The notes below the pieces were generated by a model that had not been told where the DNA came from, searched no databases, and was given only the letters and a program-made list of their open reading frames with translations. Source: Caballeronia arationis (GTDB taxonomy: Bacteria > Pseudomonadota > Gammaproteobacteria > Burkholderiales > Burkholderiaceae). From it: a stretch of DNA of 64,000 nt. Positions 1 to 64,000 of this stretch are shown here, piece by piece. Position 1 is the first letter of the stretch. The number at the start of each line of letters is the position of its first letter. The DNA lies in NCBI RefSeq assembly GCF_001544975.2, contig NZ_FCOG02000033.1, forward strand, positions 1 through 64,000. The letters run 5' to 3'. Position numbers and translations under genes: made by a program.

Positions 1-19
1 GTCCCCGCTGCATTTGGCT

Positions 20-241
20 TCATCCGCAGCACAAGCACCCGCCCCGATGGCTCATCCCGTAGCTGCCCGCGGATTCATCCTGCGTGCGTGACGAGTCGCC
101 TGCAACCGTCGGCGCGCCGATCACGACGCGCGTCGCAGCCGTTCCGCATCGTGGACAGAGGGCCGGATCGTCGCGTTCGGCGATGCGGCGAACCGCTTCG
201 AAAGCGCCGCAGTCGGTGCACTCGTAATCGTAGACTGGCAT
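20..241 (-). CDS. FmdB-family zinc ribbon protein
   Basis: This is a small protein of about 73 residues that begins MPVYDYECTDCG, the typical opening of the FmdB/CxxC_CxxC_SSSS putative regulatory family. Two CxxC knuckles (CTDCG near residue 8 and CPRCG near residue 30) should bind one zinc ion. A Gly/Ser-rich tail ends with a cysteine cluster (GGCLCCG). I chose the ATG at 241 because family members start exactly with M-P-x-Y-x-Y; an in-frame ATG seven codons upstream is less likely. It is divergent from the SulP transporter gene, with about 190 bases between the starts. The family is thought to be regulatory, but its biochemical role is not established. Confidence 0.8.
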   Translation of the reverse strand: MPVYDYECTDCGAFEAVRRIAERDDPALCPRCGTAATRVVIGAPTVAGDSSRTQDESAGSYGMSHRGGCLCCG

Positions 242-433
242 GGTGTTGGAGCAAAAAGACAAGCGAATGCTCGATGATACGCGCGGCGCCGGGCGATCCG
301 CCGTCAGCGCGCAATAAGCGACTCATGTAAAATCCGCTCCTTCGCAGTCGATTTATCGCGTCGCCGTGTGGTTCCCCTCGCGACGCCAGTCCTTCGCATT
401 CCCCGCTTCGCCTCAACAGTTCCCGGACATCTC

Positions 434-1918
434 ATGGAAGTTCTCACCGCCGAAACCGGCCGGTTTTCGGACCTGCGCAGCAATGTGCTCGCGGGCCTCA
501 CGTCCGCGTTCGCGCTGGTTCCCGAGTGCATCGCCTTCGCGCTCGTCGCGCAACTGAACCCGCTGATGGGCCTTTACGGCGCATTCTTCATCTGCACGAT
601 CGCGGCGCTCTTCGGCGGCCGTCCGGGCATGATTTCGGGCGCGGCCGGATCGATGGCGGTGGTCATCGTCGCGCTGGTCGTGCAGCACGGCGTGCAATAT
701 CTGCTCGCGACCGTCCTCCTCGGCGGCGCGCTGATGATCCTGTTCGGACTGCTGCGGCTCGGCAAGCTGATCCGCATGGTGCCGCATCCCGTGATGCTCG
801 GCTTCGTGAACGGCCTCGCGATCATCATCGCGATGGCGCAACTCGAGCACTTCAAGGAGACGACGCCCGCCGGCGTCGCCTGGCTTCACGGCGACGCGCT
901 CTGGCTGATGTGCGGCCTCGTCGCGCTGACGATGTGCATCGTCTACCTGCTGCCGCGCCTCACGAAGGCGGTGCCGCCCGCGCTCGTCGCGATCGTGGGC
1001 GTCGGCGTGTTCGCGCAACTGCTGCACCTGCCGGCGCGAACGCTCGGCGACATGGCGCACATCGCGGGCGGCCTGCCGACATTCGCGATCCCGACCGTGC
1101 CTTTCAACCTCGAGACGCTCTCCATCGTGCTGCCCTACGCGGTGCTGATGTCGGTCGTCGGACTACTGGAAACGCTGCTCACCCTCAACCTCACCGACGA
1201 GCTGACCGAAACCCGCGGCCAGCCGAACCGTGAATGCATCGCGCTCGGCGCCGCCAATGTCGTGTCGGGTTTGTTCGGCGCGATGGGCGGCTGCGCGATG
1301 ATCGGCCAGACGATGATCAACCTGAGTTCCGGCGGACGCTCGCGCCTGTCCGGCGTGACGAGCGGCGTGATGATCCTGCTCTTCATCCTGTTCTTCTCGC
1401 CGCTGATCGAGCGCATTCCGCTCGCGGCGCTCGTCGGCGTGATGTTCGTCGTGGCGCAGCAGACGTTCGCCTGGGGTTCGCTGCGCGCGTTGAACAAGGT
1501 GCCGCGCAATGATGCGCTCGTGATCGTTGCCGTCACGACGATCACGGTGTTCACCGACCTGGCGATCGCGGTCCTGTGCGGCGTCGTGATCGCGGCTCTG
1601 AATTTCGCCTGGCAGCACGCGGGCGAAATCCGCAGCGACACGAAAGACGAGCCGGGCGGGAGGACCTACGTTCCGCATGGCACGCTCTTCTTCGCATCGA
1701 GCGCGCATTTTCAGGGCCTGTTCGATCCGCTGAACGATCCGCAGCACGTGACGATCGATTGCAGTCACCTGCGTTTCGCCGATCACTCCGCCATCGCGGC
1801 GGTCGAAGCCATCAACGAGCGTTATGAAAAGGCCGGCAAGCAGTTGACGCTCACGAACCTGTCCGTGCGCTGCCAGCGGATGCTGCAACGCGCCCGCGTG
1901 GGGCTCGCGCTCGATTGA
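434..1918 (+). CDS. SulP family anion transporter with C-terminal STAS domain
   Basis: The product is an inner-membrane protein of about 494 residues with 10 or more hydrophobic segments, followed by a cytoplasmic STAS domain over roughly the last 90 residues (VTIDCSHLRFADHSAIAAVE region). The early segment resembles SulP transmembrane helix 1 (the P-E-x-I-A-F-A pattern). SulP proteins move sulfate, bicarbonate or dicarboxylates; the substrate cannot be told from sequence. I preferred the ATG at 434 over an in-frame GTG at 368, because homologues begin close to the LTAETGRFSDLRSNVLAG region. It appears monocistronic; the next gene starts 217 bases downstream. Confidence 0.85.
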   Translation: MEVLTAETGRFSDLRSNVLAGLTSAFALVPECIAFALVAQLNPLMGLYGAFFICTIAALFGGRPGMISGAAGSMAVVIVALVVQHGVQYLLATVLLGGALMILFGLLRLGKLIRMVPHPVMLGFVNGLAIIIAMAQLEHFKETTPAGVAWLHGDALWLMCGLVALTMCIVYLLPRLTKAVPPALVAIVGVGVFAQLLHLPARTLGDMAHIAGGLPTFAIPTVPFNLETLSIVLPYAVLMSVVGLLETLLTLNLTDELTETRGQPNRECIALGAANVVSGLFGAMGGCAMIGQTMINLSSGGRSRLSGVTSGVMILLFILFFSPLIERIPLAALVGVMFVVAQQTFAWGSLRALNKVPRNDALVIVAVTTITVFTDLAIAVLCGVVIAALNFAWQHAGEIRSDTKDEPGGRTYVPHGTLFFASSAHFQGLFDPLNDPQHVTIDCSHLRFADHSAIAAVEAINERYEKAGKQLTLTNLSVRCQRMLQRARVGLALD

Positions 1919-2135
1919 GCGCGTCGCGTGCGTAAGGGCCGATGCGAGCCCGCTTCCTCGCGGCGGCGGCGCGCTGAGCGAAAGCTGCTGCAATAGCCGA
2001 TAACACCTCGAAAGGACTTCGCGAACACGAACGTTGCTTGCCGCTTTGCACCGTGCGAGTGTGCCCGAACATGACGATGCGCGATCAATCGATTGCGCCA
2101 TGTGAGCCAACCCTCGATAAACGCACCGTCAAGCC

Positions 2136-2618
2136 ATGCAAGCACGTCTTCGTATCCGTTCCCGTTTCGCCGCGCTCAAGAGCGCGCTCGCCGTTGCCCC
2201 CGTCGCTTTCCTGGCGCTCGCCACGCCGATGCACGCATTCGCAGAAGACCTTCCGGACGTGTGCACCGCGCTCAAGGCAATCGTCGCGGCGAAGTCCTTC
2301 AGCACGCTCGACGCCGCGCATCCGCTGATGCCCGCCGGCGCGCCCGGACAGGGCACCTGCCGCGCGAGCGCGCATGCCTACGATTGCCGCTGGCAGGCGC
2401 ACTGGGGCGCGGACGGTATCGTCGCCGATCCGCTGCAGGAACTCGGTGCCGATATCGCCGCGTGTTTTCCGGACGTGAGGCACGACGTCAACACGGCGAC
2501 TCGCCAGCACTTCGTGATTCACGCGAACGACGAAGGCGGCACCCGCGCCGCGCGCCCTGTCGCGCTGACGGCGACGATCGACGGCCCGAACGCGCTTCGC
2601 CTTCGCGTCGTGCGCTGA
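2136..2618 (+). CDS. Exported hypothetical protein
   Basis: This 160-residue protein has a long signal peptide with a basic start (MQARLRIRSRF), a hydrophobic core and a likely cleavage after AFA near residue 36. The mature part has four cysteines (DVC, GTC, YDC, AAC), which may form disulfides in the periplasm. No known domain was recognised. It lies 11 bases upstream of a lipoprotein gene on the same strand, so the two are probably co-transcribed and may act together in the cell envelope. Confidence 0.65.
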   Translation: MQARLRIRSRFAALKSALAVAPVAFLALATPMHAFAEDLPDVCTALKAIVAAKSFSTLDAAHPLMPAGAPGQGTCRASAHAYDCRWQAHWGADGIVADPLQELGADIAACFPDVRHDVNTATRQHFVIHANDEGGTRAARPVALTATIDGPNALRLRVVR

Positions 2619-2629
2619 AGTTCCCGGCG

Positions 2630-3172
2630 ATGCGTCCGATGAATCGTGCGAAGTTCGCGGCGGCGTGTGTGTCGATCGTGGGCGCAAACCTGCTCTCGGG
2701 CTGCGCGTGGACGCTCATCTCGGCCGCCGATGCCGCCGGCTCGCTCGTGCAGGCGGGCTTCACGGTGGCATCGAACTATTCGTCGCCATCGTTTGTCACG
2801 GGCACGCCCGCGACGCTGCGCTCGGTCTGCATCGAACTGAACCAGACCGTCAACGCGAGCGACTTCGTGCCGACCTTGCAACTCGCGTTGCAGCGGCGCG
2901 GCGTGAACTCGATGGTCTACAACCCGGGCACGTCGCCGCCCGGCTGCGAAGCCATGCTCGTGTATGCCGCGACCACCGACTGGGACCGCCGCGCGTTCAG
3001 CGACGAACCGACCTCGTATCTCGCCGCCATCGACCTCACGCTTGTCAAGCAAGGCCAGATTCTGGTGACGGCGCGCTACCAGACGCGTGGACTGAACGTC
3101 GACCGCTTCGCGAGCGCGCGCCAGAAGCTCGCTGCGCTCGTCGACAAGATGGTGGTCGCGCGGGCGGACTAG
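2630..3172 (+). CDS. Lipoprotein, Sbal_3080-like
   Basis: This protein of about 180 residues has a lipobox, LLSGC, at residues 21-25, so it should be lipidated on the cysteine and anchored in the envelope. The mature part (VCIELNQTV, then a SDFVPTLQLALQRRG segment) resembles the Sbal_3080 lipoprotein family; this is from memory and is tentative. A second start at 2639 (MNRAKFAA) would give a tidier signal peptide and is equally possible. It follows the exported hypothetical gene by 11 bases and is followed by a strong intrinsic terminator, so it is the last gene of that unit. Confidence 0.7.
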   Translation: MRPMNRAKFAAACVSIVGANLLSGCAWTLISAADAAGSLVQAGFTVASNYSSPSFVTGTPATLRSVCIELNQTVNASDFVPTLQLALQRRGVNSMVYNPGTSPPGCEAMLVYAATTDWDRRAFSDEPTSYLAAIDLTLVKQGQILVTARYQTRGLNVDRFASARQKLAALVDKMVVARAD

Positions 3173-3316
3173 CAGGCCGCGCGCTTACCGGCCTTGCTTC
3201 GAGGCTTGCTTCCCCGCTTGTTTCGCCGCTTCCTTCCCGAGCCTTACTTCGGCCAGTGGCAGCGCGCAGGCGCTGCTATCTTCCCCTCGTTGTTGCTTCA
3301 ATATCGATCCCTCTTC

Positions 3317-3353
3317 GGTCCGCCCGGGTCTTCCCGGGACGGGCCGTCTTTTT
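3317..3353 (+). terminator. Rho-independent terminator
   Basis: A CCCGGG-TCTT-CCCGGG hairpin at 3323-3338, with extra pairing outside it, is followed by a T-rich run (GTCTTTTT). It ends the 2136-3172 transcription unit and lies just before the convergent phosphatase pseudogene. Confidence 0.8.
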
Positions 3354-3375
3354 ATCTGCGCGGCGTTTCTGTTCT

Positions 3376-4294
3376 TCAGAGCACGAGTCTCGCCCGCAGC
3401 ATCTCGATGTCCGCCTGCGCGATGGCGAGGCCTTTCACCAGATAGTCCGTCAGCGTGCCGAAGCTCTGCTGCATCTGATCGAACGCGGCTTCGAGCGTTG
3501 CGCTTTGCGCGCGAAAGAGCGGCGCGACGTTGGCTGTATCGGTGCCGATGCGTGCCGCATGCGCATCGATGCGCAACTGGATCGCCGCGGCCGCGACGCT
3601 ATTGGTCAGCAGATAGTCCTGGACGATCACGTCGAGCGGCACGCCCGCGATCGCAAGCAACAGCGCGGCGGCCCATCCGGTGCGGTCCTTGCCGGTCGCG
3701 CCGTGAATGATCTGCGGCCCCGCCGTGAATGATCTGCGGCCCCGCCGTGTTGGCGAGGCGCGTGAAGACGACACCGAGATGCGCACGCGCGGTGGCATCG
3801 ATCACGAGACGGCGCTGCGCCTCGGTCATCCATGCGCTGGCGGCGGCTGCGCTGGCGGGCGCGGCTGAAGCGAAGTCGAACGGTGCGATGTCGGCGAGAT
3901 CGCGCGTCGCGCCGGAAGGCACGCGGTCCGGCGCGAGCGATGCCTCGTTCAGCGTGCGCAGGTTGTGAACCGCCTGGATCTGCAGGCGGTTCAGCGTGGC
4001 GGCATCGTTGTCGTCGGGCGCGAGCGTGCCCGAGCGATAGAACACGCCGCGCCGCAGGCGACGGCCATCGGCGGTGGGATAGCCGTCCGCATCGCCTGCG
4101 AGGTCGCGGAAGTTTTCGACCGAAGCGAGACGCGGCGTGTCGATTGCCTGCGTGTTGTCGTTCGCACCGCCGCATGCCGCGAGCAGGCTCGTGCCGAAGC
4201 CGCCGGCCACCGCGGATGCGAGCGCGGAACGGGTGCCGCCGCGCAGGAAGGCGCGGCGCGTAAGCGGTGCGTCGCGCAGGAAAAGTGGGAGCAT
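3376..4294 (-). pseudogene. Tyrosine-protein phosphatase, Tat-exported, broken by a 22-bp tandem duplication
   Basis: The upstream part encodes a Tat-type signal (TRRAFLRG near residue 12), an Ala-rich hydrophobic stretch with an AAC lipobox-like end, and the opening of a DSP-like phosphatase (VENFRDLAGDADGYPTADG). The downstream part, in another frame, continues with IIHGATGKDRTGW and the C-terminal helices. The frames separate at a perfect 22-bp tandem duplication (3700-3721 and 3722-3743). The signature should read HCxxGxxR, but the codon at 3700-3702 (complement GGC) gives glycine in place of the catalytic cysteine. So even a repaired frame would be predicted inactive. It is probably a true pseudogene, with assembly error as the alternative. 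Confidence 0.8.
3700..3743. repeat. 22-bp perfect tandem duplication inside the phosphatase gene
   Basis: Two adjacent identical 22-base units (3700-3721 and 3722-3743) are followed by a partial third copy of six bases (GCCGTG, 3744-3749). The length is not a multiple of three, so it shifts the phosphatase reading frame. Confidence 0.95.
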
Positions 4295-4356
4295 GTGTTG
4301 ATCGATGTTGTTATCGGATCGGCAATCGCTTCAGGCAATCGCATCACGCAATCGCT

Positions 4357-5679
4357 TCAGGCCAGCTCGGGCACGGGCGCTTCATGGCGCGCGGTGGTGG
4401 CGGGCATCGCGATGCGCACGAGCAGTCCGCCGCCCGCCGCGTTCCGCACTTCGCAGCGGCCGCCATGCTCGCCCGCAAGCCGGCCCACGATGGCAAGGCC
4501 GAGCCCGCAATGACCGTCGCCACTGCGTGCCGGATCGAGCCGCACGAACGGCTTCAGCGCTTCCTCGATGCGGTCCGCGGGAATGCCCGGCCCGTGATCG
4601 CGCACTTCGACGATCCATTCGCCCGCGCGCCGCGCGGTGCGGATTTCGACCGGCGGCTCGCCGTGTTCGAGCGCGTTGTCGACGAGATTCGTCATCAGCC
4701 GGTCGATGAACGTGCGCGGCAGGCGAAACGCATCGCCCGCTTCGAGCGTTAGCGCGAAGAGCGTCGCGTCGCTGTCCTCCGGCAACGAGAACTGCTCGGC
4801 GAGAAACGCATCGACGCCGACTTCCGGTCCGTGCGAGGGCGAGCGCGCCGCGAACTCAAGGAATTGCTGGACGATGCGCGTGAGCGAGTCGATGTCGCGC
4901 ATGAAGTGACTGCGCTCGGCGTCGTCGTCGACGAGCATGCTCGTGCGCAGCTTGAGCCTGGTCAGCGGCGCCTTCAGGTCGTGCGCGATGCCCGCGAGCA
5001 TCACGGCCTTGTCGTCATCGGCGTCGCTGATCGTGCGCATCATCTGGTTGAAGGCGCCGATCAGGTCGCGCAATTCGCGCGGCCCGTTCTCGCCGACCGG
5101 CATCGGCCGTTCGCCCGCGCCGAAGCGGCGGGCCGCCTGCGCGACGCGCGACAGCGGCCGCTGCAACTGCCACGTCGCGAAGAGCGAGAGGATCACGGCG
5201 CCGACGAGCATCGCGATCGATTCCATCATGAAGGGCGGTGCCGGCGGCAGGTCGATCGGCGTGACGATCCAGTTGCTGCTCGTCGGATAGCGCACCCAGA
5301 GGCGCGGCTGGTGTTCCTTGCCGCCGTCGACCGCGAGCTGCGTGCCCGGCGGCAGGTCGCCCGCGAGCTGGCGTGCGAGCGGCGCGAGCGGCGTCTTCGC
5401 GGGATCGCGCAACTCGACCGATGCGGGCATGTTCCACACCGGCACGAGATGGACGCGCATCGCGCGCGAGAGGCGGCCGCCGAGCGTCGCGTCGCTGTTG
5501 GCCGCCTCGATCACGAGCAACAGGCCGCGCGCATAACCATCGGCATCGTGCAGCGGACGCTCGATCGCGAGGATCGTGAACCAGCCCGCCTGCACCACGA
5601 CGAGCACGGTCACGGAGATCAGCGCCATCCGCCCGAACAGCGAATTGAACGGGCGGCACAGGGACTTTCGCAGGTTCAT
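4357..5679 (-). CDS. Two-component sensor histidine kinase (EnvZ-like)
   Basis: The 440-residue inner-membrane kinase has an N-terminal transmembrane segment (about 17-38), a periplasmic sensor of about 120 residues, a second segment (about 155-177), and a HAMP linker (QLQRPLSRVAQAARRFG). A HisKA domain carries the phospho-acceptor His233 in GIAHDLKAPLTRLKL. The HATPase domain shows its N box (NLVDNALEHG), G1 box (DHGPGIP) and G2 box (GLGLAIVGRLA). The start overlaps the stop of the upstream response regulator by four bases (ATGA), so the two are translationally coupled cognate partners. The architecture resembles EnvZ-type kinases; the stimulus is unknown. Confidence 0.9.
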   Translation of the reverse strand: MNLRKSLCRPFNSLFGRMALISVTVLVVVQAGWFTILAIERPLHDADGYARGLLLVIEAANSDATLGGRLSRAMRVHLVPVWNMPASVELRDPAKTPLAPLARQLAGDLPPGTQLAVDGGKEHQPRLWVRYPTSSNWIVTPIDLPPAPPFMMESIAMLVGAVILSLFATWQLQRPLSRVAQAARRFGAGERPMPVGENGPRELRDLIGAFNQMMRTISDADDDKAVMLAGIAHDLKAPLTRLKLRTSMLVDDDAERSHFMRDIDSLTRIVQQFLEFAARSPSHGPEVGVDAFLAEQFSLPEDSDATLFALTLEAGDAFRLPRTFIDRLMTNLVDNALEHGEPPVEIRTARRAGEWIVEVRDHGPGIPADRIEEALKPFVRLDPARSGDGHCGLGLAIVGRLAGEHGGRCEVRNAAGGGLLVRIAMPATTARHEAPVPELA

Positions 5680-6410
5680 CGGGATGGCGCGTCCGTGACG
5701 AAGGCGGCGCCGTCGGCGTCCGGCACGAACACATAGCCCTGGCCGCGCACCGTCTGGATGTGGCGCGGATTCGACGGATCGTCCTCGACGATGCGGCGCA
5801 GGCGCCAGATGGGCACATCCAGCCCGCGGTCGCGAAACGCGAGGTCGTCGCTGTGTACCAGATTGTGAATCAGCACGCGCGAGAGCACCTTGTACGGGTG
5901 CTTGATGAACACCTTCAGCAACGCGAACTCGCTGTCGCGCAATGGCATGCGCTCGTCGCCTGCCATCAGCGAGCGCGTCACGAAGTCGACTTCGAAGCGG
6001 CCGAACCGCTCGCGCGCGCGGGGCTCCGGCTTGCTCGCGACGGGCGCGCGGCGGCGCAGCACCGTTTCGATCCGCGCGAGCAGCTCGCGCGGATCGAAGG
6101 GTTTCGCGAGATAGTCGTCCGCACCGGCTTCGAGGCCGCTCACCTTGTCGGTCACGCTGCCGCACGCGGTGACGAAGATCACGGGGATGTCGTCGCCGGC
6201 GGCGCGTAACTGACGCAGCGTCTGCAACCCGTCCGTGTCCGGCATCATGATGTCGAGCACGACGATGGACGGCCGCTCGAGTTCGAGCCGCCGGCGCAGG
6301 CCGCGGCCGTCGTGCAGAACCGACACGTCGAAGCCGCGTGTTCTCAGGAAGCGGCACAGCAGGTCGCGCACCACGGGGTCGTCGTCGACGATCAGAACCG
6401 ATGTAGTCAT
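5676..6410 (-). CDS. OmpR-family response regulator
   Basis: This 244-residue regulator has a receiver domain with acidic pocket D9-D11, phospho-acceptor D53 (VVLDIMMP), the conserved T in FVTA and K in LAKPFDP. A C-terminal winged helix ends in IQTVRGQGYVFVP, which is typical of OmpR/PhoB proteins. It is the first gene of an operon with the histidine kinase at 4357-5679. It is transcribed divergently from a close, frameshifted paralogue at 6659-7431. The 248 bases between them should hold both promoters. Confidence 0.92.
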   Translation of the reverse strand: MTTSVLIVDDDPVVRDLLCRFLRTRGFDVSVLHDGRGLRRRLELERPSIVVLDIMMPDTDGLQTLRQLRAAGDDIPVIFVTACGSVTDKVSGLEAGADDYLAKPFDPRELLARIETVLRRRAPVASKPEPRARERFGRFEVDFVTRSLMAGDERMPLRDSEFALLKVFIKHPYKVLSRVLIHNLVHSDDLAFRDRGLDVPIWRLRRIVEDDPSNPRHIQTVRGQGYVFVPDADGAAFVTDAPSR

Positions 6411-6658
6411 CCCGAAATTTTATTACCGCATCTCGAAATTGATGACGTTTGGCGGCGGGGAACGCATTACCGAATCTTACGGAGTCTTGTGGAAAGAGCT
6501 TGCGCGCTTCGTCCGGCGACGAAAATAGCACTTGTCTCAGGCGGTAAAAACTACGGCCGGCCCGCGTGGCGCGGGTGCCGGCGTGTGCGCGCATGCACGC
6601 GAGGCGAGACGGGCGCAGTAAGAATCGGAAAGCGACTCGCTATCGCGGAAAGATCGCG

Positions 6659-7431
6659 ATGCGTCTTAAAATGAATCGCATGACTCAACAAGTGCTGATC
6701 GTCGATGACGACCCCGTGGTGCGCGACCTCGTTCGCGAATACCTGCAATCCCACGGCTTCGCGGTGTCCGTGCTGCATGATGGCGCGGGCCTCAAGCGCC
6801 GCATTGAAGCCGAGCGGCCGTCCCTTGTCGTGCTGGACGTGATGATGCCCGAGCGCGATGGTATCAGCGCGTTGCGCGAGTTGCGCGAGTTGCGCGACGG
6901 CGGCGAGGATATCCCCGTGATTTTTCTGACCGCGCGCGCGCTGATGTGGTCGATCGCGTGATCGGACTGGAACTGGGTGCCGACGACTACCTCGCGAAGC
7001 CGTTCGATCCGCGCGAACTGGTGGCGCGGATTCGATCGGTGATGCGGCGCCGACATGCGGCTGTGCCGGGCGCGCCGGAGAATCGTCCGCCGTATCGCTT
7101 CGGACCATTCGAAGTGGACTTCGCTGCGCGCGAATTGCGCCGCGCAGGCGAGCGGGTGCCGCTGCGTTCCGGCGAGTTTGCCACGCTCAAGATCTTCGTG
7201 AAGAACGAGATGGTGGTGCTCACGCGATCGCAACTGAACGAGAAGCTGCGCGGGCAGGCAGGCTCGTATCGCGACCGGAGTCTCGACGTCTCGATCTGGC
7301 GGCTGCGGCGGCTGCTCGAAACCGATCCGTCGGAGCCGCGGTATGTGCAGACCGTGTGGGGTCAGGGGTACATCTTTGTGCCCCACGGTGAGACGGGTGC
7401 CGCTGAGCGCATCGTGCGGGGGGCATGCTGA
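6659..7431 (+). pseudogene. OmpR-family response regulator, frameshifted in a CG tract
   Basis: The first part gives a normal receiver domain (VLIVDDDPVVRDLVREYL, phospho-site in VVLDVMMP, then PVIFLTARA). It runs into a premature stop at about 6960. The second part restores the family in another frame (DRVIGLELGADDYLAKPFDP) through the winged helix and VQTVWGQGYIFVP. The break falls at (CG)5 in 6931-6940; four CG units would restore T-A-R-A-D-V-V-D-R. The start at 6659 has GGAAAG six bases upstream. It is clearly paralogous to the regulator at 5676-6410 and has no partner kinase beside it. Slippage, decay or a sequencing error could explain it. Confidence 0.8.
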
Positions 7432-7447
7432 TGGGGCATGCATTGGG

Positions 7448-8118
7448 GGGTGTTCACACCGTTTGATGTTTCTGGGCTTCTATGGAACTTGTTTTCTTTG
7501 TGGTCTATTAGCTCTGCCCCTGTGCGGGGCGGCAGTCACTTTCTTTGCTGCTGCAAAGAAAGTAACCAAAGAAAGCAGCTTTTTCAGGCAGCAGTCTTAG
7601 GACGGCAACGCACCAGCAATACCGAGTGGCCCAGCGCCTAAGTGTCGCCCTCAAAAGACCGAGGGGCTTGGTGCGCGGCACGCACTGTGTCATCGCGCAG
7701 TGAACAAGTTGGCACAGCAGTCATTCATCCGTTTTCGCTTCGCTGGACGAAAGGTGCATTAGTCGTGCGGTTGAGGGTCGCGGTCGAGCTTGCAATCCGC
7801 TGGTTTTCGGTTGTGCCCGTCGTCCGAGCGAAGCGCGGACGGACCGGAACGGAGCGCATACCGCTCCGTGAGAGACTCAGAGGTGTCAGTGCGTGCGCGC
7901 GCCAAGCCCGGTGGTCGTTTGAGGGCGACACTTAGGGGCTGGGCCACTCGGTACTGCTAGGGTGGTCACGTCCTAATACCGTTGGCCCCCTAGCTGCTTT
8001 CTTTGCTTACTTTCTTTGCAGCAGCAAAGAAAGTAAGTCCCGCCCCGGACAGGGGCAGAGCTAATAGACCGATAAGAAAGCAAGTTCCATAGAAGCCCAG
8101 AAACATCAAACGGTGTTG
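7448..8118. repeat. About 670-bp long imperfect inverted repeat element
   Basis: This gene-free stretch is one large palindrome. The outer arms match nearly perfectly for over 30 bases (CACCGTTTGATGTTTCTGGG at the left, its complement near 8082-8115). Further matched blocks follow inward: GGTCTATTAGCTCTGCCCCT; TTTCTTTGCTGCTGCAAAG with AAAGAAAGCAGC; CGAGTGGCCCAG; CTAAGTGTCGCCCTCAAA. Each arm is about 240 bases, with a central region of about 200. Short open frames on both arms begin with the same MSPS motif, because they are the same sequence inverted. I recall similar TTTCTTTGC-type repeats dispersed in Burkholderia-group genomes. No transposase is present, so it is MITE-like at most. Confidence 0.75.
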
Positions 8119-8159
8119 CAGACCAACCGCCCCAAGCGCCACGTACAACCGCGCGCCAG

Positions 8160-8864
8160 CTAAAAAGTCAGCACGCTCAGAAAGAGCCGCTGCAGCCAGC
8201 CCATCGTAGTGGAATCGGCAAGCATGCCGACGCCTGCCTGCTCGATGCGCGCATTGGCGACCTTGTTCGACGGCACATAATTGCCCGCCTCGATGTCCTT
8301 CGGGTTCACGATGCCCGAGAGTCGCAGGCGGTCGTTGTTGCCACTCATCGCGATGACCTTGTCTCCAGCGACGATCAGGTTGCCGCTCGGCAGCGTGCCG
8401 ATCACCGACACCGCGAGAGTCCCGTTCATCGCGCTCACGTTCTTCGTGTTGCCCTCGCCCTTGAACGTCGTGTTCGCCGAGCCGATGTTGAACAGGCGCG
8501 CGAGCCGCGCCGCCGCGCCAGTCGACTTGTCGGCGGCTTCCGCGCTGATGCTGCTCGCGCGACTCGCGGCGGCGTCGGCGGAACTGCTGCCTTCGTAGTT
8601 CTCCGAGAGCCGGATGGTCAGCACGTCGCCGACGCGCTGCGCACGCGGCGTTTCATAGAGCGAGAGCGAGCTGCTCGCCTGAAAGATCGCGCCCTGCGTG
8701 TTCACGTTGACCGGCTGCGCGACCACCGGCGCGAACGTCGGCATCTCGACGATGGAGCGTGGCGGCGAAGACGTGCAGGCGCTCGCCGCAAGGGACGCGC
8801 AAAGGACGAGGATTCGGTTGCATCGGATCATGTCGGTGAGAATGAGGTTCGGTCGCGAGGTCAT
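8160..8864 (-). CDS. flgH: Flagellar L-ring protein FlgH (orphan copy)
   Basis: This outer-membrane lipoprotein has a signal and lipobox ASAC and the FlgH core: GAIFQ, a VGDVLTIRLSE block, a SVIGTLPSGNLIVAGDK block, RLSGIVNPKDIEAGN, and the C-terminal GWLQRLFL. FlgH normally forms the L ring around the flagellar rod, with the FlgI P ring. Here neither flgI nor any other flagellar gene is nearby, so it is an orphan or repurposed copy. The start at 8864 overlaps the preceding stop as ATGA; an internal start at 8831 (MIRCNRIL) gives a more usual signal peptide. It is the last gene of a four-gene unit. Confidence 0.82.
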   Translation of the reverse strand: MTSRPNLILTDMIRCNRILVLCASLAASACTSSPPRSIVEMPTFAPVVAQPVNVNTQGAIFQASSSLSLYETPRAQRVGDVLTIRLSENYEGSSSADAAASRASSISAEAADKSTGAAARLARLFNIGSANTTFKGEGNTKNVSAMNGTLAVSVIGTLPSGNLIVAGDKVIAMSGNNDRLRLSGIVNPKDIEAGNYVPSNKVANARIEQAGVGMLADSTTMGWLQRLFLSVLTF

Positions 8865-9493
8865 GGCGCACTCAGCGATGCGGTGGCGGAGCGCCATCGG
8901 TTCATCACGTCGCGCAGGTACGCTTCGTGATCCTTCAGGCGATAGATCACGCGGCCCGCCGTGGCGACACCGTTCGTATCCAGCGTGATCGAACTGGAGG
9001 CGTTCTCCCACACGCGCTTCGATGCGCCGTGTTCGCGCTCGATGCGGCTCGCGCCGTACTTCGACGTGAGCGCATCGGTGAGATCGGCGAACACGGCGGC
9101 ATCGACGACGAACGACATGCGATAGAGCCGCGGCGAGGCCTCGCCCGGCATCGCGAGAAAACGCAGGATGTGATCGCGCGCCGGCGTGCCGTCGACCACC
9201 GCTTGCCACGCATGCCAGCCGTCGTCGGCGCGATGCGCCCACTTGCACGCGATCGACAGGCTTTCCGCATTACGCAGGCTCATGCCGAGCGCGGCGGCTT
9301 CGGAGTCGGTCTCGCAGATCGCGACGCTTCCCGCGGGCGTCGCGCGCGCGGCCTCGTGGCTGCGGAATGCGTCGATGGAGATGCCGAGCGGCAGGCCGCG
9401 AAATTCGTACGGCTTCTGCGCGGCAGCCACCGACGGCATGAGCGTGCAGGCAGCGAACGCGCAGGCGATGAGAGTCGTGTTGAAGGCGAACAT
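8861..9493 (-). CDS. Exported hypothetical protein
   Basis: The 210-residue protein has a clear signal peptide with cleavage near SVAAAQ (about residue 25). The mature part begins KPYEFRGLPLGISIDAFR, a pattern seen in small periplasmic proteins of this bacterial group. No enzymatic motif is seen. Its stop overlaps the flgH start (ATGA), and a small lipoprotein gene ends 12 bases upstream. It therefore belongs to the operon at 9884-8160 and may share an envelope role. Confidence 0.7.
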   Translation of the reverse strand: MFAFNTTLIACAFAACTLMPSVAAAQKPYEFRGLPLGISIDAFRSHEAARATPAGSVAICETDSEAAALGMSLRNAESLSIACKWAHRADDGWHAWQAVVDGTPARDHILRFLAMPGEASPRLYRMSFVVDAAVFADLTDALTSKYGASRIEREHGASKRVWENASSSITLDTNGVATAGRVIYRLKDHEAYLRDVMNRWRSATASLSAP

Positions 9494-9505
9494 GGATTCA
9501 CACGC

Positions 9506-9691
9506 TCAGTCGATGGCGTTCGCGCAGACGTCGAACGGCGACGCTGCCGCATGGCCGACCACGGGAACAATCTTCAGCGTCGCGGATGTCAGCCGGCAGG
9601 GAAGGGCGGCGAGCGCGCAACCGTCGAGCGTCAGCGTGCAGGCGATCAGGGCGCCGCCGAGCGCGGCGCGAAAGGTATATCGGGCGAGCAT
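9506..9691 (-). CDS. Small lipoprotein, DUF6726-like
   Basis: This 61-residue protein has a hydrophobic signal and a lipobox (LDGC at residues 22-25), followed by ALAALPCRLTSATLKIVPVV and an ASPFDVCANAID end. The pattern matches my memory of the DUF6726 family found in Burkholderiales. Two further cysteines could form a disulfide. It is the second gene of the operon ending in flgH. The function is unknown. Confidence 0.65.
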   Translation of the reverse strand: MLARYTFRAALGGALIACTLTLDGCALAALPCRLTSATLKIVPVVGHAAASPFDVCANAID

Positions 9692-9698
9692 CGGCGGA

Positions 9699-9884
9699 TC
9701 AGGCCGTGGTGTCGATGGTCGTGCCGAGATGCGAAGGCAGCGAGCGGCTGGGTGTCGCCGGAGTGGCGGGCGTCTTTGTCGATTGCGTCGATGCCGCGCC
9801 GGACGTGCCGGAGTTGCGCTGAAGAGGCAGGGTGCGCGCGGTCGATTGCGGCGCGTGGTTGCCGATCGGATTGCTGACGGTCAT
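9699..9884 (-). CDS. Small Ser/Thr/Pro-rich hypothetical protein
   Basis: This 61-residue protein is almost entirely Ser, Thr, Ala and Pro (SAASTQSTKTPATPATPSRS type), with no signal peptide or membrane segment, and is probably disordered. It lies seven bases upstream of the DUF6726-like lipoprotein gene and would open the operon that ends in flgH. A weak GGAA ribosome site precedes the ATG. It could be a spurious frame, although position and spacing favour a real gene. Confidence 0.45.
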   Translation of the reverse strand: MTVSNPIGNHAPQSTARTLPLQRNSGTSGAASTQSTKTPATPATPSRSLPSHLGTTIDTTA

Positions 9885-10053
9885 GGCGATGTTCCGTGAA
9901 GAGTTGTCGACTGGATCGAAGCGCGCGGTGGCGTCTTCGATGCATGAATCTTCACGTAGGGACCGTCTTGCCGATGGTGCGAGAAACGCGCGGTTTCCGG
10001 GGGTTCTTACTTGCCGTTACCGCATGTGAGAGATGGTGAAACAGACGGGCGCC

Positions 10054-10716
10054 TCACCCCTCCTTCGACACCATCCAGCCCACGCCGCGCACGTTCCTGA
10101 TCGCGTCGCTGCCCAGTTTCTTGCGCAGCGAATAGATGATGAATTCGACCGCGTTGCTCTCCACTTCCTCGTTCCAACCGTAGATGCGGTCTTCGAGTTC
10201 GGCGCGCGAGAGGATCGCGCCGGGCCGGATCATGAGCGCCTGCAGGAGCGAGAACTCGCGGCCGGAGAGCCGCGTGGCCTGACCGTCGACAATCGCCTCG
10301 CGCGTCGCCGGATCGAGCGAGAGCGCGCCGTTCGTCATAACGGGCGCCGCCTGCCCGCCGCGCCGCCGCATCACCGCGCGCATGCGTGCGAGCAACTCGG
10401 TCATCTCGAACGGCTTGAGCACGTAATCGTCGGCGCCGCCGTCGAGGCCGCGCACGCGGTCTTCCACCGTGTCGCGCGCCGTGATCACGACGAGCGGCAC
10501 CGGATTCATCGAAGCGCGCACCGTATGCAGCACGTCGAGACCGTCACGCTTCGGCAAGCCGAGGTCGAGCAGTACCACGTCGTACACCTGCGTCTCGATG
10601 CTCGCGAGCGCGGTCTGTCCGTCGCAAACCCAGTCGACAGCGTAGCTCGCGTCCCTCAGCACGCTCGCCACGGCCTCTCCGATCATCAGGTCGTCCTCGA
10701 CCAGCAATACCCTCAT
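10054..10716 (-). CDS. QseB/PmrA-type response regulator (orphan)
   Basis: The 220-residue regulator has a receiver with D8/D9, phospho-acceptor D51 (VVLLDLGLP) and K in VLKPFEM. A winged helix ends VRGVGWMVSKEG. It is closely similar to the regulator at 20345-21007, including DGQTALASIE-type spacing and the RAELEDRIYGWNEE recognition region. No kinase gene adjoins it, so it is an orphan that might be phosphorylated by the kinase at 21004-22353 or another. An alternative start at 10737 would add seven residues. The PAP2 phosphatase gene upstream is on the same strand. Confidence 0.88.
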   Translation of the reverse strand: MRVLLVEDDLMIGEAVASVLRDASYAVDWVCDGQTALASIETQVYDVVLLDLGLPKRDGLDVLHTVRASMNPVPLVVITARDTVEDRVRGLDGGADDYVLKPFEMTELLARMRAVMRRRGGQAAPVMTNGALSLDPATREAIVDGQATRLSGREFSLLQALMIRPGAILSRAELEDRIYGWNEEVESNAVEFIIYSLRKKLGSDAIRNVRGVGWMVSKEG

Positions 10717-10777
10717 CGCGCCGCTCCGCTTGTTCATGATCGCCACGCCCGAGAATAGCGCACCGGTTGCGAGCGCG

Positions 10778-11374
10778 TCATCGCGACACCCATCCGCGCC
10801 GGATGAGCGGCGCAAATACCGGCCGGTAAATGGCCGTCGCCACGCGCAGCACCGGCTCTGCGAACCAGCGCCCGGTGGCCGCCGCGAGCCCCGCGGCCGC
10901 GCTCGCGACGAGCGCCGCGCCGACCATGTCAAAGGGGAAATGCACGCCGAGATAGATGCGCGACCACGCGATCGGCAGGCCGAGGAGCCCAAGCAGGGCG
11001 CCGGCTCGGCGCGTGCGGGCATGCAGCATGAGACTCGCTGCCACGGCGCAGAGGAACGTGAGATGGTCGCTCGGCAGCGAGGGGTCCGCGATGTGCGGCA
11101 TCAGGTAGGTGCCGAGCCCGATCATGAACGGTCGCGGATGAGGCCAAAGCAGCACGACGATCTGCGCAAAGAACAGGGCAGCGAGCGCCGCAGCGCTCGC
11201 TTCGATCAGACCGCGCCGCAATGAGTCGTTGCCGCGCAGCCAGCCGATGACGAGCCCGAGCGGCACGAGCCAGATCGCGTAGTCGGCGAACACGAACGCG
11301 GCTGTCACTGCATAGGGGTTCGGATGGGCCGGCGCGTTGATCAGGAGGAACAGCGATTGATTGAGTGATTCCAT
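10778..11374 (-). CDS. PAP2-family membrane phosphatase (undecaprenyl-diphosphatase-like)
   Basis: This 198-residue integral membrane protein has about five hydrophobic segments. The three PAP2 motifs are present: LWPHPRPF, the LPSDH motif, and SRIYLGVHFPFDMVG. The arrangement is closest to BcrC-type undecaprenyl-pyrophosphate phosphatases, which recycle the lipid carrier of cell-wall and LPS synthesis; a lipid phosphate phosphatase role is also possible. It is 61 bases upstream of an orphan PmrA-like regulator and next to the hopanoid genes, in a block concerned with the envelope. Confidence 0.8.
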   Translation of the reverse strand: MESLNQSLFLLINAPAHPNPYAVTAAFVFADYAIWLVPLGLVIGWLRGNDSLRRGLIEASAAALAALFFAQIVVLLWPHPRPFMIGLGTYLMPHIADPSLPSDHLTFLCAVAASLMLHARTRRAGALLGLLGLPIAWSRIYLGVHFPFDMVGAALVASAAAGLAAATGRWFAEPVLRVATAIYRPVFAPLIRRGWVSR

Positions 11375-11546
11375 GAGCGTCCAGATGCGGATATTTATTT
11401 GCGACCGTAACGAGGAAGACTTAGCGGATACCGAGGAAGCTTCAGAGCGGCATGCGGCGCGGGATCGCGGCGGGTTCGCGAAGACCGCGCGCCTTGACCG
11501 CCCGCCATGCGGCGATGGCGATGCACCCCCAGGTGATTTCGCATAT

Positions 11547-11602
11547 CCGCCGCGCGTGTGCCGGCATGAGACGCATGGCTCATGCCGGCACACGCGCGGC
11601 GG
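11547..11602. repeat. Perfect 24-bp inverted repeat at the hpnK end
   Basis: Arms at 11547-11570 and 11579-11602 are exact complements (right arm starts CTCATGCCGGCACACG) with an 8-base loop. The right arm contains the hpnK stop and its last seven codons. No T run follows, so it is not a standard intrinsic terminator, but transcribed RNA would form a very stable hairpin. Confidence 0.95.
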
Positions 11603-12428
11603 CGCGCGCCTTGTGGCCGAAGATGTCGGCGAAACCGCCCTGCATTGCGCCGCTCGCGGCGAGCGCCTCCGCGACCGCCGGCGAGCGCAGGGCCGCGAGT
11701 TCGTCGGCGTGCCGGTAGCCGCGCATCGACGACGTGAGTTCGCCCGTGCCGGGGCTCGCCGGATGGCAGTAGATCTCCAGCACGCCATCCGGTTGCTGCG
11801 CGAGCACCGCGAGCAACGCGGCCTCGTCCATGCGGCCAGTCAGTGAAAGGCCGGCGACACGATCGTTATGGTCGATGCCCGCGCGCGCCATGCGCGCTTT
11901 CGCGAGTGCGATCCACGGACGCAGACCGATCGAGCCGTGGAGTTCGTTTGGCAGGCGCATCGCACGCATGCCGAACTCGCGGCCGATCTCGAGAATGAGC
12001 GCAAGCACGGTCGGATGCAGATGAAAATGCTTGTGCGTGTTGACGTGATCGAGCGCGAGGCCGGTCGCGGCGAAGGTTTCGAACTGCGCGCGGATTTCCG
12101 CCGCGAGTTGCGCGCGCACACGCGGCAGGCAGAAGAAGCGCAGACCGTCCAGCGCCATTGACGAGCCGAAGCGGCCCTCGCGGTCGACGAGATCGGGAAT
12201 CGCGCGATGCGGCAGCGTCGCGCGGCCGTCCGCGAGGACGATGTGCAAGCCGACACGCAGTCTCGGCAACTCGTGCGCGCACGCGATCGCGCCTTGCGCG
12301 GCGGGTGCGCCGACCATCAGGCTCGCGGCGGACAGCACACCGTCGCGATGCGCGAGCACGACCGCTTCGTTCACCCGCGCGTGCAGGCCGAAGTCGTCGG
12401 CGGTGACGATCACGCCGCGCACGCTCAC
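11580..12428 (-). CDS. hpnK: Hopanoid biosynthesis deacetylase HpnK (ChbG/YdjC family)
   Basis: The 282-residue protein has the YdjC fold signatures: VIVTADDFGLHARVNEAV at the start (metal-binding D-D), GLHIVLADG, DHVNTHKHFHLHP (metal histidines) and EIYCHPA. HpnK removes the acetyl group from N-acetylglucosaminyl bacteriohopanetetrol after HpnI adds the sugar, giving the glucosamine-modified lipid. It follows hpnI on the same strand, and its ATG overlaps the stop of a 22-codon hpnJ remnant. The coding end forms half of a perfect inverted repeat. Confidence 0.85.
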   Translation of the reverse strand: MSVRGVIVTADDFGLHARVNEAVVLAHRDGVLSAASLMVGAPAAQGAIACAHELPRLRVGLHIVLADGRATLPHRAIPDLVDREGRFGSSMALDGLRFFCLPRVRAQLAAEIRAQFETFAATGLALDHVNTHKHFHLHPTVLALILEIGREFGMRAMRLPNELHGSIGLRPWIALAKARMARAGIDHNDRVAGLSLTGRMDEAALLAVLAQQPDGVLEIYCHPASPGTGELTSSMRGYRHADELAALRSPAVAEALAASGAMQGGFADIFGHKARAAARVPA

Positions 12429-12493
12429 GCCTCGTGCGTGCGCGTGAAGCGGAAGAACTCGAACGACGGAACCTGCAGGAACAGTGTCTTCAT
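12425..12493 (-). pseudogene. hpnJ: hpnJ remnant (N- and C-terminal codons only)
   Basis: A 22-codon frame reads MKTLFLQVPSFE then FFRFTRTHEA. The first part matches the usual start of the radical SAM protein HpnJ, which lies between hpnI and hpnK in other bacteria. The last part is joined in frame and its TGA overlaps the hpnK ATG (ATGA), as expected for the natural hpnJ-hpnK junction. This looks like an in-frame internal deletion of about 450 or more codons. HpnJ carries out the ring contraction giving the cyclitol ether head group, so that product should be absent unless hpnJ is elsewhere. The match is from memory of the family. Confidence 0.6.
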
Positions 12494-12521
12494 GACGGAA
12501 CTCTTTGTGGTGAGAAGGGAT

Positions 12522-13763
12522 TCATCGGCTATCCGGAAGGTCGGACGCGTCTGGGTCGGGGCGCAAATGCGGCTTGCTCGCGGTGCGCGCGCTGTCGACC
12601 GGCACGCGCGCACCGCGCCATGACACGCTGCTGCCGAACGCAGCCGCGAACCATTGCAGCCAGAGAAGGGCGTCGCGCAGCGGCAGGAGCGGCAGGTCGC
12701 GCCAGAAGCCGCGCCAGCTGCGCGCGCTGCGCCAGTGCAGCAGAAGACGCGCGCTCAGGCCGAGCGACGTGCTGAGGTCAACGATCGTGTCGACGTACGA
12801 ATGCTCGATATTGCCGCCGCTCGCATCGATGCCGACGCCGAGCAGGCCGCTCGCGACGAGCCACGGCGATGTGAACGTGACGAACAGGAACGCGAAGCCG
12901 ATCGGATTGACGGAGCGGATCGTGCGCAGCCAGCGCGTCTCGCGGCGCCAGAGCGAAGCGAAGTCGCGTTCGGTCACGTCGGTCGCGACCACCACGTCGG
13001 AGAGCACGACCGCGAGGCCCAGGTCGCGCACGCGTTCGGCGAGGCGGTAGTCGTCGGCAAGACAGTCGCGCAGCGCGTGAAAGCCGCCGCTCGCCGCGAG
13101 CGTGTCGCGTGTGAGCGCGAGCGTCGCGCCGAAGCCGAAACTGCGCGAACCCGCCGCGTGCGCAATGTGGACCGAGGGCACGAACCATTCGTCGATGAAG
13201 AGCGCGCCGATCCGCGCCCAGAAGCCGCCGACGCGCCGCGCCCGATAGAGGCACGTGACGATGCCGACCTCGCGCTCGAAAAGCGGCGCGGTGACGCGCG
13301 TGAGATAGTCGGGCTCGACGGCGATGTCGCTGTCGGCGATGACGAGCAGGTTGTGCCGCGCGTGTGCCGCAAGGTTGATGAGGTTGCCGACCTTGCGGTT
13401 GCTGCCGTGATGCGAGCCATCGACCACGAGCTGGATGTCGAGATGCGGATAGGCGCTTCGCAGGCGCGCGACGACCGCCACGGCCGGATCGCTCGCCGAC
13501 GCCACGCCAAACAGCAGTTGATACGACGGATGGGTCTGCACGCAGAAGGTCTCGAGGTTTTGCACGAGGCGCGGTTCGGCGCCGCACAGCGGCTTGAGCA
13601 CGCTGATCGCTGCGGTCCTCGACAGGCGAAGCGCTTCACGGGTCCCGCCGACGGTTTCGCGCACGGCGGGACGCACGAGCGACGCTACGGCCACGTAGCA
13701 GGTCGCGATGCAGCACAGGCCGATGAGCACCCATTCCGCGAAGGGCAGCGACGGCGCCATCAT
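12522..13763 (-). CDS. hpnI: Hopanoid glycosyltransferase HpnI (GT21)
   Basis: The 413-residue protein has an N-terminal membrane anchor (about 8-30), a GT-A domain opening with AAISVLKPLCGAEP, and the donor/metal motif IADSDIAVEPDYL. GGFHALRDCLADDYRL and RRETRWLRTIRS, the (Q/R)xxRW motif of processive-type transferases, follow. C-terminal hydrophobic segments come last. It belongs to the ceramide glucosyltransferase-like family and adds N-acetylglucosamine to bacteriohopanetetrol at the inner membrane. A GGAAAG site precedes the ATG. A paired CTTAAG box lies about 200 bases upstream. It is first in a reduced hpnI-(J)-K operon. Confidence 0.87.
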   Translation of the reverse strand: MMAPSLPFAEWVLIGLCCIATCYVAVASLVRPAVRETVGGTREALRLSRTAAISVLKPLCGAEPRLVQNLETFCVQTHPSYQLLFGVASASDPAVAVVARLRSAYPHLDIQLVVDGSHHGSNRKVGNLINLAAHARHNLLVIADSDIAVEPDYLTRVTAPLFEREVGIVTCLYRARRVGGFWARIGALFIDEWFVPSVHIAHAAGSRSFGFGATLALTRDTLAASGGFHALRDCLADDYRLAERVRDLGLAVVLSDVVVATDVTERDFASLWRRETRWLRTIRSVNPIGFAFLFVTFTSPWLVASGLLGVGIDASGGNIEHSYVDTIVDLSTSLGLSARLLLHWRSARSWRGFWRDLPLLPLRDALLWLQWFAAAFGSSVSWRGARVPVDSARTASKPHLRPDPDASDLPDSR

Positions 13764-13961
13764 GAAGCTTTCCGCCTCGCCGGATCCGCATTCTTCTGCT
13801 TACGACTGACTGCGAGCGTTGCTGTCGGCATGCTGTCGATCACGGCGGCTCCCCTTGCATTGCGGTTTGGTCGGACTTCGTGACAGCGCTGCATTGCCAC
13901 GGTCGCGAGGCCGCGGCACATGGCGCGGATTTCGCAAAGTCGAAAGGCTGCCTCGCCCATG

Positions 13962-13978
13962 CTTAAGGAACACTTAAG
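13962..13978. promoter_or_regulatory. PmrA/QseB-like box CTTAAG-N5-CTTAAG (hpnI side)
   Basis: Two exact CTTAAG hexamers are spaced by five bases (GAACA), an 11-base period, which is the direct-repeat layout bound by PmrA/QseB-type regulators. It lies between the terminator of the upstream gene and hpnI, 199 bases before the hpnI start. Confidence 0.6.
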
Positions 13979-14018
13979 CGCACAACCGCAATGCACTCCG
14001 GGCAACGCCGTGTGCAGA

Positions 14019-14046
14019 CAAAAAAAAGCCCGGCTTTCGCCGGGCT
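14019..14046 (-). terminator. Rho-independent terminator (leftward)
   Basis: An AGCCCGGC-loop-GCCGGGCT hairpin (14027-14046) is followed on the minus strand by a run of eight T. It ends the transcript of the small membrane protein gene at 14220-14561 and possibly of genes upstream of it. Confidence 0.85.
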
Positions 14047-14152
14047 GAAGAGAACGGTCACGATTCCGAGGCCGTGGCCGTCCGCGTGGGGGTGTCGCTT
14101 CGAAGCGCGTCGTCGAAGACAAAGCGCCTCCGCGGAATCTACTCTGACCGGC

Positions 14153-14185
14153 CAGACTTAGATCAGACTTAGATCAGACTTAGGC
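14153..14185. repeat. Three-copy 11-bp direct repeat (CAGACTTAGAT)
   Basis: Units start at 14153, 14164 and 14175; the third differs in its last two bases. Each contains CTTAG[AG], so the array looks like a relaxed version of the CTTAAG-N5 boxes nearby. It lies in the 3' region of the gene at 14220-14561, before the terminator. Confidence 0.8.
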
Positions 14186-14219
14186 CACACTCCGATTGAA
14201 CCGCCGTGAGGGAAAGCCC

Positions 14220-14561
14220 CTATCCCTTGGCGGCCGCCTTACTTTGCGCCGCACTCCGGTTCAGTTCGATGTGCAGTTGCACAAGCCAGTCCTGGCTGCA
14301 CGTCGAGGCGATGACAGGCTCGTGACTCGCGAGTTGACGCGACGATTCGGCAGCATCGAACGCACGGCGCGCCCGGCGCCTGACGAGCATCGCGATTACC
14401 GCCGCGCCGCCCAGCGCGGCAATCCGCGCGGCAGGCAGGCTCATGTAGTCTGACCGGCCGAGGAGCGCGGCCACGATCAGGCACACGGCATCCGACAGCG
14501 CCACCGCGAGCGCGAACAGCACCAGGTTCGCGCGGATCGCGACGGAAGTGAGCACTTGCAT
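14220..14561 (-). CDS. Small inner-membrane protein of unknown function
   Basis: This 113-residue protein has two hydrophobic segments (about 10-35 and 43-60), an Arg-rich loop (VRRRARRAFDAAESSRQLAS) and a hydrophilic, charged C-terminal tail. No family was recognised. A strong GGAGAG ribosome site lies five bases before the ATG. A CTTAGG-N5-CTTAAG box sits 57 bases upstream of the start. It lies between the efflux operon and the hopanoid operon on the same strand and has its own terminator. Confidence 0.65.
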   Translation of the reverse strand: MQVLTSVAIRANLVLFALAVALSDAVCLIVAALLGRSDYMSLPAARIAALGGAAVIAMLVRRRARRAFDAAESSRQLASHEPVIASTCSQDWLVQLHIELNRSAAQSKAAAKG

Positions 14562-14617
14562 GGTTCTCTCCTGAACGGCGCATGACGCACGGTTAGCGCC
14601 ATGGTGCGGGTGCGTAC

Positions 14618-14634
14618 CTTAGGAGACCCTTAAG
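14618..14634. promoter_or_regulatory. PmrA/QseB-like box CTTAGG-N5-CTTAAG
   Basis: Two hexamers with an 11-base period, one base from perfect, lie 57 bases upstream of the small membrane protein gene that starts at 14561. Confidence 0.6.
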
Positions 14635-14657
14635 CGCACGATGGCAAGACCGCAGCG

Positions 14658-17600
14658 TTATGTATTGGGGCGCATCAGCAGCCGGAGGAGCACAGGCAGC
14701 ACGAGCAGCACGAGCGGCAACTGCACGATCAGACCCGAGATGATCGCGATGGCAAGCGGCTGCTGCATCGCGGAGCCCTGGCCGAGCGCGAACGCGAGGG
14801 GCAACAGCGCGAGAATCGCGGCGATGGTCGTCATGGCGATGGGGCGCAGGCGGTTGCGTCCCGCCTCGATCAGCGCGCGCTCGAATGGAACGCCCTCCTC
14901 GCGCGTCAAGCCATTCAGTTCTGACACATAGAAGATCGCCACTTCAGTCACGATGCCGATGATCATCGTCATGCCCATCATCGCGGAGATGTTCAGTTCG
15001 ATGCCCGTCAGCCACAGGCCGATGAACACCGCGCCGGTCGCGAAGAGCGGCATGGCGAGCACGGCGAGCGCGAAGCGAAAGCGTTCGTAAAGGAAGAGCA
15101 GCAGGCCGAAAACGAGCGCGACCGCCGCGCCGAACACGCTCATCAGCCCTTTGAAAGCGATCTGCTGCTGTTGATAGAGACCGCCGAGCTCGTAGTACAC
15201 GCCGTTCGGCAGGAGGCCTGCGGTGCCGAGCGCCTTCTGCACATCGGAGATGGTCGAGCCGAGATCGCGTCCGTCGATGCGTGCCGTCACCGCCACCATG
15301 CGCTTGAGATTGTCGCGGGCGATCTCCGACTGGCCGCTCACCGCGACGCGCTCGGCGACGCGCTTGAGCGCGAACAGATGCCCGTCCGGCGCGCGAATCT
15401 GCAACTCGCCGAGTTGCGTGTCGGTCAATTTCATTGCGCCCGCGACGCGTACCCGCACGCCGACCGTCTTCGGCCCGGTCTGGAACTGCGCCGCCACACT
15501 GCCCTCGATCATGTCCGACACCGCTTGCGCGATCGCCTGCGGGTCCATGCCTTCGGCGGCCGCCGCGTCCGGGCGGATGTGCAGTTCGAGCGCGTCGCCG
15601 GCCGGATTGATGCCGTCGTTCACGTCGACCACGCCCTGAATCCTGCCGATGGCGGCGGCCACCTTGCGCGCAGTGGCATCGAGCGTCGTCTGGTCGTCGG
15701 AATAGATCTTGATCTGGACCGGTTGCGGCACGGCGGTCAGGTCGCCGATCAGGTCCTCCATCAGTTGCGCGAGTTCCACGCTGACTCCGGGCACCTGCGT
15801 TTCGACCTTCGAGCGGATTTCCTCCATCACGGTTTCGATCGGCTCGCGATTGCCCGATTTGAGCCGCACGAAGAAGTCGCCCTTGTTCGGCTCGTTGAGG
15901 TCGCCGCCGAGCCCCGCGCCCGTGCGGCGCGAATACGTCGCAACGTTCGGGTTCGCGCTCACGATCGTCTCGATCTGTTTCATGAGCCGGTCCGTCTCGC
16001 TGACGGACGTGCCCGGCTCCGTGTGATAGTCGAGCACGAAGCCGCCTTCGTCCATCGTCGGCATGAAGCCGCTGCCCACGCGCATGAACGCGATCGCCGC
16101 GACCACCGCGAGCGGCACGAGCCCGACCAGCACGAGCCACGGCCGCGCGCTCACGCGCTCGACGAGCGACCCGTAGCGCGTGTTCATCCATGCGGCGAGG
16201 CGCGTCTCGCGATGCTCCTCCGCATCGCGCGGCTTGAGCCAGCGGTCGCACAGGATCGGGACCGCGAGCCAGGTCACGAGGAACGAGATGAAGAGCGCGC
16301 TTGCCATCGTCACGGAGAGCGCCTTGAAGAACGCGCCTGTCACGCCCGAAAGAAACGCGAGCGGCACGAAGATGATGAGCGTCGCCGCCGACGACCCCGC
16401 AAGTGGCCGCGTGAACTCCAGTGCCGCCGACATCACGCGTCCGTGAAACGCTTTCGCGCCGCCTTCGCGCATGCGCCGCACGATATGCTCGATCATCACG
16501 ATGGCATCGTCGATCACGAGGCCGACCGCCGCCGCCATGCCGCCGAGGGTCATGATGTTGAAGCCCATGCCGAAGACATCGAGCAGGAGGATCGTCGCGG
16601 CCATCACCACCGGCACGAGTGCGACCGCGATTGCCGTGATCTTCCAGTTGCGCAGGAACGCGAAGAGCGTGAAGGCCGCGAGCACGACGCCGATCATGAT
16701 CGCGTCGCGCACGCTCGTCGCCGACGCGATCACGAGTTCGCTCTGGTCGTACCAATTGGAGAGATGCACGACCGCCGGTATCTGATGCTGGAAGTCGGTG
16801 AGCTTCGCGCGGATCGCCTTCGCCATCGCGACGCTGTTCGCACCCGGCTGTTGATAGATGTTCACGAGCACAGCGTCCTGGCCGTCGGCGGTCACGCGCA
16901 TCCATTGCGGCACGACGCCTTTTTGCACCGTCGCGATGTCGGCGAGCCGTACCTGCGTCGTGCCGTTCGCCTGCACGACCACGTTCTTCAGTTCGTCGAT
17001 GCGCGTGATCGTCGTGTTCGCGATCACGAGATAGAGCTTGTAGTGATCCTCGATGCGGCCCGTTGCCATCAGCACATTGCTCGCGCCGATCGCCTTCGAA
17101 ACATCGGCGAGCGAGAGCTTGTAGGCCGCGAGCCGCGCGGGATCGATGGCGACTTGGAACTCGTCCTCGGCGCCGCCCGTCACGTCCACGCGTGCAACCC
17201 CTTCGACCGATGACAAGAGCGGCCGCATCTGGAATTGCGCGAGGTCATGCAGCGCGGAAAGCGTTTGCTGTTTCGACGTGAGGCTATAGGCAAGCACCGG
17301 GAACACGGTCGGGTCCATGCGACGAACCTGCATCGACGCGCCCTGCGGCAGCGTGCCGAGTATCTCGCCGATGGCCGACTGCGCCTGCAGCGTGGCCTGC
17401 GCCATGTCGGTGCCCCAGTCGAAGTTGATCGAGATCTCGGCGGCGCCGCGGCTTGTTTTCGATTCGACATCGCGTACGTTCGGCACGCGCCGCAGCGCTT
17501 CCTCGACCGGCATCGTCACGAGCGTCGTCATCTGCTCGGCGGGACGGTCGCCGGCATCTAGCGAGACCACCGCGCGCGGAAACGCGACGTTCGGAAAGAG

Positions 17601-17705
17601 CGAAATCGGCAGGCGGAACGCGGTGAGCGCGCCCGCGATGGCCGACAGCGCGATCACGAACAGCAGCGAGCGCCGGTGCGCCTGCATCCATTGACCAAAA
17701 TTCAT
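14658..17705 (-). CDS. RND multidrug/efflux permease
   Basis: This 1015-residue inner-membrane pump has the RND layout. TM1 comes first (FVIALSAIAGALTAF), then a large periplasmic porter domain (PVEEALRRVPNVRDVES), a cluster of TM2-6, a second porter domain and TM8-12. TM4 carries the proton-relay acidic residues in VGLVIDDAIVMIEH. Its length is close to the usual 1020-1050 of the hydrophobe/amphiphile family. The substrate cannot be predicted. Its start overlaps the stop of the membrane-fusion gene, and the gene order is outer-membrane factor, adaptor, pump. A PmrA-like triple box lies ahead of the operon. Confidence 0.9.
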   Translation of the reverse strand: MNFGQWMQAHRRSLLFVIALSAIAGALTAFRLPISLFPNVAFPRAVVSLDAGDRPAEQMTTLVTMPVEEALRRVPNVRDVESKTSRGAAEISINFDWGTDMAQATLQAQSAIGEILGTLPQGASMQVRRMDPTVFPVLAYSLTSKQQTLSALHDLAQFQMRPLLSSVEGVARVDVTGGAEDEFQVAIDPARLAAYKLSLADVSKAIGASNVLMATGRIEDHYKLYLVIANTTITRIDELKNVVVQANGTTQVRLADIATVQKGVVPQWMRVTADGQDAVLVNIYQQPGANSVAMAKAIRAKLTDFQHQIPAVVHLSNWYDQSELVIASATSVRDAIMIGVVLAAFTLFAFLRNWKITAIAVALVPVVMAATILLLDVFGMGFNIMTLGGMAAAVGLVIDDAIVMIEHIVRRMREGGAKAFHGRVMSAALEFTRPLAGSSAATLIIFVPLAFLSGVTGAFFKALSVTMASALFISFLVTWLAVPILCDRWLKPRDAEEHRETRLAAWMNTRYGSLVERVSARPWLVLVGLVPLAVVAAIAFMRVGSGFMPTMDEGGFVLDYHTEPGTSVSETDRLMKQIETIVSANPNVATYSRRTGAGLGGDLNEPNKGDFFVRLKSGNREPIETVMEEIRSKVETQVPGVSVELAQLMEDLIGDLTAVPQPVQIKIYSDDQTTLDATARKVAAAIGRIQGVVDVNDGINPAGDALELHIRPDAAAAEGMDPQAIAQAVSDMIEGSVAAQFQTGPKTVGVRVRVAGAMKLTDTQLGELQIRAPDGHLFALKRVAERVAVSGQSEIARDNLKRMVAVTARIDGRDLGSTISDVQKALGTAGLLPNGVYYELGGLYQQQQIAFKGLMSVFGAAVALVFGLLLFLYERFRFALAVLAMPLFATGAVFIGLWLTGIELNISAMMGMTMIIGIVTEVAIFYVSELNGLTREEGVPFERALIEAGRNRLRPIAMTTIAAILALLPLAFALGQGSAMQQPLAIAIISGLIVQLPLVLLVLPVLLRLLMRPNT

Positions 17706-18763
17706 TTGGCGGCGCCCCCTGCGGGCTGCACCGTCATGCCGTCCTTCAACTCGTAGTTGCCGGTGACGACGAGCGGCTGCGATGCGTCGAGCGGGCCTTC
17801 CACACCGTAGCGCGCGCCGTCCTCGGTCTTCGTCGTCACGTTCACGCGGCGAGCCTTCTTCGCAGGCGTGACCTGGAACACGTAAGTGCTCTTGTCGTCC
17901 TTCAGCACGGCCGCGCGCGGCACGATCCAGTGCGTGCTACTCGAGGTCGCGATGTCGGCGGCGACGCGCGTGCCGGGAATGAACGCGGTCGAACCGAGCG
18001 GCACGTTCGCCCCGACATCGACGAGTTGCGTCTGCGGATCGATCGATGCGCCGACCAGCACGACGCGGCCCTGGACCGCCTCGTTCGCGAGCGCCGTCGA
18101 GAGGCCGTGCAGCGTGACGGTGTCGCCCGGCTGGATCGCGGCGGCATCGGCGGGTTCGATGCCGAGCGTCACGTTGCCGCGCTTGTCGCTACCGGTGCCA
18201 GAAGCGACGAGCTGCAGGATCGGCGCGCCGGCCTGCACCTGATCGCCGGTGTTCGCCTGCACCTGCAACACGACGCCGTCGGCCGGTGCCGCAATCGTCT
18301 TGCTGCCGTTCGTGACGCCGGTCTTCTCCTGTGCCGCGAAGGCCTGATGCGCATCGAGCGCGGCCTTCTTCGCGGCCGCGCGTTGCGATGCTGTGGCGAG
18401 GCCCTTGTCGTAGAGCGATTGCGTGCGGGCCAGCTCGCCGTCGGCGAGCGTGGCCGCGCTTTTCGCCTGCGTGGCGGCGAGCGCCGCGGCGGGATCGGCC
18501 TCGACGATGAAGAGCGGCGCTCCTCGCATGACCGTCTGCCCGGCCTGCACGCGCATCTGCACGATGCGCGCGACGTAGGGCAGGTTGATCGTGGTGAGAT
18601 TCGCCGCCGACGCCGCGACGACGCCATAGGCGCGCACGGGCTGGGCGATCGCATCGCGATGGACGGCGGCGGTCGTCACGGCGACGGTCGCATCGTCGGC
18701 CCGGGCGCTCGGCATCGCGAGCACCATGAGGGAGATGACGAGCGAGAGGCGGTTATTTCGCAT
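17702..18763 (-). CDS. RND efflux periplasmic adaptor (membrane fusion protein)
   Basis: The protein of about 353 residues has a Sec signal (cleavage near SARAD, about residue 23), then the adaptor order of beta-barrel, lipoyl and alpha-hairpin. VARIVQMRVQAGQTV and GVVLQVQANTGDQVQAG are the lipoyl half-motifs that flank the coiled hairpin (about 90-150). It joins the inner-membrane pump to the outer-membrane channel. An ATG two codons upstream (18769) is also possible. It overlaps the channel gene at its start and the pump gene at its end (ATGA), so the three are coupled. Confidence 0.88.
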   Translation of the reverse strand: MRNNRLSLVISLMVLAMPSARADDATVAVTTAAVHRDAIAQPVRAYGVVAASAANLTTINLPYVARIVQMRVQAGQTVMRGAPLFIVEADPAAALAATQAKSAATLADGELARTQSLYDKGLATASQRAAAKKAALDAHQAFAAQEKTGVTNGSKTIAAPADGVVLQVQANTGDQVQAGAPILQLVASGTGSDKRGNVTLGIEPADAAAIQPGDTVTLHGLSTALANEAVQGRVVLVGASIDPQTQLVDVGANVPLGSTAFIPGTRVAADIATSSSTHWIVPRAAVLKDDKSTYVFQVTPAKKARRVNVTTKTEDGARYGVEGPLDASQPLVVTGNYELKDGMTVQPAGGAAK

Positions 18764-20165
18764 GGGCATCGATGAAGGTCTGGTCGGAGAGGAAGGCATC
18801 GGGGATTGCGCCGCCGAGAATCGCCTGCAAGCCCACGCGCTGTTCAGCGAGCGACTCGGCGAGCGTCGCGATGTCGACGCGGCGCGTGAGCGCGGCCGCC
18901 TGCGCGTCCGTGTAGGCACCGAGCGCGAGGTCGTGCTGGCCGTAGGCTTCGCGTGCGTGAAGCGCGGCCTGTTCCGCCTCGGGCAGCGCAGATTCGGTCT
19001 GAGCGAGCTGGCGCGCGAGGATCGCGGCGTCCGCGCGCAGGTGTGCGACGTCGGCGTACGCCTGGTTGAGCCGTGTCTGGTATTCGTCGCGCATGCGCGC
19101 GCGCGTCGCCGATTCGATCGCGACGTTGCCGCGATTGCGGTTGAAGATCGGCAGACTCAGGCTGATCTGGAAGCCCGTGGTGTAGATGTTCGACGTGTCG
19201 CGCGCGCGGTTGAAGCCGACCGTGAGGCTCGGAAACTGGCTCATGATCGCCGCGCGATACTTCTGCTCCTGCGCCTCGTAGCCCGCCTGCAGCGCGAGCA
19301 GGTCCGGGCGGCGCTTCGGCAAAGAGGCGAGCGCGGCTTCGACTGGCGCGTCGTCGGGCGCCGAAGCTTCGCCGTCGATGCCGCCCACGAGTTTCAGCGT
19401 CATCTCCGGCGCGACGCCGAGGAGCGCGTTGAGATCGTGATGCGTCTGCTCGGCGGCGCGCTCGGCATCGGTGTATTGCTTGCGCGCGTCGCTATATGCG
19501 GTGAGCGCTGCGCTAAGCGAGTCTTCGGTCAGGTTGCCATCGCGCTGCGCTTCGGCCATGCGTTCATAGCGCGTGCGCGAAAGGTCGCGCCGCTGTTGCA
19601 CGAGCGGCAGCGTGGTCTCCTGAAGCCTCGCCTTCAGGAACAGCTGCTTCGCCTGCGCGATGACCTGCCACTCCTGCCAGAGCAGGCCGAGGTCGGTCTT
19701 CACGACCGTCGCATCGGCCGATGCCTGGTTCGCTCCGCGCGTGACGATCGCCATCACGTCCATGCTCAAGCCATAATTGAACGCGCGGGTCGTGCCTTCG
19801 GCGCCGGGATAGTCGCTCGATATCGCGACTTGCGGATCGGGCAGGAGGCCCGCCGAGAACGCCTGCGCACGCGCGATGCCAAGATCGCCGCGTGCGAGCT
19901 TCAGGTCGGGATCGTTGGCGACGGCGAGCATCGCGACTTCCTCAATGTCGAGTCCATCCGACGGATCGAAGCGATGCGCGGCAAGCTCGGGCAGCGGCAT
20001 TGTCGCGGGATCGATGCGGATGCGTTCGAGCGATTCGAGCGACGTGGACGTGTCGCGCGGCGAAAGCGGCTCGCGCCGGTACCATGTGCAACTCGCGAGC
20101 ATCGAAAGGCACGCGGCCATGACGGCGAAAAAACGCAGGCGCTCAAGCTTTGGGCGAGGGTGCAA
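18753..20165 (-). CDS. TolC/OprM-like outer-membrane efflux lipoprotein
   Basis: The 470-residue protein has a signal ending in the lipobox LASC (about residues 23-26) and is likely anchored in the outer membrane. Two outer-membrane efflux repeats are present: the EVAMLAVANDPDLKLARGDL block at about 75-95, and LPKRRPDLLALQAGYEAQEQ at about 285-305, with long heptad-like helices. It provides the exit duct for the adaptor and pump encoded just downstream. It is first in the operon. A triple CTTAAG box lies 89-116 bases upstream of its start, shared with the divergent response-regulator gene. Confidence 0.88.
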   Translation of the reverse strand: MHPRPKLERLRFFAVMAACLSMLASCTWYRREPLSPRDTSTSLESLERIRIDPATMPLPELAAHRFDPSDGLDIEEVAMLAVANDPDLKLARGDLGIARAQAFSAGLLPDPQVAISSDYPGAEGTTRAFNYGLSMDVMAIVTRGANQASADATVVKTDLGLLWQEWQVIAQAKQLFLKARLQETTLPLVQQRRDLSRTRYERMAEAQRDGNLTEDSLSAALTAYSDARKQYTDAERAAEQTHHDLNALLGVAPEMTLKLVGGIDGEASAPDDAPVEAALASLPKRRPDLLALQAGYEAQEQKYRAAIMSQFPSLTVGFNRARDTSNIYTTGFQISLSLPIFNRNRGNVAIESATRARMRDEYQTRLNQAYADVAHLRADAAILARQLAQTESALPEAEQAALHAREAYGQHDLALGAYTDAQAAALTRRVDIATLAESLAEQRVGLQAILGGAIPDAFLSDQTFIDAHAK

Positions 20166-20253
20166 GCAGGGCTCCGTGGAGATAATCGATTACATGCATG
20201 CGGCAAACGGATGGCACGCACGTCGAGGAGCGACCGATTCTATGGAGCACGAG

Positions 20254-20281
20254 CTTAAGGAACGCTTAAGTAAGGCTTAAG
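20254..20281. promoter_or_regulatory. Triple CTTAAG box in the efflux / PmrA-like divergent promoter
   Basis: Three exact CTTAAG hexamers at 20254, 20265 and 20276 are each separated by five bases. This direct-repeat array between the efflux operon and the PmrA/PmrB-like operon is well placed for autoregulation and for control of the pump. Confidence 0.7.
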
Positions 20282-20344
20282 CTTGCGGGCAGGACAATCG
20301 GCGTTCTTACAGGGCCGCAGCGGCCAAAAAATGCGGAGAAAACC

Positions 20345-21007
20345 ATGCGTCTTTTACTGGTGGAGGACGACGACATGATCGCGGAGACCGTGCTCGAATC
20401 GCTCAGGCGCACGGGCTATGCGGTCGACTGGGCGCAGGATGGCCGCGCGGCGGAGCTTTCGCTCAGCAATGGCGTCTACGATCTGGTGCTGCTCGATCTG
20501 GGGCTGCCGAAGCGCGACGGCATCGACGTGCTGAACGCGTACCGGCGTGCGGGCGGCGATGCGCCCGTGATGATCCTGACCGCGCGCGATGCCGTCGACG
20601 ACCGCATCCGCGGCCTCGATGCCGGCGCCGACGACTACCTGATGAAGCCCTTCGACCTCGACGAACTCGCGGCCCGCGTGCGCGCGCTGCTCAGGCGCCG
20701 CACGGGCCAGAAGCATCCGGTCTACACGCACGGCGAACTGACGCTCGATCCCGCCGCGCACGAGGCGATGAAGGACGGCGTCGCGCTCAATCTCGTGCCG
20801 CGCGAGTTCGCCCTGCTGCAGGCGCTCATCGAAGAGCCGACCCGCGTGTTCAGGCGCGCGGAGCTGGAAGAGAAGCTGTACGGCTGGGGCGAGGAAGTGG
20901 GCAGCAACACCATCGAGGTCCACGTGCACAGCCTGCGGCGCAAGATCGGCGCGGAGCAGGTGGTGACCGTGCGCGGCGTCGGATACCGGCTGAAGAGGCC
21001 CGGATGA
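20345..21007 (+). CDS. PmrA/QseB-type response regulator
   Basis: The 220-residue regulator has a receiver with D8-D10, phospho-acceptor D51 (LVLLDLGLP), T in ILTARD and K in LMKPFDL. A winged-helix domain ends VVTVRGVGYRLKRPG. The recognition region (RAELEEKLYGWGEEVGSNT) is that of the QseB/PmrA/BasR group, whose known sites are paired CTTAA-type hexamers with five-base spacing; such sites occur 64 bases upstream. The stop overlaps the kinase start (ATGA), so the kinase is its partner. It is divergent from the RND efflux operon, its probable main target. Confidence 0.92.
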   Translation: MRLLLVEDDDMIAETVLESLRRTGYAVDWAQDGRAAELSLSNGVYDLVLLDLGLPKRDGIDVLNAYRRAGGDAPVMILTARDAVDDRIRGLDAGADDYLMKPFDLDELAARVRALLRRRTGQKHPVYTHGELTLDPAAHEAMKDGVALNLVPREFALLQALIEEPTRVFRRAELEEKLYGWGEEVGSNTIEVHVHSLRRKIGAEQVVTVRGVGYRLKRPG

Positions 21008-22353
21008 CGTCGATCCGCCGCTGGCTGCTGGGTTGGCTTATCTTCGGTCTTGCGGCCGCGTGCCTCGTCGCGGGCTACGGCATCTTTCACACGGCACGCG
21101 CGGAAGCGAGCGAACTCTTCGACTACGAACTGCGCACCGTCGCGGTCTCGCTGCCAACCAACATCACGTCTGCAGAGAGCACCGAGCATCCGAGCCACGA
21201 CTTCAAGGGCATCGCCGACGATCGTCTCGTCATCGACATCTGGGACAAGACCGGCCGGCTCGTCTATCACCCGCTCAAGGAGCCGGCGCTGCCGCGCATC
21301 GGCGAGGGCTTTCGCTCGGTCGACCGCGAGGGTTATCGCTGGCGCGTGTTCGGAATCGAGCAACGCGACCGCTTCGTGCAGGTCGCGCAGCCCTACTTCG
21401 TGCGCGACGAACTCGCGCTGAAACTCGCTTTGCGCACGCTCTGGCCGCTCGTCGTGCTCGTGCCGGTCACCATCGGGCTCGTGCTCTTTGTCGTCGCGCG
21501 CGGGCTTGCGCCGATCGGCTGGCTGTCGCGCGCGCTCGAAAGCCGGGCACTCGAATCGCTCGAACCGGTGCGGCTGGAACAGCCCGTGCCGACTGAGATC
21601 CGCCCGCTCGTCGAGGCGCTGAACGAACTGTTGTTGCGCCTTGCGGGCGCTTCGCAGGCGCAGCGCACCTTCGTCGCCGATGCCGCGCACGAACTGCGCA
21701 CGCCGCTCACGGCGCTCAAGCTGCAGATGCAGGCCGCCGTGCGCGACGGCTCGCTTGCGGGCAGCGGCGACACGCTCGCGCGCATCGAAGGGCGCCTGAA
21801 CCGCATCATTCATCTCGCGCAGCAATTGCTGACGATGGCGCGCGAGGACGCCGAGCGCGAGACGTCGATGAAGCCCGTGAGCCTGCGGCGTCTGTGCGAA
21901 CTCTGCGTCGGCGATTTCTCGATGCTGGCAGAAACGAAGGCGATCGATCTCGGCCTCGAACTGGAACATGCGACCGGTCCCGCCGACAACTACATGGTGA
22001 TCGGCGATGCGCATGCGCTCGCGGTGCTGCTCAACAATCTGCTCGACAACGCGATCCGCCACACGCCGCGCGGCGGGCGCGTCGACGTGACGTTGCGGCG
22101 CGAGGAGAGCGGCGTCGCGCTTGCGGTGCTCGACGACGGCCCCGGCATTCCCGAGGAGGAGATCGGGCGCGTCTGCGACCGCTTTTATCGCGGCGCGAGC
22201 GCGCAGGGACAGGGCAGCGGGCTCGGCCTTGCGATCGCATCGCGGATCGCGCGGCGGCATCGCGCCGCGTTTTCGGTGGCCAACCGCAGCGGCGCGCGCG
22301 GACTCGCGGTGTGGACGCACGGCTTGCGCAGCGCGCCGGCGGCCGCTTCATGA
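21004..22353 (+). CDS. PmrB/QseC-type sensor histidine kinase
   Basis: This 449-residue inner-membrane kinase has TM1 at about 8-28, a periplasmic domain of about 130 residues (a 2CSK-N-like sensor), and TM2 at about 157-177. The HisKA His229 sits in DAAHELRTPLTALKLQ. The HATPase motifs are NLLDNAIRHTPRGG, DDGPGIPEEEIGRVCDRFYR and GSGLGLAIASRIA. It phosphorylates the regulator encoded immediately upstream, with which it overlaps by four bases. PmrB/QseC-class kinases respond to envelope stress, metal ions or cationic peptides; the stimulus here is not known. Confidence 0.9.
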   Translation: MTSIRRWLLGWLIFGLAAACLVAGYGIFHTARAEASELFDYELRTVAVSLPTNITSAESTEHPSHDFKGIADDRLVIDIWDKTGRLVYHPLKEPALPRIGEGFRSVDREGYRWRVFGIEQRDRFVQVAQPYFVRDELALKLALRTLWPLVVLVPVTIGLVLFVVARGLAPIGWLSRALESRALESLEPVRLEQPVPTEIRPLVEALNELLLRLAGASQAQRTFVADAAHELRTPLTALKLQMQAAVRDGSLAGSGDTLARIEGRLNRIIHLAQQLLTMAREDAERETSMKPVSLRRLCELCVGDFSMLAETKAIDLGLELEHATGPADNYMVIGDAHALAVLLNNLLDNAIRHTPRGGRVDVTLRREESGVALAVLDDGPGIPEEEIGRVCDRFYRGASAQGQGSGLGLAIASRIARRHRAAFSVANRSGARGLAVWTHGLRSAPAAAS

Positions 22354-22494
22354 GGCTTCCTCGGATGGAAAGTCGTGCATCGATGGTCTAATGTCGATGC
22401 ATGACCGCCCGCATCGGCATTCGTTCGACGAAAGCGCAGCCTCAGGCGCGCGCGGGCCACATGGGGCGTCCACGCACCCGGAGGAACCGGCATC

Positions 22495-22989
22495 ATGAAG
22501 CAGACTTATACGAGCCCCGAGCAATTGCTGCGCTACAAGACGCTTCGTGAACTGCTGGCGGGAAAGCCGCCGGGCGCCTACTCGGTGGCACCGGACGCGT
22601 CCGTGCTGTCTGCCTTGCAGACGATGGCGGAGAAGGATGTCGGCGCGCTCGTCGTGCTGGACGGGCGGCGGCTCGTCGGCGTGTTCTCCGAGCGCGACTA
22701 TGCGCGAAAGATCGTGCTGACCGGCAAGACGTCGAAAGAGACGCCGGTCGCCGACGTGATGTCCGGCGAGGTCCATTTCGTGAGCCCCGAGCACACGGTT
22801 CCGCAATGCATGGAACTGATGACCGGCAAGCGCATCCGGCATCTGCCGGTGGTCGCGGACGGCGACGTGATCGGCATGCTTTCCATCGGCGATCTGCTGA
22901 AGGAAATGCTCGCGCATCACGAGCAATTGCTCAGGCGCATGGCGATCGAGCAGACCATTCTGCTCACCGCGGACCCCAGCAGCTACTGA
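22495..22989 (+). CDS. CBS-domain protein
   Basis: The 164-residue cytoplasmic protein is made of two CBS domains in tandem. The first contains VLSALQTMAEKDVGALVVLD then GVFSERDYARKIVL. The second contains VMSGEVHFVSPEHTV and RIRHLPVVADGDVIGMLSIGDL. Such stand-alone CBS pairs bind adenine nucleotides and act as energy sensors; the partner is unknown. A GGAGG ribosome site precedes the ATG. It lies between the kinase gene and the PHA genes, with its own intergenic regions on both sides. Confidence 0.85.
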   Translation: MKQTYTSPEQLLRYKTLRELLAGKPPGAYSVAPDASVLSALQTMAEKDVGALVVLDGRRLVGVFSERDYARKIVLTGKTSKETPVADVMSGEVHFVSPEHTVPQCMELMTGKRIRHLPVVADGDVIGMLSIGDLLKEMLAHHEQLLRRMAIEQTILLTADPSSY

Positions 22990-23225
22990 ACGGCGGGCGC
23001 GCAGTGGCTTGCACGCCACGCGTTGCCATTGCCGTGGCCGGAATGCAAGCGGAAAAAACGCAGCGTCGCGGCGACCATGCTTCGCGCGGCCGGGGTAAAG
23101 TGATGGCCGCGGCGCCGCGTTCGTGACGCGGCCCCGCGACGCCCGGCGAGCGGCACGAGTGTTGCTCGAATGCATCATCCCTACGCGAATCGCTCGCGGC
23201 CCACGCGAGAACCCAGGAGACAGTC

Positions 23226-23624
23226 ATGGCTGAGCAAACGAATCCCTTTGGCGATCTGACCAAGATGCTCGAACAGTTCAAGGTGCCGGGCGTCGACATG
23301 TCCGCGCTGATGGAGTCGCGCAAGAAAGACATCGAGGCGATCGTCGAGGCGAACAAGTCCGCTTATGACTCGATGCAGGCGGTGGCACGCAAGCAGACCG
23401 AGATGCTGACCCGCGCAATGCAGGACATTCAGGCCGCCGCGACCGCCGGCACCGATCCGGGCAAACAGACCGAAGTGGCGCGCAACGCGTGTGTCAAGGC
23501 GCTTGAAGACATCAAGGACCTGGCCGAGATCGCGCGCAAGTCGCAGACCGAAGCGATGACGAGCATCACGCAGCGCGCCAACGAGCACATGGAAGAAATC
23601 AAGAAGATGCTGCAGCGCAAATAG
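23226..23624 (+). CDS. Phasin family protein
   Basis: The 132-residue, mainly helical protein contains a LMESRKKDIEAIVEANKSAY segment and SQTEAMTSITQRANEHMEE, the amphipathic pattern of PHA granule phasins. Phasins coat polyhydroxyalkanoate granules and limit their size. The PHA synthase gene begins 113 bases downstream on the same strand, which supports the role. An AGGAGA ribosome site precedes the start. Confidence 0.87.
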   Translation: MAEQTNPFGDLTKMLEQFKVPGVDMSALMESRKKDIEAIVEANKSAYDSMQAVARKQTEMLTRAMQDIQAAATAGTDPGKQTEVARNACVKALEDIKDLAEIARKSQTEAMTSITQRANEHMEEIKKMLQRK

Positions 23625-23736
23625 GGCGTGCCCAACGCCGGTTTCGCGCTGAATGCGAGCCGGCGCAGGTGGCGAAGCGCGTCGCGCGATGCGACGCGCA
23701 GGAGGCCTTTTTGACTGCAATCCCCAAGGAGAAAGC

Positions 23737-25467
23737 ATGACCGCGCCGTTCAACATGCCGGACGAGTTCGTCCGGGGTTTCTTCAAATCGGGGCAGACGC
23801 TGTTGCAAGCCTACACGGGCGCAGCCGAAAAACCCGGCGACGCGCCTGCGGCCGCCCCGAAGATGCCGGCGCTCGCGCTTGCGCAGGCGCAGGCGCATTA
23901 CTGGCAGCAGCAGATGGCGCTCTACATGGGCATGATGGCGAGCGCCACCGGGCAGGCCGCCGAGCCCGCCGTGCAGCCCGAGCGCGGCGATCGCCGCTTT
24001 TCCGCCGACATGTGGCGCGAGAACCCGTGGTACAGCCTGCTCAAGCAGACCTATCTGCTCAATTCGAAGCTCATCAACGACATGGTCGAGGCGGCGGGCG
24101 TCGGCGCGAAGGAGAAGCACAAGCTGCGCTTCTATGCGCGCCAGTTCATCGATGCCATGAGCCCCGCCAACTTCGCGGCCACCAATCCCGAGGCAATGAA
24201 GACCGCCGTCGAAACGCATGGCGAAAGCATGCGCGCCGGCTTCGCGAACCTGCTCGAGGACCTGAAGCGCGGACGCATTTCCATCACCGACGAAAAGGCC
24301 TTCGAAGTGGGCCGCAATGTGGCGGTGTCGAAAGGGTCGGTGGTCTTCGAAAACGATCTGTTCCAGCTGATCCAGTACTCGCCGCTCACGGACAAGGTCG
24401 CCGAGCGGCCGCTCGTGATCGTGCCGCCGTGCATCAACAAGTTCTATATCCTCGACCTGCAGCCGGAGAACTCGTTCGTGCGCTTCGCGTGCGAACAGGG
24501 CAATACCGTGTTCCTCGTCTCGTGGCGCAATCCAGATGCGAGCCTCGGCCACATCACGTGGGACGACTACGTCGAGCAGGGCGCGATCAAGGCACTCGAA
24601 GTGGGCCGCACGATCAGCGGCGCCGACAAGGTGAACGCAGTGGGCTGGTGTGTCGGCGGGACGATTCTGTCGTCGGCGCTCGCGGTGCAGCGTGCGCGCG
24701 GCGACGACACGGTGGCGAGCCTGACGCTCCTCACTACCATGCTCGATTTCAGCGATCCGGGCGATCTCGGCGTGTTCATCGACGAGCAGGGGGTTTCGCA
24801 GCGCGAGCAGTCCATCGGGAAGGGCGGCATCTACGCGGGCAGCGAACTCGGCTTCGTGTTCCAGACCCTGCGCGCCAACGACCTGATCTGGCCGTATGTC
24901 GTGAACAATTATCTGAAGGGCGGCGCGCCGCAGGCGTTCGACCTGCTCTACTGGAACGCCGACGGCACCAACCTGCCCGGCCCGATGTACGCCTGGTATC
25001 TGCGCAACATGTATCTCGAGAACAACCTGTGCAAGGCCGGACGGCTCACGATGTGCGGCACGTCGGTGGATCTCGCGCGCATCGACATGCCGAGCTACAT
25101 CTTCGGCACACAGGAAGATCACATCGTGCCGTGGAAGGGCGCCTATCGTTCGACGCAACTCGTCGGCGGCGACACGCAGTTCGTGCTCGGCGCGAGCGGG
25201 CATATCGCGGGCGTGATCAATCCGGCATCGAAGAACAAGCGCTCCTACTGGACCGACGGCAAGCTCGACGCCGATCCCGAAGCGTGGCTCGCGTCGGCAA
25301 CGTCGCAGCCGGGCAGCTGGTGGACGCACTGGAGCAACTGGCTGCAGTCGCATGCGGGCGATCAGGTTGCCGCGCCGAAGAAGCTCGGCAACGCGAAGTT
25401 CAAGCCGATCGAGCCGGCACCGGGACGCTACGTGGCGAAGCATCCGCCGGAGGTGATGGGCGCGTGA
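23737..25467 (+). CDS. phaC: Class I poly(3-hydroxyalkanoate) synthase
   Basis: The 576-residue enzyme polymerises 3-hydroxyacyl-CoA into PHA at the granule surface. The N-terminal domain (about 1-180) is followed by an alpha/beta hydrolase core with the lipase-like box GWCVGG, whose nucleophile is Cys305. Also visible are VPPCINKFYILDLQPENSF, an Asp region near FGTQEDHIVPW, and His in GASGHIAGVINP. I chose the ATG at 23737 because it has AAGGAG just upstream; an earlier in-frame start would add 28 unrelated residues. It is next to a phasin gene, but phaA and phaB are absent and an amidohydrolase follows, so this may be a second synthase copy. Confidence 0.93.
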   Translation: MTAPFNMPDEFVRGFFKSGQTLLQAYTGAAEKPGDAPAAAPKMPALALAQAQAHYWQQQMALYMGMMASATGQAAEPAVQPERGDRRFSADMWRENPWYSLLKQTYLLNSKLINDMVEAAGVGAKEKHKLRFYARQFIDAMSPANFAATNPEAMKTAVETHGESMRAGFANLLEDLKRGRISITDEKAFEVGRNVAVSKGSVVFENDLFQLIQYSPLTDKVAERPLVIVPPCINKFYILDLQPENSFVRFACEQGNTVFLVSWRNPDASLGHITWDDYVEQGAIKALEVGRTISGADKVNAVGWCVGGTILSSALAVQRARGDDTVASLTLLTTMLDFSDPGDLGVFIDEQGVSQREQSIGKGGIYAGSELGFVFQTLRANDLIWPYVVNNYLKGGAPQAFDLLYWNADGTNLPGPMYAWYLRNMYLENNLCKAGRLTMCGTSVDLARIDMPSYIFGTQEDHIVPWKGAYRSTQLVGGDTQFVLGASGHIAGVINPASKNKRSYWTDGKLDADPEAWLASATSQPGSWWTHWSNWLQSHAGDQVAAPKKLGNAKFKPIEPAPGRYVAKHPPEVMGA

Positions 25468-25469
25468 GC

Positions 25470-26321
25470 ATGGCTATTTACGAAGAAGACAAGATCGATT
25501 GCCACAACCATATCTTCGATCCGGCGCGCTTCGCTTATCGCGATGACACGGTCTACCAGCCTTCGGGGCAGGAGATCGGCACGGCCAGCCAGTTCCTGCG
25601 CGTGATGGACGCTCACGGCGTGCGTCACGCGCTGCTCGTCGGTCCGACGAGCGGCTATCGCACGGACAACCGCTGCATGCTCGATGCAATCAAGCAGGGT
25701 GCGGGCCGGTTCAAGGGCATTGCGGTGGTCGATAACGATATCGGCCGAGCCGATCTGGAAGGGCTGAAGGCGGCGGGTGTGGTCGGCGTCGCGTTCAATC
25801 CGGCAATGGAAGGCGCTTCGGTTTTCAACGATGCCGACGCGCTGCTCGACCAGCTCGCCGAGCTCGATATGTTCGCGCAGATCCAGGTCGTCGGCGATCA
25901 GCTGGTGGAGTTGCTGCCGATGATCGAACGCACGCGGATGCGGGTTTTGATCGACCATTGCGGGCGGCCGGAAGTCGAGCAGGGCTTGAACCAGCCGGGG
26001 TTTCAGGCGCTGCTGCGGCTCGCGGATGGCGGGCGTGTGACCGTCAAGCTTTCGGGATGGCAGAAGTTCTCGAAGCAGGATCATCCATACGAGGACGCGC
26101 AGGCTTATGTGAGGGAACTGCTGCGCGCGTTCGGCCCGGATGCGTGCGTGTGGGGATCGGACTGGCCGTTTCTGCGCGCGACGTCGCGGCTGGATTACGG
26201 ACCGTTGCTCGAACTGTTCGCGCAGATCGTTCCCGATGCAGGGGAGCGGCGGCGTGTGTTGTGGGACACGCCGCGGAGGTTGTTCGGGTTGGGTGAGTGG
26301 AAGACCGGCCTCGCGTCTTAG
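25470..26321 (+). CDS. Amidohydrolase-2 family protein (LigI-like)
   Basis: The 283-residue TIM-barrel hydrolase has the metal-binding motif DCHNHIFDP near its start, DHCGRPE mid-protein and GSDWPFL near the end. These are typical of the amidohydrolase-2 group that includes 2-pyrone-4,6-dicarboxylate lactonase. It probably hydrolyses a lactone or a related ring compound; the substrate is unknown. It starts only two bases after phaC. A GTG at 25464 overlapping the phaC stop is also possible. It converges with, and overlaps by four bases, the MFS gene on the opposite strand. A paralogue lies at 29848-30672. Confidence 0.82.
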   Translation: MAIYEEDKIDCHNHIFDPARFAYRDDTVYQPSGQEIGTASQFLRVMDAHGVRHALLVGPTSGYRTDNRCMLDAIKQGAGRFKGIAVVDNDIGRADLEGLKAAGVVGVAFNPAMEGASVFNDADALLDQLAELDMFAQIQVVGDQLVELLPMIERTRMRVLIDHCGRPEVEQGLNQPGFQALLRLADGGRVTVKLSGWQKFSKQDHPYEDAQAYVRELLRAFGPDACVWGSDWPFLRATSRLDYGPLLELFAQIVPDAGERRRVLWDTPRRLFGLGEWKTGLAS

Positions 26322-27622
26322 CGCCCGGCCGCCGCCTGCACCACCCCCCGACGCTGCGACATCCCCCAAGCAACCGTCATCCCGATCCCAAGCGTGGCGA
26401 GACACACCATCGGCACGACCATCGGCGCGCCTGCATTGCCCGCGACCTTTCCGACATACGGCATCAGGTTCTGGCTGAAGAACCCGCCGAGATTGCCGAT
26501 CGAATTGATAGCCGCGACGCTCGCCGCCGCCCGCGCACCGGAAAAGAAGCGCGGCGGCAGCGACCAGAAGCACGGATACAGCAGCGGAATGCACGCCCCG
26601 CCGAGCACGAGCGCGGCAAATCGCAGCGGCAGCGTCGGCAACGCCAGGCTCAGCGCGAACCCCACCACGCCGACGCCCGCGACGATCGCCATCGCCTTCA
26701 GCACGACGCCCTCGCGCTTGAGCTTTGCGGGCAGCCACAGCAGCAGCAGCGCGCCGAGTCCCCACGGAATCATGTTGAGCAAGCCATTGAGCGACGACGA
26801 AACACCGCCGCTCTTGAGCAGCGTCGGCATCCAGTAGGTCACGCCATACAGCGACGTCGACATCAGCATGTACGCGGCGGCGAACATCAGGACACGCGGA
26901 TCGATCAGCGCCCGCCACGGATGCTCCGACGTCGCCTCGGGTGACGCCTCGCGCAGCAACGCGCTCTTCATCACGCGCTTTTCATCGTCGGAGAGAAAGG
27001 GCGCGTCCTCCACCGAGTTCGGCAGAAAGCGCAACGCGACGCCCGCGACCAGGATTGCCGGCACGCCGGTCGCGACGAACACCCATTGCCAGCCCGCGAG
27101 GCCGAGATTGCCGTCGAGCGAAAGCAGCAAGCCTCCCGCAAGCGAGCCGAGCATGTTGGCAAGCGCGCTGCCGAGCGTGAAGAAGCCGAGCATGCGCGTG
27201 CGATGGCTCTGCGGGAACCACAGCGTCAGATAGAAGATGACGCCCGGATAAAAGCCCGCTTCGGCCACGCCGAGCGCGAAGCGAAAGACGTAGAAGAGGC
27301 CCATCGAATGCGTGAAGGCCATTAGGACCGTGATGACGCCCCACGTCAGCATGATGCGCGCGAGCCACAGCCGCGCGCCGAAACGATGCAGCGCGAGCGT
27401 GCTCGGCACCTCGAACAGCAGATAGCCGATGAAGAAGAGCGAGGCGCCGAGCCCGTACGACGCCTCGGTCATGCCGAGGTCGTGCACCATCTGCAGCTTG
27501 GCGAAACCGACGTTCTGCCGGTCGATGAACGCGATCAGGAACATGACGATCAGCAAGGGCATCAGTCGCCATGCGGTCTTGGTCACGACCTGCTGTTCGC
27601 TTGGGGAAATCGTCGGGGTCAT
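26318..27622 (-). CDS. MFS transporter, anion:cation symporter family
   Basis: The 434-residue inner-membrane protein has about 12 hydrophobic segments. The first contains LIAFIDRQNVGFAKL, the pattern of the ACS (tartrate/phthalate/hexuronate) family. RFALGVAEAGFYPGVIFYL is the matching TM4 motif. It likely imports an organic acid degraded by the nearby amidohydrolases. I placed the start at 27622 because CGGAG lies just upstream. It is divergent from the GntR regulator at 27780, and an operator-like sequence lies 17-35 bases before the start. Confidence 0.88.
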   Translation of the reverse strand: MTPTISPSEQQVVTKTAWRLMPLLIVMFLIAFIDRQNVGFAKLQMVHDLGMTEASYGLGASLFFIGYLLFEVPSTLALHRFGARLWLARIMLTWGVITVLMAFTHSMGLFYVFRFALGVAEAGFYPGVIFYLTLWFPQSHRTRMLGFFTLGSALANMLGSLAGGLLLSLDGNLGLAGWQWVFVATGVPAILVAGVALRFLPNSVEDAPFLSDDEKRVMKSALLREASPEATSEHPWRALIDPRVLMFAAAYMLMSTSLYGVTYWMPTLLKSGGVSSSLNGLLNMIPWGLGALLLLWLPAKLKREGVVLKAMAIVAGVGVVGFALSLALPTLPLRFAALVLGGACIPLLYPCFWSLPPRFFSGARAAASVAAINSIGNLGGFFSQNLMPYVGKVAGNAGAPMVVPMVCLATLGIGMTVAWGMSQRRGVVQAAAGR

Positions 27623-27638
27623 GCGGTATCTCCGGTGA

Positions 27639-27763
27639 AATTCATACATATGTTTGGTTTAATCCGGCGTCCGGACAATCAGTGATTACCCGGCGCAGAG
27701 CCTTCTTAGGGTTTGTCTTAGCGTGACTCCGGCCGCCGGTACATGCAAACATATACATGAATT
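27639..27763. promoter_or_regulatory. Pair of inverted operator-like sites in the MFS / GntR divergent promoter
   Basis: AATTCATACATATGTTTGG (27639-27657) and, in the opposite orientation, CAAACATATACATGAATT (27746-27763) are near-identical when one is inverted. Each lies next to one of the two divergent starts, as expected for sites of the GntR/UTRA regulator encoded at 27780. Confidence 0.6.
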
Positions 27764-27779
27764 CACAACGCGAGCCGTC

Positions 27780-28502
27780 ATGCAAGCCGACAACCGACTC
27801 CCCCGCTACCAGCGTCTGCGCGACGAACTCGTCGCGCAGATCGCTGCTCGCCACTGGCGTCCGGGCGAAGCCATTCCGACCGAACAGGCGCTCGCCAAGA
27901 GCTACGACGTCGCCGTCGGCACGGTGCGCAAGGCGGTCGACCTGCTGGTGAACGAAGGCATGCTCGAACGCTTTCAGGGCCGCGGCACCTTCGTGCGGCG
28001 CGCGAGCTTCGACAGTTCCCTGTTCCGCTTCTTCCGCTTTCAGACGAGGCAAGGCGAGCGGCGCATCCCCGAAAGCCGGATCCTGCGGCGCGAAGTCACC
28101 GAGGCGCCGTCGGCCGTCGCGGCCGCATTGCAGATCGCGCCGAAGGCACGGGTGATCCGCCTGTCGCGGCTGCGCCTGATCGACGACGTGCCGATGCTCG
28201 CCGAGGAAATCTGGCTGCCGTTCGAGCGCTTCGCGGCTTTCGCACAGTTGCCGATCGACGGCATCGGCGACCTGCTCTATCCGGTGTACGAGGCGCAGTG
28301 CAACCAGGTCATCGCATCGGCGACGGAGACGCTGACCGTCGAGTCGATCGGGCCGCTGCACGCCCGGCTCCTGCGCATCGAGCCGGGCACGCCGACGGTC
28401 GTCATCGAGCGCCTTGCGTACGGCTACGATCGCCAGCCGCTGGAGTGGCGGCGCTCGCGCGGTCCGGCGAGCGAATTCATCTATCAGGCCGAGATTCGCT
28501 GA
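27780..28502 (+). CDS. GntR family regulator, HutC/UTRA subfamily
   Basis: The 240-residue regulator has an N-terminal winged helix-turn-helix (LRDELVAQIAARHWRPGEAI, then PTEQALAKSYDVAVGTVRKA and RFQGRGTFVRR). A UTRA effector-binding domain spans about 85-235 and ends with VVIERLAYGYDRQPLEWRRS. It probably senses the substrate, or an intermediate, of the flanking amidohydrolase/MFS genes and represses in its absence. The start at 27780 gives the usual length. It lies 41 bases before the second MFS gene and so may share a transcript with it and with the 29848 amidohydrolase. Confidence 0.88.
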   Translation: MQADNRLPRYQRLRDELVAQIAARHWRPGEAIPTEQALAKSYDVAVGTVRKAVDLLVNEGMLERFQGRGTFVRRASFDSSLFRFFRFQTRQGERRIPESRILRREVTEAPSAVAAALQIAPKARVIRLSRLRLIDDVPMLAEEIWLPFERFAAFAQLPIDGIGDLLYPVYEAQCNQVIASATETLTVESIGPLHARLLRIEPGTPTVVIERLAYGYDRQPLEWRRSRGPASEFIYQAEIR

Positions 28503-28543
28503 CCGGCACGAGCGCCGGATGGAAAAACGGCGAGGAGACGACG

Positions 28544-29830
28544 ATGTTCCAGTGGTTCAGGGAAATTTCGGGCAACGAGAAGCGCACCTTCTGGGCGTGC
28601 TTCGGCGGCTGGGCGCTCGACTCGCTAGATGTGCAGATGTTCAGCCTCGTGATCCCGGCGATCATCGCGGAATGGTCGATCAGCCGTACGCAGGCGGGGC
28701 TGGTCGGCGGGGCGACGCTCGTGGCATCGGCGATCGGCGGATGGGTTGCGGGCATGCTCGCGGACCGCATCGGCCGCGTGAAGACGTTGCAGTGGACCGT
28801 CGCGTTCTTTTCCATTTTCACGTTTCTTTGCGCGTTCGCGCAGACCTATCCGGCGTTTCTCGTGCTCAAGAGCCTGCAGGGGTTCGGCTTCGGCGGAGAG
28901 TGGGCCGCCGGCGCCGTGCTGATGGCCGAAGCGATTCGCCCCGAGCATCGCGGCAAGGCAATGGGCACGGTGCAGAGCGCGTGGGCGGTGGGCTGGGCGG
29001 CGGCCGTGCTGCTCTATGCGCTGATGTTTTCGCTCGTTCCCGCCGATACCGCGTGGCGCGTCATGTTCGGCATCGGGATACTGCCGGCGCTGCTGATCCT
29101 CTACGTGCGGCGCGGCGTCGAAGAACCGGTGGCGCGCAAGACGGCGCAGAGCACGGGTACTGGCACGCTCGAAAGCGTCCCGCTCTTCGGTATTTTCTCG
29201 CCGCAGGTGCTGCGCATGACGCTCGTCGGCGGATTGCTGGGCGTGGGCGCGCACGGCGGCTATTACGCGCTGATGACGTGGCTGCCGACGTTTCTCAAGA
29301 CCGAGCGCCATCTCTCCGTGCTCGGCACCGGCGGCTATCTCGCGGTGATCATCGTCGCGTTCTTTTGCGGGTGTCTCGTGAGCGCGCAGCTGCTCGACCG
29401 CATCGGCCGGCGCGCGACGATCCTGCTGTTCTCGATCTGCTGCGTCGCGACGGTCGTCGTCTATCTGTTTCTGCCGCTCGGCAATGTCGCGATGCTCGTG
29501 CTCGGCTTTCCGCTCGGATTCTTCGCGGCCGGCATTCCGGCGAGCATGGGCGCGCTCTTCTCGGAGCTTTATCCGCGTGGCACGCGCGGCACCGGCGTCG
29601 GCTTCTGCTACAACTTCGGGCGCGTGGTCTCGGCGGGCTTTCCGGTGCTGGTCGGCCATATGTCCGCGAACATGTCGCTTGGCGTGGCGATCGGCATCGA
29701 TGCGGCCATCGCGTATTCGATCGTCGTCGTGGCCGTGCTGATGTTGCCGGAAACGCGCGGCAGGACGCTCGCCGACGATCTGCCGGAACCCGAGATAATC
29801 GTGCCGCTGCCGCGCGCGCATCGGCGCTGA
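28544..29830 (+). CDS. MFS transporter, sugar/aromatic-acid-like
   Basis: The 428-residue membrane protein has about 12 hydrophobic segments, with GWALDSLDVQMFSLVIPAI in TM1 and the MFS signature GMLADRIGRVKTL between TM2 and TM3. GFGFGGEWAAGAVLMAEAI in TM4 and LFSELYPRGTRGTGVGFCYN in the C-terminal half resemble the aromatic acid:H+ symporter branch. A GAGGAG site precedes the ATG. Between the GntR gene and an amidohydrolase gene on the same strand, it probably imports the substrate of that hydrolase. Confidence 0.87.
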   Translation: MFQWFREISGNEKRTFWACFGGWALDSLDVQMFSLVIPAIIAEWSISRTQAGLVGGATLVASAIGGWVAGMLADRIGRVKTLQWTVAFFSIFTFLCAFAQTYPAFLVLKSLQGFGFGGEWAAGAVLMAEAIRPEHRGKAMGTVQSAWAVGWAAAVLLYALMFSLVPADTAWRVMFGIGILPALLILYVRRGVEEPVARKTAQSTGTGTLESVPLFGIFSPQVLRMTLVGGLLGVGAHGGYYALMTWLPTFLKTERHLSVLGTGGYLAVIIVAFFCGCLVSAQLLDRIGRRATILLFSICCVATVVVYLFLPLGNVAMLVLGFPLGFFAAGIPASMGALFSELYPRGTRGTGVGFCYNFGRVVSAGFPVLVGHMSANMSLGVAIGIDAAIAYSIVVVAVLMLPETRGRTLADDLPEPEIIVPLPRAHRR

Positions 29831-29847
29831 GACGGGACCGACCGAGC

Positions 29848-30672
29848 ATGGCGATTCAGCAGGAACACGACGCGGCGATCACCGCCATCGATGCTCACGC
29901 GCACGTCTTCGAGCGCGGGCTGCCGCTCGCGGCGCGCCGCCGCTACGCGCCGGATTACGACGCGACGCTCGCTGACTATCTCGTGAAACTCGACGCCCAT
30001 GGCATCTCGCACGGCGTGCTCGTGCAGCCGAGCTTCCTCGGCACCGACTGCCGCTATCTGCTGGACGCGCTGGCGTGCGCGCCCGGGCGTCTGCGCGGGG
30101 TCGCCGTGATCGATCCGACGTGCGAAACCGCGTCGTTGGAGGCGATGGATCGCGCGGGCGTCGTCGGCATCCGGCTGAATCTCCTTGAAGCACCCGACCC
30201 GCATTTCGACGATCCGGCATGGCGCGCGACGCTCGCGCATATCGCGCGGCTCGGATGGCACGTCGAATTGCATGTCGAGGCGGCGCGGCTTGCGGGTGTC
30301 GTCCGGCCGCTCTTCGATCAGGAGCTGCGAATCGTCGTCGATCATTTCGGGCGGCCCGAGCCGTCGCTTGGCGTCGACGATCCGGGTTTTCGCGACCTGC
30401 TGTCGCTCGGGCGCACGGGGCGAGTCTGGGTGAAGGTGTCCGGCGTCTACCGGATCGGCGGGCTCGCGGCGGCGCAGGCTGCAACCGACGCGCTGAAGCA
30501 GGAATTCGGGCTGGACCGTCTCGTGTGGGGCAGTGACTGGCCGCACACGCAGTTCGAGCGGGTGGAGCGTTTCGATGACGCGCTGCGCGTCCTGCACACG
30601 CTCATTCCCGACGCGCACGAGCGGCACGCCGTCCTGGCGAACACGCCCGCGCAACTGTTCGGGTTCGTCTAG
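29848..30672 (+). CDS. Amidohydrolase-2 family protein (LigI-like paralogue)
   Basis: The 274-residue TIM-barrel enzyme shows AIDAHAHVFERGLPLA at the start, VVDHFGRPEPSLG mid-protein and LVWGSDWPHTQFE near the end, in the same layout as the protein at 25470-26321. Both resemble dicarboxylactone or lactone hydrolases of aromatic catabolism. It starts 17 bases after the second MFS gene and is the last gene of the GntR/MFS/hydrolase unit. The substrate is unknown. Confidence 0.82.
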   Translation: MAIQQEHDAAITAIDAHAHVFERGLPLAARRRYAPDYDATLADYLVKLDAHGISHGVLVQPSFLGTDCRYLLDALACAPGRLRGVAVIDPTCETASLEAMDRAGVVGIRLNLLEAPDPHFDDPAWRATLAHIARLGWHVELHVEAARLAGVVRPLFDQELRIVVDHFGRPEPSLGVDDPGFRDLLSLGRTGRVWVKVSGVYRIGGLAAAQAATDALKQEFGLDRLVWGSDWPHTQFERVERFDDALRVLHTLIPDAHERHAVLANTPAQLFGFV

Positions 30673-30678
30673 CGTTCT

Positions 30679-31638
30679 TCAGGCCGCCTTGCCGCCGACG
30701 TCCTGCCCGACCCAGATCTGGCTGTCGGGGAACCAGAACGCATCCGGCCTCGGCGGCGCGGCGAGCGTGACGGGCAAATCGGGATTGAATATCTTCGACC
30801 ACGCCGACAAATACGACGGCATTTTCACGAGATAACCGCAATTCGAAAGCAGCAAACTGGAAACCAGCGCTTCGCGTCCGATTTCCAGTCCCGGATAACC
30901 GCTGAAATGAATCGGCATACCGCCATTCGAAAGCAGTTTCGCAGGCGCCACTTTAATGGGACGGCTGAAGGGCCATGCGCAAAAGAAATCGATAAATGGC
31001 TGCTCGTCGCTTGAAACGAATATGTTCGTCAATTGCGGATTGAGCGCGAGCGTCTGTTCGACGAGCCGACAGAAATCGCCCCACGGCACTGTCATCGCTT
31101 CGATCTTTTTATCGGTGCCTCTGAAATGCACGCCCAAAGTCGATTTGCCGATTTCGAGTCTTTTACATATCGATTCGACTTCGTCGCGAACAGAAGCCGC
31201 CGGCCGGTAATACGAACGGAAAAGCTCGCTCGCGCTTTGCAAACGAAGTCCGGCTTCATAGCGCTGCCGAAAACCCAGTTGAACCAGATCGCGCACGGTC
31301 GAAGTCCGCACCTTGCGCGAGGAGGGCGCACCGGCCGATGGCCGCACGGTTTCGAACAGCGCCGAGAACCAGTCGATTTTGCCTTCCGGATCGCCGTAAA
31401 GGCCGCCGCGTGCCGAAATGCGCGGCGTCAGCCGCTTTTCTTCGCAATGCATGAGAATGAACAGGACCATCTGCATCACGGAAAAGAAACCGGAATTTTC
31501 CCTGATCTCGATGGAGAACACGCTGCGGTTCAATCGCTGCCGCGCATGCAGCGAAAACCGGATTGGCGTGGCGACAGAATGCTTGAACCCTTCACTGCGC
31601 CGGAATTGTCTTACCCGATCGACCACCCTTCGCAACAT
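30679..31638 (-). CDS. Fucosyltransferase-like protein (GT23/O-FucT-type fold)
   Basis: The protein of about 319 residues contains TLGVHFRGTDKKIEA (about 180-195), the H-x-R-x-T-D-K motif that binds GDP-fucose in alpha-1,6- and O-fucosyltransferases, including rhizobial NodZ-type enzymes. NIFVSSDEQPFIDFF follows. No membrane segment is seen. The start at 31638 has GGGAG eight bases upstream. The gene and its upstream 290 bases are visibly richer in A and T than the flanks, which suggests acquisition by transfer. It converges with the amidohydrolase gene. No glycan operon surrounds it, so the acceptor is unknown. Confidence 0.6.
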   Translation of the reverse strand: MLRRVVDRVRQFRRSEGFKHSVATPIRFSLHARQRLNRSVFSIEIRENSGFFSVMQMVLFILMHCEEKRLTPRISARGGLYGDPEGKIDWFSALFETVRPSAGAPSSRKVRTSTVRDLVQLGFRQRYEAGLRLQSASELFRSYYRPAASVRDEVESICKRLEIGKSTLGVHFRGTDKKIEAMTVPWGDFCRLVEQTLALNPQLTNIFVSSDEQPFIDFFCAWPFSRPIKVAPAKLLSNGGMPIHFSGYPGLEIGREALVSSLLLSNCGYLVKMPSYLSAWSKIFNPDLPVTLAAPPRPDAFWFPDSQIWVGQDVGGKAA

Positions 31639-31930
31639 CGCGTGACTCCCAATCAATTAGGCTTGTTGGAATTTGCGTACGGCGTGCGATACCAGGACTG
31701 TCCGGCAAGAATAGCAACGGGTCATCGCTTGCGGAGTAAATCCAACATGCAATTTCGTGGGGTAGCAAACGCAGTCCGGTAAGAATTCCTTTATCGAAAT
31801 CGGGTCGTCCTTTAGCAAACGTTGGCGTCGCCACTGACGATGTCATTAATATCCGGGTAATTGGAGTTAACCCCGAAACGACGCGGCGAACGCGTGTATC
31901 GTGCATATTCCGCGAACGCCGCAATTCCTC

Positions 31931-32362
31931 ATGGCCGATCTATCTATATACGGCGGGCTCTTCGTCGTCGCGCTCGTCGCCGCGACGATCTTCCCGCTCC
32001 AGTCCGAAGCGCTGCTCGTCGGCTTGCTGCTGCACGGCGGACATCCGGCGTGGCTGCTGGTCGCGGTGGCGAGCGTCGGCAACATCGCGGGGTCGACGAT
32101 CAACTGGGTGCTCGGCCGCTCGATCGAGCGGTTCCGCGACCGCCGATGGTTTCCGATCAAGCCGGGCGCGCTGGATCGCGCGGAACGCTGGTATCGTCGA
32201 TACGGGCGCTGGACGCTGCTGCTTTCGTGGACGCCCGTCATTGGCGACCCGCTCACGATGATCGCGGGCGTGCTGCGCGAGCCGCTGCCGTCGTTCCTCT
32301 TCATCGTCGCGATCGCGAAGACGGGGCGGTATATCGCGGTGGCGGCGCTGACCATGATGTAA
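31931..32362 (+). CDS. YqaA-like membrane protein (DedA/SNARE-associated family)
   Basis: The 143-residue membrane protein has about four hydrophobic segments. It opens with VVALVAATIFPLQSEALLVG, then GNIAGSTINWVLGR and a RRYGRWTLLLSWTPVIGDPL segment, the YqaA-type branch of the DedA superfamily. DedA proteins are linked to lipid-carrier flipping and membrane homeostasis. It lies in a less GC-rich upstream region and just before the broken FUSC gene on the same strand (74 bases). The start is uncertain; an in-frame start at 31901 lacks support. Confidence 0.8.
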   Translation: MADLSIYGGLFVVALVAATIFPLQSEALLVGLLLHGGHPAWLLVAVASVGNIAGSTINWVLGRSIERFRDRRWFPIKPGALDRAERWYRRYGRWTLLLSWTPVIGDPLTMIAGVLREPLPSFLFIVAIAKTGRYIAVAALTMM

Positions 32363-32436
32363 CGTCGCCGCGCTTTGCGCGCGCAGTGTTTGCGTTTTCC
32401 ATCCTTCGGTGAAAGTCGATCGACGCACGCTGACCC

Positions 32437-33608
32437 ATGAACGCTCGCCCGCCCGACCCGCGCCCTTCGTCGTTCGCGACGCTCACCCTGATCACCCGCG
32501 ACGCCTTGACGGCGCTCGGCCGCGAACTGGCCGCATGGAAGCCCTCGGCCGAGCGCGCCGGCTTCGCCACGCAGGCGGTGGTTTCGGTCGCCCTCGCGGT
32601 GGCGCTCGCGCGGGTGTTCGGCCTGTCCAATAGCTGGTGGGCGGCGATCAGCGGCTTCGCGGTCATGCAGACGACTTCGCCGCGTCCGCCCGGCGCGGGC
32701 TGCATCGGATGCTCGGCACGGTGCTCGGCGGGCTGCTCGGCGCACTGGCCGGTCCCGCGCTCGGCGGTCTGCCGTGGCTCTTCGTGCCGGCGATGGGCGC
32801 GATGGGGGGCGTCGCCGTGTACCGGGCGCTCGCGTCGGAATTCAGCTACGCGTGGGTGCTCGGCGGCGCCACTGCGCTGATGGTGATCTTCGAGGCGCAC
32901 ACGCTCCACACCTTCGCGGCGACCGCCTCGTTCGCAACGCTGCGCGTAGCGGAAGTCGTCGTCGGGACGCTGGCCTGCGTGGTTGTGTCGGGCGTCTTCC
33001 ACGCGGGCGAGCGGCAGTACCGGCGATATCGTCCGCTGGGCGCCGTCGAGGCGCTCGCCGCGGCGGGCGCCCCTCCGTCGCCGGAGTCGATTCGCGCCGC
33101 GCGCAAGCTGCTCGCATGGCAGGGCGCGGCGTCGATCGCGATCCTGGCGGCGCTGATCTACATCCTGAAGCTGCCCGGTTTCGCGCAGGCGATGGTCACC
33201 GCGATGGCTGTCCTGATCCTGCCGGCGGCGTCGCTGGCCGGGCACACGCGAAGGCCCGTCGCCGAAAGGATGGTCCAGCGCTTCGCGGGCTGCCTGCTCG
33301 CGGGATTGATCGGCGTGGCGCTCTTGCCGCTCCTGGGCAATCACGCCTGGCTTTCGATGATCGCGCTGTCGGCGGGTGTGTGGTTCGGTTGCCATGTGCA
33401 GACCGGGAAGGAAGGCGCGAGCTATGTCGGGCGGCAGTTCACCATCGCGTTCATCATGGTGTTCGTGCAGGACCATCGATGGTCGGCCGATCCGCTCCCG
33501 GCGCTCATGCGCCTCTCGGGCATCCTGACGGGCATCGTCGTGCTTACCGCCGTGATTCTCGCCATGAGCCGGCTGCCGCTCGCGCGCGAAAGCAGCGACG
33601 CGCTCTGA
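32437..33608 (+). pseudogene. FUSC family transporter, frameshifted
   Basis: The first part reads to SNSWWAAISGFAVMQT, a typical FUSC (aromatic acid exporter/fusaric acid resistance) opening. The second part continues in another frame from FAASARRGLHRMLGTVLGG through about ten hydrophobic segments to the C-terminus. The break is at about 32674: ACG-A-CTTC, where one extra A would restore a T-N-F-A-A-S reading. So a single-base deletion separates two halves that together make a protein of about 390 residues. Ribosomal rescue is not suggested by any slippery run. It may be decay or a sequencing error. Confidence 0.78.
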
Positions 33609-33680
33609 AGGCGGCTCCCGGGTCGGCACGAAAGACACGGGCGCGTGCGCCCTGGGCAACAAGCGCGGCACTCCGACGAA

Positions 33681-34706
33681 TCAGTGACGCAGTTCGCCCG
33701 GCCCTTTCCCTGTCCAGCGCTTGAGCGCCCGCCGGAAGTTCGCCGCATCGCTGAAGCCGAGCAGCATGGCGATATCGTCGGTGCTCATCTTGGTCGTCTT
33801 CAGATATTCCGTTGCGAGCGAGCAGCGCACGTCGTCGACGATCGCGACGAATGACGTTCCCTCCGCCTCCAGGCGCCGGCGCAGCGTACGGCTCGTCATC
33901 TTCAGGACTTCTGCGACCGCTTCCATGCTCGGGAAGACGCCGGGTTCGCGCATCAGCACCTGATAGACCTCGCCGGACGCGCCGACCGATGTCTTCGCCT
34001 GCCCGATCAGCCGGTCGCAGGTTTCCTGGAGAAGCGCCGCCGAGTGCAGATGCGCAAGCTGCGGCTTCTGGTCGAGGATCGCGCTGTCATAGATCAGTTC
34101 ACATTGCTCGTGGTCGAACTCGCACGGGCAGCCGAGATACTTCGGATAGAGATCGGCGTGAGCGGAGGCCGGGTAGGAAAAGCAGGCCTTCACAGGCGGG
34201 CAGCTTCGGCCGGCAACGTCCTGCAGATGCGTGACGTGCTGCGTGAATTGCTGCTCGATCACGAACTCGCGCAATTCGCGCGACGGACTGGAGATGAACG
34301 CGTCGGGAAAGGTCCAGACGCCCTTGTCGGGATATTCGGTCCAGGCGATCGTGACCGTGGGTGTCGCCAGCCGGTGGTATTTCACGCCGAGCCTGAAGTA
34401 GTCGCGCAGCGACAGGCACGACATCAGCGCGTAGCCGTACATGCCGTAGGCGGACAGGTGCAGGCGCGAGCCCACTTCGAACGGCGTGGCCGGATCGGTG
34501 GACAACAGGATGGCGTTCTTGCACACGGCCGCGTACTGACGCACCGAGGTGAGCGCGGACGCGTCGTAGATCTCTTCGGCCTTCACGCCGCTGCCTTTCA
34601 GGCTGTCCTCCGGCGCGATGCCCTGCTCGGCAAGCACTTCCACCAGCGCCGCGATCTTGTAGGGCGCATAGATGCGCTCGTTGAGCAGCGGATATTTCGA
34701 CGACAC
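33681..34706 (-). CDS. AraC family transcriptional regulator
   Basis: The 341-residue regulator has an N-terminal arabinose-binding-like effector domain (about 15-200; YAPYKIAALVEVLAEQGIAP at its start) and a C-terminal AraC HTH (TSRTLRRRLEAEGTSF, then STDDIAMLLGFSDAANFRRA and WTGKGPGELR). I chose a GTG start at 34706 because GGGAGAG lies six bases upstream; an ATG 12 codons upstream lacks such a site. It is divergent from the BKACE operon at 34857 and probably activates it in response to the substrate. Confidence 0.87.
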   Translation of the reverse strand: MSSKYPLLNERIYAPYKIAALVEVLAEQGIAPEDSLKGSGVKAEEIYDASALTSVRQYAAVCKNAILLSTDPATPFEVGSRLHLSAYGMYGYALMSCLSLRDYFRLGVKYHRLATPTVTIAWTEYPDKGVWTFPDAFISSPSRELREFVIEQQFTQHVTHLQDVAGRSCPPVKACFSYPASAHADLYPKYLGCPCEFDHEQCELIYDSAILDQKPQLAHLHSAALLQETCDRLIGQAKTSVGASGEVYQVLMREPGVFPSMEAVAEVLKMTSRTLRRRLEAEGTSFVAIVDDVRCSLATEYLKTTKMSTDDIAMLLGFSDAANFRRALKRWTGKGPGELRH

Positions 34707-34856
34707 GGCATCTCTCCCAGAATGTCCCCGGAAGCTACCCATCTGTCCGGAAATGACCTTACCGGCGCCATGCTATCCCACTACCATCGGTATCACAAGG
34801 GAGCGGTCCGCACGCGACGCCCTCGATTAGAAAGTACCCGGAGACAGCATTCAGCC

Positions 34857-35795
34857 ATGAGCAATACCAGCCGCAAGGTCATCATTTCCTGCGCCGTGAC
34901 GGGTTCCGCGCATGTCCCGTCGATGTCGGAATATCTGCCGATCACGCCGGACGACATCCGCTCACAGGCGATCGAAGCGGCCGAGGCCGGCGCCGCGATC
35001 CTTCATTTGCATGCGCGCGATCCACGCGACGGCCGGCCGACGCCGAGCCCCGACGTCTACCGGGAGTTCGTGCCGGCGATCGCGAAGGCGACCGACGCCG
35101 TCATCAACATCACGACGGGCGGCAGCACACGCATGACGCTCGACGAGCGGCTGGCGTATGCGCGGCTCGCCCGGCCCGAAATGTGTTCGCTCAACATGGG
35201 ATCGATGAACTTTTCGCTGCATCCGGTGGCGGCGAAGATCGATTCGTGGCGTTTCGACTGGGAAAAGGACTACGTCGAAGGCATGGAGGACATGATCTTC
35301 CGCAACACGTTCCGGGACATCAGGAACATCCTCGCGGAGTTTCAGGAGTACGGGACGCGCTTCGAGTTCGAATGCTATGACGTCGGGCATCTGTACAACC
35401 TGGCGCATTTCGTCGACCAGGGATTGGTCAAGGCGCCGTTCTTCATCCAGTCCGTGTTCGGGATTCTCGGCGGCCTCGGCCCCGATCCCGAGAATGTGGC
35501 GCTCATGCGCTCCACCGCCGACCGCCTTTTCGGTCGCGAGCACTACCACTTCTCGATTCTCGGCGCGGGCCGCCACCAGATGTCGCTCGTGACGATGGGC
35601 GCGATTCTGGGCGGCAACGTGCGCGTCGGGCTGGAGGACAGCGTGTACCTCGAAAAGGGCGTGAAGGCGACGACCAACGCGGAGCAGGTCCGCAAGATCC
35701 GGCGAATCCTCGAAGAGCTGTCGTTCGAGATCGCGACGCCCGCCGACGCCCGCCAGATCCTCGGCCTGAAGGGCGCCGGCAAGACCGCGCTCTGA
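34857..35795 (+). CDS. BKACE family 3-keto acid cleavage enzyme (DUF849)
   Basis: The 312-residue TIM-barrel enzyme shows VIISCAVTGSAHVPSMSEYL, the metal-site motif AILHLHARDP(R)DG, INITTGGST, CSLNMGSMNFS, ECYDVGHLYNL and FSILGAGRHQMSL. All are hallmarks of beta-keto acid cleavage enzymes. They use acetyl-CoA to split a beta-keto acid into acetoacetate and a new CoA ester, as in lysine fermentation and carnitine degradation. Here it is followed by an MFS importer and two SDR dehydrogenases. One SDR may oxidise a beta-hydroxy acid to the beta-keto substrate. The exact substrate is not predictable. Confidence 0.9.
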   Translation: MSNTSRKVIISCAVTGSAHVPSMSEYLPITPDDIRSQAIEAAEAGAAILHLHARDPRDGRPTPSPDVYREFVPAIAKATDAVINITTGGSTRMTLDERLAYARLARPEMCSLNMGSMNFSLHPVAAKIDSWRFDWEKDYVEGMEDMIFRNTFRDIRNILAEFQEYGTRFEFECYDVGHLYNLAHFVDQGLVKAPFFIQSVFGILGGLGPDPENVALMRSTADRLFGREHYHFSILGAGRHQMSLVTMGAILGGNVRVGLEDSVYLEKGVKATTNAEQVRKIRRILEELSFEIATPADARQILGLKGAGKTAL

Positions 35796-35854
35796 ATCCT
35801 GCCGCTCAGCGCAGGCAAGCCGCATACAAAAGCAGATTCCTTGCAGGAGACATC

Positions 35855-37201
35855 ATGGTTACGCATTCCACCGAACACAGCACGGACGACACGCATCGGA
35901 TCGCGACACTCAAGGCGATGCAGAAGCTCATTCCGCTGATGTGCGCCATCTATTTCATGTCGTATCTCGACCGGACCAACGTCGCGCTCGCCAAGGCGCA
36001 GCTGGCGGCCGATCTGGGCATCAGCGCCGCCGCATACGGGCTCGGCGCGGGCATTTTCTTTCTCGGCTATGCGCTGCTCGAAGTACCGAGCAATCTGGCC
36101 GCGCACCGGGTCGGGCCGCGCCGCTGGATCGCGCGCATCGCGGTGACGTGGGGAGCGCTCTCCGCCGCGATGATGTTCGTGAAGGGCGAGTATTCGTTCT
36201 ACGCGATCCGCGTGCTGCTCGGCATCGCCGAAGCGGGTCTGTTCCCGGCGCTGATGTACATGGTCACGCTCTGGTTCGCGCCGAAGGACCGTCCGGTGGC
36301 CGTCGGCTGGATCTATACGGCGCCGGCCGTGGCGCTCGTGATCGGCAACCCGCTGGGCGGCGCGCTGATGCAGCTAGACGGCACCGGCGGGCTGCACGGC
36401 TGGCAATGGATGTTCCTGCTCGAAGGCCTGCCGACGATCCTGGTCGGCGTGCTGCTGTACTTCAAGCTGCCCGAGCGGCCGCGCGACGCCCGCTGGCTCT
36501 CCGCGACCGAAGCCCGGGCGCTCGAAACGCACGCGGTCATCGACACGCACGGCCACGCCGACCTGTCCTCCGCAAACTGGATCGCGGCACTCAAGCGACC
36601 GAGCACCATCCTCATCGGCCTGATCTACTTTTTGAACCAGGTGGCGTTCGTCGGCCTCGTGTTCTTCACGCCGGCCATGATCCAGCAGATGCATGTGAAA
36701 GCGCCGCTCGTCGTCGGGCTGCTTTCGAGCAGTGTGGGGATCGGCTTCCTGCTGGGCGTGCTGATCCTTCCGCGCATTCATCGCCGCATGAAGAGCGACT
36801 GCCTGTACCTCGGCGTGCTGACTGCGGGGCTGGTCGCGAGCGGCCTTGCGTTCATCGCGTCGACGAGCCCGGTCGTCCAGATCGCGCTCTTCGTGGCAAC
36901 CGCTTTCTTCGGCGGCGGCGTGCTGCCTTCCTACTGGGCCATTGCGATGAAGCGACTCCAAGGCATCCAGGCGGCGGCGGGGCTCGCCTTCATCAATACG
37001 ATCGGGCTCATCGGCGGTTTCGTGGGTCCGTATGTCTTCGGCATGGCCGAGACGGCGTCGGGCAGTAGCGCGTCCGGCTTCACCGTGGTGGTCGCGGCGG
37101 CGGTGCTGGGCCTCGTGCTCGTGCCGCTACTCGCCAAGGCCATCCGGCTCGAAGAGCGACCGGGCGCGCTGTGCCAGCCCGCGCTCGAACTTGATGCGTG
37201 A
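35855..37201 (+). CDS. MFS transporter, anion:cation symporter family
   Basis: The 448-residue inner-membrane protein has about 12 hydrophobic segments. MSYLDRTNVALAKAQL in the first segment and VLLGIAEAGLFPALMYMV in the fourth place it in the ACS family of organic-anion symporters. A GCAGGAGAC ribosome site precedes the ATG. It lies 59 bases after the BKACE gene and 60 before an SDR gene in the same operon, so it should import the operon's substrate. Confidence 0.88.
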   Translation: MVTHSTEHSTDDTHRIATLKAMQKLIPLMCAIYFMSYLDRTNVALAKAQLAADLGISAAAYGLGAGIFFLGYALLEVPSNLAAHRVGPRRWIARIAVTWGALSAAMMFVKGEYSFYAIRVLLGIAEAGLFPALMYMVTLWFAPKDRPVAVGWIYTAPAVALVIGNPLGGALMQLDGTGGLHGWQWMFLLEGLPTILVGVLLYFKLPERPRDARWLSATEARALETHAVIDTHGHADLSSANWIAALKRPSTILIGLIYFLNQVAFVGLVFFTPAMIQQMHVKAPLVVGLLSSSVGIGFLLGVLILPRIHRRMKSDCLYLGVLTAGLVASGLAFIASTSPVVQIALFVATAFFGGGVLPSYWAIAMKRLQGIQAAAGLAFINTIGLIGGFVGPYVFGMAETASGSSASGFTVVVAAAVLGLVLVPLLAKAIRLEERPGALCQPALELDA

Positions 37202-37261
37202 CGAGGCGCGGCAGCCCCGCGCGTGCAGGGATCGAATTCAGAAAAGAATGGAGAGCAGGGA

Positions 37262-38002
37262 ATGAGACTGAAAGGCAAAGTGGCGATCGTGACCGGAGCG
37301 GGCCAGGGAATCGGCGCGGCAACGGCGCTGAAGTTCGCCCGCGAAGGTGCGGCGGTCGCGGCATGCGACGTGAATCGCGAGGCGTTGTCGAAGGTGGTCG
37401 AAGCATGTCGTGAAGCGGGCGGCGAAGCCGACGCCTTCGGCGTGGATGTCGCGGACCGGAAATCGGTCAACGACATGGTTGCCCGAGTGCTCGCGGGGCA
37501 TGGACGGATCGACGTGCTGGTGAACAACGCCGGCATCACTCGCGATGCCCGGCTCCAGAAGATGACGCTCGAACAGTTCGACGACGTCATCGACGTGAAT
37601 CTGCGCGGCGTCTTTCATGCGGCACAGGCCGTCGTCGATACGATGGTGGAGCAGGGAGCAGGCGTCATCCTGAACGCAAGCTCGGTGGTGGGCATCTACG
37701 GCAACTACGGCCAGACCAACTACGCGGCGGCCAAGTTCGGTGTGATCGGCTTCACGAAAACGTGGAGCCGCGAACTCGGACCCAAGGGGATTCGCGTGAA
37801 CGCCGTCGCGCCGGGTTTCATCGACACGCCCATTCTCTCGACGGTGCCCGATGAAGTCATGGCGAAAATGCGCGAGCAGGTTCCGTTGCGCCGTCTCGGC
37901 AGGCCCGAGGAAATCGCCAGCATCTACGCGTTTCTTGCAAGCGACGAGGCGAGCTACATCAACGGCGCGGTGATCGAAGCATCGGGAGGAATGTCGCTAT
38001 GA
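37262..38002 (+). CDS. SDR family oxidoreductase (FabG-like)
   Basis: The 246-residue Rossmann-fold enzyme has the cofactor motif TGAGQGIG (about 12-19), the NNAG motif, catalytic Ser in [10 protein letters not shown], and YxxxK as YAAAK. It ends [16 protein letters not shown] in the usual way. It should interconvert a hydroxy and a keto group. In this operon it may make the beta-keto substrate for the BKACE enzyme. The stop overlaps the next SDR start by four bases (ATGA). Confidence 0.87.
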
Positions 38003-38790
38003 GCGCACTCAAGCTTCTGAAGCCCGCGCCGGGACTTCGGGTCCTCGTGACGGGTGCCGCAACGGGCATCGGCGCTGCCATCGCGCAGGCCTTCCTCGAA
38101 GCGGACGCGGCGGTCTATGTCTGCGACATGGATGCATCCGCCATCGACCGCGCGAAGGCGAGCCATCCGCGTCTCTACGCAGGCGTCGCGGACGTTGCGA
38201 ACCGCGAGCAGGTGGATGCCGTCATCGACGACGCACGCCGCTCGCTCGGCGGCCTGGACATTCTCGTGAACAACGCGGGCATCGCCGGTCCCACGGGCGC
38301 GGTGGAGTCGATCGACCCCGGAGAGTGGGAACGCACGGTCGCGACCAATCTCAACAGCCAGTACTACTTCCTGAGAAAGGCCGTGCCCGTGCTGAAGGAG
38401 AGTTCGGACTGCCCGGGCATCATCGCGATGTCGTCCGTGGCCGGCCGCCTCGGCTACGGGTTTCGCACGCCCTATGCCGCGACCAAGTGGGCGATCGTCG
38501 GGCTGGTGAAGTCGCTCGCCGTGGAACTCGGGCCGGACAACATCCGCGTGAATGCGATCCTTCCCGGGGTGGTCGAAGGCGAAAGAATGGACCGGGTGAT
38601 CGCGGCGCGCGCGGAATCGCTCGGCATCACGGCCGACGCCATGCGCGAAGAGTATCTGCGAAAGATCTCCCTCCGGCGCATGGTGACGGTCGAGGACATC
38701 GCCGCGATGACGCTGTTCCTGGCATCGCCCGCGGGCCGCAACATCTCGGGCCAGGCGATCAGCGTGGACGGCAACGTCGAGTATCTGTAG
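37999..38790 (+). CDS. SDR family oxidoreductase
   Basis: This 263-residue short-chain dehydrogenase has TGAATGIG (cofactor site), NNAGIAGP, Ser in [10 protein letters not shown], and YAATK as the catalytic Tyr-Lys. A longer substrate loop ([20 protein letters not shown]) sets it apart from the SDR encoded just upstream. It is coupled to that gene by an ATGA overlap and ends the BKACE operon. Two SDRs suggest two redox steps or two stereoisomers of the substrate. Confidence 0.87.
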
Positions 38791-38815
38791 CTGCCGCCGT
38801 TGCCGCCCGACCGGC

Positions 38816-40288
38816 TCAGGCCTCTTCGGCCCAGGCCATGTTCTCGCGCGCCATCAGCGCCGACGATGCCGCCGGCCCGAACGTTCCCGCCGTGTAGGTG
38901 CGCGGCCGGTCGTTCAGCTCCTTCCAGCCGGCGAGAATCGGCTCGACCCACGCCCACGCGGCTTCGAGTTCGTCGCGTCGCATGAAGTGCGTGAGGCGCC
39001 CGCGAATCACGTCGATGAGCAGGCGCTCGTACGCTTCCGCACGACGCTCGGTGAACGCCTGTTGCAAGTCGAGGTTCAGGTTCACCGGCAGCATGTGCAT
39101 GCCGCTGCCGGGCTCCTTTGCGAGCATCTGGAGCTGGATCGACTCTTCCGGCTGCAACTGGATGATCAGCCGGTTGCCGTAGCTGCGCGGGCCGCTCGGG
39201 ATGATCGAGAACGGCAGGTCCGCGAAATCGATCACGATCTCCGACTGCCGCTTCTGCAACCGCTTGCCCGTGCGCAGGAAGAACGGCACGTTGGCCCAGC
39301 GCCAGTTGTTGATGTGCGCGTGAATGGCGACGAAGGTCTCGGCGCGGCTGTCCTGCGGCACGTTCGCCTCTTCGAGATAACCCTTCACCGGCTCGCCGCC
39401 GATCGCGCCCGCGGCGTACTGGCCGCGCACGGTATCGCGGGCGATGTCGGCAACCGACATGGGCCGAAGCGAGCGCAGCACTTTCAGCTTTTCGTCGCGC
39501 ACGGCATCGGGATTGAGCGACACGGGCGGCTCCATCGCGACGATGCAAAGCAGTTGCAGCAGGTGGTTCTGCACCATGTCGCGCAGCGCGCCCGTCTGGT
39601 CGTAGAAGCCCGCGCGGCTGCCGACGCCCACCGTCTCCGACACCGTGATCTGCACGCTCTTGATGTACGGCGCCTGCCAGAGCGGCCCGAAGATCGCGTT
39701 GCCGAAGCGCAGCACCATCAGGTTCTGCACGGTCTCCTTGCCGAGATAGTGGTCGATGCGATAGATCTGCGCTTCCTTGAAATGCCGCCCGACCGATGCG
39801 TTGATCGCCTGCGCCGAGGCAAGATCGTGACCGAGCGGCTTTTCGAGCACGACGCGCGAATGCTCGTCGACGAGACCCGCGTTCGCGAGGTTGTCGCAGA
39901 TTGTCGTGAAGAGATCGGGCGCGGTCGCGAGATAGAAGACGCGCAGCGCATTCGGTCGCGAAACCTGCGCGAGCCGCTCGAAGTCGGCGGCGTTGTCGAT
40001 GTCGATGCGCACGTAGTCGAAGAGCGCGAGAAACTTGTCCCACGCCTGGGCGTCGAGCGCCTTGGCGTCGACGAACGGGCGCGAGTGCTCTTCCATGAAC
40101 GCGAGGTAGTCGTCGCGCGACCAGTCCTTGCGGCCGATGGCGATGATGCGCGTCTCGGGCGGCAGATTGCAGTGCAGGTGCGCCATGTACAGCGCGGGCA
40201 GCAGCTTGCGCGCGGACAGGTCGCCGCCGCCGCCGTAGATGATCATGTCGACGGGACGGTCTGTGGCGGATGGGTTCTGTGTCGTCAT
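38816..40288 (-). CDS. zwf: Glucose-6-phosphate 1-dehydrogenase
   Basis: The 490-residue enzyme oxidises glucose 6-phosphate to 6-phosphogluconolactone. The NADP motif is YGGGGDLSARKLLPALY, the active-site motif is RIDHYLGKETVQN (catalytic His), and the substrate region EKPLGHDL is present. The length matches the family. The start at 40288 (MTTQNPSA) fits homologues; an in-frame ATG 19 codons upstream overlaps a hairpin repeat region. The rest of the Entner-Doudoroff/pentose genes are not in this window. A repeated hairpin element sits 67-102 bases upstream of the start. Confidence 0.93.
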   Translation of the reverse strand: MTTQNPSATDRPVDMIIYGGGGDLSARKLLPALYMAHLHCNLPPETRIIAIGRKDWSRDDYLAFMEEHSRPFVDAKALDAQAWDKFLALFDYVRIDIDNAADFERLAQVSRPNALRVFYLATAPDLFTTICDNLANAGLVDEHSRVVLEKPLGHDLASAQAINASVGRHFKEAQIYRIDHYLGKETVQNLMVLRFGNAIFGPLWQAPYIKSVQITVSETVGVGSRAGFYDQTGALRDMVQNHLLQLLCIVAMEPPVSLNPDAVRDEKLKVLRSLRPMSVADIARDTVRGQYAAGAIGGEPVKGYLEEANVPQDSRAETFVAIHAHINNWRWANVPFFLRTGKRLQKRQSEIVIDFADLPFSIIPSGPRSYGNRLIIQLQPEESIQLQMLAKEPGSGMHMLPVNLNLDLQQAFTERRAEAYERLLIDVIRGRLTHFMRRDELEAAWAWVEPILAGWKELNDRPRTYTAGTFGPAASSALMARENMAWAEEA

Positions 40289-40354
40289 GGTGCGTAGGGG
40301 TCGCCGGTTGAAGGGGCCCTGAAGGGCCGATTGAAGAGGCAGCAACTAACCTGC

Positions 40355-40390
40355 ATGGGACCAGGGACAGCGCTAACTCTGGTCGACAGG
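40355..40390. repeat. Copy 1 of a repeated hairpin element
   Basis: ATGGGACCAG at the left and AACTCTGGTCGACAGG at the right are exactly shared with a second copy at 56570-56614; the interior differs. GACCAG pairs with CTGGTC. It lies in the zwf upstream region. Confidence 0.7.
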
Positions 40391-40521
40391 GGTCAGAACG
40401 TTCCGAAGATAGCTATGGTGCATGTTTTACGGCTTTTTTGCACGCAACGGCATCTTTCGCCCGCCCGGTGCGGGCCTGCGCCGGACGGTGTCCAAAATGA
40501 GGCGGCCGACCATGCGTCCGC

Positions 40522-41421
40522 TTAATTCAGCGACGGGTGGGCACGCAGCGTATCGATGGCGAGGTCGAGGAACGCGCGGACCTTCTGCGTGGCGTGCCGT
40601 CCTTCGCGATGCACGACCTGGATCGGCAGCGCGGGCGGCTCGAAGTCCGCCAGCACGATTTCGAGCGAGCCGTCGCGCAGGTGCTGCGCAATCTGGTACG
40701 ACAGGAGGCGCGTGATGCCGAAGCCCGCGACGGCGGCCGTGATCGCGGCGTCGTTGGTAGTGGTCGTGAGCCGCGGCTGGAGGCGCACGACCGTTTGCTT
40801 GCCGTTTTCGTCGAGACGCCATTCGGGCGTCGTCGAGATGCCGCTCGCGAGGATCGCCGTGTGGCTGGTCAGGTCTTCCGGGCGGCGCGGCGTGCCGTGC
40901 TCCTTCAGATAAGCCGGCGACGCGCACAGCACGCGCCGCACGCGGCCCACGCGGATCGCCTGCAGCGTGGAATCGGGCATCTCGCCGATGCGCACCGCGA
41001 CGTCGATCCCCTCGTCGACCAGATTCACCACGCGGTCGATGAACCACGCGTTGACGTCGGCCTGCGGGTAGCGCGACAGATACTCGATCACCACCGGCAT
41101 CACGAAGTACTTGCCGAACAGCATCGGCGCGGTGATCGTCAACTGGCCGCGCGGCGTCGAGTGCGTGCCGGTGGCCGAGAGTTCCGCGTCGTCGACTTCG
41201 CCGAGGATGCGGCGGCAGTCCTCGAAATAGGCCGTGCCGACCTCGGTCACGCGCACGACGCGCGTCGTGCGCGTGAGGAGCCGCACGCCGAGCCGCTCCT
41301 CCAGTTCCGTCACCACGCGGCTCACCACCGAGGGCGAGACGTCGAGCTTGCGCGCGGCGGACGCAAAGCCGCCGGTTTCGACTACCGTCACGAACGTCGC
41401 CATCGCCTGGAATCGGTCCAT
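40522..41421 (-). CDS. LysR family transcriptional regulator
   Basis: The 299-residue regulator has an N-terminal winged HTH (FVTVVETGGFASAARKLDVS, then PSVVSRVVTELEERLGVRLL) and a LysR substrate-binding domain with GQLTITAPMLFGKYFVMPVV. It looks like the small CrgA/AaeR-type subgroup. I placed the start at 41421 (MDRFQAM), with a GAGAGCGAG site upstream. It follows the GST and three-domain oxidoreductase genes on the same strand and may regulate them through the palindromes at 44315-44362. Confidence 0.88.
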   Translation of the reverse strand: MDRFQAMATFVTVVETGGFASAARKLDVSPSVVSRVVTELEERLGVRLLTRTTRVVRVTEVGTAYFEDCRRILGEVDDAELSATGTHSTPRGQLTITAPMLFGKYFVMPVVIEYLSRYPQADVNAWFIDRVVNLVDEGIDVAVRIGEMPDSTLQAIRVGRVRRVLCASPAYLKEHGTPRRPEDLTSHTAILASGISTTPEWRLDENGKQTVVRLQPRLTTTTNDAAITAAVAGFGITRLLSYQIAQHLRDGSLEIVLADFEPPALPIQVVHREGRHATQKVRAFLDLAIDTLRAHPSLN

Positions 41422-41503
41422 CTCGCTCTCTGTGTGCCCGCGATGACGTGCATTCTCAGACATGAGACGCCGCGGAGCAATGGCGAGGACCGTTATCGCG
41501 CCT

Positions 41504-43573
41504 TTACAGATCGAGAACGAGCGGGCCGGCGTGGGAGGCGGCGGGCACCGCGCAGCAGATGAGCGCCTCGTCGTCGCCGACCTGGAACGACGGCGCGACC
41601 GGATACGCGACCTCGCCTTCGACGACGCGCGTCCTGCACGTCCCGCAGCTTCCGCCGCGGCAGCTGAACTCGGGCGCGAGGCCGCGCGCCTCGGCGAGTT
41701 CGAGCAGCGTGCCGGCGCCGGGTGTCCAGCGCGCTTCCTTCGACGACTTCACGAACGCCACCGGCACGGGTTCGCTCGCGGGAAGACGGGCGGGCGTCTT
41801 CGATGCGCCTTCGTCCAGCTTGCGCACGAGCCCGGACGGCCCGAACGCTTCGGCATGAATGCGTCCATCGGCGACGTTCAGGCCGCGCAGGCCGTCATAG
41901 ATCGACTGCATGAACGCGGTGGGGCCGCACAGGTAGAAGTCGTAGTCGTCGAAGGGCAGGATGCCCTTCAGCATGTCGATGTCGATGCGGCCTTCGATGT
42001 CGTAGTCGGCGCCTTCGCGCGCGCCCTCGGTATCGGTCAGCGAGCGGATCACGTGCACCGCGCCGGCCGCGCGTTCGGCGAGGCCGCGGATTTCATCGGC
42101 GAACGCGCGCTCCCCGAGCGAACGCGCCGAGTGAAAGAACCACGCCGGCCGCACGCGGCGTTTGCGCTGCCCTTCGTAGACGAGATGACGCAGCATCGCG
42201 AGCATCGGCGTCACGCCGACGCCCGCCGCGAGCAACACGGCCGGGCGCGTCTCGCTGGCGTCGATCGTGAAGTTGCCGGCCGGTGCGCGCGCTTCGACCA
42301 TGCCGCCCGCGTGCAGCGTGTCGTGCAGATGCGCCGACACGAGCCCCTGGCGCTTCACGCTGATGCGGTAGAAGCCGTCCGACGGCGCGACGGAAAGCGT
42401 GTACGTGCGGATCACGGGCGGGCCGCCTTCTGCCGGCGTCACGCGGATCGGCAGATGCTGGCCGGCCGCGTGCGCCACGATTCCCGCGCCATCCGCCGGT
42501 TCGAGATAGAACGAGCGGATCGCGTCGCTCTCGTCGACCACCTTGGCGACGCGAAACGGCCGCCAGGCGCGGGCGAGCGCCGCCGCCTTCAGGCGCTCGG
42601 CGGTCTCGTCCCAGCTCCCGGTCAGAAGCGAATTCGGCGACTGGCCGGTGGCGTCGGCATGCCAGCGCAGCGGCAGCGCGTCCGCACGATAGACGATGCG
42701 GCGCGGCGTGAAGCGCCACAGGCGCTCGGCGCCCTGGAACGCGGCGATCTCCGGCGAATCGAGCATGACTTCGGCGTCGCCAGAGAGTTGCAGCAGGTCG
42801 CCGGTTTTGAAATCGGCGAAAACCAGGCCCGCCTTGCCGTTCACGAGGATGTTGCCGAGCGTGTTGAAAAACAGGTTGCCGGCGAAATCGGGAATCGTGA
42901 GCACGCCGTCGTCCGCTAACCGCACGAACCCCGGCTTGCCGCCGCGATGCGAGACGTCGACCTGCCGTTCGCCGTTCTCGCGGTCCGCGTACGAGGCGAC
43001 GAAGAATGTGTCCGCCTTCGCGATCATCTGCGCGGCGCGCGCGGACAGCCGGTCGAGCCGCTCGGGCGCGGCTGACGCGCGCACGGCCGGATCGCGGACC
43101 AGCTCGAAGTCGCGCAACTGGATGTATTGCGGGCAGTTGCCGTAGCTCTGCTCCACTTCGACGCCGAACGCCGCGCCGCCATTGTGCCGGATCACGCCGT
43201 TCAGACGATTGCGCCGCCGCGTCGCGAGGTCGATGCCGAGCAGGCCAATCGCGGCGCCGTCGCTGAAACCGGCATCGGCGGGGTCGTCGGGATCGCGCGC
43301 CGCGTGCACGTCCAGTACCGCGGGCGTCGGCGCCTGCAGGAAGCCTGGCTTCCCGGCGATCACGGTCGCCCAGGCGTCGCCCTCGGCATCGACCGCGCCC
43401 GCCACGATGAACGGCAGGAGCGGATAAAACTGCCGGTGCTGGTCGAGCAGGTAGTCGCGCACGAAGCGGCGGCCGGGACCGTCCATCCGCTCGACGACAC
43501 CCACGCTGCGCTGCAGGGCGAGTTCGCCTTCGTGCCACGGTGAGCGGAGACCGGTTTCCAAGGTGCTGGACAT
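41504..43573 (-). CDS. Fusion protein: PNPOx-like + FAD/NAD oxidoreductase + 2Fe-2S ferredoxin
   Basis: The 689-residue protein has three parts. Residues about 40-310 form a pyridoxamine-5'-phosphate-oxidase-like split barrel (FLQAPTPAVLDVHA, GNCPQYIQLRDFEL). Residues about 340-580 are a ferredoxin-reductase module, with FAD motif RTYTLSVAP and NAD motif LAAGVGVTPMLAMLRHL, ending FYLCGPTAFM. The last 90 residues are a plant-type 2Fe-2S ferredoxin, FSCRGGSCGTCRTRV with the fourth cysteine in ALICC. The order suggests electron flow from NAD(P)H through FAD and the cluster, perhaps to a flavin in the first domain. It lies 41 bases after a GST gene. The substrate is unknown. Confidence 0.87.
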   Translation of the reverse strand: MSSTLETGLRSPWHEGELALQRSVGVVERMDGPGRRFVRDYLLDQHRQFYPLLPFIVAGAVDAEGDAWATVIAGKPGFLQAPTPAVLDVHAARDPDDPADAGFSDGAAIGLLGIDLATRRRNRLNGVIRHNGGAAFGVEVEQSYGNCPQYIQLRDFELVRDPAVRASAAPERLDRLSARAAQMIAKADTFFVASYADRENGERQVDVSHRGGKPGFVRLADDGVLTIPDFAGNLFFNTLGNILVNGKAGLVFADFKTGDLLQLSGDAEVMLDSPEIAAFQGAERLWRFTPRRIVYRADALPLRWHADATGQSPNSLLTGSWDETAERLKAAALARAWRPFRVAKVVDESDAIRSFYLEPADGAGIVAHAAGQHLPIRVTPAEGGPPVIRTYTLSVAPSDGFYRISVKRQGLVSAHLHDTLHAGGMVEARAPAGNFTIDASETRPAVLLAAGVGVTPMLAMLRHLVYEGQRKRRVRPAWFFHSARSLGERAFADEIRGLAERAAGAVHVIRSLTDTEGAREGADYDIEGRIDIDMLKGILPFDDYDFYLCGPTAFMQSIYDGLRGLNVADGRIHAEAFGPSGLVRKLDEGASKTPARLPASEPVPVAFVKSSKEARWTPGAGTLLELAEARGLAPEFSCRGGSCGTCRTRVVEGEVAYPVAPSFQVGDDEALICCAVPAASHAGPLVLDL

Positions 43574-43614
43574 GATGATTCGCCTTTCGACGTAAATGAA
43601 GCGGCCAGGAGTGC

Positions 43615-44232
43615 TCAGCCGGCCGCAGTGAGCCCGGCGGGCGTCTCTTGAAACTCCACGAACCCCGGCAACGCTTCGACGCGCGCGAGCCACGCATTCA
43701 CGTTGCGATAGCCGGAGAGATCGACGTTGCCTTCCGGCGCGCGCGCGATGTAGCTGTAGAGCGCGACATCGGCGATGGTCGGATGGCTTGCCGCGATCCA
43801 TTCGCGGCCGGCCAGTTCTTCGTCGATCAGCTTGAGCACCGCGTGGGCGCGGGCAATCACTTCCTTCGGATTGAACGGCGCGCCGAACACGGTGATCAGG
43901 CGCGCAGCCGCCGGGCCGAACGCGATCTGGCCCGCCGCGACCGACAGCCAGCGCTGCACGGCGGCGGCTTCGGCGGGAGTCGTCGGCAGCCAGTCTTCCT
44001 TGGCGTACTTCTTCGCGAGATAGACGAGGATGGCGGCCGAATCGGCGATGACGGTGTCGCCGTCGACGAGTACGGGAATCTGGCCGAAGCGGTTCAGGCG
44101 CAGGAACTCGGGCGACTTGTGTTCGCCCGCCGCCAGATCGACGTGAACGACTTCATGCGGCACGCCGAGCAGCGACAGGAACAGGCGGGCACGGTGCGAG
44201 TGGCCGGACAGCGGATGGTGATAAAGCTTCAT
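43615..44232 (-). CDS. Glutathione S-transferase family protein
   Basis: The 205-residue protein has an N-terminal thioredoxin-fold domain ([20 protein letters not shown], with [20 protein letters not shown] forming the glutathione site) and an all-helical C-terminal domain ending near [10 protein letters not shown]. It likely conjugates or reduces electrophiles. It is the first gene of a unit with the three-domain oxidoreductase and a LysR regulator. Two perfect palindromes lie 83-130 bases upstream, likely operators. Confidence 0.88.
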
Positions 44233-44314
44233 GTGCGACTCTCCTTCGATCGGTGGATGGGCCGGGGTGTTTTCCCGAGTGCTGGATCGAAGTTTGGGGT
44301 CGCGACGCGCGTTG

Positions 44315-44362
44315 TTGAATACGAGCGAAATTCAATTCACCATTCTCGAAACGAGAATGGTG
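44315..44362. promoter_or_regulatory. Two palindromes upstream of the GST operon
   Basis: TTGAAT-N9-ATTCAA (44315-44335) and CACCATTCTCG-AAA-CGAGAATGGTG (44338-44362) are both perfect and lie back to back. The first has LysR-like T-N11-A symmetry. They are likely operators for the operon beginning at 44232, possibly for its LysR gene. Confidence 0.6.
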
Positions 44363-44391
44363 GGCGATGCGGGCGCCGGTACGCCCGCTCC

Positions 44392-44727
44392 TCAGTACTG
44401 CGGCTGCCCGTCTGGCTTGACGTTCACCTTGCTGCCCGCGAGCGGCGATCCATAACCGCCGCCGAGCGCGTTGTTCGGCAGCCCGTTCGCGAGTTGCGCG
44501 CGCGGGTCGGTCGGATTCAGGTTAAGTTCGCCGGCCTGCTGGTTGCCGTGCGAAGGATACTGGCTGCCGAGCGCCGCATCTGGCTGTAGCCTGGGGTTGT
44601 TCTCGGGCGCGGACATGTCGGTTTCGGGATTGGGCCGCGCGAGTTGCTGGGCGCTCGCGGTCTGAAGCGACAGGCAGGCAAAGGCGAACATCGACGCGGC
44701 GATTTTCGTGCGCACGATAGCGTTCAT
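44392..44727 (-). CDS. Exported hypothetical protein
   Basis: The 111-residue protein has a signal peptide (MNAIVRTKIAASMFAF), cleaved near ASAQQ (about 29). The mature part is rich in Asn, Pro, Gly and Gln (NPETDMSAPENN, LNPTDPRAQ), with no cysteines and no recognised domain. It is probably disordered and periplasmic. It stands alone between the GST promoter region and a DUF1289 gene. Confidence 0.6.
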   Translation of the reverse strand: MNAIVRTKIAASMFAFACLSLQTASAQQLARPNPETDMSAPENNPRLQPDAALGSQYPSHGNQQAGELNLNPTDPRAQLANGLPNNALGGGYGSPLAGSKVNVKPDGQPQY

Positions 44728-44869
44728 GACTGAACTCCCTGGAAGTTTCGAGGTTCGTGTCCGGTCCACGCATCGTTGTTGGGCTTGCCGCGGCGTGGTC
44801 ATTGAGACCAGTCTAGTCCACAGTCCCGGCGAGCGAGGCGATTCGTGCGAGCGCCCCGCCGGCGCGCCG

Positions 44870-45142
44870 TCATTGCTTGTGTTTCTTGAGCTTGTGTTTG
44901 CGCTTGCCGCGCTCGTCGATGATTCTTGTCCGGTGTTTGTCCTTCATCTTCTTCCATTGCTTGCACTCGTCCTTCGTGCGCAGGCAGCCGATGCAGAAGC
45001 CGGTCTTCTCGTCGAACTTGCAGATGCTGATGCAGCGCGATTCCACGGCCATGAACGATTCACTCGGTTTGTCGGCTTCGGGACGGTCAATCTCGCACGC
45101 CGCGTGCCCGCCCGGCAAACTGATTGTTTCAATGGCGCTCAT
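44870..45142 (-). CDS. DUF1289 family protein
   Basis: The 90-residue protein contains SRCISICKFDEKTGFCIGCL and then RTKDECKQWKKM, the four-cysteine pattern of DUF1289, probably a small Fe-S or zinc site. It ends with a long Lys/Arg/His-rich tail (KHRTRIIDERGKRKHKLKKH), which suggests nucleic-acid or surface binding. The ATG at 45142 gives the usual length. It is divergent from the sensor-kinase pseudogene. The function of the family is unknown. Confidence 0.78.
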   Translation of the reverse strand: MSAIETISLPGGHAACEIDRPEADKPSESFMAVESRCISICKFDEKTGFCIGCLRTKDECKQWKKMKDKHRTRIIDERGKRKHKLKKHKQ

Positions 45143-45270
45143 AGGCGGGGGCGGCCGATCGAGGCATCGCAAGCGCAGGTAAGCCGTTTTCTCCGATGCT
45201 AAGATGCCCGCATCATCGCGTGAAAACGCGCGATCAAACGCGGGCCGGGTGCGCTCTGGCACTTCATGAC

Positions 45271-47771
45271 ATGCGGCGACCACTTGTATTTTCAACCTTG
45301 AGCCGGCTCGAATTCGAGCGTGCAGTGCTTGGCCGTGTCGTGGCCGGCATGCCGCTTTCCGAGGTGCTCGCGCACGTGATCTATCGTGTGGAGGCTCTCT
45401 CGGGAGAGCGCATGTATGCGTCGATCCTGCTCGTCGATGCAAGCGGCAAGCATCTCGTTCACGGCGCCGCGCCGAGCCTGCCCGCGAGCTACAACGAAGC
45501 GATCGACGGACTCGAATTCGGCCCGATGTCGGGTTCCTGCGGCGCGGCGGCGTACAACGCGGTGCCGGTGATCGTCGACGACATCGAGACCGATCCGCTC
45601 TGGGAGCCGTTTCGCGACCTCGCGCTGAACCACGGTCTGCGCGCGTGCTGGTCGGCGCCGACCGTGCCGCCGACGGCCGCGTGCTCGGAACCTTCGCCAA
45701 CTACTATCCGATTCCGAAGAGCCCGTCGAACGACGATCTCGAAGAGATCGCGTTCGTCGCGAGCGTGACCGCGCTCGCCATCGAGCGCTACAACAGCGAC
45801 CGCGCGCTGCGCGAAAGCGAGGAGCGTCTGCGCATCGCGCAGCAGGCGGGGCGCGTCGGCACCTTCGAGCTGTTTCCGGAGCGCGGGCGCCTCGCGGTGT
45901 CGGAGGAATTCTGCCGGCAGTGGGGCCTGCGGGTGCTCGCCGAGTTCGACATCACAGAGCTGATCGCGCTGATCCATCCGCAGGATCGCGCGCAAGTGCT
46001 CACGGGCACGCCCGCGGTGCCGCACCACGCGCTCGACTATCTCGAATACCGCATTCGCCGCCCCGATACGGGCGAGGAGCGCTGGATGGGCCGTCGCGGC
46101 GAGGCGATCGACGGCGCGCTTGGCAAGCGCTATCTGGGCGTGTCGTATGACATCACGGAGCACAAGCGCGTCGAGGAGCGGCTGCGCGTCAGCGAGGCGC
46201 AACTGCGTCGCCTGAACGATTCGCTCGCGGCCGAAGTGGAGGCGCGCACGCGCGAGCGCGACCGCATCTGGCGCAATTCGCGCGATCTCTTCATCGTCGC
46301 GAGCGAGGACGGCGTGCTTGGCGCGGTGAATCCGGCCTGGACCTCGATCTTCGGTTTTACCGAGGACGAACTGATCGGCCGCACGTTCGAGGCGATCGTG
46401 CATCCCGAAGACGCCGACGCGACCCGCACGGCGCTCGAAGTGGCAATCGGCGCGGGCTTTGCGCGCTTCGAGAACCGCAACCGGCACAAGGACGGCACGT
46501 ATCGCTGGGTGTCGTGGGTCGTGACGCGCGAAGGCGGCGCGCTCTACGGCAACGGGCGCGACATCACGCGCGAGAAGGAGACGCAGCGCGCGCTGCGCCA
46601 GACCGAGGAAGTGCTCAGGCAGGCGCAAAAGATGGAAGCGCTCGGGCAACTGACGGGCGGCATCGCGCACGACTTCAATAACCTGCTGCAAGGCATCACC
46701 GGGCCGCTCGAACTGATTCGCCGCTTCGTGCAGCTTGGCCGTATCGACGAGATCGACCGCTTCATCACCATGGCGATGGGTGCGGCCAACCGCGCGGCTT
46801 CGCTCACCCATCGCCTGCTGGCGTTTTCGCGGCGCCAGCCGCTCGATCCCAAGCCGGTCAACGCCGACGAGCTGCTCCACTCGATCGACGACCTGCTGCG
46901 CCGGACGATGGGCGAGGCGATCGACGTCAAGGTGATCCGCAACGAGCAGCTCTGGCTCACCCGTTGCGACGCGAACCAGCTCGAAAACGCGCTGCTCAAT
47001 TTCGCGATCAACGCTCGCGACGCGATGCCCGACGGCGGCAGCCTTTCGCTCGAAACCGCCAACGCGGAACTGGACGCCGAGTTCACCGCACGCCATCCGG
47101 ACGTGCTGCCGGGGTCCTATGTGGTGGTATCGGTGTCGGACACGGGCGGCGGCATGCCCGACGACGTCCGCGAGCGCGCGTTCGACCCGTTTTTCACGAC
47201 CAAGCCGCTCGGGCAGGGCACGGGACTCGGGCTCTCGATGGCCTACGGTTTCGCGAGACAGTCGGGCGGCATCGCGACGATCGACAGCGAACCCGGCGCC
47301 GGCACGACGGTGCGGCTCTATCTGCCGCGCCATCAGGGCGGCGCCGCGCGTGTGGAAGCGGTGGGCGAGCTGACGGACGCGCATCGCGCGCAGGAGCGGC
47401 ACGCGATTCTCGTCGTCGAGGACGACGCTTCCGTGCGTGAACTCGTCTGCGAAATCCTGCGCGATCTTGACTACGAAGTGATGGAAGCCATCGACGGACC
47501 GACGGGGCTTGCCGTGCTGAATTCGCCGGCGCGCATCGACCTGCTGGTGACCGATGTCGGCCTGCCGGGCCTGAACGGCCGTCAGCTCGCCGATGCCGCG
47601 CGCGCCACGCGGCCGTCGCTGAAAGTGCTCTTCATGACCGGCTATGCCGAAGCGGCGGCGCGCGGCAGCGGCTTTCTCGACGCCGGCATGGAACTGATCA
47701 CGAAGCCGTTCACGCTCGAATCGATCGCGAGCCGCATCCGGCGCATCGTCGCGCCGACGGCGCCGCAGTGA
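45271..47771 (+). pseudogene. Hybrid sensor histidine kinase (GAF-PAS-PAS-HK-REC), frameshifted
   Basis: The N-terminal part reads a GAF domain (AGMPLSEVLAHVIYRVEALS to LNHGLRACWSAP) before the frame is lost. The downstream frame resumes at RAADGRVLGTFANYYPIP and continues with PAS/PAC domains and a HisKA with GIAHDFNNLLQGITGPLEL. HATPase ([20 protein letters not shown]) and a receiver domain (ILVVEDDASVRELV, TDVGLPGLNG) follow. At about 45661, ACCGT would need to be ATCCGT, so one base is missing. An intact protein would be about 830 residues. It is likely a pseudogene or a sequencing error; the second half has no good start of its own. Confidence 0.8.
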
Positions 47772-47811
47772 TTCCACCGTGATTCCGCAGTGATTCCGCA
47801 GTGATTCCGCT
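47768..47811. repeat. Four-copy 11-bp tandem repeat (GTGATTCCGCA)
   Basis: GTGATTCC recurs at 47768, 47779, 47790 and 47801 with an 11-base period. The first copy contains the stop codon of the kinase pseudogene. It lies 167 bases before the next gene. Confidence 0.9.
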
Positions 47812-47977
47812 GTGAGCGCCGCGCCGGGTGACGCGTGCGTCCCGGATTGCCTCACCGTCGAGCTCCCGCATACACTCACCTTTCCGACCCCGCATGGCGC
47901 CGCGATGCGCCGAGCGGCACGCCGCTTGCTTCAACGCTTCTGCCGCGACTTTTCCGCCGCCCTACGAGAACAATTCC

Positions 47978-49984
47978 ATGCCTCCAACGCCCGGCTCGCG
48001 CCGCCCGCCCGCCAAGGTCCTGCCGCCCGAGGCGCCGAGCATCCGGGCGCTCACGTCGCTCGTGACCGGCGTCGTCGTGATCTGCGCGCTTTACTTCGGG
48101 CGCGCGGTGATGATCCCGATCATTCTCGCCGTGCTGCTGAGCTTCCTGCTCGCGCCGTTCGTCGATATGCTGCGGCGCTTCAAGTTCGGGCAGGTGCCTT
48201 CGGTGATTGTCGCGGTGCTGCTGGCGCTTTCGGTGCTGACGGCCGTCGGCGCGCTGATCGGCGCCCAGGTCGCGCAACTCGCCGGCGACCTGCCGAAATA
48301 TCAGGTCGCGGTCGAGCGCAAGATCGCTGCGGTGCAGAAGATGACGGTCGGTCGCGCCGACGAGTTTCTCGGCAAGGCTTCGCATGCGCTCAAGCGCCTC
48401 TCGCCCGCGCGCGAGCAGGAAGCGCGCAAGGACGAGAACGATCAGACCGTTTCGCCGATCGACCAACCGATGCCCGTCGAAGTGCACGAGCCGTCGCCGT
48501 CGCCGCTGGAACTCGCGCAGCGTTTCCTCTCGCCCGTGATCAGTCCGCTCGAAACGACCGGCATCGTGCTCGTCGTCGCGATCTTCATTCTGTTGCAGCG
48601 CGAAGACCTGCGTGACCGGCTGATCCGTCTCTTCGGCTCGCGCGATCTGCATCGCGCGACCACCGCAATGGATGAAGCCGCGCGCCGCCTGTCGCGCTAT
48701 TTCCTGGCGCAACTCGGCATCAATCTGGGCGTGGGGATCGTCGTGGCGATCGGGCTCGCGATCATCGGCGTGCCCGGCGCGCTGCTCTTCGGCGTGCTCG
48801 CGACCTTGCTGCGCTTCGTGCCGTATGTCGGCACGTGGATCGCGGCGCTGATCGCCGTGGTGTTCGCCGCAGCCGTCGGGCCCGGCTGGTCGATGCTGAT
48901 CTGGACCATCGTCCTGTTCGGCGTCACCGACGTGGTCGCGGGCCAGGTGGTCGAGCCGCTCCTGTACGGCCACAGCACGGGGCTTTCGCCGTTCGCGGTG
49001 ATCGTCGCGGCGATTTTCTGGAGCTGGATCTGGGGGCCGATCGGCCTTGTGCTGTCGACGCCGCTCACGCTCTGCCTCGTGATTCTCGGGCGTCACGTCG
49101 ACCGGCTGGAGTTCCTCGACGTGCTGTTCGGCGACCGGCCCGCGCTTACGCCGGCCGAAAATTTCTACCAGCGCCTGCTGGCCAACGATCCCGACGAGGC
49201 GCTGATCCAGGCGGAGTCGCTGCTGAAGGAGCGCTCGCTCACGGCGTACTACGACGAAGTGGCGCTCGAAGGCCTGCGCTTCGCACACAACGACGTGATG
49301 CGCGGCGTGGTGACGGTGGACCAGTTGCGGCGCATCAACGAATCGGCACTCGACATCGTTGAAGGACTGGAGGATGCCGAGGATCTCGTTACCGCGCACG
49401 CGCCCGAGGAGGAACTGCCCGCGAGCCTCGAAAGCGCGAGCGAGCGCGCGGGCATTGCGTCGGAATCACCTCCCGAGCGCTTCGATGCCTCGCGCGAAGG
49501 GCACACGGCGTCGGTGCTGTGCATCGCGGGACGCGGCGAACTCGACGACCTCGCCGCGACGATCGCCGTGCAGCTTTTCAGGAAGCACGGCATGGGCGCC
49601 GATTTCGCGCCCTACGAGCGCTTCTCGCGCAATCGCTTCGCGGACGTGGATTTAAGCGACGTGTCGATCATGTGCGTCGTCTCGTTCGATGCCGCCGAAT
49701 CGCCGCCGTATATGCGAAATCTGCTGCGGCGGCTGCACCAGCGGGCGCCGTCGGCGGATCTGATCGTCGGGCTCGTCGTGCCCGAAAGCTCGCTGCAGGG
49801 AGAAGCGCTCGTGCGCACGAGTTCGGCGGCGACGTCGTTCAAGGAACTCGTCGAGGCCTGCGTCGCCGCCGCGCGCCGTCAGTCGAACGACGGCGTGTCG
49901 TGGGCCGGGCTCAATTCGCCCGACGAAGCGGCCGAGCACAAGCCGCAGGAAGCGCCGCGCGTGCCCGTGCTGCGCGGCGCCTGA
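47978..49984 (+). CDS. AI-2E family transporter-like membrane protein
   Basis: The protein of about 668 residues has an AI-2E (PerM/TqsA) membrane domain of about eight segments in its first 370 residues. They include VICALYFGRAVMIPIILAVL, RFVPYVGTWIAALIAVV and TPLTLCLVILGRHVD. A hydrophilic C-terminal extension of about 290 residues follows, containing a Rossmann-like segment (ASVLCIAGRGELDDLAATIA). The family usually has only 340-400 residues, so the extension is notable. I preferred the start at 47978 (MPPTPGSRR) to a more upstream one. The function is uncertain; it may export small solutes. Confidence 0.8.
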   Translation: MPPTPGSRRPPAKVLPPEAPSIRALTSLVTGVVVICALYFGRAVMIPIILAVLLSFLLAPFVDMLRRFKFGQVPSVIVAVLLALSVLTAVGALIGAQVAQLAGDLPKYQVAVERKIAAVQKMTVGRADEFLGKASHALKRLSPAREQEARKDENDQTVSPIDQPMPVEVHEPSPSPLELAQRFLSPVISPLETTGIVLVVAIFILLQREDLRDRLIRLFGSRDLHRATTAMDEAARRLSRYFLAQLGINLGVGIVVAIGLAIIGVPGALLFGVLATLLRFVPYVGTWIAALIAVVFAAAVGPGWSMLIWTIVLFGVTDVVAGQVVEPLLYGHSTGLSPFAVIVAAIFWSWIWGPIGLVLSTPLTLCLVILGRHVDRLEFLDVLFGDRPALTPAENFYQRLLANDPDEALIQAESLLKERSLTAYYDEVALEGLRFAHNDVMRGVVTVDQLRRINESALDIVEGLEDAEDLVTAHAPEEELPASLESASERAGIASESPPERFDASREGHTASVLCIAGRGELDDLAATIAVQLFRKHGMGADFAPYERFSRNRFADVDLSDVSIMCVVSFDAAESPPYMRNLLRRLHQRAPSADLIVGLVVPESSLQGEALVRTSSAATSFKELVEACVAAARRQSNDGVSWAGLNSPDEAAEHKPQEAPRVPVLRGA

Positions 49985-50001
49985 ACGCGGCGCCGTCTCG
50001 T

Positions 50002-50235
50002 TCAGCGGTTGCCGTCGAAGAGATCGTTCAACATGGTGTCGAAGGCCGCCTGCGCTTCCTCGAGTTCCTGAAGCGCGGCGTCGAACGTTTGCAGCGCCAT
50101 CTGCGACGGGCGGCCGTCGCCTTCCGGCGGAAACTGCGTCTGCAGCGCGGTGAATGCCGTCTGCACCTGCTTCGTCGCGTTCACGATTCGTTCCATCGCC
50201 CGCGCTTCTTCTACGCGATTGTTTTCAGCGCTCAT
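50002..50235 (-). CDS. Small hypothetical coiled-coil protein
   Basis: The 77-residue acidic, helical protein (VEEARAMERIVNATKQV, then MALQTFDAALQELEEAQAAF) has no signal or membrane segment. A GAGGAG ribosome site precedes its ATG. It lies 17 bases after the convergent AI-2E gene end and 77 bases after the chemoreceptor gene end. No family was recognised. Confidence 0.65.
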   Translation of the reverse strand: MSAENNRVEEARAMERIVNATKQVQTAFTALQTQFPPEGDGRPSQMALQTFDAALQELEEAQAAFDTMLNDLFDGNR

Positions 50236-50312
50236 CGAATACTCCTCGGTGGTAATGCCCCGATAGTACCAAGCGGTGCCGACTCCGGCTCTGCGTTACG
50301 CTGCCTGTCCCG

Positions 50313-51899
50313 CTACGCGCTGACCCGCACGCGGTCCTCTATCTGTTCGACCGTGAAAAGGCGCACGGCCTCGTCGAGCACGCCCGCGCGGTCGACGAGA
50401 CTCTGCGCGGTCGCCGCCGCCTGTTCGACGAGCGCCGCGTTCTGCTGCGTGGCGTCGTCGAGATTGGCGACGGCCTGATTCACCTGCCGGATGCCGAGCG
50501 CCTGCTCGCTGCTCGCATTGGCGACTTCGAGAATGATCGCCGAGACGCGGTTGACGGCGGCGTCGATTGCGCGCATCTGGCTCGTCGTGCGCGCGACGAG
50601 CCCGGTCCCGGCCTTGATCTGAGCGGCGCTCGCCGTCACCACAGCCCCGATTTCCTTCGCCGCCGCCGCCGAGCGCTGCGCGAGGTTGCGCACTTCGCTC
50701 GCGACGACTGCGAACGAGCGGCCTGCCTCGCCCGCGCGGGCGGCCTCGACGGCGGCGTTCAGCGCGAGGATGTTGGTCTGGAACGCAATGCCGTCGATCA
50801 CGTCGGTGATATCCGCGATCCGCCGCGCGGCCGCGTTGATGCCCGCCATCTTTTCTTCGACCTGGCTCGCGATCCGGTCGCCATCGTTGGCCGCGGCGAG
50901 CGCTTCCCTGACCACGTCGAGCGCACGCGCGCTGGCGTTGGCATTGCCCTCGACGGTGGCGGTGATCTGCTCCATCGCGGTGGCCGTTTCCTGCAACGAG
51001 CTCGCCTGCGATTCCGTGCGGCGCGACAACTCCGTGTTGCCGCTCGAAATTTCGCGCGCGGAGTCGAGCAGTCCGCCGATCTGGCCGCGCACGTCGAAGA
51101 CGATCGCCGAGAGGTTCGCCTTCAACTGGTTCAGCGCGCGCTGGACGTCGCCGAGATCGCCCTCTGCGCCGGCTTGCGTCTCGGCGGTCAGGTCGCCCGC
51201 GGCCATGCGGGCGGCGAATCCGGACATCGTGCGCACCGGCGCATCGACCTGGCGCGTGAGCGCCAGCCAGCCGCATGCGGCGGCGGCCGCGCTCGCGGCG
51301 AACGCGATCCAGAACGGCAGCGGCGGCGCGCCGCGCCAGGCGGCGAAGCCCGCGACGGCGAGCGCGACCGGGGCCGCCGCGTGGCTCGCGGCCATCCGCG
51401 ACGAAAGCGACAGGCGCGCGAGCCGCTGCAGACTTCCGGCGATGCCCGTGCGCAGCAGCGCGCCGCGTTCGAGGCGCGCCGAGCGGAGCGTGCCCGCGCG
51501 AATCTGTGCATACAGCGCTTCGGCCGCCTTCACTTCGTCGCGACCGGGCTTCACGCGCACGCTCAGGTAACCGACTGTCTTGCCGTTCTCGAGGACCGGC
51601 GTGACGTTCGCGCGCACCCAGTAGTGATCGCCGTCCTTGCGGCGATTCTTGACGAGCGCGGTCCACGAGCGGCCCGAACGGATCGTCGACCAGAGATCGG
51701 CGAACGCTTCGCGCGGCATGTCGGGATGGCGGATGACGTTGTGCGGCTGGCCGGTCAGTTCTTCCTTCGAATAGCCGGAGACGGCGATGAACGCCGGATT
51801 GCAGTACTGGATGTTGCCGGAGAGGTCGGTCGCGGAAACGAGCATCTGCGACGCGGGATAGTCGTATTCGTGCTGAGTAACGGGCTGGTTGTTGCGCAT
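50313..51899 (-). CDS. Aer-like methyl-accepting chemotaxis protein with PAS domain
   Basis: The 528-residue receptor has an N-terminal PAS domain (about 10-120; [20 protein letters not shown], then [20 protein letters not shown]), as in the aerotaxis sensor Aer, which binds FAD. Two hydrophobic segments lie around 165-205. A HAMP-like linker and a long cytoplasmic signalling domain follow, with the hairpin [20 protein letters not shown] and the E-V-R-x-L-A-Q-R-S region. It senses redox or energy state and signals to CheA/CheW, which are not in this window. No PAS-proximal periplasmic domain is seen. Confidence 0.9.
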
Positions 51900-51920
51900 G
51901 CGCGTGTCCTTGTTTCTTCG

Positions 51921-51953
51921 TTTTGGCGCGCCGCGACGGCGGCGCGCTTTTTT
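51921..51953 (+). terminator. Rightward terminator-like hairpin in the chemoreceptor leader
   Basis: GGCGCGCCGC-GAC-GGCGGCGCGC is followed on the plus strand by TTTTTT. Both neighbouring genes run leftward, so this hairpin does not end either of them. Confidence 0.6.
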
Positions 51954-52047
51954 GCCTACAAGGACGTAACGACGAGTAGCCCTACAAACTTTAGGGGAAT
52001 CCGACTAAAGCACTCGGGTTAACGAGGCCTTCAGCCTTGCGGGACGC

Positions 52048-52839
52048 TCATTGCGCGCTCCAGCCGCCGTCGATCTGCAAGGCCGCGCCGCGCATTTCGC
52101 TGGCGGCGTTCGAGCAGAGGAACACGGCCATTTCGCCGATCTGCTGCGGTGTCACGAATTGCGCCGACGGCTGTTTTTCGCCGAGCAGCTTCGCGCGCGC
52201 GTCGTCGGACGAGAGCGATTCGCGGGCGGCGAGGTCGTCGATCTGTTTCTGGACGAGCGGCGTGAGCACGAAGCCCGGACAGATCGCGTTGACGGTCACG
52301 CCGGTGCGCGAGTTTTCGAGCGCGGCGACCTTGGTCAGACCGACGATGCCGTGCTTCGCCGCCACGTACGCCGACTTGCCCGCCGAGCCGACCAACCCGT
52401 GCACGGATGCAATATTGATGACGCGACCCCAGCCGCGCTCGCGCATCGCGGGCAGCGCGACGCGCATCGTATGGAACGCGGAGCTCAGGTTGATCGCGAT
52501 GATCGAATCCCAGCGTTCGACCGGGAAGGTGTCGATGGTTGCGACATGCTGGATGCCTGCGTTGTTCACGAGGACGTCGACGGCGCCGAAGCGTTCGGCC
52601 GCGAATGCGATCATCGCTTCGATTTCGTCGGGCTTGGACATGTCGGCGCCGTGGTAGGCGACCTGCACGCCGAGGGCTTCGATCTGCGCGATCGCGGCTT
52701 GCGAATCGCCGAAACCGTTGAGCACGAGATTGGCGCCGGCTTGCGCGAGCGCGGTCGCGATGCCGAGGCCGATGCCGCTCGTCGAGCCGGTGACGAGGGC
52801 GGTCTTGCCGGTGAGAGACTGGTTTGCTGCTGTGGTCAT
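52048..52839 (-). CDS. bdhA: 3-hydroxybutyrate dehydrogenase (SDR)
   Basis: The 263-residue SDR has GSTSGIGLGIATALAQAGAN, the NNAGIQHVATIDTFPVERWD segment typical of D-3-hydroxybutyrate dehydrogenase, INIASVHGLVGSAGKSAYVA with catalytic Tyr, and the lysine in YVAAK. It oxidises D-3-hydroxybutyrate, the PHB monomer, to acetoacetate with NAD. It is downstream of the GntP permease on the same strand (about 137 bases), so uptake and oxidation of hydroxybutyrate are linked. A sigma-54 activator is divergent from the permease. Confidence 0.9.
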   Translation of the reverse strand: MTTAANQSLTGKTALVTGSTSGIGLGIATALAQAGANLVLNGFGDSQAAIAQIEALGVQVAYHGADMSKPDEIEAMIAFAAERFGAVDVLVNNAGIQHVATIDTFPVERWDSIIAINLSSAFHTMRVALPAMRERGWGRVINIASVHGLVGSAGKSAYVAAKHGIVGLTKVAALENSRTGVTVNAICPGFVLTPLVQKQIDDLAARESLSSDDARAKLLGEKQPSAQFVTPQQIGEMAVFLCSNAASEMRGAALQIDGGWSAQ

Positions 52840-52976
52840 GGGCGGTTCCTGTAGTTGGATTAATCAGGCGATGACGGCCTGCATACGTTACCAAAACGCA
52901 TACGGTCGGCTTGCCGGATCGCCTCGTCCCGAAATACGCGCGTGCGCCGGCTCGACGAGCCGACGCACGCCTCACC

Positions 52977-54377
52977 TCAAACGAGCCCCGTCATGTAGTA
53001 CACCCCGATCACGAAGAACACTGCCAGCGTCTTGATGATCGTCACCGCGAAAATGTCGCGATACGACTCGCGGTGCGTGAGCCCCGTCACTGCGAGCAGC
53101 GTGATGACGGCGCCGTTGTGCGGCAGCGTGTCCATGCCGCCGCTCGCCATCGCGACCACGCGATGCAGCACTTCCAGCGGAATGTGCGCGGCGTCGGCGC
53201 CCTTGATGAAAGTGTCCGACATCGCGGCGAGCGCGATGCTCATCCCGCCCGAAGCCGATCCCGTGATACCCGCGAGCGAACTCACCGAAACCGCTGCGTT
53301 CACGAGCGGATTCGGAATGTTCTTCAGCGCATCGCTCACCACGATGAACCCCGGCAGCGCGGCGATCACGCCGCCGAAGCCGTATTCCGACGCCGTGTTC
53401 ATCGCCGCGAGCAGTGCGCCCGCGACCGCCGCGCGCGTGCCCGTCGCGAAACGCTCTTTCACGCGGCCGAACGCCGTCAGCAGCACGAGCACGATGCCGA
53501 GCAGGAGCGCGCCCTCGACGGCCCAGATCGCGACGACCGTCTTCACTGCCGTCGTCACCGGCGCGTGCACGCCCGGCAGTACTTCGGGCGCGACCGTGTA
53601 GCTCGCGCCGTACCACGTCGGAATCCACTTCGTCAGCGCGAAATTCGCCACGCCGACCAGGATCAGCGGCGCGACTGCGAGCAGCGGATTCGGCAGCGAC
53701 TTCGCCTCGACGCGCTCCGGCTCGTTCACGAGCGACGTACCGTAGCCTTCGCCCTTCGCCATCGCGGAGCGGCGGCGCCATTCGAGGAACGTCAGCCCCA
53801 CCACGATGATGAACAGCGAGCCGATCACGCCCAGCCACGGCGCGGCCCAGCCGGTGGTCTTGAAGAACGTCGTCGGGATGATGTTCTGGATCTGCGGCGT
53901 GCCGGGCAGCGAATCCATCGTGAACGAGAACGCGCCGAGCGCGATCGCGCCGGGCATCAGGCGCTTCGGAATATTGCTCTGGCGATACATCTCGGCCGCG
54001 AACGGATAGACCGCGAACACGACCACGAACAGCGACACGCCGCCATACGTGAGCAGCGCGCACACCGCGACGATCACCGCATTCACGCGCGACTTGCCGA
54101 TGTAGCGGATCGCGGCGACGACGATCGACTCGGAGAATCCCGACAGTTCGATCACTTTGCCGAACACCGCGCCGAGCAGGAACACGGGGAAATAGAGCTT
54201 TACGAAACCGACCATCTTCTCCATGAAGATGCCGGAGAAGACCGGCGCGACGGCCGCGGGCTCGGTGAGGAGCACGGCGCCGAGTGCCGCGATCGGCGCG
54301 AAGAGGATGACGCTGTAGCCGCGATAGGCGGCCAGCATCAGGAACGCCAGGGCGGCGAGCACGATGATGAAGGACAT
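52977..54377 (-). CDS. GntP family permease
   Basis: The 466-residue membrane protein has 12-14 hydrophobic segments, with TYGGVSLFVVVFAVYPFAAE, FSFTMDSLPGTPQIQNIIP and GITGSASGGMSIALAAMSDT, signatures of the GntP gluconate/short-chain hydroxy-acid family. With bdhA just downstream, 3-hydroxybutyrate is the likely substrate (inference from context). Two sigma-54-type promoter sequences lie 83-132 bases upstream, next to a divergent sigma-54 activator gene. Confidence 0.87.
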   Translation of the reverse strand: MSFIIVLAALAFLMLAAYRGYSVILFAPIAALGAVLLTEPAAVAPVFSGIFMEKMVGFVKLYFPVFLLGAVFGKVIELSGFSESIVVAAIRYIGKSRVNAVIVAVCALLTYGGVSLFVVVFAVYPFAAEMYRQSNIPKRLMPGAIALGAFSFTMDSLPGTPQIQNIIPTTFFKTTGWAAPWLGVIGSLFIIVVGLTFLEWRRRSAMAKGEGYGTSLVNEPERVEAKSLPNPLLAVAPLILVGVANFALTKWIPTWYGASYTVAPEVLPGVHAPVTTAVKTVVAIWAVEGALLLGIVLVLLTAFGRVKERFATGTRAAVAGALLAAMNTASEYGFGGVIAALPGFIVVSDALKNIPNPLVNAAVSVSSLAGITGSASGGMSIALAAMSDTFIKGADAAHIPLEVLHRVVAMASGGMDTLPHNGAVITLLAVTGLTHRESYRDIFAVTIIKTLAVFFVIGVYYMTGLV

Positions 54378-54688
54378 TGAGTCTCCGTTGATGTTTTTGT
54401 GGGCGGCTTCTTGTGAAAGCCAGTGTGTGCGGACGATGACGCGACGGGCGTCACTGCAGGCAGGTTCCGTGCCAGCGCCGATTCCGCACGCCTTGCAGGC
54501 GAAATGCCACGCGGATCGATGAGCGATTGTACTGAAATGTCCACGAAGCGAGACAGCCGCACACGACGAAATATCACCCGCCAATGCTCCATTCAAAGGA
54601 TGAACATGGCATTGCGCACTGTCTCTGTTGTGAGATATTCTGTCGCGATAAAGAGACCACGACAACGATAGATGGGGAACACGCATCG
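54378..54688. other. Divergent promoter region between GntP permease and sigma-54 activator
   Basis: This 311-base stretch holds no credible gene. It contains two leftward -24/-12 elements (54460-54509) and an AT-richer part near 54600-54670 that probably carries the activator's own promoter and binding sites. Confidence 0.6.
54460..54509 (-). promoter_or_regulatory. Two candidate sigma-54 (-24/-12) promoters
   Basis: On the minus strand, TGGCACGGAACCTGC (54474 to 54460) and TGGCATTTCGCCTGC (54509 to 54495) both keep the GG and GC dinucleotides at the exact sigma-54 spacing. The first is closest to consensus. Both point toward the GntP gene. Confidence 0.6.
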
Positions 54689-56128
54689 ATGGACGACTGG
54701 ACCAATGTGCCGGCCAATTACGGCGACGTGCTGCGGCGCGCGATGGATTCGCTTTTCAAGACCTTCGAGAACCTGAGCGAAGGCACCTTCATCGTCGATG
54801 CGGACGCGCGCGTCGTCTGGATCAACAAGCGCTATGCGGCGCGCTTCGGCTTCTCCGATCCGGCGCAAGCGATCGGTCTCGACTGCGAATCCGTGATTCC
54901 GCACAGCCTGATGCGCGAAGTCGTGACAACCGGCAAGCCGATCCTGCTCGACGTGCTGGAAACGGACCGCGAGCCGCTCGTCGTCACGCGCCTGCCGCTC
55001 AAGGACGACCACGGCGCGACCGTCGGCGCGATCGGCTTCGCGCTCTTCGACGAGATGAAGGCGCTCACGCCGCTCTTCGCGCACTACTCGCGCGTGCAAC
55101 AGGAACTGATCGCGACGCGCCAGTCGCTCGCGCAGGCACGGCGGGCGAAGTACACGTTCGCGAGTTTCGTCGGCACTAGCGCGGCGAGCCTGGAAGTGAA
55201 GCGCAAGGCGCGCCGCGCCGCGCAGGTCGAATCGCCGGTGCTGCTGCTCGGTGAGACCGGCACCGGCAAGGAACTGCTCGCACACGCGATCCACGGAACC
55301 TCGACGCGCGCCGCCAAGCCGCTCGTCACCGTGAACGTCGCGGCGATTCCCGACACGCTGCTCGAAGTCGAGTTCTTCGGCGCCGCGCCGGGCGCGTACA
55401 CCGGCGCGGATCGGAAAGGGCGGGTCGGCAAGTTTGAGCTGGCCGACGGCGGCACGCTCTTTCTCGACGAAATCGGCGACATGCCGCTGCCGCTTCAGGG
55501 CAAGCTGCTGCGCGTGTTGCAGGACAAGGAGTTCGAGCCCCTCGGCTCGAACCGCATCGTACGCGCGGACGTGCGGATCATCGCGGCCACCTCCGCCGAT
55601 CTGCCCGCGCTGGTCGCGGCCGGCCGTTTTCGCGCGGACCTGTTCTATCGCCTGAACGTGCTGACGATCCACGCGCCGCCGCTGCGCGAACGGCTCGCCG
55701 ACATCGAAGCGCTCGCCTACGCGATCCTCGAAGAACTCGCGACCGAGGCGCGTCCCGGTCACGCGGGCCACGCCGTGCTGCAGGACGATGCGCTGCGGCT
55801 ACTCTGCGCGTATCCGTGGCCCGGCAACGTGCGAGAACTGCGCAACACGCTTGAGCGCGCGCTGATGCTGTCGGACAGCGAGCATATCGATGCCCGCGCG
55901 CTTGCGCCGTTCATCGGCTCGGCGCGCCTGCAGCCTTCGGGCGAAAAGTCGTCCAGCGATGAAGAACCCGTCACGTCCTACGCCGACGCGATGGCGAGCT
56001 TCGAAAAGACCTTTCTCGTCGATGCACTGCGCGCGAGCGGCGGCCGCGTGACGGAGACGGCGAAGCGCATCGGTATCGGGCGGGCGACGCTGTACAAGAA
56101 GATCGTCGCGCTCGGGATCGACGTGTAG
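54689..56128 (+). CDS. Sigma-54-dependent regulator with PAS domain
   Basis: The 479-residue activator has an N-terminal PAS domain (about 20-130; [20 protein letters not shown]). An AAA+ domain carries Walker A GETGTGKE, the sigma-54 loop as GAYTGA in place of the usual GAFTGA, Walker [12 protein letters not shown], and the R-finger region [17 protein letters not shown] Fis-type HTH ends the protein ([20 protein letters not shown]). It is divergent from the GntP/bdhA genes and probably activates them when hydroxybutyrate or a related signal is sensed by the PAS domain. Confidence 0.88.
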
Positions 56129-56198
56129 CGCCGCGCAGGTTTATGTCCGCGTGGCATACTCCGGAGATCAAAAAATACAGCGTGAACAAGGGGTTGGC

Positions 56199-56456
56199 AT
56201 GAAGATCGGGAAAGCGTTCGGCCTTTCGGTTTCATTCGCGGCGATGGCATCGGCGCTCGCCGGGTGCAGCAGCGCACCGCCGCTCTTTTCCGCCGACGGC
56301 CGCCCGACCACGCTGATCCAGTGCCCCGCTGCCGGCGGCTGGAGCCTGTGCACGCAGAACGCGCGCGCCACCTGTCAGGGCGCTAACTACGACGTGCTCG
56401 AACAATCCACCGACAACGGCCAGAACGGACTGCTGATCGCCTGCAAACCGCAGTGA
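56199..56456 (+). CDS. Small lipoprotein
   Basis: The 85-residue protein has a signal with lipobox LAGC (about residue 24), then SSAPPLFSADGRPTTLIQCP. Four further cysteines (IQC, SLC, ATC, IAC) could form two disulfides. An AAGGGG site precedes the ATG. No family was recognised; it stands alone after the sigma-54 activator gene. Confidence 0.7.
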   Translation: MKIGKAFGLSVSFAAMASALAGCSSAPPLFSADGRPTTLIQCPAAGGWSLCTQNARATCQGANYDVLEQSTDNGQNGLLIACKPQ

Positions 56457-56569
56457 GGGCGCATCCGTTTCGACTCGGGTGCCGTATGTGTTCTTAGCCT
56501 GATCCGCGAGACGAACAGCAGCCCTCTTGCACGAGGCCAGGGTTAGCGTGGGACCGCAGCAAGCGCCAG

Positions 56570-56614
56570 ATGGGACCAGAGTAAGGCACTGAAGTGCCAA
56601 CTCTGGTCGACAGG
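56570..56614. repeat. Copy 2 of a repeated hairpin element
   Basis: The ends are identical to the copy at 40355-40390. Here GACCAGAGT pairs with ACTCTGGTC and GGCACT with AGTGCC, giving a stable nested hairpin. It ends eight bases before the ATG of the hydrolase at 56622, and the GGAG ribosome site abuts it. Confidence 0.75.
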
Positions 56615-56621
56615 AGAAACG

Positions 56622-57845
56622 ATGTCGAAAGCCGGCTTTGCCCCAGAACGCCTCGCACGCATCACCGGCGCGCTGCAAGGTTTCGTCGGTTCTGGCGATG
56701 TCGCCGGCATCGTCACGCTCGCGTGGCGGCACGGCGAGATCGCGCACGCCGACACGCTCGGCTTTCGCGACCTCGAAACGCAGGCGCCGATGACGCGCGA
56801 CACGCTCTTTCGCATCGCGTCGATGACCAAGCCGGTGACGAGCGTCGCCGCGCTGATGCTGGTCGAGGAAGGGCGGCTCGATTTGGACAGCGCGGTGTCG
56901 AAGTGGCTGCCCGAACTGAACAGGCTCGCGGTGCTCGCCACGCCTGACGCGCCGCTCGACCGCACTGAGCCGCTCGACGCGCCGATCACGCTGCTTGATC
57001 TGCTGACGCATCGCGCGGGCTTCGCGTATCACTTCACGGCGGAAGGCGCGCTCGCCGACGCATACGAGAAAGTGTTCAACGGCTTTGATGTCATGGTCGA
57101 TCCGGCGCGCTGGCTGGAACATGTTGTCGAGCTTCCGCTCATGTATCAGCCGGGCACGCGCTGGCATTACGGCGTCACGACCGACGTGCTCGGCGTGCTG
57201 ATCCAGCGCATCGCGGACATGTCGCTCGACGAATTTTTCCGCACGCGCATCTTCGGGCCGCTCGGCATGCCGGATACCGGCTTCGTCGTGCCGCAGGAGA
57301 AAGTCGGCCGGCTGTCGACCTCTTATGTCGTCGATACCGCGAGCCGCCAGCAGGCGCCCGAGGATCATCCTGTGACGAGCCGCTGGATCAACCCGGCGCG
57401 TTTCCAGAGCGGCGGCGGGGGACTCGTTTCTACCGCCGACGACTATCTGCGCTTCGCCCGCATGCTGCTCGGCCGCGGCCGCCTGCAGGGCGATGCCGAC
57501 GAACGCATGCGTGGCCCGCGCCTGCTCTCGCACAAGTCGATCGACCTGATGCGCTCGAACTTCCTCAGCGCCGAGCAGCGCCGCATTCCGGCGTTCGGCT
57601 ATCCCGTATGGGCGAGCCAGGGTTTCGGCCTGGGCCTTGCGATCGTCGACGACGCCGCGCGGCAACTGCGCGCCGGCTATCGCTCGCCGGGCTCATTCGG
57701 CTGGCCGGGCGCGCTCGGCACGAGCTGGTTCGCCGATCCGGTGGAAGACATGATCGGCGTCTTCATGATCCAGCGGCGCGCGGAGGAGCCGTTCCCGATG
57801 GCGCAGCAGTTCGAACATCTGCTTTATGACGCCATCGACGACTGA
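56622..57845 (+). CDS. Serine hydrolase of the class C beta-lactamase/esterase fold
   Basis: The 407-residue protein has SMTK at residues 67-70 (nucleophile Ser67) in LFRIASMTKPVTSVAALMLV. A HYGV motif, the Y-x-N equivalent, occurs near residue 185, with LLTHRAGF, GMPDTGF and GGGGLVSTADDYLRFARMLL following. No signal peptide is seen, so it is likely cytoplasmic and an esterase or peptidase of the EstB type, not a secreted penicillinase. The start is set by CAGGAG eight bases upstream, just after a hairpin repeat that may affect translation. Confidence 0.85.
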   Translation: MSKAGFAPERLARITGALQGFVGSGDVAGIVTLAWRHGEIAHADTLGFRDLETQAPMTRDTLFRIASMTKPVTSVAALMLVEEGRLDLDSAVSKWLPELNRLAVLATPDAPLDRTEPLDAPITLLDLLTHRAGFAYHFTAEGALADAYEKVFNGFDVMVDPARWLEHVVELPLMYQPGTRWHYGVTTDVLGVLIQRIADMSLDEFFRTRIFGPLGMPDTGFVVPQEKVGRLSTSYVVDTASRQQAPEDHPVTSRWINPARFQSGGGGLVSTADDYLRFARMLLGRGRLQGDADERMRGPRLLSHKSIDLMRSNFLSAEQRRIPAFGYPVWASQGFGLGLAIVDDAARQLRAGYRSPGSFGWPGALGTSWFADPVEDMIGVFMIQRRAEEPFPMAQQFEHLLYDAIDD

Positions 57846-57926
57846 AGTAAAAGAACTGACGAATCCCGGCACTTTTTAGGTCGCTAGCGGTCTTCTGAAC
57901 AGGCGAATACTGCGGAGCAAGGATTC

Positions 57927-58226
57927 ATGGCGACCTACAAGCAACTCACGGCGCAACTCGAAAAGCTGCAGGCCGAAGTCGCGGCGGCGCGCGAAAAGGA
58001 AGTGGCCGACGCCATCGCAGAGATCAAGGCGAAGATCGCCGATTACGGGTTGACCGCCGAGGAACTCGGCTTTCACGCGCTGCGCGGCAGGGGCGCGTTA
58101 GCTGCGAGAAAGGCGCCGCTGCCGCCGAAGTACCGCAACCCAAAGACGGGCGAAACGTGGAGCGGACGCGGACGCACGCCCGCATGGCTCGCGGGGAAGA
58201 ACAAGGAGCGCTTCCTCATCGAGTAA
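57927..58226 (+). CDS. H-NS family nucleoid protein
   Basis: The 99-residue protein has an N-terminal coiled oligomerisation region (LTAQLEKLQAEVAAAREKEV) and a C-terminal DNA-binding motif, KYRNPKTGETWSGRGRTPAW, the H-NS type AT-hook-like loop. It binds curved AT-rich DNA and silences genes. Several such paralogues are usual in Burkholderiaceae. It lies 81 bases after the hydrolase gene. Confidence 0.9.
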   Translation: MATYKQLTAQLEKLQAEVAAAREKEVADAIAEIKAKIADYGLTAEELGFHALRGRGALAARKAPLPPKYRNPKTGETWSGRGRTPAWLAGKNKERFLIE

Positions 58227-58250
58227 CCCGGTGCGAAAGCGCGAAAGCCG

Positions 58251-58820
58251 TCAGTCGTGTTGGGTCTCGCGCAGCATCGTCACGTCGTAGCCAAGTCCGC
58301 GTGCCCGCTCGATCAGCGCCTTGCGTTCGGCGGCAGCGGGCCTCGCCTCGCGCGTCAGTATCCACAGGTAGCGCCCGCTCGGCTCGCCGACGATGGACCA
58401 CGAGTAGTCATCGGCATGATCCAGCACCCAGTAGTCGCCGACATAGAACGGCCCGAAGAACGACACCTTCAGCTTCGCATTCTCCGACCCGGCGACGATC
58501 TTCGCGCGTCCCTCCGACGCTTTGTACGGTCCGGTTAGCCCGCCCACTCGGCACGCATTGACGACGGAAACGAGGCCGTCGTCGCGTTTCGCATAGTTCG
58601 CCGTGACGGCTTCGCAGTTGCGCTCGAAGCGGTTCTCATAGCGCGCGAATTCAAACCACTGACCGAGGTAGCGATCGAGGTCGACGGACTTCGCCGGTTG
58701 CGGCACCTTCGCGTTGCCGCTCTTGTTGGCGCCTTGCGTCGCGCAGGCAGCAAAGAGGCCGACGGAGCCGATCGCGAGTACCGCTGCGGCGCCATAAAGC
58801 CAGGGACGTTTCAAGGTCAT
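58251..58820 (-). CDS. blc: Outer-membrane lipocalin (Blc-like)
   Basis: The 189-residue lipoprotein has a signal with lipobox AAC near residue 26. The lipocalin motif GQWFEFARYENRFERN follows, and a later conserved stretch reads YWVLDHADDYSWSIVGEP and then LWILTREARP. It folds as a beta-barrel that carries lipids such as lysophospholipids. It converges with the H-NS-like gene and appears monocistronic. Confidence 0.88.
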   Translation of the reverse strand: MTLKRPWLYGAAAVLAIGSVGLFAACATQGANKSGNAKVPQPAKSVDLDRYLGQWFEFARYENRFERNCEAVTANYAKRDDGLVSVVNACRVGGLTGPYKASEGRAKIVAGSENAKLKVSFFGPFYVGDYWVLDHADDYSWSIVGEPSGRYLWILTREARPAAAERKALIERARGLGYDVTMLRETQHD

Positions 58821-59414
58821 CGTTATTCCGTGCTGAGGGACGAATGGAACTTCCGTTCAGCAAGCTTCGTTCCGACGCTCCCGAAAGCGCTCACCTTTGA
58901 GGCGCGCGGCCTGTCCCGGGTGTGTGCGCAACCGCACGTTCGATCTGCGTAAAGCACTTCGAATGAATCGTGCAAATCATTGATGCAATTGAATTTACGC
59001 ATGCGAGCGACAAACGCTCCTTCGAGGACGGACGCGAGGTGCTCGTCCGGCAATGGATCGCGGGTCCCGTATTAGCTCACCTGAAGCGTTCGCAACCGAT
59101 GGTGTTCGCGGTAACCAAGAAACCGTTGCGTATGCAACGATCGATGAGGCGGCATGTCCGGCAGACTCTGTCGAATCTTGCAAAGCCTTATGTAACAAGG
59201 GTTTGAGGGCAAACGGCACAAACCGTCGACGGCTTGCGCGGATGGTTAGAAATACTGTGAATCGCGCAATCGTGAGCTTCGGTGAGTCGTGTCGACTCAC
59301 CGATCAGCAGCTCCCGCAACGTCTCACCTTTGGCTGCGAAACGACCTGCGGCCGGCTGCATCAGGCGGTATCCTTGCCTCCACCCGACCATCCGCCGACT
59401 GGCCGTTCCCCTTC
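58821..59414. other. 594-bp intergenic stretch, low-confidence ORF and hairpin
   Basis: This less GC-rich stretch has no clear gene. A 78-codon frame at 58970-59206 (+) encodes MQIIDAIEFTHASDKRSFED onward; it lacks a good ribosome site and known homology, so I do not call it. A perfect inverted repeat at 59279-59303 lies 112 bases before the carrier gene. Confidence 0.6.
59279..59303. promoter_or_regulatory. Perfect palindrome upstream of the auxin-efflux-type carrier
   Basis: TCGGTGAGTCG-TGT-CGACTCACCGA is a perfect 11-base inverted repeat with a 3-base spacer, which fits an operator for a dimeric regulator or an RNA hairpin in the leader. Confidence 0.6.
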
Positions 59415-60368
59415 ATGCCGCCACTGGTTTTATCGCTGTTCACGCCGCTTCTCACCATCATCCTGCCGATCTTCGGGCTGATCTTCGCAGGCTTTGCCGC
59501 CGCCAGGCTGCGCAAGCTCGGACCCAGCGCATCGTCCGAACTGAACCGTTTCGTCGTCTATCTCGCGCTGCCCGCGCTGCTCTTCGACATCATGGCGAAG
59601 ACGCCGTGGAGCATGCTCGATCAGCCCGCGTTCATCGCGGTCTTCGGGATCGGCTCGGGCGTCGTCTTTGCCGCGACCGTGTTCGTGCGGCTCAGGCAGT
59701 CGCGCCATCTCGCCGATGCAAGCATCGACGGTCTCAACGCTGCTTATCCGAATACGGGCTTCATCGGCTTGCCGCTTTGTCTGCTCGCATTCGGCCAGCC
59801 GAGTCTCGCGCCTGCCGTCATCGCGACCATCATGACCGTGTGCGTGCTGTTCGCGGTTGCCATCGTGATGATCGAACTCGGCTTGCAGAACGAGAGGCAT
59901 ATCGGTGCGACGTTCGGCCGGGTGGCGAAGTCGCTCGCGACGAATCCGCTGCTCGTCGCGCCGCTCGCGGGCGCGTTGTGGAGCGGCGCAGGGATGCATG
60001 TGTCGGGCGGCGCGGAGACGTTTCTCAAGCTGCTGGGTGGCGCGGCGAGTCCGGGTGCTCTCGTCGCGCTGGGGCTTTTTCTCGGCGAGAAGGCAGGCGT
60101 GCGCAACGGCAAGACCGCGAGCGCGCTGGTCGCGCTGAAGCTCGTCGCGCAGCCGTTGCTGACGTGGTGGCTCGCGTTTCACGTGTTTGCGCTGCCGCCG
60201 TTGTGGGCGAAGACGGCGGTCATCCTGAGCGCGCTGCCGACGGGCACCGGACCGTTCATGCTCGCCGAGTTCTATCGGCGGGAGGCGGCGGTGACTTCGA
60301 GCGCGATTCTCATTTCGACGCTTATATCGCTCGTCACCGTGACCTTGTGTCTGGCGGTGATGCTCTAA
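59415..60368 (+). CDS. Auxin efflux carrier (AEC) family transporter
   Basis: The 317-residue inner-membrane protein has about ten hydrophobic segments: PLLTIILPIFGLIFAGFAAA in the first, GLNAAYPNTGFIGLPLCLLA, and PTGTGPFMLAEFYRRE near the end. Bacterial AEC proteins export or exchange small carboxylates such as malonate or malate. The start at 59415 is the first that gives a normal first helix. It appears to stand alone. Confidence 0.85.
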   Translation: MPPLVLSLFTPLLTIILPIFGLIFAGFAAARLRKLGPSASSELNRFVVYLALPALLFDIMAKTPWSMLDQPAFIAVFGIGSGVVFAATVFVRLRQSRHLADASIDGLNAAYPNTGFIGLPLCLLAFGQPSLAPAVIATIMTVCVLFAVAIVMIELGLQNERHIGATFGRVAKSLATNPLLVAPLAGALWSGAGMHVSGGAETFLKLLGGAASPGALVALGLFLGEKAGVRNGKTASALVALKLVAQPLLTWWLAFHVFALPPLWAKTAVILSALPTGTGPFMLAEFYRREAAVTSSAILISTLISLVTVTLCLAVML

Positions 60369-60382
60369 AGCGCGTCTGCGGC

Positions 60383-60413
60383 CAAAAAAACGCCCGGCGC
60401 GAAGCGTCGGGCG
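60383..60413 (-). terminator. Rho-independent terminator (leftward)
   Basis: A CGCCCGGCGC-GAA-GCGTCGGGCG hairpin (one wobble pair) is followed on the minus strand by seven T. It lies 65 bases after the end of the DUF4148 gene. Confidence 0.82.
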
Positions 60414-60477
60414 AAACCACCATCATATCGATGGGTGGAGGAGGCCGGTTCTTCCTGCCTGAATGTTCCCGCGAGTG

Positions 60478-60741
60478 TTACTTGGCCGTCGTGGCGCGGC
60501 TCGCGACGATCTGAGCATGGCGCTGCTGGTACGGCAGCAACTGCGGATAGGTGCGGTCGTTGACCGCTTCCAGATCACCGTTGCGACGCGCGGTCGCCAG
60601 TTCGGCTTTGACCTCTGCGCGAGTCTTGCCGGTGACGCTTGCGGTTACCGCACCCGGCGACTGAACGACCTCGTCGGCGAATGCGGGGGCGGCCGCGACG
60701 AGCGCGGAAATCAGCAAGCCATTGATCAGTGCGCGTTTCAT
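60478..60741 (-). CDS. DUF4148 exported protein
   Basis: The 87-residue protein has a signal (LINGLLISALVAAAPAFAD) and the DUF4148 pattern GKTRAEVKAELATARRNGDL, followed by a Tyr/Pro/Gln segment (TYPQLLPYQQ). The family is common in several copies per Burkholderiaceae genome and is periplasmic; its role is unknown. The start at 60741 has GGAGACTTC upstream. It is divergent from the tiny secreted protein at 61008. Confidence 0.82.
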   Translation of the reverse strand: MKRALINGLLISALVAAAPAFADEVVQSPGAVTASVTGKTRAEVKAELATARRNGDLEAVNDRTYPQLLPYQQRHAQIVASRATTAK

Positions 60742-61007
60742 CTCGAAGTCTCCTGAATGCATCGATGGACGCAGTGTAGGAGAGAAGCTATCGGACATTA
60801 ATGGCGATTGAGCCAACAGATTGTTGTGCGGCTGGCGCGAAATGCTGGCATGCGGGCGACGACGAAAACGGCCACGGCGCGTCGATTGTTGCGGTTTCGG
60901 TAAGAACTAGTTGGCTCGGACGCGATTTTTCTGCGTACGCTTCATAGCTATCCTTCATCCATCGATCGCTTCCGATCGTTCCCCTGAAAACATACTGAAG
61001 GTGTCTC

Positions 61008-61142
61008 ATGAAACGTATTCTCTCCGCGCTCATCGCTTCCATCGCCCTGCTGGCCGCCGCGGGCGCCGCTCAGGCGGCCGATTCGCAGCCGCAAAGCTGC
61101 CAAGGCCCGGCGTCGCAGTGCAACGTGTTTTTCGGCCAGTAA
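61008..61142 (+). CDS. Tiny secreted peptide
   Basis: This frame encodes 44 residues, beginning MKRILSALIASIALLAAAGA with cleavage after AQAA. The mature part is about 20 residues and contains two cysteines (QSC, QCN) that could form one disulfide. A clear signal peptide, a GAAGG site eight bases before the ATG and a strong hairpin after the stop support it. It was too short for most gene finders. The role is unknown. Confidence 0.6.
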   Translation: MKRILSALIASIALLAAAGAAQAADSQPQSCQGPASQCNVFFGQ

Positions 61143-61173
61143 GCCGCGAGTATCCGCCGGCTTCCAACGACAA

Positions 61174-61204
61174 AAGCGAGAGCGCCAGTGAGCGCTCTCG
61201 CTTG
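61174..61204 (+). terminator. Hairpin after the tiny peptide gene
   Basis: AAGCGAGAGCG pairs with CGCTCTCGCTT across a short loop, 32 bases after the stop. There is only a weak T tract (GCGTTT), so termination is probable but not certain. Confidence 0.6.
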
Positions 61205-61249
61205 CGTTTACCGATCCCGAACTAAACGATACGCAGATATCTCCCCAAG

Positions 61250-61272
61250 TTATCCACATTTTCTGTGCATAA
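61250..61272. promoter_or_regulatory. Inverted pair of DnaA boxes
   Basis: TTATCCACA (61250-61258) and TGTGCATAA (61264-61272, complement TTATGCACA) both match the TTATNCACA consensus exactly, facing each other with five bases between them. Confidence 0.65.
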
Positions 61273-61507
61273 CTTTGTGGAAATCGGCGGCTCAAGGGCG
61301 AGCGCTCGCGCCATCGACCGGGTTGCACCTCGCTTGGGCATCGGACGGTCGTCCGTGCGTGGCAGGTTCGCAATCCGGCGCCTATGATGGGCGGGTCGCG
61401 ATAGCGGTGTCGCCGTGCGCGAGGGATAGGGCCCGGCCTTTTGCGCCGCCGCGCTGGCGGACAGCGGTCCATCGATGCCTCGATTCACTCAATCAAGGGA
61501 ACTCGTC

Positions 61508-62062
61508 ATGACCTACAAAGTTGCGGTTGTCGTCGGAAGCCTTCGTCGTGAGTCGTACAACAAGCAGCTTGCGCACGCGCTCATTTCCCTCGCGCCGGGC
61601 GATTTCTCGTTCGAGTTCCTCGACATCGGCAGCCTGCCGCTCTACAGCCAGGACTACGACGCCGATTTCCCCGAAGCCGCCCGTACGCTCAAGCAGAAGA
61701 TTTCCGAAGCGCATGCGCTGCTCTTCGTCACGCCCGAATACAACCGCTCGATGCCCGGCGTGCTGAAAAACGCGCTCGACTGGGGTTCGCGGCCGTGGGG
61801 GCACAGCGCCTGGGGCGGCAAGCCGGGCGCGGTAATCGGCACGTCGGTCGGCGCGATCGGGACGGCGCTTGCGCAATCGCATCTGCGCGGCGTCTGCGCG
61901 TATCTCGACATCGCGCTGCTCGGGCAACCGGAGATGTACATCAAGCACGACGAGAAGCGTATCGATGCGAGCGGGAAGATCGTCAGCGAAGACACACGCA
62001 AGTATCTGCAGGGCTTCATGGACAAGTACGTCGCATGGGTGAGGGATCACGCGAACGTCTGA
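61508..62062 (+). CDS. NADPH-dependent FMN reductase
   Basis: The 184-residue flavoprotein has VVVGSLRRESYNKQLAHALI (phosphate-binding loop), LPLYSQDYDADFP, and VTPEYNRSMPGVLKNALDW, the signature of the ChrR/SsuE-type NADPH:FMN (quinone/chromate) reductases. It reduces FMN, quinones or metals in the cytoplasm. The start at 61508 is the one that opens directly with the fold. It is followed by a bidirectional terminator. Confidence 0.9.
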   Translation: MTYKVAVVVGSLRRESYNKQLAHALISLAPGDFSFEFLDIGSLPLYSQDYDADFPEAARTLKQKISEAHALLFVTPEYNRSMPGVLKNALDWGSRPWGHSAWGGKPGAVIGTSVGAIGTALAQSHLRGVCAYLDIALLGQPEMYIKHDEKRIDASGKIVSEDTRKYLQGFMDKYVAWVRDHANV

Positions 62063-62088
62063 AGCTGCTTCCGGCGTCGGCAAAGAAA

Positions 62089-62110
62089 ACGGCCCGCGCG
62101 AGCGGGCCGT
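62089..62110. terminator. Bidirectional terminator hairpin
   Basis: ACGGCCCGC-GCGA-GCGGGCCGT lies between two convergent genes, with A-rich sequence on the left side and TTG on the right. It should stop transcripts from both sides, best for the leftward one. Confidence 0.7.
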
Positions 62111-62136
62111 TGCACGACAAAAGCGGCAATGCGGGA

Positions 62137-63729
62137 TCAGACGTGATGATGTCCGGTCACGCGATCCCAGCCATGACGGATCGCAGCCTTGAAGCGATCC
62201 CAGGTATCGCCGCCTTCGGGGTAGCGGCTTTCCCAGTCGCGCCTCAGCTCGTACTCCATCTGATCGTCCCACTGGCGGCTGCGAAAGCGCTCGTCGTTGC
62301 CGAGATTCGCGCCATAACGATAGGCGCCTTCGTAATCCTCGTAGGGCGAGCCCGTCGCCGCATACTTCGAGTCGTAATCGCTGCGGAAGTCGTCGGAATA
62401 TTCCATGTATTCATCTGGAATCGTCTGCGGTCCGAGCGCTCCGGGCGCCCGGTCCGAGGCCGACGGCGCAGCGACGCGACCGGCATCCGGCCCCTCAGGC
62501 TCCGATACGTGCGGCGCGAAGGCATCGTTCGCGGCGGCATCTGTTTCGTCGAGCGCGTTGACCGGGCGCCAGTCGCGCGCGGAGGCGGCGCTCGTACCCG
62601 GCAACGGGCCGCCGGCTGCGAGGGAACCGTGCTCCATCACGCGATCGGATGCGGTCTGGGAATCGCGTTCGGCGAGCGGATCGTAGCGATACGTCGCATC
62701 GCGGCCGCCGAGCGCGTCGCTCGCGGGCGTCGCGGGAGAACCCGAAGCCGGCGATACCGGATCGCGCTGCGCAGGCGTTCCGATGTTGCTCGCCGACAGA
62801 GGATCACGGCCAGTCAGCGCATCGCGTTCGCCGAGCGCATCGCGTGCGGGCGTCCCGGTTCCCGGCGTTGCGGTCTTCAGCGGCGCGAGCGGATCGAAGC
62901 CCGCGAGCGCGTCCCGCTCGGAAACCGACGCGGGCGCCACCATATCGCGCTGCGCGGGCGAGCCGATGTTTTCAGCCGCGAGCGGATCGCGGCCGGCTGT
63001 GCCGCGCGCGAGCGAGTCTTCGCGCGTCGTGGGCATGTCGAGCGGTCCGAGCGGCGCGGCGGGCGTTTCGGTGAAAATGTCGCGCGACGAGAGCGTCGCC
63101 GGGTCCTGCGGACGCAGCGGATTGCCAAGCGGATCCCCGAGCGGATCGATCACCGGCTCGACGGCCGGATCGCCGACGTCCGCACGCGGGTAGGCCCGCG
63201 CCCGGTTCAGGTCGGCGCGCGCGGCGGACGGCTCCGCGTTCAGCGGATCGCGCCCCGGTACGGCGCTGCCGCGCCCGAGACCGAGTTCGTCGAGCACGGA
63301 ATGATCGCGGTCATCCTCCATTGCCGATGCGCCATGCGCCAACGCGCCCCAACTCGCCGCACGTTCGTCGATGTCGACCGCGCCTTGATCAGCGAGCGTC
63401 GTGCGCGCGATGTCGACCTCGGCTTCGGTGTTCGTATCGACTGCGACCAGCACCGCGCCGCGCCGCACGGCTTCGGAATAATGCGCGACTTCGGGCGGCT
63501 GGTCGCGGCCGCCGAACAGCATCGAGAAAAAGCGCTCGATATTCGCGAGCATGCCGGGTTCGGCATGCGTCTCGGCGTCCGGCGCAATCGACGGTTCGGC
63601 GGCGTCGTCGCGTTTCGGGTTGGCCTGTAGTTCGATGTCGCCGTGCGAAAAGCCCGCGGCAGTGAGCGCCGTGCGCGCCTGCTCGGCCTGCGCGTAAGTG
63701 TCGAAAACGCCGATGACGGTATGCCGCAT
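62137..63729 (-). CDS. Large repeat-rich protein with general-stress N-terminus
   Basis: The 530-residue protein opens with HTVIGVFDTYAQAEQARTAL, a ferredoxin-like fold as in general stress protein 17M, ending near VDIARTTLADQGAVDIDE. A long low-complexity middle (about 165-430) has degenerate repeats of the type GRDPLxAxNIGxPAQRD and ERDALxGxDPL. The C-terminus (about 440-530) is Tyr/Asp/Arg-rich with repeated WESRYPEGG-type units (YGANLGNDERFRSRQWDDQM). No signal or membrane segment is seen. It is probably a stress-related protein with a disordered linker. Its start fits homologues. Confidence 0.75.
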   Translation of the reverse strand: MRHTVIGVFDTYAQAEQARTALTAAGFSHGDIELQANPKRDDAAEPSIAPDAETHAEPGMLANIERFFSMLFGGRDQPPEVAHYSEAVRRGAVLVAVDTNTEAEVDIARTTLADQGAVDIDERAASWGALAHGASAMEDDRDHSVLDELGLGRGSAVPGRDPLNAEPSAARADLNRARAYPRADVGDPAVEPVIDPLGDPLGNPLRPQDPATLSSRDIFTETPAAPLGPLDMPTTREDSLARGTAGRDPLAAENIGSPAQRDMVAPASVSERDALAGFDPLAPLKTATPGTGTPARDALGERDALTGRDPLSASNIGTPAQRDPVSPASGSPATPASDALGGRDATYRYDPLAERDSQTASDRVMEHGSLAAGGPLPGTSAASARDWRPVNALDETDAAANDAFAPHVSEPEGPDAGRVAAPSASDRAPGALGPQTIPDEYMEYSDDFRSDYDSKYAATGSPYEDYEGAYRYGANLGNDERFRSRQWDDQMEYELRRDWESRYPEGGDTWDRFKAAIRHGWDRVTGHHHV

Positions 63730-63943
63730 GGTTGCCTCCTTCGAATGGATGAGATCTCTGGACGCAGCACGCGCAAGCCGGTGCGGCGCAGGTCCTTCAC
63801 TCACGCAACTCGCGTGCCGGACGGCAGTCGCGGCGCGGGCGTGCGCAGGCGCTGCGCCGGGCGGGATTTCGCAAAATGCGCTGTTTTTACAAAACCGGTA
63901 GAAAAAGGCGGAACCCGGCGGGCGCCGCCGCGCGGGCGGGCGG

Positions 63944-64000
63944 TCAGAGCGCGGTGCTGCCCGTCGCGCGGTCGGCCGATCGCGATGCGCGTTTCGCCTC
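63944..64000 (-). CDS. C-terminal end of a gene running off the window (partial)
   Basis: On the minus strand the last 57 bases read EAKRASRSADRATGSTAL then a TGA stop. The composition looks like a normal coding end, but the frame is too short to identify, so this is tentative. Confidence 0.35.
   Translation of the reverse strand, partial: EAKRASRSADRATGSTAL

Follow-up and report, generated by a model that had tools for sequence, protein, structure and literature searches.

The window (the whole stretch of 64,000 nucleotides analysed, from Caballeronia arationis) contains on its minus strand a native hopanoid operon, read in the order hpnI, a 22-codon reading frame and hpnK (Table 1). From position 12493 to 12425 the short frame encodes MKTLFLQVPSFE-FFRFTRTHEA followed by a stop codon; the complete product, MKTLFLQVPSFEFFRFTRTHEA*, is the minus-strand translation of positions 12425–12493, the plus strand giving a different reading. 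A sequence-only reading of this DNA had taken the frame for a remnant of hpnJ, naming no strand, and a remnant it proved to be, on the minus strand. The family TIGR03471 is HpnJ, a radical SAM enzyme in bacteriohopanetetrol cyclitol ether synthesis. When the 22-residue product was searched against NCBIfam no family was matched, TIGR03471 included (the cut-off for the HpnJ enzyme was not reached), and CxxxCxxC, the radical SAM motif, is missing from it.

Table 1. Features of the native operon and its surroundings (positions in the window)
Feature	Position	Strand	Evidence or remark
Intact hpnI (413 aa), the gene upstream in the native operon	12522–13763	minus	TIGR03472, 443.6 bits, above cut-off
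hpnJ 5′ relic, from the start codon to within codon 12, last bases TCGA	12459–12493	minus	35/35 nt against the C. telluris hpnJ start (G051/L187)
TCGA at the deletion junction, found at both ends of the 1353-bp C. telluris stretch	12459–12462	minus	comparison with C. telluris
3′ relic of hpnJ, final 10 codons and stop (plus the common TCGA), includes GAGG before hpnK	12425–12462	minus	34/38 nt against the C. telluris hpnJ end
Intact hpnK, the genome's sole hpnK match; GTG at 12422–12420 is probably the conserved start	11580–12428	minus	TIGR03473, 376.3 bits, above cut-off; starts in relatives
Perfect inverted repeat (24 bp, 8-nt loop) marking the junction of the hpnL deletion	11547–11602	minus	one arm is the hpnK end; predicted RNA hairpin of −56 kcal/mol
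3′ relic of hpnL, approximately the last 37 codons and stop	11442–11556	minus	alignment with C. telluris L187 starts at its base 8154, within the hpnL ORF 7264–8268
PAP2-family gene, after hpnL in C. telluris and after the hpnL relic here	10778–11374	minus	PF01569, 39.2 bits; 92% in C. telluris

The nearest relative found was Caballeronia telluris, from which the nearest named hpnK (93%) also came, and this species bears an intact hpnJ of 473 codons at the matching site. Compared with C. telluris, 1353 bp are absent from the window, an in-frame loss of 451 codons, the alignment being unbroken on both sides; two blastn blocks, of 1533 bp and 899 bp, abut at the relic junction. The 22 codons could be aligned with both ends of the C. 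telluris gene (Table 1) and, since they are collinear with an intact hpnJ in the corresponding place, their likeness to both HpnJ ends is not due to chance. The frame was thus confirmed to be an hpnJ with an in-frame interior deletion, as the sequence-only reading had proposed on recognising the start of HpnJ in its first part. The bases TCGA are common to both edges of the deletion (a microhomology of 4 nt). Among the ~10,600 distinct junctions that can be formed between the first and the last 120 nt of the C. telluris hpnJ, only 0.7% have at least 4 common bases, which favours a deletion based on microhomology. Residue 468 of the relic is Thr and residue 12, created by the junction, is Glu, while Leu and Asp, respectively, occupy these positions in all 73 distinct HpnJ sequences of 473 aa. 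Since both are altered, the relic peptide seems to have been released from the constraints acting on HpnJ, judging from a stretch of just 22 codons.

The source genome is a 629-contig draft with several hpnJ copies, and the relic junction is reported as given by the assembly, inside a 79.6-kb contig. In such a draft, the interior of hpnJ might have been dropped while three similar copies were assembled, but we give this almost no credence: the overlap at the junction is just 4 nt and lies within that contig, the rest of the assembly yielded no hpnJ fragment of the native type (the fragment on contig C350, described below, is of the second-cluster type), and four of the 38 nt of the 3′ relic differ from C. 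telluris, as fits an aged scar, although species divergence would fit as well. The genome collections compared hold one genome per species; a search of a plasmid collection for other strains with the relic junction returned four records, none of which spanned the greater part of the query, the best with 34% coverage and 73.7% identity.

At its 3′ end the relic runs into hpnK. The stop region is GCGTGAGCGTGCGC, in which the stop overlaps a GTG, as GTGA; the ATGA overlap previously described for the relic stop and the hpnK start is absent. The hpnK start common to relatives, which is GTG in C. telluris and ATG in C. humi, lies 2 nt past the hpnJ stop, and the relic and hpnK either overlap or are spaced by 2 nt, depending on which hpnK start is used. 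A GAGG stretch lies 7 nt upstream of the conserved start, within the final codons of the relic, and is possibly hpnK's own ribosome site. The start region of hpnJ and the bases upstream of it are conserved between the window and C. telluris, and coupling of hpnK to the ribosome site of the relic is plausible. The idea that the close upstream context of hpnK was preserved when the interior of hpnJ was lost was upheld.

The native operon has also lost most of hpnL. In C. telluris, hpnL (L187 7264–8268) and then the PAP2-family gene come after hpnK; in the window only the last part of hpnL remains past hpnK, joined to it at the 24-bp inverted repeat, which was not seen in the aligned C. telluris stretch. 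This junction looks like the product of a fold-back copying event. With only relics of hpnJ and hpnL left, the native operon has lost both as working genes, and hpnL would have been removed by an event separate from the hpnJ deletion. In an excerpt of PMC12583986, the function of hpnL is given as not established.

Other copies of these genes are present in the genome, in second clusters that carry hpnI, hpnL and hpnJ without hpnK. Contig C206 bears a complete hpnJ (811.4 bits to TIGR03471, no stops, CxxxCxxC present), with a dN/dS of 0.065–0.069 against four second-cluster copies; the other 81 HpnJ rows of 473 aa share 250 invariant columns, and its product departs from them at one of these, residue 246. 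C206 itself is short, 9.9 kb, and ends with an IS256-family transposase. The hpnJ of the cluster on contig C173 is broken near codon 430 (L013, on C173, 1–1375; L014, on C350, 3600–4116): its match to TIGR03471 spans positions 1–428, and that of the 3′ fragment on C350 positions 425–471. The C350 fragment is identical to the C. telluris second-cluster copy at 133 of 135 nt, and to the native copy at 107 of 135, and it adjoins a short reading frame that occurs, inverted, at both contig ends and that matched no family in NCBIfam or Pfam. From the type of the fragment and the inverted short frame beside it, the C173 hpnJ looks as if it had been split by an inserted element. That the native hpnJ had been relocated to C350 was considered and rejected, the fragment being of the second-cluster type. 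The second hpnI-hpnL-hpnJ cluster also encodes a 310-aa protein (L013 2327–3259), present in some relatives too, which had no NCBIfam or Pfam match at an E value of 0.001.

Three copies of hpnI exceeded the cut-off, as did one hpnH, one squalene-hopene cyclase gene and one hpnG, the last two on the window's own contig; hpnL was found in two second clusters and once elsewhere in the genome, and hpnK only in the window. According to an excerpt of PMC12583986, the steps leading to the cyclitol ether follow the order HpnI, HpnK, HpnJ. With all three encoded, a complete route is predicted, in which HpnI (three copies), HpnK (from the window) and HpnJ (from C206) should make bacteriohopanetetrol cyclitol ether. 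The earlier expectation that the pathway would stop at the glucosamine-type hopanoid was not borne out, given the intact hpnJ on C206. The sequence-only reading had also envisaged being mistaken if an intact hpnJ existed elsewhere and the short frame had nothing to do with it; the intact copy does exist, but the frame is related to HpnJ. A true metabolic loss would require the C206 copy to be silent or inactive, with the glucosamine hopanoid accumulating. Two of the three hpnJ copies in the genome are indeed damaged, and the hopanoids of Rhodoligotrophos appendicifer, which has no hpnJ, are reported in an excerpt of PMC12583986 to be 100% BHT glucosamine. However, the C206 gene is full length, strongly conserved and retains the radical SAM motif, and we regard such a loss as very unlikely.

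The HpnJ tree separated the native operon copies from a supported clade of 23 rows, which included those of C206 and C173. The second copies of other Caballeronia also fell in this clade, except those of G010 and G035, and the C173 HpnJ was nearest to that of the C. telluris second cluster (99%, 431 columns). Since they belong to a separate clade, the second copies would not be recent duplicates of the lost native gene. The hpnK tree (118 rows) indicated about seven changes of hpnJ state, an approximate figure for which L105, L183 and L121 were counted as hpnJ-bearing; in L105 and L183 hpnK stands without hpnI or hpnJ, and in L121 it lies at a contig edge. The hpnK of L183 (G015, contig C11) and L105 has no hpnI, hpnJ or hpnL beside it, a complete operon being present elsewhere in the genome.

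The fate of hpnJ was followed in 58 Caballeronia genomes, the window's own included. hpnK was matched in 40 of them, in 39 with a score above the cut-off, and hpnJ exceeded its cut-off in 39. The gene states of 36 hpnK clusters from 33 genomes were scored by hand. Clusters were left out because of contig edges (two in G005, two in G024, and those of G012 and G043) or decayed genes (G008, G018 and G045); the second G031 copy, and matches in G001 and G019 that were fragmentary or distant, also lie outside this set. Two clusters were scored as having hpnL in spite of a flaw, that of G057, in which the gene is cut by the contig end, and that of G053, in which the native hpnL has one internal stop. 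All 10 clusters without an intact hpnJ came from genomes with another intact hpnJ, compared to 15 of the 26 clusters with hpnJ (Fisher one-sided P = 0.013), and the states of hpnJ and hpnL agreed in 34 of the 36. A kinship-aware test of hpnJ loss against the presence of a second hpnJ found five well-supported independent pairs, a number too small to reach significance (sign test, median P = 0.25), the direction never being reversed, so that the statistical backing is modest; for this test L183 was corrected, and L105 (apparently the same locus) and L121 were not part of it. Beyond this set, 29 named hpnI-hpnK loci had no hpnJ between the two genes; 26 of the genomes concerned could be searched, and all 26 had a full-length hpnJ elsewhere, in some cases within ~10 kb. 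Two of these 26 (L096 and L102) are apparently G030 and G042 of the genus set.

The losses of hpnJ that are nested among intact operons include that of the window, that of G034, that of G011 with G052, and that of G001 (contig C324). In G034 (L181 4838–4993) a different deletion has reduced the hpnJ between hpnI and hpnK to 51 codons, joined in frame; in G001 the internal deletion is out of frame; in G011 and G052 hpnK was kept with almost nothing left of hpnJ. Among the loci examined, both ends of hpnJ are joined in frame only in the window and in G034. When loci without an adjacent hpnJ were scanned upstream of hpnK for a motif resembling the hpnJ start, it turned up in this genome and at none of the 37 further loci covered, a set that did not include G034. 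In G030, G031, G042 and G035 an hpnI-hpnK pair adjoins an hpnJ-hpnI-hpnL cluster, which could be an old arrangement rather than a loss. Broken hpnJ genes with no intact copy found elsewhere were seen in G002, G008, G018 and G045 (2.8–3.9 Mb), the hpnK of G045 being intact, and in G027 (6.9 Mb), which has no hpnK match, hpnI and hpnJ survive only in pieces (C5 57870–58826), perhaps from a decayed operon. These cases indicate that hpnJ loss does not always require a spare copy, at any rate in a decaying pathway or genome. Genomes G029 and G032 have intact hpnJ and hpnI genes and no hpnK match; hpnI and hpnJ without hpnK are also mentioned for some Acidobacteria in an excerpt of PMC5462960. No report of hpnJ relics in Caballeronia was found in the literature searched, a statement that extends to that literature only.

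The in-frame relics of the window and G034, together with the conserved hpnJ start region, could be taken to mean that selection has kept the frame as a short translated leader coupling hpnI to hpnK. An in-frame outcome is, however, expected by chance in one case out of three; hpnK was also retained by relatives in which hpnJ was deleted out of frame or almost completely, the GAGG near the hpnK start may serve hpnK directly, and the relic is altered at invariant residues. Selection for the frame was therefore rejected as the main reading, and we deem it unlikely.

The reading we prefer, with a probability of about 0.87, is that deletion of the native hpnJ was the tolerated loss of a duplicated gene, with the C206 copy compensating and hpnK retained in the operon. 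Slippage between short repeats is a mechanism of deletion. In a Caballeronia with a native hpnI-hpnJ-hpnK-hpnL operon, replication slippage or end joining between the two TCGA sites would have removed the interior of hpnJ in frame. The loss would have been tolerated since the second clusters carry hpnI, hpnL and hpnJ (that of C206, plus that of C173 before its hpnJ broke), and hpnK would have been kept in the native operon since those clusters lack it. That things happened in this order, and that hpnJ of C206 is an expressed, active gene, are inferences. Loss of hpnJ beside a second copy is ordinary gene erosion, an event of a known kind. A bolder version would have Caballeronia repeatedly stripping hpnJ and hpnL from hpnIJKL operons after gaining clusters without hpnK, the split loci allowing separate control of HpnK and HpnJ dosage (and thus of the balance between glucosamine and cyclitol ether hopanoids), with the relic kept as a leader for hpnK coupling; we consider this combination decidedly improbable.

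The prediction of hopanoid head groups from genomes, on which the reading of lipid biomarkers draws, can err if a single operon is read alone: from the operon in the window, loss of the cyclitol ether would be wrongly predicted. That hpnJ and hpnL were lost together, in parallel, beside a second copy in several Caballeronia provides a useful natural experiment, which may help to probe the role of hpnL, a gene discussed in an excerpt of PMC12583986.

When set against the HpnJ enzyme (TIGR03471), the relic retains the slot in the operon between hpnI and hpnK and the first 12 and last 10 codons, but lacks 451 of the 473 codons, the radical SAM core among them. Compared with the C. telluris hpnI-hpnJ-hpnK-hpnL operon (L074 and L187, which have an identical hpnK and are treated as one genome), the window has the same neighbours in the same order, with hpnI 92% and hpnK 93% identical; the difference is that C. 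telluris has full hpnJ and hpnL genes whereas the window has relics of both. The locus also resembles the hpnI-hpnK loci of G011, G052, G034 and many Paraburkholderia, in which hpnK was kept and hpnJ is found in a second cluster or nearby; among the hpnJ-less loci examined, the joined, in-frame ends of hpnJ set the window and G034 apart.
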